64,000 nucleotides of DNA. It comes from Bacillota bacterium (lineage in GTDB: Bacteria > Bacillota > Clostridia > Peptostreptococcales > Anaerovoracaceae). The stretch is taken from positions 1 through 64,000 of the forward strand of contig JARBUO010000001.1 in NCBI GenBank assembly GCA_029239605.1, read 5' to 3'. The position numbers and the translations under genes are program-made. Under the pieces are notes generated by a model. That model saw nothing but the letters and a program-made list of their open reading frames with translations, did not search any database and was not told the DNA's origin. Position 1 is the stretch's first letter. Every line of letters starts with the position of its first letter. Shown here piece by piece: positions 1-64,000 of the stretch.

Positions 1-397
1 AATCACAAGAAAATTGCTTTGAAATTTACAAGGAACTTGCTTTTACCAACGCATTTTTTATCTTTGCTTTTTTATTGCATTTACTTTTTCAATCAACCTA
101 TTTCGAGCATGTAACGATAACATTTGTGAGAAAGTAACCAAGAACCCCATCTTTTGAATGAATCGAATCTTACATTTATTTTTTTCAGAACTGATTTTGT
201 GATATAATAAATACAAGAAATGTAGCAAAATTAAAGATTTTGCCTTGAGATGTATTTATTGAATCGGTGTGAAGCAAACCGGAGCAGCGGCTTGCACTTA
301 TGATATAATAGTTCCAGTGGAATTCGCAACGATTATAACGATATGAAACAAAATCTGATAATTTTGTCCGAATGTTTTTTATTGACAGGAGATTCGT

Positions 398-919
398 ATG
401 GCAAATCAACATCCAACCAGAGAAGAATGCTTGGCGTTATTGGAGGAATATAATACCCCTGCACACGTTATCAGACACTGCATCAAGGTTACAGAAACGG
501 CACTGAAAATTGCTGAGGCCTTAAATAAGAAGGGATACCATTTGGACTTAAGATTGATCCAAGGAGCCGGATTGATTCACGACATTGCACGAGTCGAGGA
601 GAAACACTGGGAGGTTGGCGCTGATATTGCCGAAGGTCTGGGATACTGTCAGGAAGCGAAGATCATCAGAATCCATATGTTTTATAACTGCAATCCAAAG
701 ATAGATGAAATTAACGAAACAGATATTATCTGTTTGTCAGACCGCATGGTAAAAGAAGACAAATATGTGGGACTGGAAAGAAGGATGCAATACATTCTTG
801 ATCAGTTTAAGGATCAAGAAGAGATTGCAGAGAGGATTAGAGAAAGAATCAAAGAAAATAAAGCAATGCTTGTTCGGATCGAACAAATTCTTGGTACCTC
901 CATCGATTCACTGATGTAA
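398..919 (+). CDS. HD-domain phosphohydrolase-like protein
   Basis: ORF; HD motif context 'GAGLIHDIARVEEKHWEVGADIAEGLG'. Confidence 0.8.
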   Translation: MANQHPTREECLALLEEYNTPAHVIRHCIKVTETALKIAEALNKKGYHLDLRLIQGAGLIHDIARVEEKHWEVGADIAEGLGYCQEAKIIRIHMFYNCNPKIDEINETDIICLSDRMVKEDKYVGLERRMQYILDQFKDQEEIAERIRERIKENKAMLVRIEQILGTSIDSLM

Positions 920-984
920 TCGAAGTTATATTTTAACCTCCTCTGTAATATGCTTAATTGAAGCAGCGTTGAGGAGGTATATTT

Positions 985-1641
985 ATGTACAAAAACAGAA
1001 GATATGTAAGAAAAAGGAAGGGCTATGGCTCTACTCTTGTGAAGCAGATCCTTGTTTGCATTATTATTGTTCTGCTGGTTATCGTAATAAAGAAAATGGA
1101 TATCGCAATTGTGAATCAGAGCATAGAAACCTTCAAGGCTGCACTGAACCATGATTATAAAGCAGCGGAAATTGTGGATTCTGCTAAGAATCTTGCCTCC
1201 AAAGCAAAAGATATTCCCGAAAATATTGTCGCAGCTTTCAAGCAAAGTGAAAGCAAGCTTGCATTTTCACCTCCCGCTGATGAAGATGCTATCATATCTA
1301 CCTTCGGTGAAAAAAGTGGTTTCTTTGGTTCGGAGACCAGTGGTTTTGAGCGTGGTATGAAATTCCAGTCAGATCAAGAGCTTCAGGTATACTCTGTAGG
1401 AGGCGGTATCGTATCAGAAATAGGAGAAAGCAGTCAATATGGTAAATACATAAAAATAGTTCATGGCAACGATGTGGTTTCCATTTACGGCGGCTGTACT
1501 CAGATTTATGTACAATCATTGGAAAAGGTGAAAAAAGGCCAGCTCATCGCTTCGGTCAGCCCTGAAAATAACGGCCATCTCAGTTTTGAACTCTGGGTTG
1601 ATGATGACATTGTGAATCCGGCCAGTTATATTGAGTTTTAA
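985..1641 (+). CDS. M23/LytM-like protein, SpoIVFA-like (degenerate peptidase domain)
   Basis: N-terminal TM segment plus C-terminal LytM-like fold motifs (GKYIKIVHG...HLSFELW); canonical HxH replaced by HLS; directly upstream of an M50 protease. Confidence 0.6.
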
Positions 1642-1649
1642 GAGCTGTA

Positions 1650-2510
1650 ATGTTTCGGTTTCAGCTATTTCATACAAAGGTCGAACTGCACGGTTCCTTG
1701 TTTTTGCTGCTTCTTCTGATTGCGCTTTCCGGCAATTCAATCTTTGCTGCAGCTTCTCTGCTGTTTTCATTTCTGCATGAGCTGGCGCATAGAGCAACTG
1801 CCATTCATCTGGGCTATTCCCCAGAGAAGATTTCTTATGGTCTGTTTGGAGGCGTTCTCCATCTAAGGGAAGGCTTCATTCAGCCTGTGGATGAACTTCT
1901 GATCCATCTTTCGGGGCCATTTTTTAATATTGTTGCAGCGTTTTTACTTTATGCCTTCTATCAATATTTTGATTACCCATGGTTTGAGCCAATGATTTTG
2001 GCCAACATCATATTGGCCATCTATAATCTGATGCCCTTTTTCCCGCTGGACGGAGGGAAGATTGTGGATTTATATCTGGCCATATTCCTGGGTTATGGCC
2101 GTTCGCAAAAAATTTCCCGCTTTTTTTCATTATTATTTACAGTTTTCCTTTTCCTTTTGGGGATTTACTTGGTACAATATAATGTACTGAATTTATTTCT
2201 GTCTGCTCTCGCAGTCAATCTTTACATAGCCCGCAGGCAGGATAACAGTTTTATTTTCTATAAAATCACAAGAAATATTGAGGATGGAATTAAAAACGGC
2301 AACGAAAAAATCGTGGTCTGCAGGGAAGATATGAAGGCGATTAAAATCATCGAAAGATATCGCCCTTTAGAAAGCAGACTGTTTACCATCGTCAATGACA
2401 AGGGAAAGTATAAGGGACAGCTGACAGAAACAGAGCTCTTAAACGGGATCTATTACTGCGGTATCTATGCCGATTTTAAACGGCTTCTTGATTTCAAGCG
2501 TGCTGGCTAG
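1650..2510 (+). CDS. spoIVFB: M50 site-2 metalloprotease, SpoIVFB-like
   Basis: HELAH zinc motif, NLMPFFPLDGGK motif, multiple TM segments. Confidence 0.8.
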   Translation: MFRFQLFHTKVELHGSLFLLLLLIALSGNSIFAAASLLFSFLHELAHRATAIHLGYSPEKISYGLFGGVLHLREGFIQPVDELLIHLSGPFFNIVAAFLLYAFYQYFDYPWFEPMILANIILAIYNLMPFFPLDGGKIVDLYLAIFLGYGRSQKISRFFSLLFTVFLFLLGIYLVQYNVLNLFLSALAVNLYIARRQDNSFIFYKITRNIEDGIKNGNEKIVVCREDMKAIKIIERYRPLESRLFTIVNDKGKYKGQLTETELLNGIYYCGIYADFKRLLDFKRAG

Positions 2511-2562
2511 AAAACAGAACTGAGAATTCAGAAAAAAAGCGGGGGAGAATCCCCCATAAGAA

Positions 2563-4422
2563 ATGGAGCGTAACATGGTATTAACGAATCAATTGGACAA
2601 GCTGCTGATGAAGGTGGAAAAGCCGGGCAGGTATACTGGCGGAGAATGGAATTCTGTCACCAAGGATCTTTCCGGTATCAAAACGAGGTTTGGTTTTGCT
2701 TTTCCCGATACTTATGAGATTGGCATGTCTTATTTGGGACTTCAGATCATTTATCATATTTTAAACAAAGAAGATTCCGTTTTCTGCGAAAGAGTCTTTG
2801 CACCTGCTTCCGATATGGAAGCACTGATGCGCGAGGAAAAACTCCCGCTGTTCACATTAGAGACAAAATCACCTGTTAAAGATTTGGACATCCTTGGGTT
2901 TACACTGCAATATGAACTTTCCTTCAGCAACCTGATCAATATGCTGGATCTTTCCGGGATCCCTGTTAAAAGTAACCAAAGAACGGAGGCGGATCCCTTT
3001 ATTGCGGCAGGAGGGCCTTGTGCATTTAATCCCGAGCCACTGGCTGATATTGTGGATTTCTTTATGCTGGGGGACGGGGAAGAGATTCTTCCGGAAGTAT
3101 GTAAGGCCCATGAGAATTGGAAGGAATCGGGTACGGAGAAGGAGGAATTTCTAAAAACCCTCGTCCAAATCCCGGGTATTTATGTGCCTAGATTTTATAA
3201 GCCGGTCTACAGGGAAGATGGTACCATTGAATCCATTGAAAGAACTTATGAGAAGGCCCCGGTTCATGTTGAAAAACGAATCGTGGAGGATCTTAATACG
3301 GTTGATTTTCCGGAACATTGCATTGTCCCTTTCATCGATACGGTTCATGACCGGGCTGTGGTTGAAATATTCCGGGGCTGCACAAGAGGCTGCCGCTTCT
3401 GTCAGGCTGGAATGATCTATCGCCCCGTGAGAGAGCGATCCAAGGATAAAATAAAGGAAATATCATTGAGCCAGATTGAATCCACAGGTCATGAGGAACT
3501 AACGATCCTGTCTCTTTCCACCAGTGATCATTCTGAAATTGAGCCTCTTGTGCAAGAGCTGATGGGTGTCTGCCGTGAAAATAATGTATCCCTTTCGCTG
3601 CCGTCTCTTCGTCTGGATTCTTTCTCCTTTAAAGTTTTAGAGGAAATCCAGGGCTACAAGAAATCCGGACTGACCTTTGCGCCTGAAGCCGGAACCCAGA
3701 GACTCAGGGACGTAATCAACAAATCCATCACGGACAATGACATTTATCATGCCATGGAGAAGGCCATAGAACTGGGCTGGAGCAATATTAAGCTATACTT
3801 TATGGTTGGTCTTCCCACAGAAACCTTTGAGGATTTGGATGGCATTGCAGAAATTGCCAGGAATATCACCGATCTCAATTATCGGATTACGGGGAAACGG
3901 GGCAGGTTTAATGTGACCATCAGCGTTTCCAATTTTGTGCCTAAGGCCCATACGCCGTTTCAGTGGTTCCCTCAGGATACGGCTGATCTATTTCATAAGA
4001 AGCATCAATATCTGAAAGATAAGCTAAAAAGCATGAAAGGCGTAACCTTCCAATATCACGGTACTGAAGTCAGTTATATGGAAGCAGTTTTTGCAAGAGG
4101 AGACAGACGTCTTGCCGATACACTGATCAAAGCCGTAGAACTGGGATGTAAGTTCGACGGCTGGCGGGAGCATTTTAATTACGGACTTTGGATCAAAGCG
4201 CTGGAAGAAACCGGCATTGACCCTGATTTTTATGCCTGTCGTGAAAGAGCCTACGAAGAAATTCTTCCTTGGGATTTGATTGATTCTGGAGTCACAAAAG
4301 AATTCCTTCTGGAAGAAAATCAAAATGCAATAAAAGGAAGTCAGTCTGTGGACTGCAGACGAGGCTGTATTGGATGCGGTATCAATCAGAGAGTCAATTG
4401 CACCATGGAGGGAACGCTATGA
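2563..4422 (+). CDS. B12-binding/radical SAM protein (TIGR03960-like)
   Basis: CTRGCRFCQAG radical SAM cysteine motif; followed by its usual DUF2344 partner with 4-nt overlap. Confidence 0.85.
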   Translation: MERNMVLTNQLDKLLMKVEKPGRYTGGEWNSVTKDLSGIKTRFGFAFPDTYEIGMSYLGLQIIYHILNKEDSVFCERVFAPASDMEALMREEKLPLFTLETKSPVKDLDILGFTLQYELSFSNLINMLDLSGIPVKSNQRTEADPFIAAGGPCAFNPEPLADIVDFFMLGDGEEILPEVCKAHENWKESGTEKEEFLKTLVQIPGIYVPRFYKPVYREDGTIESIERTYEKAPVHVEKRIVEDLNTVDFPEHCIVPFIDTVHDRAVVEIFRGCTRGCRFCQAGMIYRPVRERSKDKIKEISLSQIESTGHEELTILSLSTSDHSEIEPLVQELMGVCRENNVSLSLPSLRLDSFSFKVLEEIQGYKKSGLTFAPEAGTQRLRDVINKSITDNDIYHAMEKAIELGWSNIKLYFMVGLPTETFEDLDGIAEIARNITDLNYRITGKRGRFNVTISVSNFVPKAHTPFQWFPQDTADLFHKKHQYLKDKLKSMKGVTFQYHGTEVSYMEAVFARGDRRLADTLIKAVELGCKFDGWREHFNYGLWIKALEETGIDPDFYACRERAYEEILPWDLIDSGVTKEFLLEENQNAIKGSQSVDCRRGCIGCGINQRVNCTMEGTL

Positions 4423-5087
4423 GCCGTTATGTCGTTAAGTTTTATAAAGAAGGAGTACTTCGCTACATCTCCCATCTGGATCTGCTGAGGCTGTTTAAGC
4501 GCTCCTTTAAAAGAGAAGAAATACGGCTCCAATATTCTCAGGGATTCAATCCTCATCCAAAGATGAGTTTTGCCCAGCCGTTGTCACTCGGCTACTCCAG
4601 CAGCGGCGAATATCTGGAATTTGAAACCACCCAACCTTATCCTGTAGAAGAAATCAAGGAGAAAATGAATCTTATTCTTCCAGAAGGGATTGGTATCTTG
4701 TCCTGCAGTGAGCTCCCCGATTCAGGAAAAACACTGGCTGCAATGACAGATGCTGCGGATTATGAGATATCCATACCCTGTGCGGAAGAAAGGGGTGTTG
4801 ATATCAATCAGCTTGTAGAGGCTTACCTGACTCAAATCGAGATCATCGTTCTGAAGCATCAAAGGAAGAGCGGCAAGGACGTAGAGCTTGATATCAAGCC
4901 GATGATTCATGATTTAAAGGGTTTTGTTGACCGTAATAGTATTATGTTAAAGTGCAAAATATCAGCAGGAAGCACGGCGAATCTCAGTCCTGAATTATTG
5001 TTGTCCTCTTTCTGCAGCCATTCGCTAATTCCGTACGAACGGACTGAGGTAACAATAAAACGAACTGAAATCTATTTTACTGGTTGA
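4419..5087 (+). CDS. TIGR03936/DUF2344 radical-SAM-associated protein
   Basis: MSRYVVKFYKEGVLRYISHLDLLRLFKRSFKR...FNPHPKMSFAQPL; ATGA overlap with upstream gene; start revised from ORF track. Confidence 0.85.
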   Translation: MSRYVVKFYKEGVLRYISHLDLLRLFKRSFKREEIRLQYSQGFNPHPKMSFAQPLSLGYSSSGEYLEFETTQPYPVEEIKEKMNLILPEGIGILSCSELPDSGKTLAAMTDAADYEISIPCAEERGVDINQLVEAYLTQIEIIVLKHQRKSGKDVELDIKPMIHDLKGFVDRNSIMLKCKISAGSTANLSPELLLSSFCSHSLIPYERTEVTIKRTEIYFTG

Positions 5088-5192
5088 CATTTATTTCCAT
5101 ATAATGTAATATTGTGGTATGCCCGTCAATTCCTGTGCAGCTTTTGTCGTGCAGGATACCGCTGTTATGCTATTTTATAGTGAGGGAATGCC

Positions 5193-5885
5193 ATGAATTT
5201 ATATGATTACTTTAATCGGGACAAAAAGTTGATTCTAAAGGTAATCGCAGGAGTACTGCTTCTTGTGATTGCCTTTTTTTCTTATCTCTTAAAAAATGCA
5301 TCTAAGGAAGATACAATTGTTCTGACAGAGGGAACCGGGGGTATCAGCAGTAGCGCAGCAATACAGACGACCGGTTCTGCCATTGAGGATGACGGACTCC
5401 CTGTAGAAATCGTTATTGATATATCCGGCGCGGTCGGTAAGCCTTCGGTTTTAAAACTTCCGGAAGGCAGCCGCGTATACGAGGCAGTGGAAAAAGCCGG
5501 TGGGTTTACATCTGAAGCTGATACGAGGCTCATTAATCAAGCAGAATTGCTAAGTGATGGTCAAAAACTATATATACCGACCAAAAAAGAAGTTGAGAAA
5601 GCACAGGAAGGTAACGGTTCTGTTGGCCCCGGTACAATTCCCGGTTCAGGCGCTTCAGCGATCTCGGGAATGCAGAAGTCTGCAGATCAGGGATTGATCA
5701 ATATTAATACAGCTGATTCTGCTGCTTTGCAGCAGCTGTCAGGCGTAGGACCATCAACTGCCGAAAAAATCATAAGCTATCGCAATGAAAACGGGTCCTT
5801 TCAATCCATTGAGGATATCAAGAATGTGAGTGGCATAGGGGATAAGACCTTTGAAAAGTTTAAGAATAAAATAAAAGTAAAATAA
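5193..5885 (+). CDS. comEA: ComEA-like SLBB/helix-hairpin-helix DNA-binding protein
   Basis: N-terminal TM, SLBB region, C-terminal tandem HhH (INTADSAALQQLSGVGPSTAEKIISYR...). Confidence 0.8.
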   Translation: MNLYDYFNRDKKLILKVIAGVLLLVIAFFSYLLKNASKEDTIVLTEGTGGISSSAAIQTTGSAIEDDGLPVEIVIDISGAVGKPSVLKLPEGSRVYEAVEKAGGFTSEADTRLINQAELLSDGQKLYIPTKKEVEKAQEGNGSVGPGTIPGSGASAISGMQKSADQGLININTADSAALQQLSGVGPSTAEKIISYRNENGSFQSIEDIKNVSGIGDKTFEKFKNKIKVK

Positions 5886-6000
5886 GATTTATTGAAAACC
5901 AGTCATTAGAATCGCAAGGCTTATTAAAAACCAATCAATTGTAAATCTGATGTTATAAAAACATCATAACATGTCAACACTAAAGTTCGAGGTGATGGCA

Positions 6001-6501
6001 ATGTTTAGTCAAAGAAAAAGCTTTTTAAAGGGAAAACTGTTTTACGTAATCCTTGTTGGATTGTTCATTTTTGGGATTTGGCTCAATCAGGCTCCGGAAG
6101 ATGTAAAAGCTCCACAGGAAATCAGTACCGACAGTAACTATCCCGCAAGTACAAAAGGTGCTGTGAATCAGGGAAATAAAAATGACTATGATATACTTGA
6201 TAATATTATAGGCAAAAATAATATAGCGTCTCCAGGAGAGCAAAGCAATGTGCAAGCCACTGACAGCAGTATCGGCACTCCTGCCGACGAACCAAAAAAA
6301 CAAGGATACTATCTTGTAAAAGAAATTGATGGAGTTATCAAAATCTTTTATTATGATGAACAGGGAAAGGAAAAGTTAATCAGAGAAGCCGACATTGCAT
6401 TCTCACTTTTAAGCGTAGGAGATCAGGAACTCTTCCAGAAGGGGATTATTAAGCATAACGAGGAAGAACTAAATGAACTTTTGCAGGATTTTGAAAGCTA
6501 G
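6001..6501 (+). CDS. Membrane-anchored protein with BofC C-terminal-like domain
   Basis: YYLVKEIDGVIKIFYYDEQGKEKLIREADIAFSLLSVGDQELFQKGI...EELNELLQDFES resembles the remembered BofC_C pattern; N-terminal TM; lies directly upstream of spoIVB. Start uncertain (5971 or 6001). Confidence 0.6.
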   Translation: MFSQRKSFLKGKLFYVILVGLFIFGIWLNQAPEDVKAPQEISTDSNYPASTKGAVNQGNKNDYDILDNIIGKNNIASPGEQSNVQATDSSIGTPADEPKKQGYYLVKEIDGVIKIFYYDEQGKEKLIREADIAFSLLSVGDQELFQKGIIKHNEEELNELLQDFES

Positions 6502-6522
6502 ATCTAAATACGGAGGATGAGA

Positions 6523-7641
6523 ATGTATAAAGAAGTGGTCAAGAAAGGATCTTATCTGGTCCTTACTTTTATGGTTGCTGCACTCCTTGCCGGAGGCAGC
6601 TTATTATCTTTTATCCCAAGTGATATCAAAATTTTCTCAAATGAGACAAAAGTACTGCAGCTGCCCCTGAAAGAGGTCACAATCAGCGTGCTCCCGGAAC
6701 GGGTATTGATCCCGGGCGGACATTCCGTTGGGGTTAGAATGAATGTAAAGGGCGTACTGGTGGTTGGTCTGGAGGAAATTGAATGCACAGACGGCAAATT
6801 TGTAAATCCAGGACTCGATGCGGGTCTTCAAATTGGCGATAATATTCTCGAAATCGATGGAATAAAAGTAAATAATGCCAGAGAGGTAAAGGATGTCGTC
6901 AATAAAATAAAAGCCGATGTAAGATTGAAAGTAAAAAGAAAAGATGATATTATGAATATCAGACTAACTCCTGTTCAGAGTGTTGATGACAACCTGTATA
7001 AAATAGGAGTATGGGTCAAAGACAGAACCGCCGGTATTGGTACACTCACATTTTATGATCCGGTGAACCATGCTTTCGGTGCACTGGGACATGCAATCAC
7101 CGACCCTGAGACAGGAACGGTGCTCTCCGTTGCACAAGGGGAACTGCTCAATTCCAAAGTAGAATCTGTGAAGCAGGGGAAGGCTGGAAGTCCCGGCGAA
7201 ATCAGAGGTATTTTCTATGAAGCTGACAAACCGCTCGGCAAACTTGAAGTAAATACGGAATATGGAATTTTTGGGGACACCTACGGAGAAATTTCTAACC
7301 CTATCTATCAAAAACCTCTTGAGATCGGGTATCAGAATGAAATAAAAAAGGGGCCCGCATATATCCTTACAACCCTTGATGGAGATAAGATCGAGAAGTA
7401 TAGTATCAGTATTGAAAAGATCAACCACCAAACCAGAGCCGATACAAAAAGCATGGTAATCAAGGTGACAGACAAACGTCTTCTGGAAAAAAGTGGAGGT
7501 ATTATACAGGGAATGAGCGGCAGCCCAATCATACAAAACGACAAGATAATCGGTGCGGTAACCCATGTATTTGTAAATGACCCTCAGAAAGGCTACGGAA
7601 TCTTTATTGAATGGATGCTTCAGGACTCAAATGTCGAATAA
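6523..7641 (+). CDS. spoIVB: SpoIVB peptidase (PDZ + S55 serine peptidase)
   Basis: PDZ region, GHAITDPETG, IIQGMSGSPIIQNDKIIGAVTHVFVNDPQKGYGIFIEWML; precedes spo0A. Confidence 0.92.
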   Translation: MYKEVVKKGSYLVLTFMVAALLAGGSLLSFIPSDIKIFSNETKVLQLPLKEVTISVLPERVLIPGGHSVGVRMNVKGVLVVGLEEIECTDGKFVNPGLDAGLQIGDNILEIDGIKVNNAREVKDVVNKIKADVRLKVKRKDDIMNIRLTPVQSVDDNLYKIGVWVKDRTAGIGTLTFYDPVNHAFGALGHAITDPETGTVLSVAQGELLNSKVESVKQGKAGSPGEIRGIFYEADKPLGKLEVNTEYGIFGDTYGEISNPIYQKPLEIGYQNEIKKGPAYILTTLDGDKIEKYSISIEKINHQTRADTKSMVIKVTDKRLLEKSGGIIQGMSGSPIIQNDKIIGAVTHVFVNDPQKGYGIFIEWMLQDSNVE

Positions 7642-7687
7642 AGTCGGATACCATTAGTAATTAGCGTAACTTTCTATTTCCATACTC

Positions 7688-7716
7688 TTGAAAAAGATGT
7701 AAAATTTCTTTACTAT
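7688..7716 (+). promoter_or_regulatory. Putative sigma-A promoter of spo0A
   Basis: TTGAAA-N17-TACTAT upstream of spo0A. Confidence 0.5.
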
Positions 7717-7790
7717 ATAGTTCATAGGGAATTATGTACTACTGTAAAGAAAATGGAAAAAACTTGCGTAAGCTAAAGGGGGATTTGTCA

Positions 7791-8594
7791 ATGACAAACA
7801 AAATCAGAGTGGGAATTGCGGATGACAATAAAGATTTCTGCGAAATTCTCACAGATTTCTTCGAAACTCAGCAAAATATCGATATTGTCTTTACCGTTCA
7901 TGATGGAATGCAGACTGTCGAAGCGGTTTTTAAAGAAAAGCCTGACGTGCTGATTCTTGACATGATTATGCCGTATCTCGATGGACTTGGAGTATTGGAA
8001 AAAATCAACGGGATGGATTTGGACAATACTCCAAAAATCATCATGCTTTCTGCTGTGGGCCAGGAATCAATCACGCAAAAAGCCATCAACCTGGGCGCAG
8101 AATACTATGTGGTGAAGCCATTCGATTTAAATATTCTCGCTAAGCGGATTTATCAGCTTTCTGGTCATGATCAGGTAATGAACCAGCCAAACAAAGGAGC
8201 CATATCCCGCTCCATTATCAATACTGATGAAACCAAAAAGAATGATCTTGAAATTGATATTACCAATATCATTCATGAGGTTGGTGTTCCCGCCCATATT
8301 AAAGGCTACCAGTATCTGCGTCATGCAATAACAATGGTTGTTGAGGATATGGATCTTCTCAGTGCAGTTACCAAGGAACTCTATCCTGCTATTGCAAAAA
8401 AGAACAACACTACGCCAAGCCGTGTTGAGCGGGCCATCAGACATGCCATTGAGGTTGCCTGGAATCGAGGAAAAATTGAAACATTAAACAGCTTATTTGG
8501 GTATACGGTACATAATGACAAAGGCAAACCGACAAACAGTGAGTTTATCGCCATTATTGCCGACAAATTAAGACTGGAGCGAAAAGTAAGCTAG
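7791..8594 (+). CDS. spo0A: Sporulation master regulator Spo0A
   Basis: Receiver domain (ADDN, DMIMP, KPFD) plus Spo0A_C ([20 protein letters not shown]); start ATG 7791 after AAGGGGG RBS. Confidence 0.96.
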
Positions 8595-8608
8595 AACAGG
8601 AAGGATTT

Positions 8609-8812
8609 ATGCTGACAAAAGATAAAATCGATCGAATCAATGCACTTGCCAGGAAATCCAAAGAGGAGGACCTGACGCCAGAAGAAAAGCAGGAGCAGGC
8701 AGAACTGCGTGCAGAATATCTGGCAAAATTCAGAGAGAATTTCAGGGGGCATCTGGAATCTATTCGGTTTGTCGATGATGACTGTGTCGAAAAAGGCAAA
8801 GAAAAACATTAA
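8609..8812 (+). CDS. DUF896 family protein (YnzC-like)
   Basis: MLTKDKIDRINALARKSKEEDLTPEEKQEQAELRAEYLAKFRENFRGHL. Confidence 0.88.
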   Translation: MLTKDKIDRINALARKSKEEDLTPEEKQEQAELRAEYLAKFRENFRGHLESIRFVDDDCVEKGKEKH

Positions 8813-8826
8813 AAAAACCAATAACT

Positions 8827-8864
8827 AGCAGCGGGTTTATACAATTTTCCCGCTGCTTTTTTAT
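8827..8864 (+). terminator. Rho-independent terminator after spo0A-DUF896
   Basis: AGCAGCGGG-N13-CCCGCTGCT followed by T-run. Confidence 0.9.
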
Positions 8865-8882
8865 TATACTGTTTTTAAGGCT

Positions 8883-8921
8883 GACGAAGAGCTCTGGAGC
8901 TCTGATCGTCTAATTTAGACG
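8883..8921 (+). promoter_or_regulatory. Candidate structured leader with mutually exclusive hairpins
   Basis: GACGAAGAGCTC-TG-GAGCTCTGATCGTC versus CGTCTA-ATT-TAGACG share the CGTC strand. Confidence 0.4.
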
Positions 8922-8956
8922 GGCAACCTACTAGTTTATGAGCGAGGTGGACAAAC

Positions 8957-9412
8957 TTGAAACAGTATGATAAGTTATTGATTCTTCCTGCGATAATCAT
9001 CATTATTGCAGGTATTTTTTCCGGATTCAGCAATCAATCCTGTGATCAGATTACGAAAGACCTTTTGCGTGAACGTACTGAGATTCTGCAAAATGCCTAT
9101 TATGGAAAGATCGATCGTAACAAAGCAGAAGAAGCACTCAGCAAAATTGAAACCTATCCGTTGCTGTCGGAGGATGTGGGTAATTTAAAAAATTATGACG
9201 CTACTCAGATTGATATCGTAAAATCTATGGAGTTTCTTGACGTTAAGCAGGAAAGTAAAATGTTTGATTATATTTCATTTCATACTAAAATTCGTTGGAA
9301 TATGAACGGACTCAGCGCAGATTATGTCAGTGAAAACGAATATTCGGTTATTTTGAAATCTACAACGCAAGGGTACAAGCTGTCTGAATTCAACCCAAAG
9401 CAGGAGTACTAA
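8957..9412 (+). CDS. Hypothetical membrane-anchored protein
   Basis: ORF with TTG start, RBS GAGGTGG, N-terminal hydrophobic segment. Confidence 0.65.
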   Translation: MKQYDKLLILPAIIIIIAGIFSGFSNQSCDQITKDLLRERTEILQNAYYGKIDRNKAEEALSKIETYPLLSEDVGNLKNYDATQIDIVKSMEFLDVKQESKMFDYISFHTKIRWNMNGLSADYVSENEYSVILKSTTQGYKLSEFNPKQEY

Positions 9413-9562
9413 ACACAAGATTTTCCTCCATTTCAAGTTATTTATCCCAGAGAATTACTAGGAATTTTTCGTGATAATGCAAAAATAACTGTTTATCTTT
9501 CAGAAATAATTGGTATAATAGAAGAGGTAATGAAGTAAACAAGCTGAAAGGAGAGCATTATC

Positions 9563-10732
9563 ATGCGTCAAGTATATTTAGACTATTCAGCAACCACTCC
9601 TGTAAAGAAAGAAGTTTTGGATGAGATGCTGCCTTATTTCACCGAAAAGTTCGGCAATCCATCCAGCTTATATGGTATAGGGCTCAATGCAAAATCAGAC
9701 CTCAGTCAAGCAAGGGCTAAAGTTGCGAAATTGATTGGCGCCGATGAGCGTGAGATATATTTTACATCCTGTGGAACGGAAGCTGATAACTGGGCTGTCA
9801 TTGGTACAGCACGGGCGAAAAAGTCAAAAGGCAATCATATTATTACATCGAAGATCGAGCATCATGCTTTGCTGCATACCTGCGAATATCTTGAGAAGGA
9901 AGGCTTTAAGGTTACTTACCTTGATGTCGACGAAAAAGGACGTATCAGCCTCGAAGAGCTGGAAAACGCGATCACTGATGAGACAATCCTTATCAGCATC
10001 ATGTTTGTAAACAACGAAATCGGGACCATACAACCCATCAAGGAAATTGGCGAAATAGCAAAGAAACATAAAATTTGGTTCCATACCGACGCGGTCCAGG
10101 CACTGGGCAATGTTCCCATTGATGTTCGCGAACTGGGAATCGATATGATGTCAATGTCAGCTCATAAAATCTACGGTCCCAAAGGAGTGGGGGCTCTGTA
10201 CGTGAAGAAAGGCGTGGTTATTCCAAGCTTTATGAACGGAGGAGCACAGGAGAACAAGAGAAGAGCTGGTACAGAAAATATGGCCGGTATCATAGGATTT
10301 GCGAAAGCAGCAGAACTGGCCGGTGAAAATCTGGAATTACATCGCAAGAAGATTTCAGAACTAAGGGATTATTTCGCCAAAGAACTGACCACAAGATTAG
10401 AAGACGTGGATATCAATGGCGACATGGAACACAGACATCCGGGTAACATTAACCTGACCTTCAATTATGCGGAAGGTGAGGCTTTATTGCTTTACATGGA
10501 CGCAAGGGGAATCGCCGCATCCACAGGGTCCGCCTGTTCTTCTGCAAGCTTTACGCCATCTCATGTACTCAGAGCCATTGGCCTGCCTCTTGAAAAGGTG
10601 TATAGTTCCATACGGTTTACCATAGGAGATTTTACCACAAAGGAAGATGTCGATTACGCCATAGAAGAGATCGTTAAAATAGTTGAAAAATTGAGAGGTT
10701 TTTCTGCTTTCAATAAAGAAAGGACATGGTGA
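9563..10732 (+). CDS. nifS: Cysteine desulfurase (NifS/IscS family)
   Basis: SAHKIYGPKGVGALYV PLP-lysine motif; STGSACSSAS. Confidence 0.95.
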   Translation: MRQVYLDYSATTPVKKEVLDEMLPYFTEKFGNPSSLYGIGLNAKSDLSQARAKVAKLIGADEREIYFTSCGTEADNWAVIGTARAKKSKGNHIITSKIEHHALLHTCEYLEKEGFKVTYLDVDEKGRISLEELENAITDETILISIMFVNNEIGTIQPIKEIGEIAKKHKIWFHTDAVQALGNVPIDVRELGIDMMSMSAHKIYGPKGVGALYVKKGVVIPSFMNGGAQENKRRAGTENMAGIIGFAKAAELAGENLELHRKKISELRDYFAKELTTRLEDVDINGDMEHRHPGNINLTFNYAEGEALLLYMDARGIAASTGSACSSASFTPSHVLRAIGLPLEKVYSSIRFTIGDFTTKEDVDYAIEEIVKIVEKLRGFSAFNKERTW

Positions 10733-10736
10733 GCTT

Positions 10737-11186
10737 ATGGCTATGTATAATGATAAAGTGATGGAGCATTTTATGAATCCTCACAACGCCGGTACAATGG
10801 AAAATCCCGATGCAGTTGGCAGTTACGGCAGCCCTGTATGCGGAGATATGATGGAAATATCACTGAAGATTGAAGACAATGTGATCGTAGATGCTAAGTT
10901 TAAAACCTTTGGCTGCGGTTCTGCAATTGCTTCCTCAAGCGTTGCAACAGAAATGATCAAAGGGAAGACGCTGGAAGCAGCTTTAGAGCTTACAAATAAG
11001 AACTTTATCGATGAGCTGGGCGGACTTCCGGGTCCTAAAATCCACTGCTCCGTTCTGGCAGAACAGGCTGTTAAAAAGGCAATCTATGACTATGCTTCGA
11101 AAAACGGACTTGAGCTGGAAGGTCTTAAAGGGTTTGATCCCAACGCAGAGGAAGACGACCACCATCATCAAGTTGAAGAAGAATAA
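10737..11186 (+). CDS. nifU: Fe-S scaffold protein NifU/IscU family
   Basis: MYNDKVMEHFMNPHNAGTMENPDA...VCGDMMEI...FGCGSAIASSS...IHCSVLAEQA. Confidence 0.93.
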   Translation: MAMYNDKVMEHFMNPHNAGTMENPDAVGSYGSPVCGDMMEISLKIEDNVIVDAKFKTFGCGSAIASSSVATEMIKGKTLEAALELTNKNFIDELGGLPGPKIHCSVLAEQAVKKAIYDYASKNGLELEGLKGFDPNAEEDDHHHQVEEE

Positions 11187-11253
11187 GTGAAAACAAAAAA
11201 ATTAATAAGCTAAAAAGGTATCAATAAAAGGAAACGAAAACAGGATAGCAACA

Positions 11254-11280
11254 GAGCGGCCGATGGCCGCTCTTACTTTT
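11254..11280 (+). terminator. Terminator-like hairpin after nifU
   Basis: GAGCGGCC-GAT-GGCCGCTC then TTACTTTT. Confidence 0.75.
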
Positions 11281-11331
11281 ATTATGTAGGAAATAGAATC
11301 TTTGATTCCATCATTTCCACTTCTTTATTCC

Positions 11332-12291
11332 TTATCCAAACATGATGATTGCTCTGACCGGACAGACGGGAGCACAGTATCCGCAAGTGAGACAAATATT
11401 ATGATCCACTTCAGCTAGTCCAAGATCATTCCGAAAAATTGCTCTATTGGGGCATCTGACCATACAGTTTCCACAGCCGATACAATCTCCCTGGTCAACG
11501 CTGATTTTCTTATCTGTCAAATCTGGAATATAAGTAGGATCAAGTGAATCTTCCACTGCTTCAATGATTCGGTCAATTTCATGTTGGCGTCCAAAACCGA
11601 CCATCATAGAGGAAATTCCCTCCAAACCGCGGACGTACCGAATGGCTTCCTGATAACGGCCCACAAGATTGCCGCCTCCAAAAACCTTCATGGCGAATAC
11701 ACCTTTTCCCCGCTGTGCAGCCCTCTTGATTTCAAGCTCCATCTCTTCCTTCGTTCCAAAACCGGAGCCTTTTCTGATTCCAAGGCTCTGCAGGTTGATA
11801 AGAGGAAACAAAACATCAATTTCGTTCACTTCCGCAGCCTTTGCGGCAACATCAACATGATGGGTGGAGAGCCCAACAGCTGTAACCAAACCTTTCGCCT
11901 TTGCATCCTGAAGACATTCCCATGCTCCGGCACGATTTTCAAAATCAGGATCATCTCTTACTTCATGAAGAAGAAAAATATCAATGATATCGCGATCCAG
12001 AGCAATTCTTGCATCCTCGATTGCAGTTTCCATTGAGCGATAGGTCAAACCCAGGCTTTTGGAAGCAATCACCGGTTCAAAAGAGGTTCCTTTCAGCGCT
12101 TTTCTGATAAAGGGGTATGTCTCATAATATTCGGCCGTATCGAGAAAGTTAATTCCGCGTTCCAGACCATATCGAAGGACCGCAGCACCTTCCTCGACAG
12201 TGAGATTTAATTGGGTTTTCCCGACGGTAAGAACACCAAAGCCGACTTCTGTTACCTGTAAGCCGGTATTTCCAAGCGTATTTGTCTTCAT
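11332..12291 (-). CDS. Aldo/keto reductase with C-terminal 2x[4Fe-4S] ferredoxin domain
   Basis: AKR N-terminal motifs; CIGCGNCMVRCP and CLTCGYCAPVCP. Confidence 0.92.
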   Translation of the reverse strand: MKTNTLGNTGLQVTEVGFGVLTVGKTQLNLTVEEGAAVLRYGLERGINFLDTAEYYETYPFIRKALKGTSFEPVIASKSLGLTYRSMETAIEDARIALDRDIIDIFLLHEVRDDPDFENRAGAWECLQDAKAKGLVTAVGLSTHHVDVAAKAAEVNEIDVLFPLINLQSLGIRKGSGFGTKEEMELEIKRAAQRGKGVFAMKVFGGGNLVGRYQEAIRYVRGLEGISSMMVGFGRQHEIDRIIEAVEDSLDPTYIPDLTDKKISVDQGDCIGCGNCMVRCPNRAIFRNDLGLAEVDHNICLTCGYCAPVCPVRAIIMFG

Positions 12292-12524
12292 TTTTCAACT
12301 CCTTGGATCTCTATTTTCTACATTTTAACACAGAATAAAGAGATTCGAAATAATGTGAGTGGTTATTTCTGTTAAAACTATTGTTATGCCGCTTTTTTCG
12401 TCCTTTTTATGGTAATATCACAATAAAATTAATAGATATATGTAGAGAATTGTGGTATAATACATCGGTCAGTATTTTAACATAAAATTAACAAATCTCG
12501 TAATATTATAAGAGAGATAGGAAG

Positions 12525-14075
12525 ATGAATATCTTTGATAGAACAAACAAATGGATCGGGGGATTTTTGATCATAGGGATCATAATAACGCTGTGCATTT
12601 TTTTATACGATTTCTATTCCTATGTGACGACAAATACCCGGGCTGAGGAAAAAGCAAATCAAATGCTTGCAACAAGGACAAGCGCAACGATGATACGTGA
12701 AAAAATCAAAAGTGATATCAATACGGTATTTGCACTTTCATCGATCCTCGCCACCTATGAGTCTATTGACAGCAAAGAAGCACGAGAGTTCATCAAGCGT
12801 GTCGGTTATGAATCTCCTTTCAGCCTGCTCCTTGTGAATGATTTGAAGGGGAATTATTATATTAATAACGAGGGCAGTGTCAATATCAATCATCCTGATT
12901 ATCTTGTAGGATCATCTGGAGGAAAAAAGTATATTTCTGTAATCTATAAAAACGCACTTTATAATCGAGATATGATTGCCTTGACTGCACCGATTTATCA
13001 TAATAACAATATAGACGGGACTGTTTCCGGATTATACTATTCGAATTATATTATGAATATTCTGAGGGGCTCTGATAATAAAAGTGATTTGGAGTATCAA
13101 ATTATCGAAAGGAACGGCGATTTCATCCTGTCCTTTGGCAACTCAGTGTTTCGTGATTATAAGAACGTCTATAGTTTTTTGAACGATGTTTCCTTTCGAA
13201 AGGGAGAAAGCAAGAATGATTTTATACAAGCTTTCTTAAACAGAGAACCAGGGATTATATTTTATACACTGAATGGTAAATCAGAGTATTTCTGCTTTAC
13301 ACCCATTGGCATTAACGACTGGTATCTTATTACCACAGCACCAAATGACGGAATTAATCTGCAGACCATTTCCATTCAAAATCCTACCGTGCTGCTTGCC
13401 ATTCGGATATTAATTTTGTTTGCAGTGCTGTTCCTATATATTCTATGGAGACAAGCGAGATACCGGGCTACCATAGAGAAGAGTAAGAATGAATTGGAAA
13501 TACTCAACGAACGCCTGAAGATCAAGAATGAAATTCTGAAATTTAAGGCAGAAAATGATTTACTTACAGAGCTTTACAACAAAATTACCAGTGAGTACTT
13601 GATCAGTGACTTTTTGAAAAATGAGGGGAGAAATCAGCGTCATGCGCTCTTTGTAATCGATATTGACGATTTTAAGCGAATCAACGATGACATGGGGCAT
13701 TATTACGGAGATAAAGCTCTGGTTGAGGTTGCAAATGAAATTAACCGAAGTTTCAGAGCTACGGATATCAAAGGTAGAATCGGGGGAGATGAGTTTCTTA
13801 TTCTACTGAAAGATATTAAATCAGAGGAGGACCTGACCAGCAAAGCATGTGAAATTTCCAAACTGCTGAACAATATTGAGTTAACCAGTCATGCATCATG
13901 GAAAATACGAGCAAGTATTGGAATCTCAATTTTCCCGGACCACGGAGAGCGGTATACGGAATTATTTTTAAAAGCAGATAAAGCAATGTATTATTCAAAG
14001 GAAAAGGGCAAAGGAATCTATGTTATTTTTTCCGATGATTTAGATATAGAAAGCACAACAACAGGAGGATTATAG
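12525..14075 (+). CDS. Diguanylate cyclase with extracellular Cache-like sensor
   Basis: Two TM segments, GGDEF motif, RxxD I-site (RATDIKGRIGGDEF). Confidence 0.9.
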   Translation: MNIFDRTNKWIGGFLIIGIIITLCIFLYDFYSYVTTNTRAEEKANQMLATRTSATMIREKIKSDINTVFALSSILATYESIDSKEAREFIKRVGYESPFSLLLVNDLKGNYYINNEGSVNINHPDYLVGSSGGKKYISVIYKNALYNRDMIALTAPIYHNNNIDGTVSGLYYSNYIMNILRGSDNKSDLEYQIIERNGDFILSFGNSVFRDYKNVYSFLNDVSFRKGESKNDFIQAFLNREPGIIFYTLNGKSEYFCFTPIGINDWYLITTAPNDGINLQTISIQNPTVLLAIRILILFAVLFLYILWRQARYRATIEKSKNELEILNERLKIKNEILKFKAENDLLTELYNKITSEYLISDFLKNEGRNQRHALFVIDIDDFKRINDDMGHYYGDKALVEVANEINRSFRATDIKGRIGGDEFLILLKDIKSEEDLTSKACEISKLLNNIELTSHASWKIRASIGISIFPDHGERYTELFLKADKAMYYSKEKGKGIYVIFSDDLDIESTTTGGL

Positions 14076-14078
14076 TAA

Positions 14079-16700
14079 ATGGAAAAACTTGGACTGAATG
14101 AGCTAAGGAGAATGTTTCAAGAATTTTATGAGGGAAAGAACCATTATGCAAGAAAGAGCTTTTCTTTGATACCGGAAAAAGACAAAAGCCTTCTCTTGAT
14201 CAACTCCGGAATGGCTCCCTTAAAACCATATTTTGCCGGCCTGGAGACTCCTCCAAGCAAAAGAATGACCACATGTCAAAAATGTATTCGTACCGGAGAC
14301 ATTGAAAACGTAGGTTACACTGCCAGACACGCTACATTCTTCGAAATGCTGGGCAGCTTTTCTTTCGGTGATTACTTCAAGGTGGAATCCATCACCTGGG
14401 GCTGGGAATTTATCACGAAAGTGCTGAAAATGCCTGAGGATCGTTTATGGGCCAGCGTCTACGAAGAGGACAATGAAGCCGTTGAAATCTGGAAAAACAT
14501 AATAGGTCTGCCGGAAGAGAGGATCGTACCGCTGGGAAAAGATGATAATTTCTGGGAGATCGGGACAGGCCCCTGCGGTCCATGCTCTGAGATTTACTTT
14601 GACAGAGGAGAAAAATATGGCTGCGGAAGTGCCGACTGCAAACCAGGCTGTGAGTGCGACCGCTACGTTGAATTCTGGAATCACGTATTCACGCAGTTCA
14701 ATAGAGACGATGCCGGAAACTACACGCCTTTGGCTCATCCAAATATTGATACGGGAATGGGCCTGGAGCGCCTTGCATGTATCATGCAGGAAGTAGATTC
14801 CATCTTTAATGTTGACACCATACAGTATATCCTGAAGTCCGTTGTAGAATTATCAGGAGTTGAATATAAAGATGGAACGGCTAAGACAGATATTTCTATT
14901 CGTATCATTACCGATCACATCCGCTCCGTTACCTTTATGATCGCAGACGGAATCCTTCCAAGCAATGAGGGAAGGGGATACGTCCTGCGCCGTCTTCTCA
15001 GGAGAGCAGCAAGACACGGGAAACTTCTCGGAATACAAGGAGCCTTTCTTGCAGATTTGTCCAAGAAGGTCATTGAGGTTTCAGGATCGGCTTATCCTGA
15101 ATTAGAGGAGAGAAGAGATTATATCCACAAGATCCTTACTGTTGAAGAAGATAAATTCAGTACCACCATCGACCAGGGTACTGCCATTATACATGACTAT
15201 ATCAAAGAACTAAATGCTGCAAATCAGACAGTACTTTCCGGTGAGAAAGTATTCAAGCTTTATGATACTTATGGATTCCCACTGGAGCTGACTCAGGAAA
15301 TCCTGGAAGAGAACGGTTGTTCGGCTGATGAGGATGGATTTAATGAACACATGCACCATCAGAAAGAACAGGCGAGAGCTGCTAGAAAGTCAGGCGAAGA
15401 TGAAGGCTGGTCTGATGATGCAACACTGTTCGCCGGCCTTGAAGATACCGTATTTACCGGTTATGAAACTCTGTCCGGTGAAGCTACAGTAAAAGGACTG
15501 TTCCTTGACAAGCATGTTGTTGAAGCGCTTACGGAAGGAGAGACCGGACTTCTTGTTTTGGATCAAACACCTTTCTATGCAGAAAGCGGAGGACAAGCAA
15601 GTGATACAGGAATGCTGAACAGCAACAATGCGGTCATTGAAGTTCTTTCCGTTTCAAAATCGAAGGGAACGTATTCTCATAAGGTTAAGGTTCTGAAGGG
15701 AACCATCAAGACAGGTGATGCGATCTCTGCACAAGTTTCCATCGAAAGAAGAAACAATACCGCCAGAAATCATACTGCAACTCATATTTTGCATAAGGCT
15801 TTAAAGGAAGTTTTGGGCAATCACGTGGAACAAGCTGGTTCCAATGTGACTGAGGATAGTTTGCGTTTTGACTTTACTCATTTCGAGGGTATTTCAAAAT
15901 TAGATTTACAGCAGATCGAAGCCATTGTAAATGAAAAAACAAATCAGTTCCTGCCTGTTATTACGGAAGTAAAATCCGTTGAGGAGGCAATCAGTTCCGG
16001 TGCAACTGCTTTGTTCGGTGAAAAGTACGGTGACACAGTTCGTGTTGTTTCCGTAGGAGATTACAGCACAGAGCTCTGTGGGGGAACTCATATTACCAAT
16101 TCGGGTCAGATCGGCGCTTTCCGCATACTAAGCGAGAATGGTGTTGCTGCAGGAGTTAGAAGAATTGAAGCCATTACTGGTACTGGCTTATACAAAAAGC
16201 TCAGGACAGAAGAAGAACTGGTACATTCTGCAGCCGAAGCTTTAAAAACAAACACATCCGGTTTGTTAAACAGAATAACCATTCTGAACGAAGAGCTAAA
16301 GGCAAGTAAAAAAGAATTGGAAGATCTGAAACGTCAGGCTATGAGCTCAGGCCTGGATGAATTAATCGCCGAAGCTAAGGTAATCAAAGATGTGCGTTTG
16401 ATTACAAAGGCCTTTAAAGACTATGACATCAATGATCTCCGGACGCTTTCCGATCAGGTCAAAGCGGAAAGTAAAGGAGTGATTATCGTCTTTGCAACAG
16501 AAGCAAGCGGTAAGGTTACCTTTATGGTATCCGTCTCCGATGATCTTCTTGAAAAAGGGTACCACGCAGGCAATATGATCAAACAAATTGCAGCTGCAGC
16601 AGGCGGCGGCGGCGGTGGAAAAGCTGATATGGCTCAGGCTGGTGCAAAGGACCCATCCAAGATTAAAGATGCGCTTGCTTTAGCAGAATCGTTGATTTAA
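14079..16700 (+). CDS. alaS: Alanyl-tRNA synthetase
   Basis: Class II motifs, HTATHILHKAL, CGGTH, GGGGGGKADMAQAG. Confidence 0.97.
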   Translation: MEKLGLNELRRMFQEFYEGKNHYARKSFSLIPEKDKSLLLINSGMAPLKPYFAGLETPPSKRMTTCQKCIRTGDIENVGYTARHATFFEMLGSFSFGDYFKVESITWGWEFITKVLKMPEDRLWASVYEEDNEAVEIWKNIIGLPEERIVPLGKDDNFWEIGTGPCGPCSEIYFDRGEKYGCGSADCKPGCECDRYVEFWNHVFTQFNRDDAGNYTPLAHPNIDTGMGLERLACIMQEVDSIFNVDTIQYILKSVVELSGVEYKDGTAKTDISIRIITDHIRSVTFMIADGILPSNEGRGYVLRRLLRRAARHGKLLGIQGAFLADLSKKVIEVSGSAYPELEERRDYIHKILTVEEDKFSTTIDQGTAIIHDYIKELNAANQTVLSGEKVFKLYDTYGFPLELTQEILEENGCSADEDGFNEHMHHQKEQARAARKSGEDEGWSDDATLFAGLEDTVFTGYETLSGEATVKGLFLDKHVVEALTEGETGLLVLDQTPFYAESGGQASDTGMLNSNNAVIEVLSVSKSKGTYSHKVKVLKGTIKTGDAISAQVSIERRNNTARNHTATHILHKALKEVLGNHVEQAGSNVTEDSLRFDFTHFEGISKLDLQQIEAIVNEKTNQFLPVITEVKSVEEAISSGATALFGEKYGDTVRVVSVGDYSTELCGGTHITNSGQIGAFRILSENGVAAGVRRIEAITGTGLYKKLRTEEELVHSAAEALKTNTSGLLNRITILNEELKASKKELEDLKRQAMSSGLDELIAEAKVIKDVRLITKAFKDYDINDLRTLSDQVKAESKGVIIVFATEASGKVTFMVSVSDDLLEKGYHAGNMIKQIAAAAGGGGGGKADMAQAGAKDPSKIKDALALAESLI

Positions 16701-16984
16701 GGGGATTATTGATTTAGAGAAGAGCGTTCTGTCATCGAAGGAGAGCGCTGTTATGATAGGTATTTGACATTTCATGATCTCAAAAACCCATGAAAATCAA
16801 AGTTTTGTTACAACATTATTAAAATTTAGAAAACTTCTTGTTTATGGCACCAAGCATTTGTTATAATGAATGCAAGAAATGAATATAACAGGAACAAAAT
16901 CGTTGGATTTTGCCCTAAATCAATTCATTGTATCAGCGTGTGAAGCAAGACAGAAAAATAACCCTAAGAAAGAAGGTGAGCAGA

Positions 16985-17233
16985 ATGGACAGAAATACAA
17001 TACTTTTTAATAGCCCAGACAAAGGAGAGCAACAGACAACGGAAGATATCCTGAAAACTGTTTACGACGCTTTAGAAGAAAAAGGCTATAATGCAATCGA
17101 TCAGATGGTAGGCTACATTCTGTCGGGTGATCCTTCTTATATTACAGGACATAATAATGCCAGGAATATCATCCGACATATTGAACGTGACGACCTTGTT
17201 GAAGAGCTGCTCAGGGCATTTCTGAAAAAATAA
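16985..17233 (+). CDS. ireB: IreB family regulatory phosphoprotein (DUF965/UPF0297)
   Basis: TILFNSPDKGE...VYDALEEKGYNAIDQMVGYILSGDPSYITGHNNAR; between alaS and ruvX. Confidence 0.93.
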   Translation: MDRNTILFNSPDKGEQQTTEDILKTVYDALEEKGYNAIDQMVGYILSGDPSYITGHNNARNIIRHIERDDLVEELLRAFLKK

Positions 17234-17273
17234 GAGTTGCTGCATCAAAAACAGTATTTTAAAACAGATAAGT

Positions 17274-17301
17274 AAAGCGGGCTATTCAGTCCGCTTTCTT
17301 G
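17274..17301 (+). terminator. Terminator-like hairpin after ireB
   Basis: AAAGCGG-N10-CCGCTTT followed by CTT. Confidence 0.65.
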
Positions 17302-17340
17302 ATGTATATAAAAATAAATCTGATAGAAAACGAAACAGAA

Positions 17341-17394
17341 ATAAAATAAATAAAATAAATAAAATAAATAAAATAAATAAAATATATAAAATAA
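17341..17394. repeat. 9-bp tandem repeat (ATAAAATAA) x ~6
   Basis: Six consecutive units read directly; the fifth is ATAAAATAT. Confidence 0.95.
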
Positions 17395-17441
17395 TAATTA
17401 AAGAAGTTTTTGCCTCAGATCATATAGGAAGGAAAAGAATC

Positions 17442-17909
17442 ATGAAAATAATTGCTTTAGACGTAGGAGATAAAACCATTGGGGTTGCTCTTAGTGATGA
17501 TCTTATGATTACCGCGCAAGGCCTCATGACCATAGAACGGGTTGGGATTCGCAAGGATACCGGAAAAGTTATGGATCTTGTTAAAGAATATAACTGTGAT
17601 ACTGTTGTAGTTGGACTTCCTAAAAATCTCAACGGTACAGACAGCATCCAAACTGAAAAAGTATACGAATTCAAAAGTATGCTGGAAAACAAAATGCGAA
17701 GCATGGGAATGAGCAAAATCGGAATTGAATTTCAGGATGAGCGATTTACTACGCTAATGGCTGAAAAAGTTCTAATTGAAGCAGATGTCAGCAGAAAAAA
17801 ACGAAAAGATGTCATTGATAAGCAAGCTGCTGTACTAATTCTTCAGGGATATTTGGAACGTATGAGAAATATTCGGCTAAAAAAGGAACAGGAAGAAACG
17901 CTGGAATAG
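17442..17909 (+). CDS. ruvX: Holliday junction resolvase-like RuvX/YqgF
   Basis: MKIIALDVGDKTIGVALSDDL; FQDERFTTLMAE. Confidence 0.94.
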   Translation: MKIIALDVGDKTIGVALSDDLMITAQGLMTIERVGIRKDTGKVMDLVKEYNCDTVVVGLPKNLNGTDSIQTEKVYEFKSMLENKMRSMGMSKIGIEFQDERFTTLMAEKVLIEADVSRKKRKDVIDKQAAVLILQGYLERMRNIRLKKEQEETLE

Positions 17910-18530
17910 GCGGTTTCTTTCATCCATATCTATTCCTAAAATTACAATTTTCGGAATAGATCTTAACGCATAAAAAATAGCGGCTGGATTTTGGCTGATT
18001 TTAGCTTGTTTGAACCGGCTGCCTATATCTATCAGATCTATCTATTATTTCATTATATTTTTAATTGTTATTATATTTAATTATTTATATCTATGCGCCT
18101 TACTTCTTTACGTAACGCTTTCCCATACAAATTAAATTTCAGCTTTTCTCCATCATATATTCTTTAGATCTTATTTTAATTCCTTAGCACTGCATTAGAT
18201 TCAATAGCGCATTAAAGTATACTTTTTTAGTCCACACAATCTATTATCAAGTTATCATGATGATCACTATATTATAATCTGCTTTTAAAAGTATCTTGAT
18301 AAATTCCTTCCTAATTTACCTTTCTACGGGAAAAATCATCATTTTGATCAATTATACGACGTTCAATGCTCAGAGCCCAGTAATTGCAATGATTCCATGG
18401 GTCTAGGCTCTAATTTGCGTTTTTAGCGTTTTTTTTGATGGGGGCTATGGTTTTATACCTTTGCGTACAAACTTTCAAACAGTGGGATGGGCTGATTTTA
18501 TGATAAAGTATGTCCTGAAAGACGATTACT

Positions 18531-18578
18531 GTGATGATAAGCCTTCACTGACTCTATGATGATAGGACTTCACTGACT
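18531..18578. repeat. Imperfect tandem duplication of ~23-24 bp
   Basis: gtgatgataagccttcactgact / tatgatgataggacttcactgact. Confidence 0.85.
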
Positions 18579-18584
18579 ATTACA

Positions 18585-18887
18585 TTATATATAAGCTGGG
18601 ATCAGTATTTTTTGGCCAGGGTAAATGCTGTCTGCTTGGAGATCATTAATCCTGCAGATCTCATGGATGATGAATCGTGTGTCTTTACCGTCTGGACCGA
18701 ATTCCTGCGCCAGGTTCCAAAGAGTATCTCCGGATTGTACCAGGATTTCAGAATAAACCGGCTTCATAAGGCTTTGAGAATTATAAGCGCCAAATACAGT
18801 ACCGGCAGTACTGAACACGAAAAGGATCATAAGCGTCATAAATAAAGTAAACCGTAATTTTGATTTGATTCTATATTTCTTCTTCAT
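18585..18887 (-). CDS. yneA: TM + LysM protein, YneA-like SOS cell-division inhibitor
   Basis: Single TM plus LysM (ILVQSGDTLWNLAQEFGPDGKDTRFIIHEICRINDLQADSIYPGQKILIPAYI); LexA-type boxes in the promoter. Confidence 0.75.
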   Translation of the reverse strand: MKKKYRIKSKLRFTLFMTLMILFVFSTAGTVFGAYNSQSLMKPVYSEILVQSGDTLWNLAQEFGPDGKDTRFIIHEICRINDLQADSIYPGQKILIPAYI

Positions 18888-18920
18888 AATGAAATTCTCC
18901 TTTTCTTATTCAGCAAGTTT

Positions 18921-18990
18921 GAACATTTGTTCTTTTCTTCATAATATACAAACATTAGTTCTTTGTCAAGTGATTTATGAACATTTGTTC
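18921..18990 (-). promoter_or_regulatory. yneA promoter/operator with three LexA-type boxes
   Basis: GAACATTTGTTC 18921-18932, AAACATTAGTTC 18950-18961, GAACATTTGTTC 18979-18990; minus-strand TTGACA-N17-TATTAT. Confidence 0.8.
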
Positions 18991-19074
18991 TTTTTAAATA
19001 AAAAAATAAAATGCAGTATTTATTGGGTAACCTGCATTTATTCGATAGTGTTTCTCTCGTAAATCGACGGTTCT

Positions 19075-20304
19075 CTAAGCAGACTTTCCGTGATACAAGA
19101 CCGGTATGGCTGCTGCAATAAGAATCATTCCCATAAAAGCTGGGGCTGCATGGCCAAGAGATACGTAAATTCTGCCGCCGATGATGGGCCCAATGATTCT
19201 TGCAAAGGATTGAATCGATTGGCAGCCGCCTTGGATCCTTCCCTGTTCACTGTCATCCACGGATTTTGAGATCAGCCCGTTAAATGAAGGGCCGAAAAGC
19301 GAGTCCCCAAAACCGAAGAGAAACATGCCTGCTATAAAAAACGGGTAGAATGTTAGCAAGGAGGAAGAAGCAATAAGACTGTAGCCCGCAATTTCGAAAA
19401 CCATTCCCAAAATTGCAATTCCACCATCACTAAGTTTGAGCAGAAGCTTTGGCATGATCAACCCTTGAGAAATGATATCTTGAATGCCCATAATGGAAAA
19501 CATCAAACCAATGAGTGCCGGCTGCCAGTGAAAGGTGTCAATGGTAAATTGCGAAAAAACCGCCTGCAGCGACCCGTTGGGTACCCAAAGTAAGAATGCT
19601 GGGACAAGGAGTCTTTTTAATTTCCTGACAGAAAGCAGGTTGATTAGTTGAAGGAACGGATTTAATCTCGCAGCGGTAATTCTTTGCAGTCTATTATTTC
19701 TGTCCAGGCTCTCAGGCATAAATAAGAATCCATATCCCACATTGATTAAAGTGATGGCTGCACCAAAAAACATGGGAGCCGCATATCCAAACTTTGTAAG
19801 CAACCCACCTAGTGTCGGCCCAATGACAACACCTGCACCTGCAAACGCGCTCACCCAGCCAAAATATTTTGTACGCTGTTCCCTTGGTGTGATATCGGCA
19901 AAATATGCAAAGATCGTACTGATACTCCCACCAGTTATTCCTTCTATGATGCGCCCTAAAAAGAGTACCCACAACGCACCGCCTATGCCAAAAACAAGGT
20001 ATCCCATGGCAGAACCGGATAGACATATCAAAAGTAATGGACGGCGACCGTATCTGTCACTCAAAGCCCCCAATCCTGGTGCTGCAAAAAACACACAGAC
20101 TGCATAAACAGATGTGAGCAATGTAACAACGATGGCTTGGTCTTTGGAATTGCTGATATAAGGTTGTACCAGAAACGGAACGACTGGCGCTATGATGGTA
20201 AAGCCTATACCGCTAAGAAATACAGACATAAGGCCGAATAGCAGCGCTTTTCTATCAATGGTATTATTTGCCGACTGTTCATGATTTGTTATTAATTTGA
20301 ACAT
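19075..20304 (-). CDS. MFS drug/antibiotic efflux transporter (TetA-like)
   Basis: 12-TM MFS; GALSDRYGRRPLL motif. Confidence 0.88.
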   Translation of the reverse strand: MFKLITNHEQSANNTIDRKALLFGLMSVFLSGIGFTIIAPVVPFLVQPYISNSKDQAIVVTLLTSVYAVCVFFAAPGLGALSDRYGRRPLLLICLSGSAMGYLVFGIGGALWVLFLGRIIEGITGGSISTIFAYFADITPREQRTKYFGWVSAFAGAGVVIGPTLGGLLTKFGYAAPMFFGAAITLINVGYGFLFMPESLDRNNRLQRITAARLNPFLQLINLLSVRKLKRLLVPAFLLWVPNGSLQAVFSQFTIDTFHWQPALIGLMFSIMGIQDIISQGLIMPKLLLKLSDGGIAILGMVFEIAGYSLIASSSLLTFYPFFIAGMFLFGFGDSLFGPSFNGLISKSVDDSEQGRIQGGCQSIQSFARIIGPIIGGRIYVSLGHAAPAFMGMILIAAAIPVLYHGKSA

Positions 20305-20389
20305 AAATTTCTCCTTCTTTATTATTGCTTCCTCGGATGCGAAATTATCGTATCACCATTTTGCTTCCTTGTCAACAAAAATGAAGACA

Positions 20390-20428
20390 ATAAAAAGCAG
20401 CCTATTCTAAAGATAGCTGGCTGCCTTA
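20390..20428 (-). terminator. Terminator between marR and MFS gene
   Basis: Minus strand GCAGCC-N16-GGCTGC followed by TTTTTATT. Confidence 0.8.
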
Positions 20429-20460
20429 TACTTACACTGATGATTCAATTGATTTGGAGC

Positions 20461-20541
20461 GAATGCCCCTATTTAGTGATTCTGATCGAATGCCGATATT
20501 TCGTGATTCGGTTTCAATGTCCACATTCTGATCCGGATTTA
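20461..20541. repeat. Degenerate 27-bp tandem repeat x3
   Basis: gaatgcccctatttagtgattctgatc / gaatgccgatatttcgtgattcggttt / caatgtccacattctgatccggattta. Confidence 0.7.
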
Positions 20542-21021
20542 TTGTCCTCGTCCAGTTTTTATTTCTTCATCCAATTTTTTTAGTTCTTCATCCAAGTGGC
20601 GATTATAACGATCCACAAAGCGGAGCATACTGTCAAATTGTTCCTCCGTGACTGGCTGGAAGACTGCTTTATCCCGGTTTTGAAATTCAGCATGTAACTG
20701 CTCATGGATTTTATAAATATCCTGCCCTTTCTCTGTGAGCCTGAAATAGATTTCTTTTCGATTCTCCGGCTTTTTATAGCTTTCTATAACTCCTTTATTG
20801 ATCAACTTCGCTGTTAATTTGCTGATGGCTCCGGTGGTCATAAAAAATGACTCCGCGAGTTTTGTTACGTTTGGATCTTCGTTTCTCCCTATGTATTCAA
20901 CGCAATGCACTTCTGACGACTTATAGCCCTTAAGGCTTTCCTCCATCTTTAGCCGGTTAAGCCATCCCATCTTGTTTAATACATCCCTGAGACCTCTCAA
21001 GACCTGATCTTCTTTGTTCAT
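20539..21021 (-). CDS. MarR family transcriptional regulator
   Basis: wHTH: VTKLAESFFMTTGAISKLTAKLINKGVIESYKKPENRKEIYFRLTEKG. Confidence 0.88.
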   Translation of the reverse strand: MNKEDQVLRGLRDVLNKMGWLNRLKMEESLKGYKSSEVHCVEYIGRNEDPNVTKLAESFFMTTGAISKLTAKLINKGVIESYKKPENRKEIYFRLTEKGQDIYKIHEQLHAEFQNRDKAVFQPVTEEQFDSMLRFVDRYNRHLDEELKKLDEEIKTGRGQ

Positions 21022-21054
21022 TGGCCTTTCCCTCCTGACCCTTGATTCTCTTCC

Positions 21055-21801
21055 TTATGATTTTTCTCTTACCATTCGGCAGTAGACTTTGTCTGTCCAT
21101 GCCATAAGCCGATCTCGCTGCAAGATGCCTGCCGTAAAAAGGATTACAGCGGCTACTGCAAGCGCGATGAGCCCAATATAGCTCCCATTATAGAACATGC
21201 TGCCCATCATGACACTTCCCATCATGGCAGGAAGCCTTCCCCCCAGTGATAGCATAAGGAACGGTATAATCCGTATTTCGGATACACCGGCTGCATATGT
21301 GAAAATATCCTTGGGAATCCCAGGGATCAGAAAAATTACAAAGAGAATCACGAAAGATCTCTTCTTGTTCAACGTATGAACAAACCGAGAGAATTTTTCT
21401 TCTCCGAAAATCAAATGAAGTGCATCCTTCCCAAGGAGACGGGCCAGATAAAAGGTTATCACGGTGCCTAAGGCAACCCCAATCACGGAAAAGAGAAGCC
21501 CCAGCAAAAATTTGTACGCGTACCCTGCCGCAAACTGCAGTGCCTGCCCCGGCAGAACCGATATAATAATCTGAAACACCTGCAGCCCAATGTAGATGAA
21601 GATGCTTGCAGTCTTATACTGTTTCAGTACTTTATTGATTTCTTCCAGGTTCTTAAATCGGTCAATCAGCTCTGGATAAGTAAAGTAAACATAAACCGGC
21701 ACTGCGATGATAATACTGAGCAGAATCACCAGTTTTAATATGGAAACAAATGTTCTTAATCGTTTTTTGCGCGCTGAAGAATCAATGGTCATTTCTCTCA
21801 C
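21055..21801 (-). CDS. TVP38/TMEM64 (DedA-like) membrane protein
   Basis: LPGQALQFAAGYAYKFLLGLLFSVIGVALGTVITFYLARLLG; PGIPKD. Confidence 0.85.
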   Translation of the reverse strand: MREMTIDSSARKKRLRTFVSILKLVILLSIIIAVPVYVYFTYPELIDRFKNLEEINKVLKQYKTASIFIYIGLQVFQIIISVLPGQALQFAAGYAYKFLLGLLFSVIGVALGTVITFYLARLLGKDALHLIFGEEKFSRFVHTLNKKRSFVILFVIFLIPGIPKDIFTYAAGVSEIRIIPFLMLSLGGRLPAMMGSVMMGSMFYNGSYIGLIALAVAAVILFTAGILQRDRLMAWTDKVYCRMVREKS

Positions 21802-21921
21802 CTGAATTTATAAAATCATTGTTGTATTGTGATCTGATTATTATGTCCGAATTCTTTCTTTTTTATCTTCTTGCAACGCTTTCTGAATGTCATGCTCCAG
21901 GTTGTATGGAACTGACTCATC

Positions 21922-23220
21922 CTACTCGCTGAAATTCAGTAGATTATTTCGATATAATTCCTGAAGCGCTTTGATTACGCCAAATTTTGAGTGTTCATAG
22001 GTCAGACCCCCCTGAAAGTAAACGATATACGGCGGCCGTATCGGAGCATCCGCGCTGAGTTCAATGGAAGAGCCCTGGATAAAGGCACCTGCAGCCATGA
22101 TTACCTGATCTTCATATCCGGGCATATCCCATGGAACCGGCTTGACGTGAGCATCTATAGGCGCTGCCGCCTGAATCCCTTCACAGAATGCAACCACTGC
22201 TTCCGGTGAGCCCAATTTCACTGCCTCAATGATGTCGCTTCGCTTATCTTCGGGCTTGGGGCAGACATCAAAGCCAAGATTTTGGAAGACTTTGCTGCAT
22301 AGAATTGCCCCTTTCACTGCCCCGTTTACCGTTTTGGGCGCAAGGAACAGTCCCTGAAACATAGTACGGGTTTGACCGAAGGTTAGTCCGCATTCTCCAC
22401 CGATTCCAGGAGAAGTCATCCGATAGGATATGTTTTCGATCAGGTCAGCACGACCTGCAATATATCCTCCAGTCAGTGCAAGTCCTCCGCCGGGGTTTTT
22501 GATAAGAGAGCCTGCTACAACATCGGCTCCAACTTCCGTCGGCTCCTTAACATCAAGGAATTCCCCATAGCAATTGTCCACCATGCAGACGATATCAGCG
22601 CGTATGGATTTCACAAGTTGAGCCCATTCCTCTATTTCCGGTATGGTAATGGCTTTTCTCCAGCCGTATCCGGTGGCCCGCTGAAGTGTAACCATCCTTG
22701 TTTTCGGTGTGATTGCAGCAGCAAGAGCTGATAGGTCGATGGTTCCGTCTTCCTTCAGTTCCACCTGCTTATAGAGAATTCCGAAATCCTTAAGAGATCC
22801 TTTTCCCTCGCCCCGAATTCCAATTACTTCTTCCAGGGTATCATACGGCTTTCCTGTACAGTAGATCAGTTCGTCTCCAGGTCTGAGAATTCCGGATAGT
22901 GTCAATGTCAGCGCATGGGTTCCGTTGACGATTATCGGCCGGACCAAAGCGGTATCTGTTTTGAAAATATCAGCATAGACTTTTTCCAGTGCCTCCCGCC
23001 CAGGATCATTATATCCGTATCCAGTATTCCAACCAAAATGCATGTCGGAAATTCTGTTCTTCTGAAATGCATTCAAAATTTTGTATTGATTAAAGGCCAT
23101 GATGTCGTCAAGTTCATAAAAGATATCTTGAATTTGGCTCTCTGCTTCTGAAACTGCATTCAGTACGTTTTCGCTGATCCCGAATTCTTTATTTAAAAAT
23201 TGATAGGTATTCTTCTGCAT
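21922..23220 (-). CDS. Methionine gamma-lyase-family PLP protein (YnbB/'aluminum resistance' family)
   Basis: MHFGWNTGYGYNDPGREALEKVYADIF; VDNCYGEF; GSLIKNPGGG. Confidence 0.9.
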   Translation of the reverse strand: MQKNTYQFLNKEFGISENVLNAVSEAESQIQDIFYELDDIMAFNQYKILNAFQKNRISDMHFGWNTGYGYNDPGREALEKVYADIFKTDTALVRPIIVNGTHALTLTLSGILRPGDELIYCTGKPYDTLEEVIGIRGEGKGSLKDFGILYKQVELKEDGTIDLSALAAAITPKTRMVTLQRATGYGWRKAITIPEIEEWAQLVKSIRADIVCMVDNCYGEFLDVKEPTEVGADVVAGSLIKNPGGGLALTGGYIAGRADLIENISYRMTSPGIGGECGLTFGQTRTMFQGLFLAPKTVNGAVKGAILCSKVFQNLGFDVCPKPEDKRSDIIEAVKLGSPEAVVAFCEGIQAAAPIDAHVKPVPWDMPGYEDQVIMAAGAFIQGSSIELSADAPIRPPYIVYFQGGLTYEHSKFGVIKALQELYRNNLLNFSE

Positions 23221-23451
23221 GATACATTCTCCATTTTTTCTCGTGTTCTTATTTCGTGTTTTAGCTGACTTCTATTTTATTTCCTTATATTCTTTTCTGG
23301 AAAAGTTCTTTATCATTTTTTAGTTATTATCGTAAATTTATATTAGCAGGTATTCGGTATACATAATATATTTATGGTCTCATCCTCGTACCGATGCTTC
23401 TCCTATGCGATATGTCTCAGGCTTAGGCTTCCTGTCGAAAGGTCTGCATTA

Positions 23452-24648
23452 TCAACGATTTTTATCGAATTCATCTTCCCATTCAAAGTTTTTGACCAGA
23501 TCCTTCTTCACATTTTTCTTGTGCGCTGCGTAGAGCTGCGTTGTCGTCACATTCTCGTGATCCAAAAGGGCTTGCACATCAAAGATGGAATTTCCCCGCC
23601 CGATCAGCGATGTGGCTGCAGTAGCCCTCAATTTATGCGGGCTGTAACCAGCTGATCTTGAGGTAGCCATTCCGATTGAAGTATATTTCTTTGCGAGTTC
23701 CCTGATCTGGCGCTCGGTCATTCGCTTCCCCTGCAGAGAAAGGAATAGGGCGTCTTTATGTTGCACTGTCAACGCTTCATCTGCTGCACGCTCTTCATTG
23801 ATATACGCCAGAACGGTCTTTTCAACCGATTGATTCAGCGGCATGATGGACTCCTTGCCCCGCTTCCGGTAAATCTTAAACTCTCCCCGATTGAAGTTAA
23901 AGGAGGACACGTTGAGCTGCTGCAGCTCCGAGATCCGAAGCCCATATGTAAGAAATAAGATTAAAATCGCTTTATCCCGCTTCTTTGTTTTCTCCCAGAA
24001 TTCCCGCTCTTTTTTTGTGAGATTGCCCCCGGTGGAGACAGCATCCAGCATTCTCATCACTTCATCGTCCTGTAACGCTTTAATTTCCCGTTCTCCCGGC
24101 TTTGGAGTCTTGATGGGATCAAAGCCGTCAGTAATATTTTTGCGGACCATTTCATCCCGGTAGAGGTACTTAAAAAGCACCGAAATAGATGACTTTTTTC
24201 TGGATAATGACTTTTTATCATTTTCGTAGATGTAGACTGTTTTTTCTTTTTCTACTTTGTATCTTCTGCAATAGTCTATAAAGAGATTGACATCAGCGGC
24301 CCGAATACTATCTAGTTCTTCCAGCTTAATCTCTTTCGGAAGTTTGGCCTCAGTCAGGTCGGTTTCATGAATCAGATAATTGCAGAAAAAACGGATATCC
24401 TGCAAATACGCCAGCCTGGTCATTGGCAGGACATTGCCCTTTAAATACATAAAGAAGCCATTTAAATATCGTGGAAGCTCCTCCTGTATTTCCTGACATT
24501 TTTCAAAAATTTCTTGTTCCTTCAGGATAATGTTGTCCGGCTTATCACTCTTATTATGAATTTTTAATTCTTTTTGTGCTTCTTTCTTCACTGCCATCTT
24601 TGCCATTTTTTTCTCCTGATGTACAAGGTTCCTTCTTGTTCGAGACAC
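23452..24648 (-). CDS. Tyrosine recombinase/integrase (XerC/D-like)
   Basis: Catalytic set R(GLRISEL), HKLR, DHENVTTTQLY; N-terminal SAM-like domain. Confidence 0.88.
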   Translation of the reverse strand: MSRTRRNLVHQEKKMAKMAVKKEAQKELKIHNKSDKPDNIILKEQEIFEKCQEIQEELPRYLNGFFMYLKGNVLPMTRLAYLQDIRFFCNYLIHETDLTEAKLPKEIKLEELDSIRAADVNLFIDYCRRYKVEKEKTVYIYENDKKSLSRKKSSISVLFKYLYRDEMVRKNITDGFDPIKTPKPGEREIKALQDDEVMRMLDAVSTGGNLTKKEREFWEKTKKRDKAILILFLTYGLRISELQQLNVSSFNFNRGEFKIYRKRGKESIMPLNQSVEKTVLAYINEERAADEALTVQHKDALFLSLQGKRMTERQIRELAKKYTSIGMATSRSAGYSPHKLRATAATSLIGRGNSIFDVQALLDHENVTTTQLYAAHKKNVKKDLVKNFEWEDEFDKNR

Positions 24649-24688
24649 CTTGTGCTTTTATTACGCTCTCAGTAACCTAACCTAATGT

Positions 24689-25639
24689 TCAAAGCGAACC
24701 GCTTAAATCATTGCGAATTGATTCAATAATAGCGTTCAGTGCAAGCTGAGCATCGCTGTATTCAGACAGATTAAACCATTTCATTTGAGGATATCTGCGG
24801 AGCCATGTCATCTGGCGCTTGGCATAATGCCTGGTGTTCCTCTTGACAAGGCGGATTGCTTCTGCAAGATCATATTCTCCGTGCAGGTATGCAATAACTT
24901 CTTTGTAGCCAATTCCTTTCATCGAAAGACTGTTTTCCGTGAGTCCCCGGCAAAGCAAGCTTTTGACTTCATCAATGAGGCCTTCCTGCACAAGCAGGTC
25001 AACCCGCTGGTCAATCCGCTGATAAAGTTCCTCTCTGTCTCTTGTGAGTCCAATGAGAATGCATCGAAATTCCCGAGTTTCCACTAAGGACTCGCTGAAT
25101 TCACGGATTCCTTCCCCGGTACTCTGATACACCTCAATCGCTCGAATGACCTTCTTTAGATTGTTGGGGTGAATTCGCTCTGCTGCGTCAGGATCTAAAG
25201 CCTTAAGCTTATCGTGGACATAATTCACACCAAACTCCTCAGCTTCTTTTTCCAGCGCTTCCCGAAATCCCTCCTGCCTCGGCATGACGGAGAAATCCAT
25301 TTCGTATATCAATGAATTGAGATACAGCCCTGTGCCGCCGGAAACAACCGGCACCTTTCCTGCGTCAAAGATCTGATTGATGTATTGTTTTGCAAGGAGC
25401 TGATATTCTGCAGCGGAAAACTGCGCTGCCGGATCGATTTCATCCACGAGATAATGCTTTGCCTGTGCCAGTTCTTCACTGGTGGGCTTTGCGCTTCCGA
25501 TGTCAAGATATTGATAAATCTGCATAGAATCAGCAGATACGATTTCTCCGTCTATGGCCTTGGCCACTTCAATTGCATATTTGGTTTTTCCCACCGCCGT
25601 AGGTCCGGCGATAAAAACAACAGTTTTTTCTCCGCTCAT
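24689..25639 (-). CDS. miaA: tRNA dimethylallyltransferase MiaA
   Basis: VFIAGPTAVGKTKYAIEVAKAIDGEIVSADSMQIYQYLDIGSAKPT. Confidence 0.96.
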   Translation of the reverse strand: MSGEKTVVFIAGPTAVGKTKYAIEVAKAIDGEIVSADSMQIYQYLDIGSAKPTSEELAQAKHYLVDEIDPAAQFSAAEYQLLAKQYINQIFDAGKVPVVSGGTGLYLNSLIYEMDFSVMPRQEGFREALEKEAEEFGVNYVHDKLKALDPDAAERIHPNNLKKVIRAIEVYQSTGEGIREFSESLVETREFRCILIGLTRDREELYQRIDQRVDLLVQEGLIDEVKSLLCRGLTENSLSMKGIGYKEVIAYLHGEYDLAEAIRLVKRNTRHYAKRQMTWLRRYPQMKWFNLSEYSDAQLALNAIIESIRNDLSGSL

Positions 25640-25726
25640 AGAACATCCTTTTTCTTTACTCTATGTTTTCTTTTACCCATGTTTTCTCGTACTTTGCCTG
25701 CTTTTCGGCGGGACAGCACACCGGCA

Positions 25727-27949
25727 CTAAACCCGCTTAAACATCTTCTCGATTTCATATTTGCGCAGCCTCACGAAAGTAGGTCTTCCGTGGGGGCAGG
25801 AATAAGGATTCTTCGTCTTCGCCAAATCTGCCATCAAACGGTCGATTTCCTGGCGATCCAGCACGTCATGGGCTTTCACCGCTTTCTTGCACGCACTGGT
25901 AATAATCGAAGCGATCTTCTTTTGGTTATCCAGTTCTCCCTCTTCCGAAATATTGTCCAGCAGATAATCGATAAAGTCTTTCGACTCTTCTAAATTCATA
26001 TAGTATGGTATCGCTTTCACAATATAAGCGGTGGGTCCGAACTCCTCGATCTCAAACCCCAGATTTCCCAGGAAATGGAGCATTCTGCCTGTATCATTTT
26101 TCACTGCATGAGTTACGTTGACGACAAAAGGCGTTAATATCAGCTGCTGTGTCTTCTCTCCTTTTCGATATTCCTCCAGCAGCTGCTCATAAAAGATTCT
26201 CTCATGGGCTGCATGCTGATCGATCAGATAGAGACACGACTCATCTACTGCAGTAATGTAGGTTCCAAAGATAGAGCCGGTAACCGTCAGTTCTCTGATA
26301 TCAAAATCTGCCGTAGGTTTGGTATTTCCATCTTGATTATTCTCTAAAACCACATAGTTTAATCGCTCTGTGTTTGCAGTGGTATGTACTTCCCCGGAAA
26401 GATTCTCTGCAGGTTTGTCCTGCTGCGATGATTCCGTTGTTCCATGGTTTTGAAGTATACCCGCAGGCTTTAAAGAATAATGTTCCTCTGATTCGTTCAC
26501 CTGAAGCGGTGATTTCATCAAACCGCCTTCTGTCACTTTATCTTGCTCAGAAGGGGTATCCCTGGAGGCAATATCCTGCTCTTTCTTTTGCATTGCCAAT
26601 CGTTGTTCGAACAATAATCTTTTTATGTCAACCTGTTCTTCCACAGGTTTCTTTTCTTTCCCAATGTGCTTTGCAGCATCGCCAGTCTGGCCAAAATTCG
26701 GGAAACCAGCTTGATTCAAGGATTGCAGGCTGGATTCTCCATCAACGATTCGCTTCGTATTTGATCCGTCGCTCACTTCCGACTGAGGTTTGGCTCCATC
26801 GAGAGCCGTGATTTCAGCAGATCCTGAGGACAGATGCTTGTGCCCATCGATGGTCAAAGACGGAGACTTCAATCCGTCGTTCCCAGTGGACTGCGGCTTG
26901 AACTTAAAGAGATTGTTTTCTTTTATTTCAGGAATCGCTTCCTTTGTTTTCAGACTCTTTCTGATGGATGCTGCAATAAATTCTCTGACACCCTTCTCAT
27001 CGTCAAACCGAACTTCCCGTTTATTGGGATGAATATTGACATCCAGGCTTTCCGGCGGTACCTTAAGAAACAGGAAGGTAACCGGGTATCTGCCTTCGAA
27101 AAGCTTTTCCTGGTATGCGTCTGTCACCGCATTCTCCATAAGCTTACTGCGGATATATCTTCCGTTTACAAAGAAGATCTGGCTCTTTCTGTTGGTTCTG
27201 CTGTTGCTTGGTGGAGAAACGAAGGCTTCCATTGCCATCAGACCGTTATCCTCGGAAAGATGGATGAGTTTGTCCCCGATTTCCCTGCTGTAAATGGTGA
27301 GAATGTTGGAATAAATATCTCCTTTACCGTTGGTAGAAAACAGAATATTACCATTGTTTACTAGACGGAATTTGATCTGAGGATATGCCAGGGTCATTTT
27401 AGAGATAAAGTCGATGATCAGAGTGCTCTCAGTGGCGTCCTGCTTCATAAACTTCAATCTTGCCGGAGTATTAAAGAAGAGGTCCTCGATGATGAAAGTC
27501 GTTCCCTCCGGGCATCCGGTATCCTCTTTTTCAAGAATTTCTCCGCCTTCCAGTTTGAGGCGAATGCCGCTCTTATCTCCGACTGTTTTCGTGATCAGCT
27601 CCACTTTGGAGACAGCAGAAATACTGGCCAGCGCTTCGCCGCGAAAGCCCAGACTTTCAATATGATCCAAATCCGTATCTGTCTTAATTTTACTGGTTGC
27701 ATGCCGTTTAAAAGCAAGCTCCGCGTCTTCCTTTTGGATGCCGCTGCCGTTGTCCGTTACACGGATGTATGTTTTCCCACCGTTTCTAATTTCAACGGTG
27801 ACGGAGGTCGCGCCAGCATCGATGGAATTTTCCACAAGCTCTTTCACGATGGAAAGCGGTCTGTCTACCACTTCCCCCGCCGCAATTTTATCCGCCACAT
27901 GTTTCGGCAGTTCAAAGATTCGTTTCTTTATGGTTTGATCCATATTCAT
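25727..27949 (-). CDS. mutL: DNA mismatch repair protein MutL
   Basis: GHKL ATPase motifs (LVENSIDAGA, DNGSGI, GFRGEAL); C-terminal DQHAAHERI. Confidence 0.96.
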   Translation of the reverse strand: MNMDQTIKKRIFELPKHVADKIAAGEVVDRPLSIVKELVENSIDAGATSVTVEIRNGGKTYIRVTDNGSGIQKEDAELAFKRHATSKIKTDTDLDHIESLGFRGEALASISAVSKVELITKTVGDKSGIRLKLEGGEILEKEDTGCPEGTTFIIEDLFFNTPARLKFMKQDATESTLIIDFISKMTLAYPQIKFRLVNNGNILFSTNGKGDIYSNILTIYSREIGDKLIHLSEDNGLMAMEAFVSPPSNSRTNRKSQIFFVNGRYIRSKLMENAVTDAYQEKLFEGRYPVTFLFLKVPPESLDVNIHPNKREVRFDDEKGVREFIAASIRKSLKTKEAIPEIKENNLFKFKPQSTGNDGLKSPSLTIDGHKHLSSGSAEITALDGAKPQSEVSDGSNTKRIVDGESSLQSLNQAGFPNFGQTGDAAKHIGKEKKPVEEQVDIKRLLFEQRLAMQKKEQDIASRDTPSEQDKVTEGGLMKSPLQVNESEEHYSLKPAGILQNHGTTESSQQDKPAENLSGEVHTTANTERLNYVVLENNQDGNTKPTADFDIRELTVTGSIFGTYITAVDESCLYLIDQHAAHERIFYEQLLEEYRKGEKTQQLILTPFVVNVTHAVKNDTGRMLHFLGNLGFEIEEFGPTAYIVKAIPYYMNLEESKDFIDYLLDNISEEGELDNQKKIASIITSACKKAVKAHDVLDRQEIDRLMADLAKTKNPYSCPHGRPTFVRLRKYEIEKMFKRV

Positions 27950-28080
27950 GCTCCTGTTCCGGCCGGTTTCTTTTCAAGACGGCCCGGTCTGCATTGTATG
28001 AAAAATTTTGCAATTAAGTTTTTTATCGCATCGCGACAGTTTCAGCGATTAATTTCACGTTTAAACGTATTAGTTTTTAT

Positions 28081-30705
28081 TTACTGGTCAGCAGCCTTCT
28101 TTAATTCTTCAAGAATACCGAATGCCTGTGACGGAGTAATGGTCATAAGATCAAGTGTCTTCAGACGTTCCACCACAGGATTTGGTGCAAAGCTGAAAAA
28201 GGAGATCTGCTCTGTATTGGCTTTGGATTCCGGAAGTTCCTCAGCCGCACCGGCTAGATATTTATCCAAATCGATGGAAGCGCCGCTCTGCTCCAGTTCA
28301 GAAAGTTTCTCTTCTGCTGTAAGCAGCAGTTGCTGTGGTACCCCTGCAAGCTTCGCCACATGGATTCCATAGCTTCGGCTGGCACTGCCTTCTATGATCT
28401 TGTGAAGGAACACAATATTTCCGTCCTTCTCCTGAACGTCAACGTTCAGGTTCTTCAGCCCTGTCATGTGCCCTTCCAGAGCGGTCAGCTCGTGATAATG
28501 GGTGGCAAAGAGGGTGCGAATTCTTCCCTTGCTGTTGCAAAGGTATTCCACCACAGCCCAAGCGATGGAAAGCCCGTCGTAGGTGCTTGTCCCACGGCCG
28601 ATTTCATCAAGGATAATCAGACTCTTGTCCGTCGCTGTGTTGAGTATGTATGCCAGCTCGCTCATTTCCACATAGAAGGTACTCTGACCCTGTGCCAGAT
28701 TATCCGAAGCACCGATTCTTGTATAGATGCGATCCACAATACCGATGGTTGCTGATTCCGCCGGTACAAAACAGCCGGTTTGGGCCATGAGCACAATCAA
28801 GGCAGTCTGTCTCATGTATGTAGATTTTCCTGACATGTTTGGTCCGGTGATCAGCAGCATGCTACTGTCCTTTCGATCCACATAGGTGTCATTGGAGACG
28901 AAGATTCCGTTGCGGATACTTCCCTCAATGACGGGATGCCGTCCCTTTTCAATGAGAATCGCATCTCCGTTGTTGATGTCCGGTTTCACATATCCCAATC
29001 TGCTTCCCACCTCTGCGTAAGAAACCAAAACATCTAAAACAGAAAGGGATGCCGAGGTGTTTTGAATCGCTCCGATAAAGCCCTGAATGAAGTTTCTGAT
29101 TCCTGCAAACAGTTCATATTCCAGCTGATTGATCTTTGTTTCCGCATTGAGAACAACAGATTCTACTTCCTTCAGCTCCGGGGTGATAAATCGCTCGCAA
29201 TTGGCCAGGGTCTGCTTTCTGATGTAGTTCTCGGGAACGAGGTCATAATAGGATTTTGTCACTTCAATATAATATCCGAATACCTTGTTGAAACCAACCT
29301 TTAGTGATTTAATTCCTGTCCGCTCTTTCTCAACGGCTTCCAGTCCGGCAATCCAGCTCTGACCGTCAACGATGGAATCCTTCAAGCTGTCAAGATCCTC
29401 AGAATAGCTTTTCTTGATCAGCCCTCCCTCCTTGACAGTAAAGGGCGGTTCATCCACTACAGCCCTATCGATGAGTTCATAGATGTCAGCAAGAGCATCC
29501 ATGGTAGCTTCCAGCCGCTCCAGCAGAGGGTCGCCGCAGGATGCCAGCTCACCTTTTATTTCGGGAAGAACAAAAATAGAATTTTTCAGTGCAATGAGGT
29601 CTTTGCCGTTGGCGTTGCCGCAGGCAATCCTTCCTGCCAGCCGCTCCAAATCATAAATCTTTTTCAGATGCTCCTTGAGATTGTTTCTGAGAAGGATTTC
29701 ATCGGTCAACAGTTCCACGGCATCCAAACGCTGTTTGATTTCAGCCAGCCTGTTGAGCGGTTCCCGCAGCCACTGTTTCATTTTTCTCGAACCCATGGCG
29801 GTCTGCGTCCTGTCGAGTACTCCAAGAAGGGAGCCCTGAATCTTCTTTTCAAACAGGGTCTCTGTCAGTTCCAGGTTCTTAATGGTTGCTTTATCCAGCG
29901 CCATATGCCCAGCTGTATCGTAAACATTGAGGCGTGCCAGATGGGAAAGGCTCTGCTTCTGGGTTTCGAAAAGATAGGAAAGCAATGCCCCAAGGGCCAT
30001 AACCGCCGCCGGCATTTCTTCCACCCCAAGGCCCTTTAGTGATTTCACTTTAAACTGACGAAGGACAGCTTCCTCCGCTGCGTTCTGACTGTAATACTGG
30101 GAACTTAATGTACTGAAATAGGCGCCGGAAGCATCTCTGATATCTTCAGAAAGACCGTCCAGTGAAACAGCCTCGTTGGCGATGACTTCCTTAGCCCTGA
30201 TCTTTACCAATTCATTGATTAGTTTTTCTATGTATCTTGCGCCGGATAGTTCCGCGGCGCTGATTTCACCGGTGGACACATCGCAATAAGCGATTCCCGC
30301 ACCGGTTTCACTCAGAAAGACTGAGGCGAGATAATTGTTCTCTTTTTCGTTGAGCATGGATTGGCTGACCACGGTGCCGGGGGTAATGATCTGTATCACT
30401 TCCCGTTTTACAATCCCTTTGGCTGTTGCCGGGTCTTCCACTTGCTCACAAATTGCCACCTTATAGCCTCTCTCGATGAGCTTGCCAATGTAGTTATCTG
30501 CGGCATGATAAGGGACGCCGCACATGGGTGCCCGTTCCTCCTGCCCGTAGCTCTTTCCCGTCAGCGTGATTTCCAGCTCCCGTGACGCTGTTACCGCATC
30601 TTCAAAAAACATTTCGTAGAAATCGCCAAGACGGAAGAACAGGATGCAATCCTTGTAGTTTTCCTTGATATCCATATACTGCTGCATCATTGGTGTAAGT
30701 TGCAT
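28081..30705 (-). CDS. mutS: DNA mismatch repair protein MutS
   Basis: N-terminal DFYEMF; Walker A TGPNMSGKST; DEIGRGTSTYDGLSIAWAV. Confidence 0.97.
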   Translation of the reverse strand: MQLTPMMQQYMDIKENYKDCILFFRLGDFYEMFFEDAVTASRELEITLTGKSYGQEERAPMCGVPYHAADNYIGKLIERGYKVAICEQVEDPATAKGIVKREVIQIITPGTVVSQSMLNEKENNYLASVFLSETGAGIAYCDVSTGEISAAELSGARYIEKLINELVKIRAKEVIANEAVSLDGLSEDIRDASGAYFSTLSSQYYSQNAAEEAVLRQFKVKSLKGLGVEEMPAAVMALGALLSYLFETQKQSLSHLARLNVYDTAGHMALDKATIKNLELTETLFEKKIQGSLLGVLDRTQTAMGSRKMKQWLREPLNRLAEIKQRLDAVELLTDEILLRNNLKEHLKKIYDLERLAGRIACGNANGKDLIALKNSIFVLPEIKGELASCGDPLLERLEATMDALADIYELIDRAVVDEPPFTVKEGGLIKKSYSEDLDSLKDSIVDGQSWIAGLEAVEKERTGIKSLKVGFNKVFGYYIEVTKSYYDLVPENYIRKQTLANCERFITPELKEVESVVLNAETKINQLEYELFAGIRNFIQGFIGAIQNTSASLSVLDVLVSYAEVGSRLGYVKPDINNGDAILIEKGRHPVIEGSIRNGIFVSNDTYVDRKDSSMLLITGPNMSGKSTYMRQTALIVLMAQTGCFVPAESATIGIVDRIYTRIGASDNLAQGQSTFYVEMSELAYILNTATDKSLIILDEIGRGTSTYDGLSIAWAVVEYLCNSKGRIRTLFATHYHELTALEGHMTGLKNLNVDVQEKDGNIVFLHKIIEGSASRSYGIHVAKLAGVPQQLLLTAEEKLSELEQSGASIDLDKYLAGAAEELPESKANTEQISFFSFAPNPVVERLKTLDLMTITPSQAFGILEELKKAADQ

Positions 30706-30882
30706 GGTAACCTCTAATCTCTTTCTCTCTACTCTATTTCAATTAACGTTATGTCCGGGAAAATCCGGTTTTGGAACATATGATTGTTAATCTCTGGCTA
30801 TTCTAAGCTTATTTGATAATATCTATTTTGTGAACTTTCAATCTAAACATCCGATCTGAAATCCGATGGTGAATATCAGATT

Positions 30883-31863
30883 TTAGTCCAGCGCTGCATG
30901 GGAAGTCTTGACCACAGCTTTGATCAAGTCTTTATAATCCAGATCACCAATACCAGCATCATTGTCATTGCGATGTGAAGTGCTGTCTGCCTCGGCTTGT
31001 GCGTTGCTGCTCCAGTCCGCCTGTCTCTCAGCATTCAATGTTTTTCCCTCTAATACATTTCCCCCGGCAACCAATGCTTGCTGGTTCTTATCTTTGCTGA
31101 GCAGAAGCAGATATTCGATATTTCCTTTGGCGCCGGTCATGGGGGAAAAGTCGAGACCATGGGAATAGAGCCCGTTTATTTCAGCATATCGGATTACATT
31201 CCCAATCACTTCTTCATGAACTGCTTTATCGCGGACAATTCCTTTTTTACCGACCTGCTCCCGTCCGGCTTCAAATTGAGGCTTTACCAGGCAGACCAGT
31301 CTTCCGCTTTCCGAAAGCAGCGACGCCGCGACAGGGAAGACCAGTTTCAGTGAGATAAAGGATACATCAATGCTGATAAAATCAGCCTTGTCTTCAATCT
31401 TCTCCGGTTCCAGATAGCGGATATTTACCTTCTCCATGTTGACCACTCTCGGATCATTTCTAAGGGTCCAGTCAAGCTGGCCATAACCCACATCGATGGA
31501 ATAGACCTTTCTAGCCCCGTTTTTCAGCATGCAGTCCGTGAAACCTCCTGTGGAAGCACCAATGTCTACCGCAACGGCATTCTCTAAAGAAAGCTGAAAC
31601 GATTGAATGGCTTTTGCAAGCTTCAGCCCGCCCCGGCTCACATAAGGACAGGTATCCTCCTTTACAAAGAGATCCGCATCCTCGCGAACGCCCGTTCCCG
31701 CCTTGTCAACTCTCTGCCCGTCAACATAGACGATTCCTGCCATAACAGCAGCTTTTGCTCTTTCTCTGGAAGGAAAGAACCCTCTGTTAACTAGTATGAT
31801 ATCAAGCCTTTCCTTCAAGGAAATCACACACCCTTTCTGCGATGCCTTCCGCATCCAATCCAT
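30883..31863 (-). CDS. tlyA: TlyA-family rRNA methyltransferase (S4 + FtsJ)
   Basis: LKERLDIILVNRGFFPSRERAKAAVMAG; AVDIGASTGGFTDCML; start uncertain (likely internal TTG). Confidence 0.88.
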   Translation of the reverse strand: MDWMRKASQKGCVISLKERLDIILVNRGFFPSRERAKAAVMAGIVYVDGQRVDKAGTGVREDADLFVKEDTCPYVSRGGLKLAKAIQSFQLSLENAVAVDIGASTGGFTDCMLKNGARKVYSIDVGYGQLDWTLRNDPRVVNMEKVNIRYLEPEKIEDKADFISIDVSFISLKLVFPVAASLLSESGRLVCLVKPQFEAGREQVGKKGIVRDKAVHEEVIGNVIRYAEINGLYSHGLDFSPMTGAKGNIEYLLLLSKDKNQQALVAGGNVLEGKTLNAERQADWSSNAQAEADSTSHRNDNDAGIGDLDYKDLIKAVVKTSHAALD

Positions 31864-33760
31864 ATTTGCAGCAAAGCTCTTCTGTGCTTCCCTGCTCTAC
31901 AAAACGGTCCGGCCAACCGATGTTTAAAACCCGCAGGCCGTCCCTTCTATTTTCAGCCAGTATCTTTGTTACCGCCTCGCCGTATCCGCCCGCAATGACA
32001 TTGTCTTCCAGGGTAACAAGGGCTCTGGTTCTTTCTGCTGCCGCAAGGATCGACGCGGTATCCATAGGTTTTACAAATCGAACATTGGTCAGCCCCGCCT
32101 GAATTCCTCGGTTTCGCAGCAGATCACAGGCCGCAATTCCCACAGAAACCATTTTTCCAACCGCAAATAGTTCCACATCCAGACCGTAGATAATTTGCCT
32201 GCTGCCGAAGAAATGGTCCGGTTCAGAAGCATAGTGCTCCATCTTCCATTCAGGTTCGTTCTCTTGCCCGTGAGATTTTACGTTGGTATTTTGACCATCC
32301 TGTTCTGTTTGGATTGGAATTACTTCCGCTGCTTCCCCTCTGGGATAACGGATTGCACAGGGTCCCGGGAGCGTGATCGCATACTCCATCATTTCCTCAA
32401 GGTCTTTTCCATCCTTTGGCGCCAGAACAGTCATATTCGGCATATGAGACAGATAGGACAGATCAAAAACGCCATGATGGGTTTCTCCGTCAGCACCAAC
32501 ATTCCCCGCCCTGTCAATGGCAAAGAGCACCGGAAGCTTTTGCATGCAAACATCAATGAGGATCTGATCATATGCTCTTTGTAAAAAAGTGGAGTAGATT
32601 GCCACCACCGGTCGAAATCCGCCAGCTGCAAGTCCTGCTGCAAAAGTCACCGCATGGGCTTCCGCAATTCCAGCGTCAAAAGTCCGCTGCGGATGCTTCT
32701 GAGAAAATTTGCCAAGGCCGGTCGCTTCAATCATAGCAGCACTTACTGCAACGATTCTCTCGTCCCTGTCCGCCATTTCCAGAAGCTTCTTACCAAAGAC
32801 AGAGGAATAGCTGGGTTTCTCCGAAACAGACAGCAAATTGCCTGTCGTCGGATCAAAAGCAGCAATTCCGTGAAATTTTCCCGGATTGTTTTCTGCATTG
32901 CGATAGCCCTTGCCTTTTTTCGTTATGGCATGGATCACCACCGGCTCATCCATTAATTTTGCAACGGAAAGGATCTCTGTCAAATCGTGAATATTATGGC
33001 CGTCTACGGGTCCAAAGTATTTGAATCCAAGCTGTTCAAAGATTCCGCCCGGAGAAAGGGCATATTTTACGGTATCTCGGATATGTTCCACACTGCTGTA
33101 AATGCCTTGGCCGACACCGGGAATTCCCTTTAATGTCTTCTTCAGCTGCTTCTTCAAATCCAGATAGGTATGTGATGCGCGAAGTTTGGCAAGATGCTGC
33201 GAAATTCCGCCAATATTCCTCGCGATTGACATCTCGTTGTCATTCAGGATCACAATCATCCTGGAATGGGATGATCCGGCGTTGTTCAGCGCCTCGTAAG
33301 CCATCCCCCCTGTCAGAGCACCGTCACCGATGACCGCTACCACCGAATGGTCAAGCCCCTGAAGATCTCTGGCTGCGGCATAGCCCATGGCGGCAGAAAT
33401 GGAATTACTGCTATGGCCTGCGTCAAACGTATCATGGATGCTTTCATCCCGTTTTGGAAAACCGCTGAGTCCATTGAATTTACGAAGCCCGTCAAAACTT
33501 CCGGCTCTGCCGGTCAAAATCTTATGTACATAGGATTGATGTCCCACATCCCAGATCAGCTTATCCTTCGGGCTGTCAAAGACCTTATGAAGGGCAATGG
33601 TCAATTCCACAACCCCCAGATTGGAGGCTAGATGGCCCCCGTTCTTTGAAACCTTTTCAATTAAAAAATCCCTTATTTCATAGGATAACAGCTCCAGATC
33701 CCTGCTGTTCATCTGCTTCAGTTCTTCCGGAAAATTGTAATCCAGCAACGTTTTTTTCAT
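31802..33760 (-). CDS. dxs: 1-deoxy-D-xylulose-5-phosphate synthase
   Basis: TPP motif GDGALTGGMAYEALNNAG; GHQSYVHKILTGR; start revised to MKKTLLDYNF. Confidence 0.96.
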   Translation of the reverse strand: MKKTLLDYNFPEELKQMNSRDLELLSYEIRDFLIEKVSKNGGHLASNLGVVELTIALHKVFDSPKDKLIWDVGHQSYVHKILTGRAGSFDGLRKFNGLSGFPKRDESIHDTFDAGHSSNSISAAMGYAAARDLQGLDHSVVAVIGDGALTGGMAYEALNNAGSSHSRMIVILNDNEMSIARNIGGISQHLAKLRASHTYLDLKKQLKKTLKGIPGVGQGIYSSVEHIRDTVKYALSPGGIFEQLGFKYFGPVDGHNIHDLTEILSVAKLMDEPVVIHAITKKGKGYRNAENNPGKFHGIAAFDPTTGNLLSVSEKPSYSSVFGKKLLEMADRDERIVAVSAAMIEATGLGKFSQKHPQRTFDAGIAEAHAVTFAAGLAAGGFRPVVAIYSTFLQRAYDQILIDVCMQKLPVLFAIDRAGNVGADGETHHGVFDLSYLSHMPNMTVLAPKDGKDLEEMMEYAITLPGPCAIRYPRGEAAEVIPIQTEQDGQNTNVKSHGQENEPEWKMEHYASEPDHFFGSRQIIYGLDVELFAVGKMVSVGIAACDLLRNRGIQAGLTNVRFVKPMDTASILAAAERTRALVTLEDNVIAGGYGEAVTKILAENRRDGLRVLNIGWPDRFVEQGSTEELCCKYGLDAEGIAERVCDFLEGKA

Positions 33761-33845
33761 GCGATCTATACCCCTTGTTTTTTTCATTCGCCCCATACCC
33801 CTTGACAGTTCATTTCATTCTTGCGTCCATTTCATTCATTCCCGG

Positions 33846-34742
33846 TTAATTAATTCTCGCTGCCAGTTCATCGGCCAATTTGATAAAGAATTCAGCGTTA
33901 TCGTAGTAGTCAGCCAGTGCCTTTTTAGCATTTTCCGTCAGCTCATTGGCTCTTTGTTTCGACTCCTCAATGCCGTACCGGCAAGGATAGGTCGCTTTTT
34001 GATTCACCTGATCCGAACCTGTTCGTTTCCCCAGATCTTCCTCATTGCCACTTACATCCAGAATGTCATCGACGATCTGGAAGGCCAGTCCTATGTTCTC
34101 AGCATATTCATCAAGATCTTCAAGGGTCTTCTTATCACAGCCCCCAAGATAGGCGCCGGCTCTCACAGCAGCCTTAATCAATGCTGCTGTTTTGTTCAGA
34201 TGGATATAGTCCAGCAACTCCCTGGTACACTGTTTATTCTCCGCCTCCACGTCTGCGACCTGACCGGCTATCATGCCACGGCATCCGGCTCCTTTCGAGA
34301 TTTCATAAGCTGCCCGAACCCGGCGTTTCAATAGATCAACGTTGTCAAAATACAGCAGCATATCCTTGTTCATGGCCTCAAAGGCTGAGGTCAAAAGACC
34401 GTCTCCCGCAAGAATTGCCATGGCTTCTCCAAACACCTTGTGATTGGTGGGCATTCCTCTTCTGAGATCGTCATCGTCCATTGCAGGGAGATCATCATGG
34501 ATCAGGGAATAAGTATGAATATATTCGATGGCGCTGGCGTACGGCAGCGCAGTTTTTTCATCTCCGCCGCAAAAATCGCAGGCAGCAAGCAGTAAAACAG
34601 ACCGAAGCATCTTACCTCCGGCCTTTAAGCTGTAAGTCATGGCTTCAGATAACGTAATACTTTTATGGTCAACTTCCGGAAGGAAATAGAGAATATGATC
34701 CTCTACCAGCTTCTTGTATCTCAGATATTCTTCATTTTGCAT
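33846..34742 (-). CDS. ispA: Polyprenyl (farnesyl) diphosphate synthase
   Basis: DDLPAMDDDDLRRG and DDILD motifs. Confidence 0.94.
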   Translation of the reverse strand: MQNEEYLRYKKLVEDHILYFLPEVDHKSITLSEAMTYSLKAGGKMLRSVLLLAACDFCGGDEKTALPYASAIEYIHTYSLIHDDLPAMDDDDLRRGMPTNHKVFGEAMAILAGDGLLTSAFEAMNKDMLLYFDNVDLLKRRVRAAYEISKGAGCRGMIAGQVADVEAENKQCTRELLDYIHLNKTAALIKAAVRAGAYLGGCDKKTLEDLDEYAENIGLAFQIVDDILDVSGNEEDLGKRTGSDQVNQKATYPCRYGIEESKQRANELTENAKKALADYYDNAEFFIKLADELAARIN

Positions 34743-34757
34743 CCTACCGTATCTCCT

Positions 34758-34961
34758 TTATGCTTCTTTTTTATCGTAGAATTCGATTTTCTGTTTTGCA
34801 TCATTGAGAATCTCATTACAGCAGCGGTAATATTCCACTCCCTTTTCAAAGCATTGCATTGCCTCTTCCAAAGTTGTCCCATCCTTTTTTAAAATTTCAG
34901 CAGAACGTTCAAGCCCAGCCAAAGCTTCTTCAAAGCTCAGTTTTTTCTCTTGTTTTGGCAT
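34758..34961 (-). CDS. xseB: Exodeoxyribonuclease VII small subunit
   Basis: LSFEEALAGLERSAEILKKDGTTLEEAMQCFEKGVEYYRCC. Confidence 0.93.
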   Translation of the reverse strand: MPKQEKKLSFEEALAGLERSAEILKKDGTTLEEAMQCFEKGVEYYRCCNEILNDAKQKIEFYDKKEA

Positions 34962-36171
34962 CTTGATCCCTCCTCACATCGAAGACACGGCACTCGATAC
35001 TGCCGTCCCTCATCACCGCTGTCAGGTCATCGCCGGGCAAAAATCCCCCTGCGGTACCTGTCATCTTTCCTTCTCCGTTCAAAATTGCCGCATACCCTCT
35101 GTCCATGATATTCCTCGGATTTAAAGCATCCAGGCCGGATTTGGTCATTTCAAGTCTGACGGTCCAGTCCTTCAGCCTGTTTTCCAGGGCACCTCTTATA
35201 TCCTTGATCAGAGTTTCCGCATTCATCGCGCTGTACAGGAGCCTGTGATTCAGACTGACGCTCAACGCGCTGATGTTGTGGCTTGCAACTCTTAATTCCA
35301 TATATTTTATCAGCCGTTCCATAACATGAATCAGGCTGTCCTTTTCACTTTCTACGTACGCTTTCAGTGCACCGATATCCGGGACCGCCATCTGTGCTGC
35401 CGCCGTAGGCGTTTCTGCTCTTTTGTCAGCAACAAAATCTGCAATGGTAAAATCAGTCTCATGGCCGACAGCTGAAATTACCGGGATTTTAGACGCAAAG
35501 ATGCTCCGTGCGACGATTTCTTCATTAAACGCCCACAGTTCCTCCATTGATCCGCCGCCTCTGCCGACGATGATCGTGTCGGTTTCAGGAAACAAGCGAT
35601 TCACATCCTGAATTGATTTTGCAATGTCCGCAGCAGCGCCCGGACCTTGAACAAGGCAGGGATATACCAGGACATCAACAATATTATTCCTGCTCTTAAT
35701 AATTTTTATGATATCTCTTACGGCAGCCCCTGTTTCGGAAGTGATTACCGCTACCTTACGCGGAAAATAGGGAATGGGCTTTTTGTATTTCTCATCGAAA
35801 AGACCTTCTCCAGCAAGTTTTTGCTTCAGTTTTTCAAACGCTGCAGTTAAATTTCCCAGTCCTTCCACAGCAATCTCCCGAACATTCAGAGAGTAAGTAC
35901 CGCCACGCTCATAGAGATAAATATACCCTGTTGCGATGATTTCCATACCATCAACCAGTTCGTACCGAAGATCTCTCAGATATTCCGCTGAGAGAAAGCA
36001 ATTGATTTTGCTGTTTTCATCCTTCATGGTAAAATACACATGGCCTGTGCTATGGTACTTCAGGTTTGAGATCTCCCCGATGACCGAAACATTGCCGAGA
36101 AGAGGATCTGATTGAAGAATTCTCTTGATGTAGCCGTTGAGCTGAGATACTTTTACCGGTTTGATTGCCAT
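34930..36171 (-). CDS. xseA: Exodeoxyribonuclease VII large subunit
   Basis: VSQLNGYIKRILQSDPLLGNVSVIGEISNLKYHSTGHVYFTMKDE; GRGGGSMEELWAFNEE. Confidence 0.96.
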   Translation of the reverse strand: MAIKPVKVSQLNGYIKRILQSDPLLGNVSVIGEISNLKYHSTGHVYFTMKDENSKINCFLSAEYLRDLRYELVDGMEIIATGYIYLYERGGTYSLNVREIAVEGLGNLTAAFEKLKQKLAGEGLFDEKYKKPIPYFPRKVAVITSETGAAVRDIIKIIKSRNNIVDVLVYPCLVQGPGAAADIAKSIQDVNRLFPETDTIIVGRGGGSMEELWAFNEEIVARSIFASKIPVISAVGHETDFTIADFVADKRAETPTAAAQMAVPDIGALKAYVESEKDSLIHVMERLIKYMELRVASHNISALSVSLNHRLLYSAMNAETLIKDIRGALENRLKDWTVRLEMTKSGLDALNPRNIMDRGYAAILNGEGKMTGTAGGFLPGDDLTAVMRDGSIECRVFDVRRDQDAKTREKTEL

Positions 36172-37214
36172 AAAGAATTACCTCCGAGATAGGAAATCCC
36201 AACGGCATTATCAGAAGATAATGCGGGATCTCCGAACATGATCTGTATTGTTCGCCCCTCAAACGAGCGGCTTTTAAAAAAGGTTTCCAGTTCATTTCTG
36301 ATAAAGGAGCTTGCGGTTACTCCTCCCGTAAACAGCACCCTGCTGCATCCTGATTCCTGAACAGCACGTTCCGTCAGTACTGCAAGACAGCTGCTGATAT
36401 GTCGGAATAAAGCAAAGACCATCCGCTCAGGGTCTGCTCCTTTTTCCAGTTCCCGTCTGCATTGGGTTTCCATCCCGGAGAGGTTAATTTCGAGACCGCT
36501 CACCGGGATCTTTTTTAGCAGCTGGGAATTGCCATTGACGGTAGTATCAATCTTTTCCTGGCCAGGCAGTGCCGAATAACTGCCGCTTTCCTTTCCCGCC
36601 GTTGAATTTGTATTCAGCTTGTCCCTTACAGAAAGCGCCGTCCGATCCATTTCTCTGCCGCAAGGAAAGGCCATTCCAAGGAAAACCCCGATCCTGTCAA
36701 TGACCTGACCAAAGGAAAGGTCCCTGCTCCCCCCAAGAATATTGATTTGTCCGTTGGTAACCTTCAGCAGTTCGCTGGTGCCGCCGGAAAGATGGTAAGC
36801 CAGATAGTCGTTCGTTTCCGAGAATGCACTGTTGTGCTTTACTGCCTCCAAATGTCCCTCCTGATGAGAGAACTCAAAGAATGGCACCCCCAGGCTGGCT
36901 GCCATAACTTTTCCGTAATTGACCCCGGCTTTAAAAACAGGCATATAGGAACCCTCTACCGGTCTTGGTCTGCCGGATGCCGCAACAGCAGCAATCCGAT
37001 TCTTATCTGCGGTTTTCATTGCTTCAAGAATCAAGGCCGGGAGGTTTTCCATATGCTGAAAAAGGGCGTGGGATTGCCGAAGCCCTCTTTCGCCCTGCTT
37101 TACAGTCAATAATTTTCTTGCGTCCAGTATGATTTCTCCGCCGATATCAGTAATGGCCAGTGAGGTGGTGTAATTGCTGGTATCAAGGCCGAGAATCAAA
37201 TCTCTATTCTGCAT
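36153..37214 (-). CDS. TsaD/Kae1-like ASKHA paralog
   Basis: LILGLDTSNYTTSLAI; FEFSHQEGHLEAV; HLSGGTSELL; LFTGGVTASSF; in xseA-nusB context. Confidence 0.8.
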   Translation of the reverse strand: MQNRDLILGLDTSNYTTSLAITDIGGEIILDARKLLTVKQGERGLRQSHALFQHMENLPALILEAMKTADKNRIAAVAASGRPRPVEGSYMPVFKAGVNYGKVMAASLGVPFFEFSHQEGHLEAVKHNSAFSETNDYLAYHLSGGTSELLKVTNGQINILGGSRDLSFGQVIDRIGVFLGMAFPCGREMDRTALSVRDKLNTNSTAGKESGSYSALPGQEKIDTTVNGNSQLLKKIPVSGLEINLSGMETQCRRELEKGADPERMVFALFRHISSCLAVLTERAVQESGCSRVLFTGGVTASSFIRNELETFFKSRSFEGRTIQIMFGDPALSSDNAVGISYLGGNSLWQSNR

Positions 37215-37611
37215 CTTTCGTTCTTACAACCTTACCCAGAATCCCATTAATGAATTTACCGGAATCATCACCGCCGAACTTCTTCGCCATATCCACGGCT
37301 TCATTGATCGACGCAGAATCAGGTACTTCGTCCAGGTATAAAATCTCTGCTGCGGATAACCGCAGGATTGCCAGGTCAACCTTGGCCATACGGCTAATCT
37401 TCCAGTTGGAACTGCACGCTTCCAGTTTTCCGTCAATCATATCGAGATTTGCAACGGTTGCACCATAAAGGTCGTTAAAATACTCAAGCTGATTAGAATC
37501 CCGCAGGTGCTCCTGAACAAATCGTTCCTTTATATCTTTGCCATAATCATTCTGTACTTCCATCTGAAACAACAGCTGCATGAAAAGCTCTCTTGCTTCG
37601 GTTCTTCGCAT
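37204..37611 (-). CDS. nusB: Transcription antitermination factor NusB
   Basis: RRTEARELFMQLLFQMEV...INEAVDMAKKFGGDDSGKFINGILG. Confidence 0.95.
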   Translation of the reverse strand: MRRTEARELFMQLLFQMEVQNDYGKDIKERFVQEHLRDSNQLEYFNDLYGATVANLDMIDGKLEACSSNWKISRMAKVDLAILRLSAAEILYLDEVPDSASINEAVDMAKKFGGDDSGKFINGILGKVVRTKDAE

Positions 37612-37616
37612 GTCTT

Positions 37617-37982
37617 CTAGTCCTCCTCGTCTGTGAAGTGTACTCCCTGAACATGTATGTTTACTGCTTTCACAACAGCTTCTGTCATGGCTTCTACTTC
37701 TTTTTTTACATTTTCCTGGATATCCCAGGCGACTTCCGGAATTTTTATTCCATATTCTACGATGATATATATGTCGATCCCGATTCCGTCATCGTTTTGG
37801 TTCACCTTGATCCCTTTATAAAGGGGCTCCTTTCCGAAAATATTTTTTGAAATATTGTCGGAAAAAACGCTGGAAAGGCCTGCAACGCCCTTGGTTTTTA
37901 AAGTTGCATTCATGGTGCAGACTGCGATGACATCATCGGATATTTTCAGGGTTCCCAGTTTTTCATCGGATCCTGTGCTCAT
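37617..37982 (-). CDS. Asp23/Gls24 envelope stress protein (AmaP/YqhY-like)
   Basis: GTLKISDDVIAVCTMNATLKTKGVAGLSS; ENVKKEVEAMTEAVVKAVNIHVQGVHF. Confidence 0.9.
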   Translation of the reverse strand: MSTGSDEKLGTLKISDDVIAVCTMNATLKTKGVAGLSSVFSDNISKNIFGKEPLYKGIKVNQNDDGIGIDIYIIVEYGIKIPEVAWDIQENVKKEVEAMTEAVVKAVNIHVQGVHFTDEED

Positions 37983-38055
37983 TCATTTCACCTCAAGTAT
38001 GTTATATAGTCATTATAGCAGAAGTGAACTTGAGATACAAATTATTTTGCATCTC

Positions 38056-38817
38056 TCAATATTTGCTCTGAATCACGATTTGGCTTGCATCCCGGCCCGT
38101 TTCCCGAATGACGATGTCACAGATTTTTGCAACGTCAGACTGGCTGATTTCCTGCTTGTATACAGTCACATTGACGGAATTATCGGTAATCAAAACCAGC
38201 GCATCGGTGAATCCTTTGTTCTTAATAAGATTCTCCACAACCTTCTCTGTATTCATGTAATTGATGATTTTCAGCTTCTGCTGTGTTGCATTGTTCTTTT
38301 CCGGACCGTCCTTCGTCTCTTCTATCACGTCGGTAAGCATCGAGATCACTTGATTTCTGTCCATATTGATCGTTGCTCTTACCTCTTCGAAATAGGTGTC
38401 TGCATTGGCCAATTCTTCCAGATTATCAGATGTAACAATGAGGCTCTTGTCGATGGGATCAACTGCAGAGGCATCGGCGTTGGTAGGCACAGCAGCACCA
38501 CCCGCAATGGTATCGATGATCTGACCGTTTGTATCGGTGGCTTCACCGGGAGCCTGACCGCCTGGCGCGGCATTGGGATCAACCGCTGCATTTGGGTCCA
38601 CAGCAGTGCCCGTCGTAGACGGAAGTTCCGCAACATTAGCACTGTCCACAAGGACATCTCCGTCATGAAGATCCATCTGCTCTGCTTCATAATCCTCATA
38701 TCCGGCAGTCGTTGCCAGATTCTGATCGTTGCTCAGTTTGTTGTTCAAAACACCGACGCAAACGATAAGGGCCAGCATACCCATTAAAATTATTTTTTTA
38801 CGTTTTGTGAATTCCAT
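38056..38817 (-). CDS. spoIIIAH: Stage III sporulation protein AH
   Basis: N-terminal TM; C-terminal SpoIIIAH-like domain; position next to spoIIIAG. Confidence 0.88.
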   Translation of the reverse strand: MEFTKRKKIILMGMLALIVCVGVLNNKLSNDQNLATTAGYEDYEAEQMDLHDGDVLVDSANVAELPSTTGTAVDPNAAVDPNAAPGGQAPGEATDTNGQIIDTIAGGAAVPTNADASAVDPIDKSLIVTSDNLEELANADTYFEEVRATINMDRNQVISMLTDVIEETKDGPEKNNATQQKLKIINYMNTEKVVENLIKNKGFTDALVLITDNSVNVTVYKQEISQSDVAKICDIVIRETGRDASQIVIQSKY

Positions 38818-38854
38818 TTACCATATCCCCCCTAATCCTGCTTTCACTTTAATT

Positions 38855-39313
38855 TTATTTCATGCTGTTTTTCTCAAATACCACTACATTTGCCACAGGG
38901 ATGTCGTATACCGTTGCAACCGCATTTATTATATTATTCCTGACAATAATGTCACCTGCTCCCTCGGAGGCAACGATCACTCCTTCCACCATAAGATTCC
39001 GGTTATTATCTCCGCTGCCGAAGACCGTGTCAGTTTCTTCCCTGCTCCGGTAGGTTATCATAACACTGGTTTGACCTACCCCTTTCATCTGGCTCAAAAT
39101 ATCCTCAAGCCTCTTTTCTTCCTGTGTCGCCAGTGCGGCCGACTCCTCTGTATACTCCGTTCCTCCGTCCATATCCACAATCTGTCTCCTTCCGTCCTTG
39201 CTTTGGGTAAGGACGTCAAAGAGCAGAAGCGCAATGGCGGCAACGAACAATACGGTGAGCAGTCTGACGAGCAAGTCCTTAACATATTTATCATTCTTTA
39301 GTTTATCCCACAT
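38855..39313 (-). CDS. spoIIIAG: Stage III sporulation protein AG
   Basis: N-terminal TM; LEDILSQMKGVGQTSVMITYRS; VVASEGAGDIIVRNNIINAVATVYDIPVANVVVFE. Confidence 0.88.
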   Translation of the reverse strand: MWDKLKNDKYVKDLLVRLLTVLFVAAIALLLFDVLTQSKDGRRQIVDMDGGTEYTEESAALATQEEKRLEDILSQMKGVGQTSVMITYRSREETDTVFGSGDNNRNLMVEGVIVASEGAGDIIVRNNIINAVATVYDIPVANVVVFEKNSMK

Positions 39314-39342
39314 TCTTTATCCTCCTTAATAACGCATATATT

Positions 39343-39416
39343 GAAAATTTTCGGCTGCAGAAAATTTTCCTTCCTCTGAGCGTTTCAACGAGGCAGGTAA
39401 TAATTAATACCTCGTT
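39343..39416 (-). promoter_or_regulatory. Two stem-loops between micro-spoIIIAF and spoIIIAG
   Basis: GAAAATTTTC-GGCTGCA-GAAAATTTTC (39343-39369); AACGAGG-N16-CCTCGTT (39387-39416). Confidence 0.6.
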
Positions 39417-39442
39417 ATTAATATATAAATATGGATGTGTCC

Positions 39443-39610
39443 TTATTCCAGGAAAATTGCCAGCGGAGACAATATTATGGCCATAATAATCAGAGAAAAG
39501 ATAAATTTCAAATATTTGCTCATACTGCCCGCCGGAAGAAGTATTTCAACAAACGTGATTGCCACAATAATGATGAAAATATTCTTCACCCATTCTCTGG
39601 CTATTTCCAT
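39443..39610 (-). CDS. spoIIIAF: Micro-SpoIIIAF: N-terminal TM-hairpin only, 55 aa
   Basis: MEIAREWVKNIFIIIVAITFVEILLPAGSMSKYLKFIFSLIIMAIILSPLAIFLE*; matches the SpoIIIAF N-terminus pattern; start overlaps the spoIIIAE stop; absent from the supplied ORF track. Confidence 0.8.
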   Translation of the reverse strand: MEIAREWVKNIFIIIVAITFVEILLPAGSMSKYLKFIFSLIIMAIILSPLAIFLE

Positions 39611-40689
39611 AGGCTTCCACCTCCGATCCCGATAATGATGGCCAGAAAAATCATAAACATCAGGGCACAGAGGAAAAGGATGATTGCCAGCGTGATAACG
39701 GTATTTCCCACCTCATTTACGCAGTCTGAAACCGTTTTGTTTCCGATGGGCTCGATCACGACTGCCGTTACCTTGAATATCAATGCCACTGCAAGGATTT
39801 TGAGCAGTGGTATGATCAGCAGTGTCAACAAAATTATCAGTCCGAAGATTCCGATCCCGTTCTTAATAATCGTAGTGCAGCTGATGATCAGGTCCAGGGA
39901 ATCTGCCGCGAACCCTCCCACAATAGGAACGAAATTGTCTACGGAATATTTTGCGGTCTTCGCAAGCATACCGTCTGCCGTTTTTGTAACAATACCCTGC
40001 ACAATGGTTAACCCTGAGAATAAGGTCACAGCAAGGCCGATCCCATAAACTGCAATTCCTCTGATCAGCAAAGCCAGCTTTTTAACGTAATCTCTCTCGG
40101 AAAGGCTATTGACAAGAATGAAAACGCAGGAGAGGTAGACTGCCGGCATGATGAATTTCTGGAGAAAGGAATTAAATAATGTTATAGCGCCTACGATAAA
40201 TGGGTTCAGAATTCCCCCGGAAGAAAATCCTCCCATGGAAATCAATAAAGGCACCAGAACTGGCAGCAGCGCCTGCATAGTTACCGTCATGGTATTGACA
40301 GAATCACTGCAGACATTGTAGATATCCATAAAACTTTTCAGGCATAGTACCATGACACAACAGCTGCATACAATCGCTCCCAGCTTGGATACAGTGTCCT
40401 CCGAAAAGGAAGTCGAGAAATTCTTTAAAAGTCCGATGATGATGCAGATGATTACCAGCTGTACCCCCAGCATGATACTGATATTAATTTCTTTCAGGAA
40501 ATGGCTGCCGATTGCAGCCAGGATATCATGTAGGTTAAAAATAGGATCTCCCTTGAGAATACTCCTAATAATCTCTCCGGGAGAGGTATCGCCGAAAATG
40601 CTTCTGCTTCCTGACAAATTAAAAAGTTCTTCAATTTTTCTCATATCCATGGAAGCGAGCTGTTCGTTAACAATACTTTCTATACTCAA
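39601..40689 (-). CDS. spoIIIAE: Stage III sporulation protein AE
   Basis: Polytopic; MTVTMQALLPVLVPLLISMGGFSSGGILNPFIVGAITLF; ADGMLAKTAKYSVDNFVPIVGGFAADSLD. Confidence 0.93.
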   Translation of the reverse strand: MSIESIVNEQLASMDMRKIEELFNLSGSRSIFGDTSPGEIIRSILKGDPIFNLHDILAAIGSHFLKEINISIMLGVQLVIICIIIGLLKNFSTSFSEDTVSKLGAIVCSCCVMVLCLKSFMDIYNVCSDSVNTMTVTMQALLPVLVPLLISMGGFSSGGILNPFIVGAITLFNSFLQKFIMPAVYLSCVFILVNSLSERDYVKKLALLIRGIAVYGIGLAVTLFSGLTIVQGIVTKTADGMLAKTAKYSVDNFVPIVGGFAADSLDLIISCTTIIKNGIGIFGLIILLTLLIIPLLKILAVALIFKVTAVVIEPIGNKTVSDCVNEVGNTVITLAIILFLCALMFMIFLAIIIGIGGGSLWK

Positions 40690-40739
40690 GTTCCTTCACC
40701 TCCGCCGAATTTTTCCGCCGCATCATACCTTTGTTCCTA

Positions 40740-41135
40740 TTAACCCGGTAGCATCTTGTTGATCAGCTCCATGACCGACATGATGACGGGGATGGCAAGG
40801 TAGAAGATCATAACCTTGCCTGCAAGCTCCACCTTGCTTGCTATGGCGGACTCTCCCGAATCCTTGCATATCTGCGCAGTGAAATCAGCAATATATGCCA
40901 CCGCCAGAACCTTAAGGATAATGGGAAAAAAGTTTCTTCCGTAGGTGATCTGATTGTAAATGTCACCTAAAAACTCAAATACGGAGGTTAGCTTATATAG
41001 AATCATGATGAAGATAACCAGTACTGTTGAGATTACGACATAAATTGCAAATTCGGGCTTGTGTCCCTTCACCATAGATGCCGTCACGACTCCGCAAAGA
41101 CCGATCGCGGCAATTTTAAAAATATCCATGTCCAT
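40740..41135 (-). CDS. spoIIIAD: Stage III sporulation protein AD
   Basis: Small membrane protein; AVAYIADFTAQICKDSGESAIASKVELAGKVMIFYLAIPVIMSVMELI. Confidence 0.92.
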   Translation of the reverse strand: MDMDIFKIAAIGLCGVVTASMVKGHKPEFAIYVVISTVLVIFIMILYKLTSVFEFLGDIYNQITYGRNFFPIILKVLAVAYIADFTAQICKDSGESAIASKVELAGKVMIFYLAIPVIMSVMELINKMLPG

Positions 41136-41242
41136 AAAATCACCCCATTTCTTTTGTACACTAGCTCATAGAAAGCCCTTGATTTGTTTTAATATTACTG
41201 CCCGAGGCAGCACTGGCTTTCCGATACAGAAGCTTATTTTCT

Positions 41243-41443
41243 CTACAATTGAAACAAGGTTTTCACGGTGATGAAAAAATCATTGATCATTTGAACGATT
41301 AGCAGCAGAACGACAATAATTCCCGCAAGGGTAGTCATCATCGCCTGATCCTCCCGCCCAGCACGTATCAGAACCTGATTCAGCACAGCTACTATAATAC
41401 CGATGGCTGCAATTTTAAAAATGAGATCCACATTAATATCCAT
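41243..41443 (-). CDS. spoIIIAC: Stage III sporulation protein AC
   Basis: 66 aa; MDINVDLIFKIAAIGIIVAVLNQVLIRAGREDQAMMTTLAGIIVVL. Confidence 0.93.
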   Translation of the reverse strand: MDINVDLIFKIAAIGIIVAVLNQVLIRAGREDQAMMTTLAGIIVVLLLIVQMINDFFITVKTLFQL

Positions 41444-41567
41444 TCTGACTTCTCCTCTCTCGTTATTTGCATGAACTTAATCTGTGGATGTGCTGATTTA
41501 TTCCCATGCACATCCTTAAGAGTTTTCACCGGAAGGCAGAGCATGTAACTTTGCTACCCGACGCTAT

Positions 41568-41600
41568 CCATACATCATATTCTGTGGACAAGAATTTATG
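41568..41600 (-). promoter_or_regulatory. Putative SpoIIID box / sigma-E-type promoter upstream of spoIIIAC
   Basis: ccaTACATCATATtctgTGGACAAGAaTTTATg; matches the element upstream of spoIIIAA at 24 of 29 positions. Confidence 0.65.
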
Positions 41601-41630
41601 CCAACGGAGTGAGAGGAAAATTTAAAGCAA

Positions 41631-41664
41631 TCAAAAACGGCATCTACGAGATTCATAGATGCCG
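41631..41664 (-). terminator. Terminator downstream of HAD phosphatase gene
   Basis: Minus strand CGGCATCTA-TGAATCTCG-TAGATGCCG-TTTTTGA. Confidence 0.88.
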
Positions 41665-41717
41665 CGAAATAGCGGGATGGCCAATGGGTTTCCAAGAGGT
41701 TATTATGTAAAACAGGA

Positions 41718-42560
41718 TCATTCATCCGCAATCAAGCCATACTTGAGAAAACTCTTATAAATTCCGTCTTCCATAACAGGCTCTGCAAAATCATCCGCTA
41801 CAGCAAGGAGCGCCGGCGAACCATTCCTCATACAAATACCTGTTCCGCAAAATTGTACCATTTCTATATCGTTCATACTGTCGCCATAACATATGGTTTG
41901 ATCCTGATGAATGTCATAACGGGAAAGGATGCTTTGAATTCCGCTGGCTTTGGAAATTGTCTTCACTGCAATCTCGCAAAGATACACGCCTTCGGCGTTG
42001 GGATCATGGATTGTCAGTTTCAAATGCTCCGGAAGATACGGATAAAGTGCATTCAAATCCTCTAACCGATCTGTCAAAAGCGAAAGCTTGCTGATGACTT
42101 CAGATCCTCTGAAATATTCCTCTTGTCTTGGAATTAGTTCCGTAGCCCAGTGGTACTTCTCCAAAAGTTCATATAAAAATGCATCGATTTTGTAAAGCCG
42201 CTTTGCATACGCGCAAACCGGTTCGTTTATAAAAGTAGCCCGATATCCTTCAAAAAGACAGCCGATGGCACGAGAATTGATGGGTTCCATCAACTTCATA
42301 ACAGTTTCTTTTTCAAGAGTCTCAAGCAGCAGAATTTCTCCCTCTGCCTCGGCATAAGCACCGGCAGCACATATGTACCCATCAAAACCGATCTCACTCA
42401 CTGCCGTCGGAACGTTGATCTTTGAGCGTCCGGTACAAATAAATACCTTATGTCCTCGCGCTCTGGCCTCACGAACAGCAATCACTGCTGACTCGGGTAC
42501 TCCATTTACCGGATCAAGAAGTGTTCCGTCAATATCAATAAAAATATAGCGTTGATTCAT
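41718..42560 (-). CDS. Cof-type HAD-IIB sugar-phosphatase-like hydrolase
   Basis: YIFIDIDGTLLDPVNGVPESAVIAVREARARGHKVFICTGRS; ICYGDSMNDIEMVQFCGTGICMRNGSP; start revised. Confidence 0.92.
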   Translation of the reverse strand: MNQRYIFIDIDGTLLDPVNGVPESAVIAVREARARGHKVFICTGRSKINVPTAVSEIGFDGYICAAGAYAEAEGEILLLETLEKETVMKLMEPINSRAIGCLFEGYRATFINEPVCAYAKRLYKIDAFLYELLEKYHWATELIPRQEEYFRGSEVISKLSLLTDRLEDLNALYPYLPEHLKLTIHDPNAEGVYLCEIAVKTISKASGIQSILSRYDIHQDQTICYGDSMNDIEMVQFCGTGICMRNGSPALLAVADDFAEPVMEDGIYKSFLKYGLIADE

Positions 42561-42602
42561 TGCATCACCTTTCCGGTATTCTGAAAATACGCTTAGATTG
42601 CA

Positions 42603-42648
42603 AGAAAAAAGGCAAAACAAAAAACCTTGAGAGTTTTGAGTTTTGCCT
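42603..42648 (-). terminator. Terminator downstream of spoIIIAB (before HAD gene)
   Basis: Minus strand AGGCAAAAC-N21-GTTTTGCCT-TTTTTC. Confidence 0.88.
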
Positions 42649-42772
42649 GAATGATCAGTAAAAACCTCAATCTATATCCTATTATGATTCAAAAATATGA
42701 CAGTTGTCAACAATTTGTGTGTTTCCAGTAGGAAATGAGATATGAATTTTCGGTATATAAAAGAAGTGTCCG

Positions 42773-43294
42773 TCAGATCAGCAGAATCACAATGAGCATT
42801 CCCACAGCCGGTCCCAGACTCTTATACATCCTTCCCTTTGATTTTTTTTCATCGGTTGCTTCCAATACCTGAACCTCAAGAAGAGAAAAGGTTCTTAAAA
42901 ACATCCCTGTCTGGCTGTTTAAATCGGTCTTTCCCAGTTCGATGCCAAGATCAGAAACAATTCGTTTATCCTCGGCTTTTAAGGCACTTTCTCCATAGGC
43001 CTTTTCCACTGCTTCACTCCAGCAGGTGGGAAGATCCGTTCCTGCCCGTGTTCTAAGCAGCTCTGCCGCTGTAATCAGAAGATCGCTGCTCATTCCGGGC
43101 TTGATTGCACCAATTCTGGCGAAAAGATCAGGCAGCGGGTCAAGACGGTATTTCATTTCCGATTCCAATACCTTCAGAGTCGTAATCAAATCCTGCAGAT
43201 GATAGACCCGGTTATCGAAGGTTTTTGCCTTCAGCTGCCCCATCACTGCCCCTACCGCCAATATAAGTATGCAAAGGATTCCCTTAAACAACAT
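42773..43294 (-). CDS. spoIIIAB: Stage III sporulation protein AB
   Basis: MLFKGILCILILAVGAVMGQLKAKTFDNRVYHLQDLITTLKVLESEMKYRLDPLPDLFARIG. Confidence 0.9.
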   Translation of the reverse strand: MLFKGILCILILAVGAVMGQLKAKTFDNRVYHLQDLITTLKVLESEMKYRLDPLPDLFARIGAIKPGMSSDLLITAAELLRTRAGTDLPTCWSEAVEKAYGESALKAEDKRIVSDLGIELGKTDLNSQTGMFLRTFSLLEVQVLEATDEKKSKGRMYKSLGPAVGMLIVILLI

Positions 43295-44189
43295 CCTGAT
43301 TCCTCCAATCTCTGATGGCTGCAATTGATCCAATAGCAGGCACATTGGACAGGAAGATCAGGCGTTCGAAGACGCCCCGCTCAACCATCTCACCGATGCC
43401 GGAGTTTTTCACATCAGCATAGTTGCTCCCGTGAATCGTGGTCAGCAGACCGACGCCCGCGCAGACTGCAGCTTCAATGGCGTGACAATCCTCCTTCTTT
43501 CCGATTTCATCAGTGGCGATGATATCAGGAGACATGGATCGTATCAGCATGATCATACCTTTTTCCTTTGGGCAACCGTCAAGAACATCCGTTCTGATTC
43601 CCAGATCATAAGATGGCTTTCCATTATACATCCCTGATATTTCTGATCGCTCATCGCAGACGCCCACCTGATAACCCATCCCGCTTAAATTTCGGATCAT
43701 ATCCCGAAGAAGCGTAGTCTTTCCGCACTTTGGCGGCGAGATGATCAGGGTATTGTGAATCTGGCCCTTCCCATTGAGAAGATATCCCATACAGGGGTCT
43801 GATACACCGGTGATCTCCCTGCTTCTTCTGATGTTAACAGAAGAAATATCTTTAATGGTTTTCACCTTGCCGTTTTCCATGACGGCCTTGCCGCAAACGC
43901 CTACTCGGTGACCGCCTTCAATTGTAATATAGCCGTTTGCAAGTTCTTCCTGATAAGCGTATGCGGAGTGGTTAAGCAATGCATTAAATATGTTGTTAAT
44001 TATGTAATTATCTATTTTTCCTTTTTTACACTCCAATTCATATTCCTTGCCTCCGGCAAAAATCAAAACATGGTTTCCGTTTCTAATTCGGACTTCTTCC
44101 AGGTTTTTCTTCATTCCGGCTGGCAGCTCCTTGATCGGTTCGCTAACCTCTGCCGGAAGCTTTTCCAATATTTTATCCAATCCGTTCAT
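43284..44189 (-). CDS. spoIIIAA: Stage III sporulation protein AA (ATPase)
   Basis: Walker A SPPKCGKTTLLRDMIR; GGHRVGVCGKAV; ATDEIGKKEDCHAIEAAVCAGVGLLTTIHG. Confidence 0.95.
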   Translation of the reverse strand: MNGLDKILEKLPAEVSEPIKELPAGMKKNLEEVRIRNGNHVLIFAGGKEYELECKKGKIDNYIINNIFNALLNHSAYAYQEELANGYITIEGGHRVGVCGKAVMENGKVKTIKDISSVNIRRSREITGVSDPCMGYLLNGKGQIHNTLIISPPKCGKTTLLRDMIRNLSGMGYQVGVCDERSEISGMYNGKPSYDLGIRTDVLDGCPKEKGMIMLIRSMSPDIIATDEIGKKEDCHAIEAAVCAGVGLLTTIHGSNYADVKNSGIGEMVERGVFERLIFLSNVPAIGSIAAIRDWRNQDVV

Positions 44190-44314
44190 CTCTCCATCCT
44201 TCCCTTCTTTTTCCTCTCGATCCTGCTATCCTCCTCGCGGCTAAAACAGTCAGTGGGCAAATTTGCCCCTGCAATTTTTGCCCTTGTAAATTGAGGCTAA
44301 TGAGACATCTACAT

Positions 44315-44343
44315 TACATCATATGAGATGGACAAGATTTTAT
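44315..44343 (-). promoter_or_regulatory. Putative SpoIIID box / sigma-E-type promoter upstream of spoIIIAA
   Basis: TACATCATATgagaTGGACAAGAtTTTAT; same element precedes spoIIIAC. Confidence 0.65.
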
Positions 44344-44506
44344 TCCCCATTGAAGGAAGTATTGGAGTATTCAGGAATCGGAATTTAGGGTATAATGATT
44401 CTGACTCTATTGGGTTGGAACCCGCAAATTGCCTCAGGGGATCACGGCCGGTTTTGGCTTTGACATGGCGATTTCATTTTTGAAAAGAGAAGGAGTAGTA
44501 AGGATT

Positions 44507-45202
44507 ATGGAAAAAATACTGGTTGTAGATGACGAACAAGCAATTGCAGATCTGATTGAAGTTTATTTAAAAAATGAAAATTTTGAGGTTTTCAAATTCT
44601 ATAACGGAACGGCTGCACTGAAATGCCTGAACCGTGAAAGTATAGACCTTGCTGTGCTGGATATTATGCTGCCGGATATCAACGGCTTTTCCCTCTGTCA
44701 GCAGATCAGAGAAAAACACATGTTTCCCGTCATAATGCTTACAGCCAAGGATGAAGAAATCGACAAGATCACCGGGCTTACTTTAGGCGCCGATGATTAT
44801 ATGACAAAGCCCTTTCGCCCGCTGGAGCTGGTTGCGAGAATAAAAGCACAGCTGCGGAGATTTACAAAATACAATGCTGCAGAGCAGGTTCAGGAAGATC
44901 AGATCCTCATTCATTCCGGGCTCGTTCTGAATAAGGACAAGCATCAATGCTTGCTGAACGAAAAATCCCTTTCTCTGACTCCCATCGAGTTTGCTGTTTT
45001 ATGGACACTTGTCTCCAATAAAGGACGTGTAGTGAGTTCCGAAGATTTATTCCGCGAAGTTTGGGGTGAAAAGTATTACACCAGCAGCAATAATACGGTC
45101 ATGGTCCACATCCGGCATCTGAGAGAAAAGATGCAGGATAGCGCAGATCGTCCCAAGTATATTAAAACAGTATGGGGGGTTGGCTATACCATTGAAGATT
45201 AA
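44507..45202 (+). CDS. vanR: VanR-like OmpR-family response regulator
   Basis: Receiver domain (VVDDEQ, LDIMLPD, KPFRP) plus wHTH; first gene of van cluster. Confidence 0.85.
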   Translation: MEKILVVDDEQAIADLIEVYLKNENFEVFKFYNGTAALKCLNRESIDLAVLDIMLPDINGFSLCQQIREKHMFPVIMLTAKDEEIDKITGLTLGADDYMTKPFRPLELVARIKAQLRRFTKYNAAEQVQEDQILIHSGLVLNKDKHQCLLNEKSLSLTPIEFAVLWTLVSNKGRVVSSEDLFREVWGEKYYTSSNNTVMVHIRHLREKMQDSADRPKYIKTVWGVGYTIED

Positions 45203-46298
45203 ACAATTTCGTTCTAAAATTATGAGATCCGCACTATTTCAATGTGTCCGGGCGGCAGTACTGGCGACAGTCTTCTATGGGCTATCCCTCGCGCTCGTCT
45301 ACTACATTGGCTACAGTATCACCTGGTATCCCTCGCCCGTTTATTATCTGATACACGGGCTTTTACCCTATGCTTCCCTGCTTGTTCCTATGGCTTGGCT
45401 CATCATGCTGCTGGCCATCATCTATTATTACTGGAGTAAAACAGCAGGCTACATTGAAGAAATAGCAGATGCCAGCATGTCTCTTGTCAAGCCTGATGAA
45501 GAGGAGATCAGACTGCCGGAGGAACTCCGGGAGATCGAAACCCGGATGAATCAGATCAAAAAAGAAGCAAGAAGAAGTGCAAGAGAGGCGAAAGAAGCAG
45601 AACAGCGAAAAAATGATCTCGTTGTCAATCTGGCCCACGACATCAGAACACCGCTTTCTTCTGTCATTGGCTATCTCAGCCTGCTGAACGAAGCGCCTGA
45701 CATGCCCCCTCCTCAGAGAGCAAAATATACTGGAATTACACTGGATAAAGCGGGAAGACTGGAACAGCTGGTGGATGAATTCTTTGAAATCACCAGATTC
45801 AATCTCAGTACCATCGTATTAAATAAGGGAAAGATCAACCTGCCCTTTATGCTTCGTCAGATTGCAGATGAGTTCTATCCAATGCTTTCTCCTGAAAACA
45901 AAGAAACTGTGGTCGATGCGCCGGAAGAACTTACGCTATGGGGAGATGCAGATAAGCTTTCCCGTGTATTTAATAATATCTTGAAAAACGCCGCAGCCTA
46001 CAGCTACAGTGACAGCAAAATCATCATTTCCGCTTTTACCGAAAATAAAAATGTGGTGATAAAGTTCAGCAATCAAGGTGATCCCATCCCAGCTCAAAAG
46101 CTGGAAACCATCTTTGAGCGATTTTTCCGTCTGGATAACGCACGTTCTTCCCAAACTGGCGGAGCCGGTTTGGGTCTTGCAATCGCCAAAGAAATCGTTG
46201 ATGCACACAGAGGAACCATTTCTGCGAAAAGCAGCGGGACGAATACAACCTTTACCGTAACACTTCCGCAAAATGATACCGACGCGTCATTTGCTTAA
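45180..46298 (+). CDS. vanS: VanS-like sensor histidine kinase
   Basis: Two TM segments, H-box VVNLAHDIRTPLSSVIGYL, N/G boxes (GGAGLGLAIAKEIVDAH); start uncertain (TTG 45180 or later). Confidence 0.85.
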   Translation: MAIPLKIKQFRSKIMRSALFQCVRAAVLATVFYGLSLALVYYIGYSITWYPSPVYYLIHGLLPYASLLVPMAWLIMLLAIIYYYWSKTAGYIEEIADASMSLVKPDEEEIRLPEELREIETRMNQIKKEARRSAREAKEAEQRKNDLVVNLAHDIRTPLSSVIGYLSLLNEAPDMPPPQRAKYTGITLDKAGRLEQLVDEFFEITRFNLSTIVLNKGKINLPFMLRQIADEFYPMLSPENKETVVDAPEELTLWGDADKLSRVFNNILKNAAAYSYSDSKIIISAFTENKNVVIKFSNQGDPIPAQKLETIFERFFRLDNARSSQTGGAGLGLAIAKEIVDAHRGTISAKSSGTNTTFTVTLPQNDTDASFA

Positions 46299-46323
46299 AA
46301 TATTGCCTGTAAAATAAGAAAAA

Positions 46324-46362
46324 TCTAAGTGCTCCTTAATGCTTTCTTAAGAGTTTCATCAG
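46324..46362 (+). promoter_or_regulatory. Candidate VanR operator: 11-bp-phased direct repeats
   Basis: TCTAAG-N5-CTTAAT-N5-CTTAAG-N5-CATCAG upstream of vanG. Confidence 0.5.
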
Positions 46363-46467
46363 GGTAAATTGAAAATTAGCTTGTCTCATTCAGCTACTAT
46401 TGAAGCAGCGGATCAGATAAGCTTTTTTTTTGCTGAAACGAGACAGATCCGCCTGAAAGGAGCAAAA

Positions 46468-47556
46468 ATGAACAAGAAAAATAAAAAAACGATAGCAGTG
46501 GTCTTCGGCGGCTGCTCCACGGAGTACGAGGTTTCTTTGAAATCAGCCTGCTCAGTAATCGAACATCTGGACCTTGAAAAATACCAGATCATTCTCCTGG
46601 GCATAACCCGTCATGGAGAATGGCTGAAATATGACGGCGAAATCAATGAAATTCTAAATGATACCTGGAGTTCCCACAAGTCTTGTGTTCCTGCAGTGAT
46701 TTCACCGGATCGAACAACCCGGGGATTGTTGGTGATGAACGGAGGGATTCCAGAAAAACTCCCCGTTGACGTAGTATTCCCTGTACTCCACGGGAAAAAC
46801 GGAGAAGACGGTACCATGCAGGGATTACTGGAGCTTGCAGGGATCCCCTTCGCAGGTTGCGGCACGCTGAGTTCTGCCCTTTGTATGGACAAGGACATTG
46901 CCCATAGGCTGGCCGCCCTGGAAGGAATTAAGATCACCCGCACCGCGATTTTAAATCTTCCCTCTTATCATTATGACACCGATCCAAACAGCGAATTTGA
47001 CGAAATTCTGAAAGCAGAAACTACAGGGATGCGCTATCCCCTCTTCGTGAAACCCGCCAATGCAGGTTCCTCCTTTGGCATTACCAAGGTGGAAGTAGCG
47101 GAAGATCTGGAAACAGCAGTACGCGCTGCAGCATATCACGACAGTAAAATTCTTGTGGAGGAAGCCGTTACCGGCTTTGAAGTTGGCTGTGCCGTATTGG
47201 GAAATGAAGTTCTCACAATCGGTGACCTGGATGAAATAGAACTAACCGGCGGTTTCTTCAATTTTAAGGAAAAATACACCCTTGAGACTTCAAAGATTCA
47301 TCTTCCCGCGCGTATTGATGAGGACACCACCCGTCGGATCAAAGAGTCCGCTGCAGTTGTTTATAAAGCACTGGGCTGCAGAGGTTTTGCAAGAGTGGAC
47401 TTTTTCCTGACACCGGACCGTGAAATCTATTTCAACGAAGTCAATACAATCCCAGGCTTCACCGATCACAGCCGCTATCCAAGCATGCTCAAAAATATCG
47501 GGATTTCTTTTGGACAGCTTCTCGATGAATTGATCCGATTGGCGGTGAAAGGATGA
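46468..47556 (+). CDS. vanG: VanG-type D-Ala-D-Ser ligase
   Basis: VFGGCSTEYEVSLKSA; VFPVLHGKNGEDGTMQGLLELAGIPFAGCGTLSSALCMDKD; FFNFKEKYTLETSKIHLPARI; NEVNTIPGFTDHSRYP. Confidence 0.88.
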   Translation: MNKKNKKTIAVVFGGCSTEYEVSLKSACSVIEHLDLEKYQIILLGITRHGEWLKYDGEINEILNDTWSSHKSCVPAVISPDRTTRGLLVMNGGIPEKLPVDVVFPVLHGKNGEDGTMQGLLELAGIPFAGCGTLSSALCMDKDIAHRLAALEGIKITRTAILNLPSYHYDTDPNSEFDEILKAETTGMRYPLFVKPANAGSSFGITKVEVAEDLETAVRAAAYHDSKILVEEAVTGFEVGCAVLGNEVLTIGDLDEIELTGGFFNFKEKYTLETSKIHLPARIDEDTTRRIKESAAVVYKALGCRGFARVDFFLTPDREIYFNEVNTIPGFTDHSRYPSMLKNIGISFGQLLDELIRLAVKG

Positions 47557-48320
47557 AACCACTGGAATTGAACGGTGATGCAGTGGGCAAAGGAAATCTG
47601 ATTTTGGTGAATCCATCCCACCCGATCCGAAATGAAATCACTAAGGAACGCCTTGTTCCCGTATCAAAGGAGACCATACAAACACCAGTATTTCTTGAAA
47701 AACAGTCTGCCAGAATGCTTTCAGAGATCATCTCCATTCTGAACAGCGGTGACAGGATAACACCGGTCAGCGGATTCCGCTCGTTAACGGAACAAATCGA
47801 GATTTACAATACATCCCTTGCGGAAAATGGAGAGGCATTTACGAAAAAATACGTTGCCATCCCGGGCTGCAGTGAACACCAAACGGGGCTGGCTATCGAT
47901 CTGGCTGAGAACAGTGGAAACATCGATTTTATCTGCCCTGATTTTCCCTATACCGGGATCTGCGGCGACTTCCGAAAGCTTGCATTGCGATACGGCTTCA
48001 TTGAGCGCTATCCGGAAGGCCGGGAAGAGATTACGAAAATTTCCCATGAACCATGGCATTTTCGTTATGTGGGCTATCCCCATTCCGTAATCATGAACGA
48101 AAATGACCTTACGCTGGAGGAATACGCCGATTTTCTGAAAGGGTTTCCGGAAGACGGCAAGCACCTGTGTTTTTCTTATGAGAACAATCAATTTGAAATT
48201 TATTATCTCCCAGTTGCTGCTGAAGATATTATTCATATTGCAGTGCCGGAAGGAATTCCTTATCAAGTATCAGGAAACAACAAGGACGGGATTGTAATGA
48301 CCCTCTGGAGGGCACAATGA
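47553..48320 (+). CDS. vanXY: VanXY/VanY-type D,D-peptidase
   Basis: Zinc motifs EHQTGLAIDLAE and HEPWHFRYVG; overlaps vanG by 4 nt. Confidence 0.87.
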   Translation: MKPLELNGDAVGKGNLILVNPSHPIRNEITKERLVPVSKETIQTPVFLEKQSARMLSEIISILNSGDRITPVSGFRSLTEQIEIYNTSLAENGEAFTKKYVAIPGCSEHQTGLAIDLAENSGNIDFICPDFPYTGICGDFRKLALRYGFIERYPEGREEITKISHEPWHFRYVGYPHSVIMNENDLTLEEYADFLKGFPEDGKHLCFSYENNQFEIYYLPVAAEDIIHIAVPEGIPYQVSGNNKDGIVMTLWRAQ

Positions 48321-50845
48321 GGAACCGCATTCACAAAATGGAAAATTTAAAAAAAGAAAATTTAAAAACAGGAAACCCAGAAGAAAAAAATCTTAGAACT
48401 GAATATCTCAGCATAGGCTACTTCCGTTTGGTTGCTGCCACGCTTGTGGTTGCCATTCATACCTCCCCTTTGACCGATTTCAGCGACACTGCGGATTTTA
48501 TTCTCACGAGAGTGCTGGGACGGGTCGCTGTGCCCTTCTTCTTTATGGCATCGGCATTTTTTCTTTACAAAAAAGCAACAGGAGGCAGTCTACCCTATGA
48601 CCGTCTCAGCAGGTTTGTCAGAAAAACGGCTTTGCTTTATGGTACAGCCATCCTGTTTTATCTTCCGATAAACTTTTACAGCGGGAGTGCAGCAGAATGG
48701 TCTGCTCCCTCAGCCTTTGTGAAGGATCTGCTCTTTGACGGGACCTTCTATCATTTGTGGTACCTTCCCGCATCCATCCTCGGCGCGTTTTTATCCTGGC
48801 AGCTTCTGGAGCGGCTAAAACCTTCGCAAGCCTTATCTGTAACCATATTTCTTTACGTTGTAGGGCTCTTTGGTGACAGCTATTACGGAATTTCAGAGCA
48901 GCTCCCACTAATGGACTCTTTTTATCAGCAGTTATTCCGAATTTTTGATTATACGAGAAACGGTTTGTTCTTCGCACCAGTGTTCTTTGTCATGGGAAGC
49001 CTTCTTGCAGCCAGACCAGCAAGGAAAGGATTCTGGCCTTCTTTTTCCTGTTGTATGGCATCCCTTATGATGATGCTTGCAGAGGCACTCCTCCTTCACA
49101 GTATGGAACTGCAAAGGCACGACAGCATGTACCTGATGCTGCTTCCCTGTATGTATTTCCTCTTTCAGAGCCTGCTTTCACTGGGTCAGAACCGCAAGTC
49201 ATCAAATCCGAACCTCCCATATTACTTACGGATGATTTCGGTGCTCCTCTATCTCATTCATCCTGCTATGATCGTTGTGATAAGGGGACTTGCAAAAGTC
49301 ATTCATATGGAGCAGTTCCTGGTACAGAGCAGTCTCGTTCACTATTTAATGACGGCGCTATTGTCTTTTGGAGCAGCTTGGCTGATCTCATTTTTGCTGC
49401 AATATAAGCGCTCGCGTCAAGCGGGTGCAAGGATTTCTGACTGCAGTGCAGACGCACGTCTGGCTGGCGCAATCATTCCCGGCTGCGACACATCCAAACG
49501 CCAGAATGGGGCAAGAAATCCTGACAGCAGTGTACCATACCGGGCCTGGGTTGAAATCACCCTTCCCAATTTGCTTCATAATCTTGAGGTTCTGCAAAGC
49601 TTTCTCCCGAAAGACTGCCGGATTATGCCTGTGGTCAAAGCAGACGCATACGGCCACGGTGCTAAAGAAGTATCAATATTTCTCCAAAGATTCGGTATCT
49701 ACTCCTTTGCAGTGGCCACTGCCGAGGAAGGGATCAGCCTGCGCAGAGCCGGCGTCAAAGGAGATATTCTAATCCTCGGCTTTACTCCTGCAATCAGGGC
49801 TGCAGAGCTCTGTCGCTGGCAGCTTACGCAGACTGCTGTGGATGTTTCACATGCAAGGGAACTGGATGATGCGATTGGCAGTTCAAGCCGCTCCTCCCTC
49901 AAATTTTATCGCAGGTTTTCCAAAAGGCTTAAGATTCATCTCAAGGTTGATACCGGCATGCATCGCCTGGGAGAAGATTACAGAAACACACCGGACATCG
50001 CAGAAGCTTTTACATTAAAGAATCTTAATCTCTCAGGCATTTATACCCATCTGTGTGCATCGGACAGTTTATCTGAGACTTCTGCTCATTTTACAGAGCT
50101 GCAAATGAAGCGTTTCATGGCACTATCTGAAGAATTAAAACAACAAGGGATTGAAATCCCACAGACACATATTTTCAGCAGCTACGGTACAATCAACTAC
50201 GGTGGTAGAGACTCTCCAGTTACTCTGCCTTCCTCGAGTTTCAGGTCCTCACCGTGCCGAGATACCCTTCCTTTGGCTGATGCAGAGTCATCGACAGATG
50301 GTTTTGTGGCTCCCGGTGACGCCAATGGTTGCTGTTATGCCAGAGTCGGCATTGCGCTCTACGGAGTATTGAGCGATCGTAAGCCATCTGCTAAGGTTGT
50401 TGATTCAATACCCTCCGTCCCTCCTAAAGCAAATTTGAATTTAAAACCCGTTTTGGAATTGAAGGCAAGGGTTAGTTTGGTAAGAACAGTAGGTCCAGAG
50501 GAAGGAATTGGCTACGGCCTTGATTATACCGCTCATCAGAAAATGCAGATCGCAGTGGTTTCCATCGGTTATGCAGACGGTTATCCCCGCAGTCTTTCGG
50601 GAAAAGGTTTTGCTTTGATTCATGGAACTCGTGTTCCAGTCATCGGCCGGATTTGTATGGACCAGCTGATGATCGATGTCACCGGCATCCCTGAAGTTCT
50701 AAGAGGCGATATTGTCACCTTAATCGGTAAAGACGACAACGAAGAAATCACCTCAGAACAGATCGCTGAGGCGGCCGGCACCATAACCAATGAACTGCTC
50801 AGCAGACTGGGCAGCCGCCTGGAAAAGGTGTATGATACCAATTAA
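48317..50845 (+). CDS. vanT: VanT-type membrane serine racemase (acyltransferase-3-like TM domain + Alr domain)
   Basis: Multi-TM N-terminus; Alr PLP-lysine VVKADAYGHGAKEV; RICMDQLMIDVTGIP; 4-nt overlap with vanXY. Confidence 0.9.
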   Translation: MRNRIHKMENLKKENLKTGNPEEKNLRTEYLSIGYFRLVAATLVVAIHTSPLTDFSDTADFILTRVLGRVAVPFFFMASAFFLYKKATGGSLPYDRLSRFVRKTALLYGTAILFYLPINFYSGSAAEWSAPSAFVKDLLFDGTFYHLWYLPASILGAFLSWQLLERLKPSQALSVTIFLYVVGLFGDSYYGISEQLPLMDSFYQQLFRIFDYTRNGLFFAPVFFVMGSLLAARPARKGFWPSFSCCMASLMMMLAEALLLHSMELQRHDSMYLMLLPCMYFLFQSLLSLGQNRKSSNPNLPYYLRMISVLLYLIHPAMIVVIRGLAKVIHMEQFLVQSSLVHYLMTALLSFGAAWLISFLLQYKRSRQAGARISDCSADARLAGAIIPGCDTSKRQNGARNPDSSVPYRAWVEITLPNLLHNLEVLQSFLPKDCRIMPVVKADAYGHGAKEVSIFLQRFGIYSFAVATAEEGISLRRAGVKGDILILGFTPAIRAAELCRWQLTQTAVDVSHARELDDAIGSSSRSSLKFYRRFSKRLKIHLKVDTGMHRLGEDYRNTPDIAEAFTLKNLNLSGIYTHLCASDSLSETSAHFTELQMKRFMALSEELKQQGIEIPQTHIFSSYGTINYGGRDSPVTLPSSSFRSSPCRDTLPLADAESSTDGFVAPGDANGCCYARVGIALYGVLSDRKPSAKVVDSIPSVPPKANLNLKPVLELKARVSLVRTVGPEEGIGYGLDYTAHQKMQIAVVSIGYADGYPRSLSGKGFALIHGTRVPVIGRICMDQLMIDVTGIPEVLRGDIVTLIGKDDNEEITSEQIAEAAGTITNELLSRLGSRLEKVYDTN

Positions 50846-50877
50846 ACATCCTCAAAATCGATACCGCGCGATAATAA

Positions 50878-50908
50878 GACAACCGCCATTTCAATGATGG
50901 CGGTTGTC
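50878..50908. terminator. Bidirectional terminator between vanT and convergent CBS-domain gene
   Basis: GACAACCGCCAT-N7-ATGGCGGTTGTC. Confidence 0.8.
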
Positions 50909-50933
50909 TGCTTATTTGCTTATCAAATTTATA

Positions 50934-52286
50934 TTACTCTTGTGCTTCCGCATCTTCGGCTTCAGGCTTAGGCGCAATGAAGAGCTTAACCTTGTCGATT
51001 CTTCTGTCTTTGACAGATTCAATTTTGAAAACACAGTTGCCGAACTCTACAATACGTTCCTCGGTTTCATCCTCATCCGGAATTTCTCCAAGGAGATCGA
51101 TGATTAATCCACCAATGGTTTCATGCTCTTCCGACTCCAGATCTAAAAGAAGTTCATCGTTAAGGTCATCAATGTAGTACTGACCGTCTACCAGATAGAT
51201 GTTCTCGTCCAGCTTCTCCAGTTTGGATTCAAATTCGTCATCCTCGTCCTCTATGTTCCCCATGACTTCTTCAATCAGGTCTTCAATGGTAACTATTCCG
51301 GAGAATCCGCCGTATTCATCAATGAGCAGCGCAATATGCACCTTGGTTTCCTGCAATTCCCGGAAGAGATCGTCGATGTTTTTGCTTTCCGGCACCAAAT
51401 ATGGTTTTCTCAGCAGGCTTCTGATATCAACCTGCTCAAAACCATGTTTCCTGGCTTCTATGATGAAGTCTTTCATATACAGAATCCCGATAATATTATC
51501 AGAATCCTTCTCAAAAACCGGAATTCTTGCATAACGCTCTTCTAATAGCTCGTCCACGTAGTCAGCCAGATTGTCGTTGATATTGATCATATAAACGTCG
51601 GTTCTCGGCGTCATGACTTCGTAAGCAAGCTTATCGTCAAATTCAAAGATGCTTGTAATCATCTCCTTGCCCGTTTCCTTGATCAGCCCGGTTTCCTGGC
51701 CGACTTCGAGCAGAGATTTGATTTCCTCTTCCGAATACTGCTCTTCTATGTTTGCATCCTTCACTCCGGTGATACGAAGTAAAAGTGTCACAGATTTTGA
51801 CAGCAGCCAGACGAAAGGCTTGGAAAGTTTCGATATAAAAAGAATCGGCTTCACGCAGAACAAAGCAATCCGCTCAGAATACTGAAGCGCCATCCGTTTC
51901 GGATAAAGCTCTCCGAATACAAGTGTGATAAAAGATAAAATCAGGGTTACGATAACGATTGCAATCTGCGGCCCGTATGGAATCCCAAAGCGGGACAGAA
52001 ATGTTCCGATGTCGTCGGACATGGATGTGGCAGCCACGGCGCTGGACAGAAAGCCCGCCAGTGTGATGGCAACCTGTATCGTTGACAGAAACTTGTTTGG
52101 TTCCTCGTATAGCTTTAATAACAGCTTTGCCTTTTTATTACCTTCTTGTGCAAGCACTTTAATCTTGTTCTTGTTTGCTGAAACCACGGCCATCTCTGCA
52201 GCCGCGAAAAATGCATTCACTAGTATGAGCAGTGCAAGAAATAAAAGTTGAACCGTTAATGATATACTCGGGTCAGGATCTGGCAT
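50934..52286 (-). CDS. Hemolysin C/CorC-type CNNM + CBS transporter
   Basis: CNNM N-terminal domain, CBS pair (MTPRTDVYMI...), C-terminal transporter-associated domain. Confidence 0.92.
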   Translation of the reverse strand: MPDPDPSISLTVQLLFLALLILVNAFFAAAEMAVVSANKNKIKVLAQEGNKKAKLLLKLYEEPNKFLSTIQVAITLAGFLSSAVAATSMSDDIGTFLSRFGIPYGPQIAIVIVTLILSFITLVFGELYPKRMALQYSERIALFCVKPILFISKLSKPFVWLLSKSVTLLLRITGVKDANIEEQYSEEEIKSLLEVGQETGLIKETGKEMITSIFEFDDKLAYEVMTPRTDVYMININDNLADYVDELLEERYARIPVFEKDSDNIIGILYMKDFIIEARKHGFEQVDIRSLLRKPYLVPESKNIDDLFRELQETKVHIALLIDEYGGFSGIVTIEDLIEEVMGNIEDEDDEFESKLEKLDENIYLVDGQYYIDDLNDELLLDLESEEHETIGGLIIDLLGEIPDEDETEERIVEFGNCVFKIESVKDRRIDKVKLFIAPKPEAEDAEAQE

Positions 52287-52403
52287 TAAAAATTTCCTCC
52301 TTAATTGTAAACACTCCGGCTGGGCCCTATTGCCTCAGTCAGAGAAAATGTTTTCTGCTGCAATTTGCAGCCAAAATACACTTATTCAATATATTATACC
52401 ACT

Positions 52404-53645
52404 TTATTTGGGTTTCCGTAACATAAATTTTTCCGAAACAGGCTTATTCATCCTGATTTTAATGATTTGCTGCGGATGAGGTGCTGCCTCAATGGGTTGA
52501 TTTTCCTCGTCCAGAAGCATTTCGATCTTCTGCGTAAAATAATCAGTAAAAGGACCGAAAACTTCGATCTCATCACCAAGGCGCATCTTGTTTCGCTGCT
52601 CTATAACAGCAATACCCGTCTCAGCGTCATAACTTTTCACAAGGCCGACAAAGGTATAATCCCTGGTATAGGCACTGGTTAGATAATTCTGATCCTTGTT
52701 GGTGGGCTGATTGTAATAGAAGCCGGTGGTAAACTCTCTGTGGCTTACTTTCTTCAGTTCTTTCAGCCATTCAGGGTTAAATACATACCCTTCCGGATCA
52801 GCATAGTAAGCATCGATTGCTCTCCGATATGCTCCCACTACTGTGGCCACATAAAAAATACTTTTCATCCTGCCTTCTATTTTCAAGGAAGCTAAACCGG
52901 AATCAATGAGATCCGGAATATGTTCAATCATGCAAAGATCTCTGGAATTCATAATATAGGTTCCACGCTCGTCCTCTTCCACAGGAAAATATTCGCCGGG
53001 CCGTTGTTCTTCAACGAGATGGTATTTCCAGCGGCAAGGATGAGCGCACTCTCCCCGGTTCGCATCCCGTTCGATCATAAAATTGCTGAGCAGGCAGCGT
53101 CCCGAATAGGAGATGCACATGGCGCCCTGAATAAAGGATTCCAGTTCCATATCTTCCGGAAGTTTTTCACGAAGCTCCCGGATTTCACCGAAGGTAAGTT
53201 CCCTTGCAAGCACGATTCTCTTTACACCCTGCTGGCGCCAGAATTCTGCGGTTCTGTAGTTCGTCATATTGGCCTGGGTGCTGAGATGGATTTCCGCTTC
53301 CGGTATTACAGCTCGGATGACCATCATCACTCCGGGGTCTGATACAATAAACGCATCAATGGGAATTTCCCTGATGCTGTGTAAATATTGTTCCAGCTCG
53401 GCAATATCCTCGTTGTGAGCAAAGATATTCACGGTCATATGGACTTTTTTCCCTCTGGCATGGGCGTAAGCGACACCTTCTTTAATTTCCTCAACGGTGA
53501 AGTTTTTGGCTCCGGAGCGAAGACCGAACATCTCTCCTCCAAAGTACACCGCATCAGCACCATAATCCACTGCAATCTTTAGCTTCTCCAAATCACCGGC
53601 AGGAGCAAGCAGTTCAACTTTTTTCATATTCATTATTTGTACCAA
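52404..53645 (-). CDS. U32 family peptidase-like protein (YrrN/YrrO, TrhP-like)
   Basis: ELLAPAGDLEKLKIAVDYGADAVYFGG; FIQGAMCISYSGRCLLSNF. Confidence 0.92.
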   Translation of the reverse strand: MVQIMNMKKVELLAPAGDLEKLKIAVDYGADAVYFGGEMFGLRSGAKNFTVEEIKEGVAYAHARGKKVHMTVNIFAHNEDIAELEQYLHSIREIPIDAFIVSDPGVMMVIRAVIPEAEIHLSTQANMTNYRTAEFWRQQGVKRIVLARELTFGEIRELREKLPEDMELESFIQGAMCISYSGRCLLSNFMIERDANRGECAHPCRWKYHLVEEQRPGEYFPVEEDERGTYIMNSRDLCMIEHIPDLIDSGLASLKIEGRMKSIFYVATVVGAYRRAIDAYYADPEGYVFNPEWLKELKKVSHREFTTGFYYNQPTNKDQNYLTSAYTRDYTFVGLVKSYDAETGIAVIEQRNKMRLGDEIEVFGPFTDYFTQKIEMLLDEENQPIEAAPHPQQIIKIRMNKPVSEKFMLRKPK

Positions 53646-53750
53646 TTGACAGTATTACACATGGTTTAACAAATATAAAGCTGCACACTCGCTGTGACAG
53701 CTTGAAACAGGTCTTTCTGTCAATGATAACAATATCTCCTTTATTATTAT

Positions 53751-54422
53751 TTATGCGTTCCTGAGCACACTCAACGCTACACCATCCCCGATGGGAATCA
53801 GTGTCGTATCCGCAAGCGCTGACTCTGATATGGTTTTAATGTAATCTCGCATCTGTCTGACACTGGTCATCTGTCTCCGTTTTGTAACAAATTCATCGGA
53901 AGCAGTTCTGGCTTTCAGCAGAATATTATCCGAAACGATGACGGCATCTCTTCTGCAGAGAGGAAGGCTTCCGTTCCAGAAAACTCTATAGTGGCTCTTG
54001 GCAGCATCGATGAAAACCATATCAAAGCCCTGTGTTTCCACATCATCGAGGGTCTCATTCAGTACCGTAAGGCTCTCTGCCGCATCTCCGAGACGAATCT
54101 CGATCCGATCCTCCAGCTGAAATCTCTTTACATTCTCGTTGGCTGTGTGAACCATATCTTCTCTCACTTCGAGACTAATGATTTTCGTATTTGGAAGCAG
54201 TGATGCAAAACAGATTGCAGAATATCCCACAGCAGTGCCAATTTCCAGAATGCGCATTGGTTTTCTGATCCGAAGCAGATTCAAAAGCAGCATTTCCGTA
54301 TCCCTGGTAATGATGGGGACGAAAGCTTCCTCTGCTGATTCTCTTAATTTCATCAGGTTTTCATTGAGTGGTCTGTAATAGCTGTCTATATATTCCGTGA
54401 CCTTATCATTAACAAATTTCAT
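53751..54422 (-). CDS. O-methyltransferase (TrmR/YrrM-like)
   Basis: ILEIGTAVGYSAICFASLLP; VFIDAAKSHYRVFW. Confidence 0.9.
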   Translation of the reverse strand: MKFVNDKVTEYIDSYYRPLNENLMKLRESAEEAFVPIITRDTEMLLLNLLRIRKPMRILEIGTAVGYSAICFASLLPNTKIISLEVREDMVHTANENVKRFQLEDRIEIRLGDAAESLTVLNETLDDVETQGFDMVFIDAAKSHYRVFWNGSLPLCRRDAVIVSDNILLKARTASDEFVTKRRQMTSVRQMRDYIKTISESALADTTLIPIGDGVALSVLRNA

Positions 54423-54531
54423 GGATCTCCTTTACTTCGTTCTTTCCAATGCCGTCTCGCAAGAGCACCTCTTTGGCACCGAATCCTTACAGGTCTCAGT
54501 ACTGCATCGACAGTACAGCGTATACACTGTA

Positions 54532-55590
54532 CTAGTTAATATATTTTTTCTTATCCTTTAAGAATTGATCGTAGGTTTCGGAAAATGCATGGGATCCGTC
54601 ACCCTTCGCCAGGAAATACAGGTACTTCGTCTCAGCGGGGTAAAGGGCTGCTTTAATGGAGTCTGCACCGGGCGATGCGATTGGCCCAGGAGGCAAACCA
54701 GCATTGAGGTACGTATTATATGGAGATTCAATCTGAGTGTCCTTGATGCTCAGAACCGGTTTTTGTTCACCCAGAATATACTGCACTGTTGCGCAGGATT
54801 GAAGCGGCATACTGATCTTCAATCGATTGTAAAATACGCTGGAGATGATCGGCCGATCCGCAGGTACCTGTGCTTCCCGCTCGATAATGGATGCAAGAAT
54901 GATCACTTCTCTCACGCTCATGCCAAGTTCTTTTGCCCGCTGATAATACTCTTCGGTAAAAACTTTATCAAACTGAGAAAGCATCTTATCGATGATGTCA
55001 TGCTCGTCAGCCGTTGTATAGATATCATACGTTTCAGGGAATAAAAATCCTTCCAGGCGATCCGCTCCGGCAGGAGCATCCGCTAGGAATTTATAATCAA
55101 ACTGGCCGGACTCAATCTCCTTTTTAAAAACATCAGCATTAATCAGGCCTTCTGAAGCCAGCTTTTCTGTGGTACGTCTGATATCATATCCTTCGGGTAT
55201 GGTGAAGCGAACAGTGTTTGCCTTTCCTGTTAGAAGCACTTTCATGATGTCCGCCATAGACATACTGGGGGAAAGACTGTACTCTCCCGCTTTATATTTG
55301 CCGTCAAAGCCCCTGGTTTTTGATTGTATTCTAAAAACACCCTCGCTTCTGATCAGATTGCTGTCAGCCAGAATGCTGGCAATCCCTCCGGTTCCTGTTC
55401 CGTTTGGAATGATTACCGTAACCGCCTCCTGGCTGGCAGGATTCACCGGATCGCTCTGTTTGTTCAGATAGACGGAGAAGAATGCCGCAGCTGCCAGCAG
55501 TACTGTCGCTGTCAGAATTACGACACTGAAAATTAATCGTTTCTTGTTCTTTACCTTATTACGTCTCTTGCCCATATATTGCCCCCACAA
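54532..55590 (-). CDS. mltG: Endolytic transglycosylase MltG
   Basis: LEGFLFPETYDI; ILASIIEREAQ; SPYNTYLNAGLPPGPIASPG. Confidence 0.95.
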   Translation of the reverse strand: MWGQYMGKRRNKVKNKKRLIFSVVILTATVLLAAAAFFSVYLNKQSDPVNPASQEAVTVIIPNGTGTGGIASILADSNLIRSEGVFRIQSKTRGFDGKYKAGEYSLSPSMSMADIMKVLLTGKANTVRFTIPEGYDIRRTTEKLASEGLINADVFKKEIESGQFDYKFLADAPAGADRLEGFLFPETYDIYTTADEHDIIDKMLSQFDKVFTEEYYQRAKELGMSVREVIILASIIEREAQVPADRPIISSVFYNRLKISMPLQSCATVQYILGEQKPVLSIKDTQIESPYNTYLNAGLPPGPIASPGADSIKAALYPAETKYLYFLAKGDGSHAFSETYDQFLKDKKKYIN

Positions 55591-55672
55591 ATGGTTCAGA
55601 CAGGCTGCCTTCCAAAATTGTCCTGCATCCGCTGGCGGATGCTGATGTCATCTTGTCCAGTACAGCCATCAA

Positions 55673-55706
55673 AAAAATTTCGCAGAACGACGATCATCCT
55701 GCGAAA
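55673..55706 (-). terminator. Terminator after efp
   Basis: Minus strand TTTCGCAG-N13-CTGCGAAA-TTTTTTT. Confidence 0.9.
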
Positions 55707-55715
55707 TGGTTCAGC

Positions 55716-56303
55716 TTATTTTGCTCTTGATAAATATTCACCGCTTCTGGTGTCAATCTGGATTACTTCGCCTTCTTCGATAAAGATCGGAACCTGGATT
55801 ACAGCCCCTGTTTCAACCGTCGCAGCTTTTGTCACATTGGTAGCAGTATCTCCTTTAACGCCCGGTTCCGTTTCAATAACCTTCAGGTTTACGAAGTTTG
55901 GCGGCTCAACCAGAAAAGCACTGTCTTTGAAGAACTTAATCGTTGCCATGTCGTTTTCTCTCAGATAGAGAATCGCATCCTCAACCTGCTCTTTCATTAA
56001 CGGTATCTGATCGTATGTTTCCTGATCCATAAAGTAGTAAAGTTCGCCGTCGCTGTAAAGATACTGCATTGACTTCGTCTCAATACGAGCATTCTCAAAT
56101 TTGTCGTTGGGGTTGAATGCTTCTTCTCTTGTGGCTCCGGTCAGAATGTTTCTGTATTTTGTTCTGACGAAAGCAGCGCCCTTCCCTGGCTTTACATGCT
56201 GGAAATCTAGGATTACATGAGGTTCTCCGTTGATTTCAAAGGTAATTCCTTTTCTAAAATCGCTTGCATAAATCATTATTATAATACCTCCAAAATAGTT
56301 CAA
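55716..56303 (-). CDS. efp: Elongation factor P
   Basis: [47 protein letters not shown]. Confidence 0.97.
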
Positions 56304-56370
56304 TTATTGATAGTATCCATTGACAAGATACAAGAAGCCTGAAGCAGTGTCAATGAAAACTTAATATCCG

Positions 56371-57081
56371 TTATAAAATGATCAGATCCTTTTTGGACTC
56401 AACTTTATTTATTATACCAAAGTCAGTAACAATTGCCAAGTCTTCAATCCGTACGCCAAATTTATTTGGTATGTAGATACCCGGTTCAATGGTAATGACC
56501 ATATCTTTCTCTAGAATCTCTGAACTTTTTGAATTCAGGGTGGGCGCTTCATGAACCAGTGTTCCCACGCCGTGTCCCAATCCGTGAGGATAGTATTCTC
56601 CATAGCCCGCATTGACAATAATGTCTCTCGCCACCTTATCAGCATCAAAACAAGCCACGCCCGCTTTGATAAAGTCTATGGCTGCCAGCTGTGCTTCCAA
56701 AACCGTATCATAGACTCGCTTCATCTCATCGGTAACGAATCCGATGGCCACCGTTCTGGTCATGTCACCGCAGTATCCGTCGATCACAGCACCAAAATCA
56801 AGGGTGAGAAACTCACCCTTTTGAATGACCTTATCCGTCGGCTCTCCATGGGGAAGGCAGGAACGTTCTCCTGAAACACTGATGGTATCAAAAGCAAGCC
56901 CTTCTGCGCCGCCTTCATAGAGAAAACGTTCGATCTCTTCCGCAATCTGCTTCTCAGTCATTCCCGGCTCGATAAATCCGAGAATATGGCTGAAGCATCT
57001 GTCTCCCAAAGCAGCTGCTCTGGAAATGGTCTCTATCTCTTTTGCAGTTTTAATTACATTGCTCATCTGCTTATCTGTCAA
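56371..57081 (-). CDS. M24 aminopeptidase (catalytic domain only)
   Basis: DFGAVIDGYCGDMTRT; HGLGHGVGTLVHEAP; VITIEPGIYIP; 236 aa, no N-terminal creatinase domain. Confidence 0.88.
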   Translation of the reverse strand: MTDKQMSNVIKTAKEIETISRAAALGDRCFSHILGFIEPGMTEKQIAEEIERFLYEGGAEGLAFDTISVSGERSCLPHGEPTDKVIQKGEFLTLDFGAVIDGYCGDMTRTVAIGFVTDEMKRVYDTVLEAQLAAIDFIKAGVACFDADKVARDIIVNAGYGEYYPHGLGHGVGTLVHEAPTLNSKSSEILEKDMVITIEPGIYIPNKFGVRIEDLAIVTDFGIINKVESKKDLIIL

Positions 57082-57403
57082 ACTTAATCACATCCCCCAA
57101 TATATTAAAGACATCGTTCACAAGCAAAGTGAAACGCGCCTCAGCCTGGACATATTGAAATGCCAGAGGGTCTTTCATAATAATTTGGCTGAGCGACTGA
57201 ATCTGTTCCATCACTTCAGGTCCCAGCGCTTCTCCTGTCATCTGTTTTGCCTGAATTTCAAACTGCTTGGCGCGGTAATCATTGAGCATTGCAGCAAGCT
57301 CTTCATTCTGGGATGCAGCATCCTTGAGCTCCGCATATTGTCTGTATTCGTCCGATTCCCTGATGGCTCTCGCCAGATTGTGCGCTTCGTCATGTACATT
57401 CAT
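57071..57403 (-). CDS. YlbF/YmcA family (DUF964) protein
   Basis: MNVHDEAHNLARAIRESDEYRQYAELKDAA...EALGPEVMEQIQSLSQIIMKDP. Confidence 0.85.
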   Translation of the reverse strand: MNVHDEAHNLARAIRESDEYRQYAELKDAASQNEELAAMLNDYRAKQFEIQAKQMTGEALGPEVMEQIQSLSQIIMKDPLAFQYVQAEARFTLLVNDVFNILGDVIKFDR

Positions 57404-57581
57404 GGGCAGCCTCCTCGCATTTCTTCGCCCCTTTTGAGGACAAAGCCGATTGTTCCGTTTATTTTATTCGGAGCCGGAGCCTTCAGCTTGCTCTGTGATC
57501 AGAGAACGAAAGACTCCGGGCATCCAATTTGAATCTCTAAATGAATTGTTAACAGTATAACTCTGTATCGGGAATTGCTCC

Positions 57582-59261
57582 TTATACTTCCAGGAAGATC
57601 GGCAGGATCACCGGGCTTCTCTTGGTCTTTTCGTAGATAAAGTTCTTCAGCTCATCCTTAACAGCGTTCTTCAGGCCGGCCCAATCTCTCAGGCCTCCTT
57701 CATAACACTTGTTTAATCTGGCACTGACGGCCATCTTTGCGGAATTCATCAGATCTTCATTCTCTCTCACGTAAACAAACCCTCTGGAGATAATGTCCGG
57801 TCCCGAACAAATCATTCCTGTGCTCTTGTCAATGGCTGCAACTACAATGATCAGCCCTGATTCTGAGAGCAGTTTTCGGTCTCTCAATACGATATTTCCC
57901 ACATCGCCAACACCGAGACCATCCACAAGAATTGCGGAGGCGGAAACTTCCTCTTTGGCTTTTACCACCTTATCTTTTGTCAGATGAAGCACCTGTCCGT
58001 TTTCCAGGATATAGGTGTTCTCTGCCGGCATACCAAGGCTCTCTGCAAGAAGAGCGTGCTGTTTCAGATGTCTGTACTCGCCATGAACCGGCATAAAAAA
58101 TTTCGGTTTGATCAGAGAATGAATCAGCTTCAGCTCCTCGGAGCAGGCATGACCGGAAACGTGTATATCCGCAATATCGGAGTAGATTACGTCTGCGCCC
58201 TTCTCAAAGAGTTTATTCACAACATTTGAAATGGTTTTTTCATTGCCTGGGATCGGGCTGGAAGAGAGAATTACCATATCCCCTCTCTTGATCTGCACTG
58301 CCTTATGGTCGGAAGAAGCCATCCTGGAAAGAGCGGACATTGGCTCCCCTTGACTTCCCGTGGTGATGATCACCAGCTGATTATCCGGTATATGCTTAAT
58401 CTTGTTGATATCCACAAAAACGTTCTCCGGAACTTTTAAATATCCCAATTCGATGGCCAGATTTACTACATTGACCATGCTTCGTCCAGAGATTGCCACC
58501 TTTCTTCCATACATCACCGCGGTGTCAACAATGCGCTGCACACGGTGAACATTGGAGGAAAAGGTAGCAATGAGAATTCTTGCTTCCGAATTGCGGAAAA
58601 TATTCTCCAGCGTTACGCCAACCGTTTTTTCCGAAGCGGTATACCCTTTTCTTTCTGCATTGGTACTATCAGCGAGCATCAGCAGAACACCCTTGTGTCC
58701 AAGCTCTGCCAGGCGCTGAAAATCGATGGGCTCTCCGTCAATGGGCGTATAGTCGATTTTGAAATCCCCCGTATGAAAAACCACGCCTGCCGGTGTGTCA
58801 ATGGCCAGGCAAATGGCGTCGGCAATGGAGTGGGTGGTTCTGATGGTATCAATCTTGAACTCACCGATTTTAACCGTCTGACCGGCCTTAATGGTGTTCA
58901 GCTTGCCCTTGATTCCATGCTCCTTCAATTTATTATCAACCAATCCCAGCGTCAATCTGGTTCCGTAAATAGGAATATTCAATTCCTTTAACAGATAAGG
59001 GATGGCTCCGATGTGATCTTCGTGACCATGGGTTAGAATCATGCCCTTTACCTTATCCCGATTCTTGATTAAATAGCTGAAATCGGGGATTACGATGTCG
59101 ATTCCGAACATTTCATCATCAGGAAATGATAGCCCGCAGTCGATAATCATGATGTCATTCTTGTACTCCAATACGGTCATATTCTTTCCGATTTCGTTCA
59201 GACCGCCGATTGGAATCACCTTTACCGGGCTAACTCCTCTATTATTTTCATTTGTTTTCAA
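57582..59261 (-). CDS. rnj: Ribonuclease J
   Basis: MBL motif LTHGHEDHIGAIPYLL; VHVSGHACSEELK; TTG start. Confidence 0.94.
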   Translation of the reverse strand: MKTNENNRGVSPVKVIPIGGLNEIGKNMTVLEYKNDIMIIDCGLSFPDDEMFGIDIVIPDFSYLIKNRDKVKGMILTHGHEDHIGAIPYLLKELNIPIYGTRLTLGLVDNKLKEHGIKGKLNTIKAGQTVKIGEFKIDTIRTTHSIADAICLAIDTPAGVVFHTGDFKIDYTPIDGEPIDFQRLAELGHKGVLLMLADSTNAERKGYTASEKTVGVTLENIFRNSEARILIATFSSNVHRVQRIVDTAVMYGRKVAISGRSMVNVVNLAIELGYLKVPENVFVDINKIKHIPDNQLVIITTGSQGEPMSALSRMASSDHKAVQIKRGDMVILSSSPIPGNEKTISNVVNKLFEKGADVIYSDIADIHVSGHACSEELKLIHSLIKPKFFMPVHGEYRHLKQHALLAESLGMPAENTYILENGQVLHLTKDKVVKAKEEVSASAILVDGLGVGDVGNIVLRDRKLLSESGLIIVVAAIDKSTGMICSGPDIISRGFVYVRENEDLMNSAKMAVSARLNKCYEGGLRDWAGLKNAVKDELKNFIYEKTKRSPVILPIFLEV

Positions 59262-59291
59262 ATTTTCAATCCTTTCTTATTAGTAGTCCCC

Positions 59292-59359
59292 CAATCTGCA
59301 AAGCAGATTGATGGCGGACTCATGCACAGAAATACAAATCTCCGATTTGTTGATTTCTG
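59292..59359 (-). promoter_or_regulatory. Structured 5' leader of rnj (two hairpins)
   Basis: CAATCTGC-AAA-GCAGATTG; CAGAAAT/ACAAATC-TCC-GATTTGT/tg/ATTTCTG. Confidence 0.6.
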
Positions 59360-59480
59360 CTGCCATTCTTTTCTCCGCACTTTTTCAATTCTTTGGCTGA
59401 AAAATCTCCGTAAACAGCCTGCATCCTGTGGACTGCGGTATGTTACCGATATTTGTCAGTCTTATGCTATGCCGCTAAGT

Positions 59481-61952
59481 CTATTTTACGACAATATTGA
59501 TCAATTTATTAGGCACGGCAACAATTTTTACGATTTCCTTGTCTGCCAGCAATGCCTTAACTTTATCACTGTTCATAACCGTTTCCTGGAGCTGCTCTTT
59601 GGACAATCCGTTTGGAACTTCAATCTTATCTTTCAGCTTTCCGTTGAACTGAATGACAATCTCAACAGCATCCTTGACCAGCGCCGCTTCGTCAAAATCC
59701 GGCCAGTTTTCGAGGTAAACCGTACCGTTATGGCCGGTAAACTCCCACATTTCCTCGCAGATATGCGGGGTGAACGGCGATAAAATCAGTATTAAATTCT
59801 CTACCGCTGCTTTCAAAAGTCCGAGATTCGGAGTTTCTGTTTCCTTATACCGGTAGATTTCATTGACAAGCTCCATAATAGAGCTGATTGCTGTATTGAA
59901 GTTGAATCTGCCGCCCACATCTTCCGATACCTTCTTGATGGTGGCATTCATCGCATAGTTCAACTTTTTGTCCTCATCGCTGACAGCCTGTCTTGATGCA
60001 GTCACATCCTTGAGCTTTTCATTCAGCTCAAATACAAGCCTGTGTACCCTGTTCAGGAAGCGGTAGCTTCCCTCCACCCCTGCGTCGGACCATTCAAGCT
60101 CCTTTTCCGGCGGTGATGCGAACAGAATGAACAAACGGGCTGTATCGGCTCCGTATTTGTTAATAATCTCCTCCGGGCTCACAACATTACCCTTGGACTT
60201 TGACATCTTTGTTCCATCTTTCAGCACCATTCCCTGAGTTAACAGGTTCGTGAACGGTTCGTCTGCAGCACTAAAGCCAATGTCATAGAGGAACTTTGTG
60301 AAAAATCTGGCATAAAGCAGATGCAGGATCGCATGCTCTACACCACCGATATATTGGTCAACAGGCATCCAGTAATCTGCTTTCTTCTGATCCCAGATCC
60401 GTTCCATGTTCTTTGCATCGGTATACCGTAAGAAATACCAGGAGGAATCCAGGAACGTATCCATGGTATCCGTCTCTCTTGTTGCTTTCCCGCCGCATTT
60501 TGGACAGGTGGTGTCCTTGAAAGTCGGGCTGGTTGTTAGCGGAGACTCTCCTTTGCCTGTGAAGACGACGTCCGTGGGCAGAAGAACAGGCAGATTTTCT
60601 ACCTTTTCCGGAACCCAGCCGCAGTGATCACACCAGACCATCGGTATGGGGCAGCCCCAGTATCTCTGTCTGGAAATCAGCCAATCTCTCAGTCTGAAAT
60701 TAATAGATTTGGTTCCGATATTCTTTTCCTCAAGGAATGCCACAATCTGTTCTTTTGCTGTCTCAACATCCATTCCGTCAAACTGGCCTGAATTGATCAT
60801 GGTGCCGTCGGCTTCGAAGGCTTCCTTCAAATTGTTGATATCAATCTCAGGGTTTTTCGGATCGACTACAGGTATGATATCGAGATTATATTTTTTTGCG
60901 AAATCAAAGTCTCTCTGGTCATGAGCAGGGACAGCCATAATCGCGCCTGTGCCGTAATCCATGAGAACATAGTTTGCAATATAAACAGGAACCTTCTTGC
61001 CATTCAGAGGGTTCACTGCGTATCTTCCAATGAAGATACCATCTTTTTCAAGGGTGGTAGCAGTTCTTTCAATATCAGTCATATACTGAAGCTTACTCAG
61101 GAACTCATTGACAGTACCTTCATACTCGCTGCCTGCAATGAGCTCTTTCACGTAAGGATGCTCAGGAGCAAGAACCATGTACGTTACGCCAAACAGAGTG
61201 TCCGGTCTCGTTGTGAAAATCTTCAGTTTTTTGTCAAAACCTTCGATGGAAAAGTCAACCTCACCGCCGACGCTTTTTCCGATCCAGTTTTTCTGCATGA
61301 CTTTAACCTTATTGGGCCAGCCTTCCAGGCGGTCGATATCAGTTAAAAGCCGATCCGCATAATCGGTAATTTTGAGGTACCACTGATCCAAATCCTTTTT
61401 ACCGACTGCTGTAGCGCAGCGTTCACATGCGCCGTCAACAACCTGTTCATTGGCCAATACCGTCTGACAGGAGGGACACCAGTTAACAGGGTTTTTCTTT
61501 TTGTAAGCAAGCCCCTTCTCAAAGAACTGAATAAAAATCCACTGCATCCACTTATAATAGTCAGGATGGCAAGTGGCTACTTCCCTGTCCCAATCATAGG
61601 ATAAACCGAGCTGTTTCAGCTGGTTTCTCATTTCTGCAATATTGTCCCATGTCCATACGTTAGGATGAATTCCGTGCTTGATGGCCGCATTCTCCGCAGG
61701 CAGACCGAAAGAATCCCAACCCATGGGATGAAGTACATTGTATCCGTTCATTTTCAGGTATCTTGTGGCTACATCACCAATGGAATAATTTCTGACATGT
61801 CCCATGTGAAGTTTTCCCGATGGATAGGGGAACATTTCCAGAAGATAGTACTTTTTCTTGCCTTCTTCCTCTGTTGTTTTGAAAAGCTTATTGTCCTCCC
61901 AGTGTTTTTGCCATTTGGCTTCGATTTCTCCGAAATCATAGCGCTCAATCAT
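59481..61952 (-). CDS. leuS: Leucyl-tRNA synthetase
   Basis: [26 protein letters not shown]. Confidence 0.98.
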
Positions 61953-61974
61953 TTAAGTTAACCTCCGTATTTCA

Positions 61975-62331
61975 TTACTGCAATTCGTTTTCATCAATTT
62001 CTAGGAAAGTACAGTCGCTCCAAACCTTTTCAATATGATATCTGTCACGCTGTTCAACGGTAAATATATTCACAATAACATCACCGAAATCAAGCAAAAT
62101 CCAGCCGGAAGTCTGTTTGCCCTCAACACTTTTTATAACGATTCCTTCCTTGGCGAACTGGTCCTCGATTTCAAGCGCCAGCGTTCCTACCTGCCTTTCA
62201 GAACCGCCCGATGCGATGACAAAATAGTCCGCAAAAGATGATTTTTCAGCGATGTCTATTACCACCACGTCCATTGCTTTCTTGTTCAAAAGAACAGCAG
62301 CTGCTTTTAATGCCACCTCTTTATTATTCAT
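61975..62331 (-). CDS. rsfS: Ribosomal silencing factor RsfS
   Basis: FADYFVIASGGSERQVGTLALEIEDQFAKEG...SGWILLDFGDVIVNIF. Confidence 0.95.
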   Translation of the reverse strand: MNNKEVALKAAAVLLNKKAMDVVVIDIAEKSSFADYFVIASGGSERQVGTLALEIEDQFAKEGIVIKSVEGKQTSGWILLDFGDVIVNIFTVEQRDRYHIEKVWSDCTFLEIDENELQ

Positions 62332-62433
62332 TCAATTTCTCCCTTCCATATTCCATTTATTGTCAGTGTCAAACAGAAAGATCTCCCTCTGATTCCATTC
62401 TGACATTGCTTAAAAATCAGTATTACTGATTTT

Positions 62434-63018
62434 CTATTCCTGATTACTGCTTTTCATTCTTTTATATAGATCGTCTCTTGCTTTTAGCGTATCCTCATCC
62501 AAATAAACGCCTCTGTTTCTGATGTACTCAATGTTTTTCTCAAGAGACTGAAGACATGCCCTGTCCAAATCTTCCATAGCAAGTTCCCGAAGTTCTTTTA
62601 CACCGGGATAAACCCTGTTTGGTTCAATGGCATCTGCCAGGTATATGATTTTTTCCAGCAGCGACATACCAGCCCTTCCGGTGGTATGAAAGCTGACTGC
62701 ATTAATTATATCCTGATCTGTAATATGATAATCTCGTTCCATAACGATTGCGGCAATTTTACTATGAACCAGATTGTTGTTGTCAAAGTAAGCCGGGCTC
62801 AGGCCGAATTCCCGAACATATCGGTTGAGCTCCTCAGCTGAAAGCCCGCGAAAGAAGTCATGAAAAAGAGCGGCAAGTTCAGCCTTTTCCACATCCTCTC
62901 CGTACAGCCTTGCTAGCTTGACCGCTTCTTCCGCAACTGCATAGGTATGGACCCGCCTCTTTTCCGTCATATTATGATCGATATAATCCATGAGCAAATT
63001 TTTATCCGTACACTGCAT
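62434..63018 (-). CDS. yqeK: YqeK HD-domain Ap4A/NAD-related hydrolase
   Basis: RRVHTYAVAEEAVKLA; LAALFHDFFRGL; HSKIAAIVMERDY; next to nadD. Confidence 0.93.
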   Translation of the reverse strand: MQCTDKNLLMDYIDHNMTEKRRVHTYAVAEEAVKLARLYGEDVEKAELAALFHDFFRGLSAEELNRYVREFGLSPAYFDNNNLVHSKIAAIVMERDYHITDQDIINAVSFHTTGRAGMSLLEKIIYLADAIEPNRVYPGVKELRELAMEDLDRACLQSLEKNIEYIRNRGVYLDEDTLKARDDLYKRMKSSNQE

Positions 63019-63065
63019 ATCTTAATTATACTACCATTTATACCCACAATTTTCAAGCTTTAATC

Positions 63066-63686
63066 CTAAAACGGTGAATCCTCAGTATAGAGCCCGTTTT
63101 CTCGAATATAAATTTCCACATCGTCAGGCAGCAAGTATTTGATACTTTTTCCTGTTCTGATTCGCTCCTTAATGTCAGAAGATGAAATCTCAACCTCTGA
63201 ATTATTGATCTGGGCAATGTGTGTTCCATATTCATCCTGAACGCGTCTGATCATCACGTTCAGCTCCTGCTCCTTATAACCCGGACGCATTCCGATGACA
63301 AACGAAAAATTTCTCAGCAGTTCTTCTGCAGAATACCACTTCTCCAAGCTCAAAAATGCGTCGGTTCCAATGATAAAATAGAGCTGCGCATCCTCACCCA
63401 TTTCTTCTTTTAAGCTTTTGAGTGTGTGGATGGTATAGGAGATACCTGGGGAATCTAATTCCTTTCTGGACACAGAAAAATAAGGATTTCCCGAAACCGC
63501 CTTCAAAAGCATTGCGTAACGGTCATCCCCCTCCGCTGTTTTGGTATGCAATTTAAACGGCTGCACCATTGCAGGCATAAAGACAACCTGATCCAGAGCA
63601 GCCTCAACACGAGCCTGCTCTGCCAGAATAAGATGTCCATAATGCACCGGATCAAAGGTGCCGCCGATAATGCCGATTTTTTTCAT
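63066..63686 (-). CDS. nadD: Nicotinate-nucleotide adenylyltransferase
   Basis: KKIGIIGGTFDPVHYGHLILAEQA; ISSSDIKERI. Confidence 0.96.
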   Translation of the reverse strand: MKKIGIIGGTFDPVHYGHLILAEQARVEAALDQVVFMPAMVQPFKLHTKTAEGDDRYAMLLKAVSGNPYFSVSRKELDSPGISYTIHTLKSLKEEMGEDAQLYFIIGTDAFLSLEKWYSAEELLRNFSFVIGMRPGYKEQELNVMIRRVQDEYGTHIAQINNSEVEISSSDIKERIRTGKSIKYLLPDDVEIYIRENGLYTEDSPF

Positions 63687-63692
63687 AGCACG

Positions 63693-64000
63693 CTACTGCT
63701 CTTTATCTGAAATTTCCACAGTCTTAATAGACAGTTCGTCCAGCTGCTCCTGGGGTACAAAGGTTGGTGCATCGCTGACCAGATCCGCTGCAGCCTGATT
63801 TTTCGGAAAGGCCATCACTTCTCTGATGCTGTGCTCACCCGAAAGGAGCATTGCAAGGCGATCAAGGCCGTAAGCCAAGCCTCCGTGAGGCGGTGTTCCA
63901 TACCGGAATGCTTCCAGCAGGAAACCGAATTTACTCTTCACCGTCTCTTCAGACAATCCAAGAACCTCAAACATCTTACGCTGAAGGACGCTGTCATGAA
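63693..64000 (-). CDS. aspS: Aspartyl-tRNA synthetase, C-terminal part (gene continues off window)
   Basis: [45 protein letters not shown]; frame open to window edge. Confidence 0.93.

Follow-up and report, generated by a model that had tools for sequence, protein, structure and literature searches.

Near-copy sigma-E-like promoters precede the two parts of a split spoIIIA locus in the Anaerovoracaceae

The spoIIIA locus, which encodes the channel leading from the mother cell into the spore and is a signature of sporulation almost always found in one piece, is cut between spoIIIAB and spoIIIAC in the window analysed here (the whole stretch of 64,000 nucleotides of a Bacillota genome), and near-identical promoters precede spoIIIAA and spoIIIAC. 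We consider it quite probable that AA-AB and AC-AH form separate mother-cell units, expressed from two copies of a single promoter type, and that the promoter twin made the AB|AC joint breakable while leaving the halves coordinated. A family that breaks spoIIIA repeatedly at one joint, with near-identical promoters kept for the two halves in the clade under study, offers a natural test of whether it makes a difference that ATPase and channel are transcribed together, and the locus may illustrate how co-regulation can survive the cutting of an operon.

Gene order and the interrupting gene

All eight genes, spoIIIAA to spoIIIAH, were found intact in the window, on one strand and in canonical order (Table 1), with calls based on Pfam for AA, AB, AC, AD, AE, AF and AH and on a sub-cut-off NCBIfam match for AG. 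They are not contiguous, as a foreign gene stands between AB and AC. The initial annotation, made from the sequence alone, had the gene identities, order, strand and coordinates right by Pfam and NCBIfam, and its proposal that a Cof-type HAD hydrolase splits the locus was borne out by a score of 165 bits against the curated TIGR00099 cut-off of 137. The spoIIIAF product is a short form in which the C-terminal domain is missing; this length of 55 aa is found throughout the genus and in several other genera of the family, compared with 170-210 aa in outgroups from the order. In B. subtilis the C-terminal domain of SpoIIIAF is the ring-building one.

Table 1. Features of the split spoIIIA locus (positions within the window)
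Feature	Position	Strand	Evidence
spoIIIAA promoter, sigma-E-like -35/-10 enclosing a SpoIIID-like box, CTTGTCC	44315..44343	-	exact motif match
spoIIIAA (ATPase)	43284..44189	-	TIGR02858 above cut-off, PF19568
spoIIIAB	42773..43294	-	PF09548 above cut-off; TIGR02833 below cut-off
HAD promoter, sigma-A-like, TTGACA-N18-CATAAT	42681..42710	-	11/12 consensus match
Terminator-like hairpin in HAD leader	42604..42648	-	-16.2 kcal/mol, z -4.4
Cof-type HAD-IIB phosphatase gene, 280 aa	41718..42560	-	TIGR00099 above cut-off
Terminator after HAD gene	41632..41665	-	-20 kcal/mol, z -6.1
spoIIIAC promoter, same motif as spoIIIAA promoter	41571..41599	-	motif match; without HAD gene in G002, G004, G007
spoIIIAC	41243..41443	-	TIGR02848 above cut-off
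spoIIIAD	40740..41135	-	TIGR02849 above cut-off
spoIIIAE	39601..40689	-	TIGR02829 above cut-off
spoIIIAF, short form, 55 aa	39443..39610	-	PF09581, N-terminal part only
spoIIIAG	38855..39313	-	TIGR02830 below cut-off; no Pfam hit
spoIIIAH	38056..38817	-	PF12685 above cut-off

The interrupting protein resembles the Cof-type HAD-IIB phosphatases in its full-length match and in its DxD and GDSMND motifs, but its nearest sampled homologues outside the A. hadale clade are about 34% identical or less, and recent arrival from a known donor was rejected on this best value among the 391 genomes of the class and 119 relatives sampled. Synonymous sites are saturated between the window and A. hadale both in this gene and in spoIIIAA; the dN/dS of about 0.09 for the HAD gene indicates that the protein is maintained. 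Its sigma-A-like promoter lies inside a 39-nt block that is identical in A. hadale despite the saturated synonymous sites. As the gene is kept under purifying selection in three species (G000, G008 and G006), it could have been recruited into the sporulation programme for a spore function. We regard this as very unlikely, because the gene has a sigma-A-like promoter, lacks the motif of the spoIIIA promoters, is flanked by a hairpin on either side and is missing from all other relatives.

Both hairpins named in the initial annotation exist, and none of 200 shuffled sequences folded as well as either; each combines a stable stem with a T-run, from which termination is predicted. The stem at 42648-42610, followed by TTTTTT, is conserved in A. 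hadale and was missed by a simple terminator scan because of its internal loop, whereas the same scan detected the hairpin after the HAD gene (41665-41637). Terminator-like hairpins of different sequence occupy this latter place in all three species with the gene (in G006 as judged by eye). The upstream hairpin had been taken as the terminator of spoIIIAB. It lies downstream of the overlooked HAD promoter and before the HAD start, and therefore belongs to the HAD leader too, where it would additionally stop read-through from AA-AB.

In a riboswitch or attenuator search, positions 41200-44700 matched no Rfam family at E-values up to 1, and a known riboswitch in the HAD leader was rejected on this basis. 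A repeated element was likewise rejected, the leader being present within the genus in G000 and G008 only. In both of these genomes positions corresponding to 42610-42674 allow an alternative pairing (TTGA-bulge-GTTTT with AAAACTCAA), which would disrupt the terminator hairpin and, going by these two sequences, makes the leader a possible antiterminator or attenuator.

Twin promoters of spoIIIAA and spoIIIAC

The promoter cores in front of spoIIIAA and spoIIIAC agree at 24 of 24 fixed positions, and the shared element reads ATAAA[A/T]TCTTGTCC-N5-ATATGATGTA. When the 3.95-Mb genome was searched with the motif ATAAAWTCTTGTCC-N5-ATATGATGTA, allowing up to three mismatches, two sites were recovered, one upstream of AA and one upstream of AC; the reversed motif, used as a control, gave no match in the same genome. 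The element is built like a sigma-E promoter, with ATA in the -35, a -10 of ATATGAT and a 13-nt spacing compatible with the sigma-E spacing of 12 +/- 1. Adjoining the -35 in both copies is CTTGTCC, a putative SpoIIID site, the reverse complement of GGACAAG, which we take to be the core of SpoIIID sites in B. subtilis; the box fits KRTAACARK, the C. difficile consensus, only in part. The position of the box equals that of the region (-21 to -45, the -35 included) that SpoIIID protects in the B. subtilis spoIIIAA promoter, which it represses (PMC517825), so that a SpoIIID-type site overlaps the spoIIIAA promoter there and, putatively, here. The window genome encodes spoIIID, and a similar pair, GGCATAT...CATATATATG, lies upstream of that gene; the region upstream of spoIVA held no clear promoter for comparison. 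From these consensus matches we infer that both copies are used by sigma-E and SpoIIID.

The spoIIIAA motif is conserved in 8 members of the genus, and in G000, G002, G004, G006, G007 and G008 neither copy of the pair has a mismatch. In two genomes outside the genus, G055 and that of Sinanaerobacter chloroacetimidivorans BAD-6, the pair is likewise present, with 1-2 mismatches. Inside the genus, CATATGATG is the form seen upstream of AA and GAATATGATG the form seen upstream of AC; that AA copies resemble each other, and AC copies each other, indicates that the pair is old and that its members have had separate histories.

The earlier proposal of two spoIIIA transcription units, separated by an independent gene, was supported; the promoter of spoIIIAC, like that of the HAD gene, had been overlooked. 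The further suggestion, that the ATPase could thereby be expressed independently of the channel components, did not find support. Its selective version holds that the split serves to give AA-AB a timing or level of expression unlike that of the AC-AH channel. The two units do have separate promoters, the first base of the -10 is C in AA copies and A in AC copies throughout the genus, which could set different strengths, and the spoIIIAC leader measures 127-145 nt in the HAD clade compared with about 50 nt outside it. Such uncoupling nonetheless seems unlikely to us, given that the agreement of the two promoters extends to the SpoIIID-like box and that contiguous sister genomes possess the same promoter pair, so that little is altered by the insertion itself. 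Independent expression of the ATPase is less likely than coordination, since one promoter is nearly a copy of the other; their common box points the same way, and the two halves are probably still switched on together.

Within the longer leader of the HAD clade, at about 41460-41520, lies a degraded promoter look-alike (GGAATAAAT...CCACAGA), possibly a decayed tandem copy.

Age of the second promoter and recurrent breaks at one joint

The window genome is a metagenome bin of 248 contigs, and an artefact of assembly, raised in the initial annotation as a threat to the split, had to be considered. Comparison of the AB-AC interval across relatives speaks against it: the closed A. hadale genome (G008; 4,941,017 bp) has the same gene order, with a HAD protein 85% identical to that of the window, and in G006 the 3' end of the HAD gene adjoins spoIIIAC at a contig edge, giving the right-hand half of the arrangement. 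Misassembly was rejected on the evidence of the closed genome, and we assign it a negligible probability.

The five other genomes of the genus in which the locus was detected (G001, G002, G003, G004 and G007) have no HAD gene and 33-253 bases between AB and AC. Three of them, G002, G004 and G007, carry the AC promoter copy, which indicates that the second promoter is older than the HAD insertion. On a tree of concatenated AA-AE proteins, in which BAD-6 and G055 are the next branches outside the genus, the AC promoter is placed at the base of the clade and lost in G001 and G003. These two retain a contiguous operon, so the AC promoter is dispensable as long as the operon is unbroken.

Across the family, 81 genomes have both AA and AE; the locus is contiguous in 69, broken in 10 and undecided, at contig ends, in 2. 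The broken genomes fall into five groups, within each of which they are not independent. Besides the three genomes of the HAD clade, the AB|AC joint is broken in BAD-6 by about 15 kb in which an ABC sugar transporter and genes for glutamate synthase are among the contents, and in G218 and G219 by aromatic-amino-acid genes, from DAHP synthase to prephenate dehydrogenase (by Pfam in G219). In G055, AA-AB and AC-AH are on separate contigs, with AC-AH behind obgE and the usual downstream genes retained. All of these AB|AC-broken lineages have a sigma-E-like promoter before AC; in G219, ATAAAACTTTGGACAAGGAATATACATG stands ahead of AC. The last group, G141-G143, is broken at AD|AE instead, with GCATAAA-N13-CATATACA in front of AE; in G142, AE-AH follow iscS and nifU. 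The tree leaves the number of events uncertain, since G055 and BAD-6 are neighbouring branches, the deepest of the clade, and their breaks might go back to a single ancestral break that was later rejoined.

Of the 76 Clostridia sampled from outside the family, 75 are contiguous from AA to AE. The exception, G874 (L277, 5569-9021), from another Clostridia family, has AE-AH alone, behind what by eye is a D-Ala-D-Ala carboxypeptidase-like gene. G140 (L138) has a contiguous spoIIIA locus, yet shows a T-run hairpin (AGACCTATCAAGGTCTGTTTTTTTT) after AB and a sigma-E-like promoter before AC.

If the locus is, as we favour, two units driven by one promoter type, the promoter would have been duplicated, or a twin would have evolved, ahead of spoIIIAC before the genus arose. 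AC-AH would thereafter have been independent of read-through from AA, and the AB|AC joint able to accept inserts. In the A. hadale clade a Cof-type HAD gene occupies the joint, along with its own promoter of the vegetative type, a leader containing a hairpin, and a terminator; in relatives the same joint is broken by the 15-kb block, by the cluster of aromatic-amino-acid genes or by a rearrangement. The prediction for the mother cell is that sigma-E starts both units from the twin promoters and that SpoIIID later shuts both down; the HAD gene would be read by the vegetative polymerase, insulated by its two hairpins. A wider interpretation takes SpoIIIA as two separable regulons, a motor (AA-AB) and a channel (AC-AH), produced in unequal amounts or at separate times, with the duplicated sigma-E/SpoIIID promoter marking a functional boundary that evolution keeps cutting; it strikes us as improbable, to about the same degree as selected uncoupling.

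The breaks could also reflect neutral decay, the locus falling apart under relaxed selection where sporulation is rare or absent. In the medium that was tried, no spores of A. hadale were observed (PMC11362086), so that the locus may be little used there, and the family includes Aminipila and Anaerovorax, both described as non-spore-forming. In the closed genome G143, moreover, spoIIIAA (L172, ~1934-2802) contains stops and a frameshift, marking either a pseudogene or long-read errors. Against decay stand the eight intact genes of the window, a dN/dS of about 0.012 for spoIIIAA against A. hadale (with saturated dS) and the perfect retention of the promoters, which leave it a rather poor candidate, slightly behind selected uncoupling.

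Relation to known spoIIIA operons

The locus shares with the B. subtilis spoIIIA operon the same eight genes in order, and differs from it in that a foreign gene interrupts the series after AB and a second promoter copy stands before spoIIIAC. Guillot and Moran are said to have found, in 2007, an internal spoIIIA promoter that drives spoIIIAG-AH. The spoIIIAC promoter is similar in being a second promoter within the locus that serves downstream genes, but it is located before AC and not before AG-AH, closely resembles the first promoter and stands at a joint that breaks repeatedly. Internal promoters supplying AG-AH are documented in both B. subtilis and C. difficile (PMC4605598, PMC6934232), and the premise of the initial annotation that spoIIIA is one contiguous sigma-E operon in well-studied sporulators, although broadly correct, passes over them. 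In the literature searched, mostly without subscription papers, no description was found of a near-copy promoter before AC or of recurrent breakage at that point.

Among the 119 relatives the twin motif marks spoIIIA promoters, plus one palindromic site in G118, and it provides a clean marker for spoIIIA annotation within this lineage.
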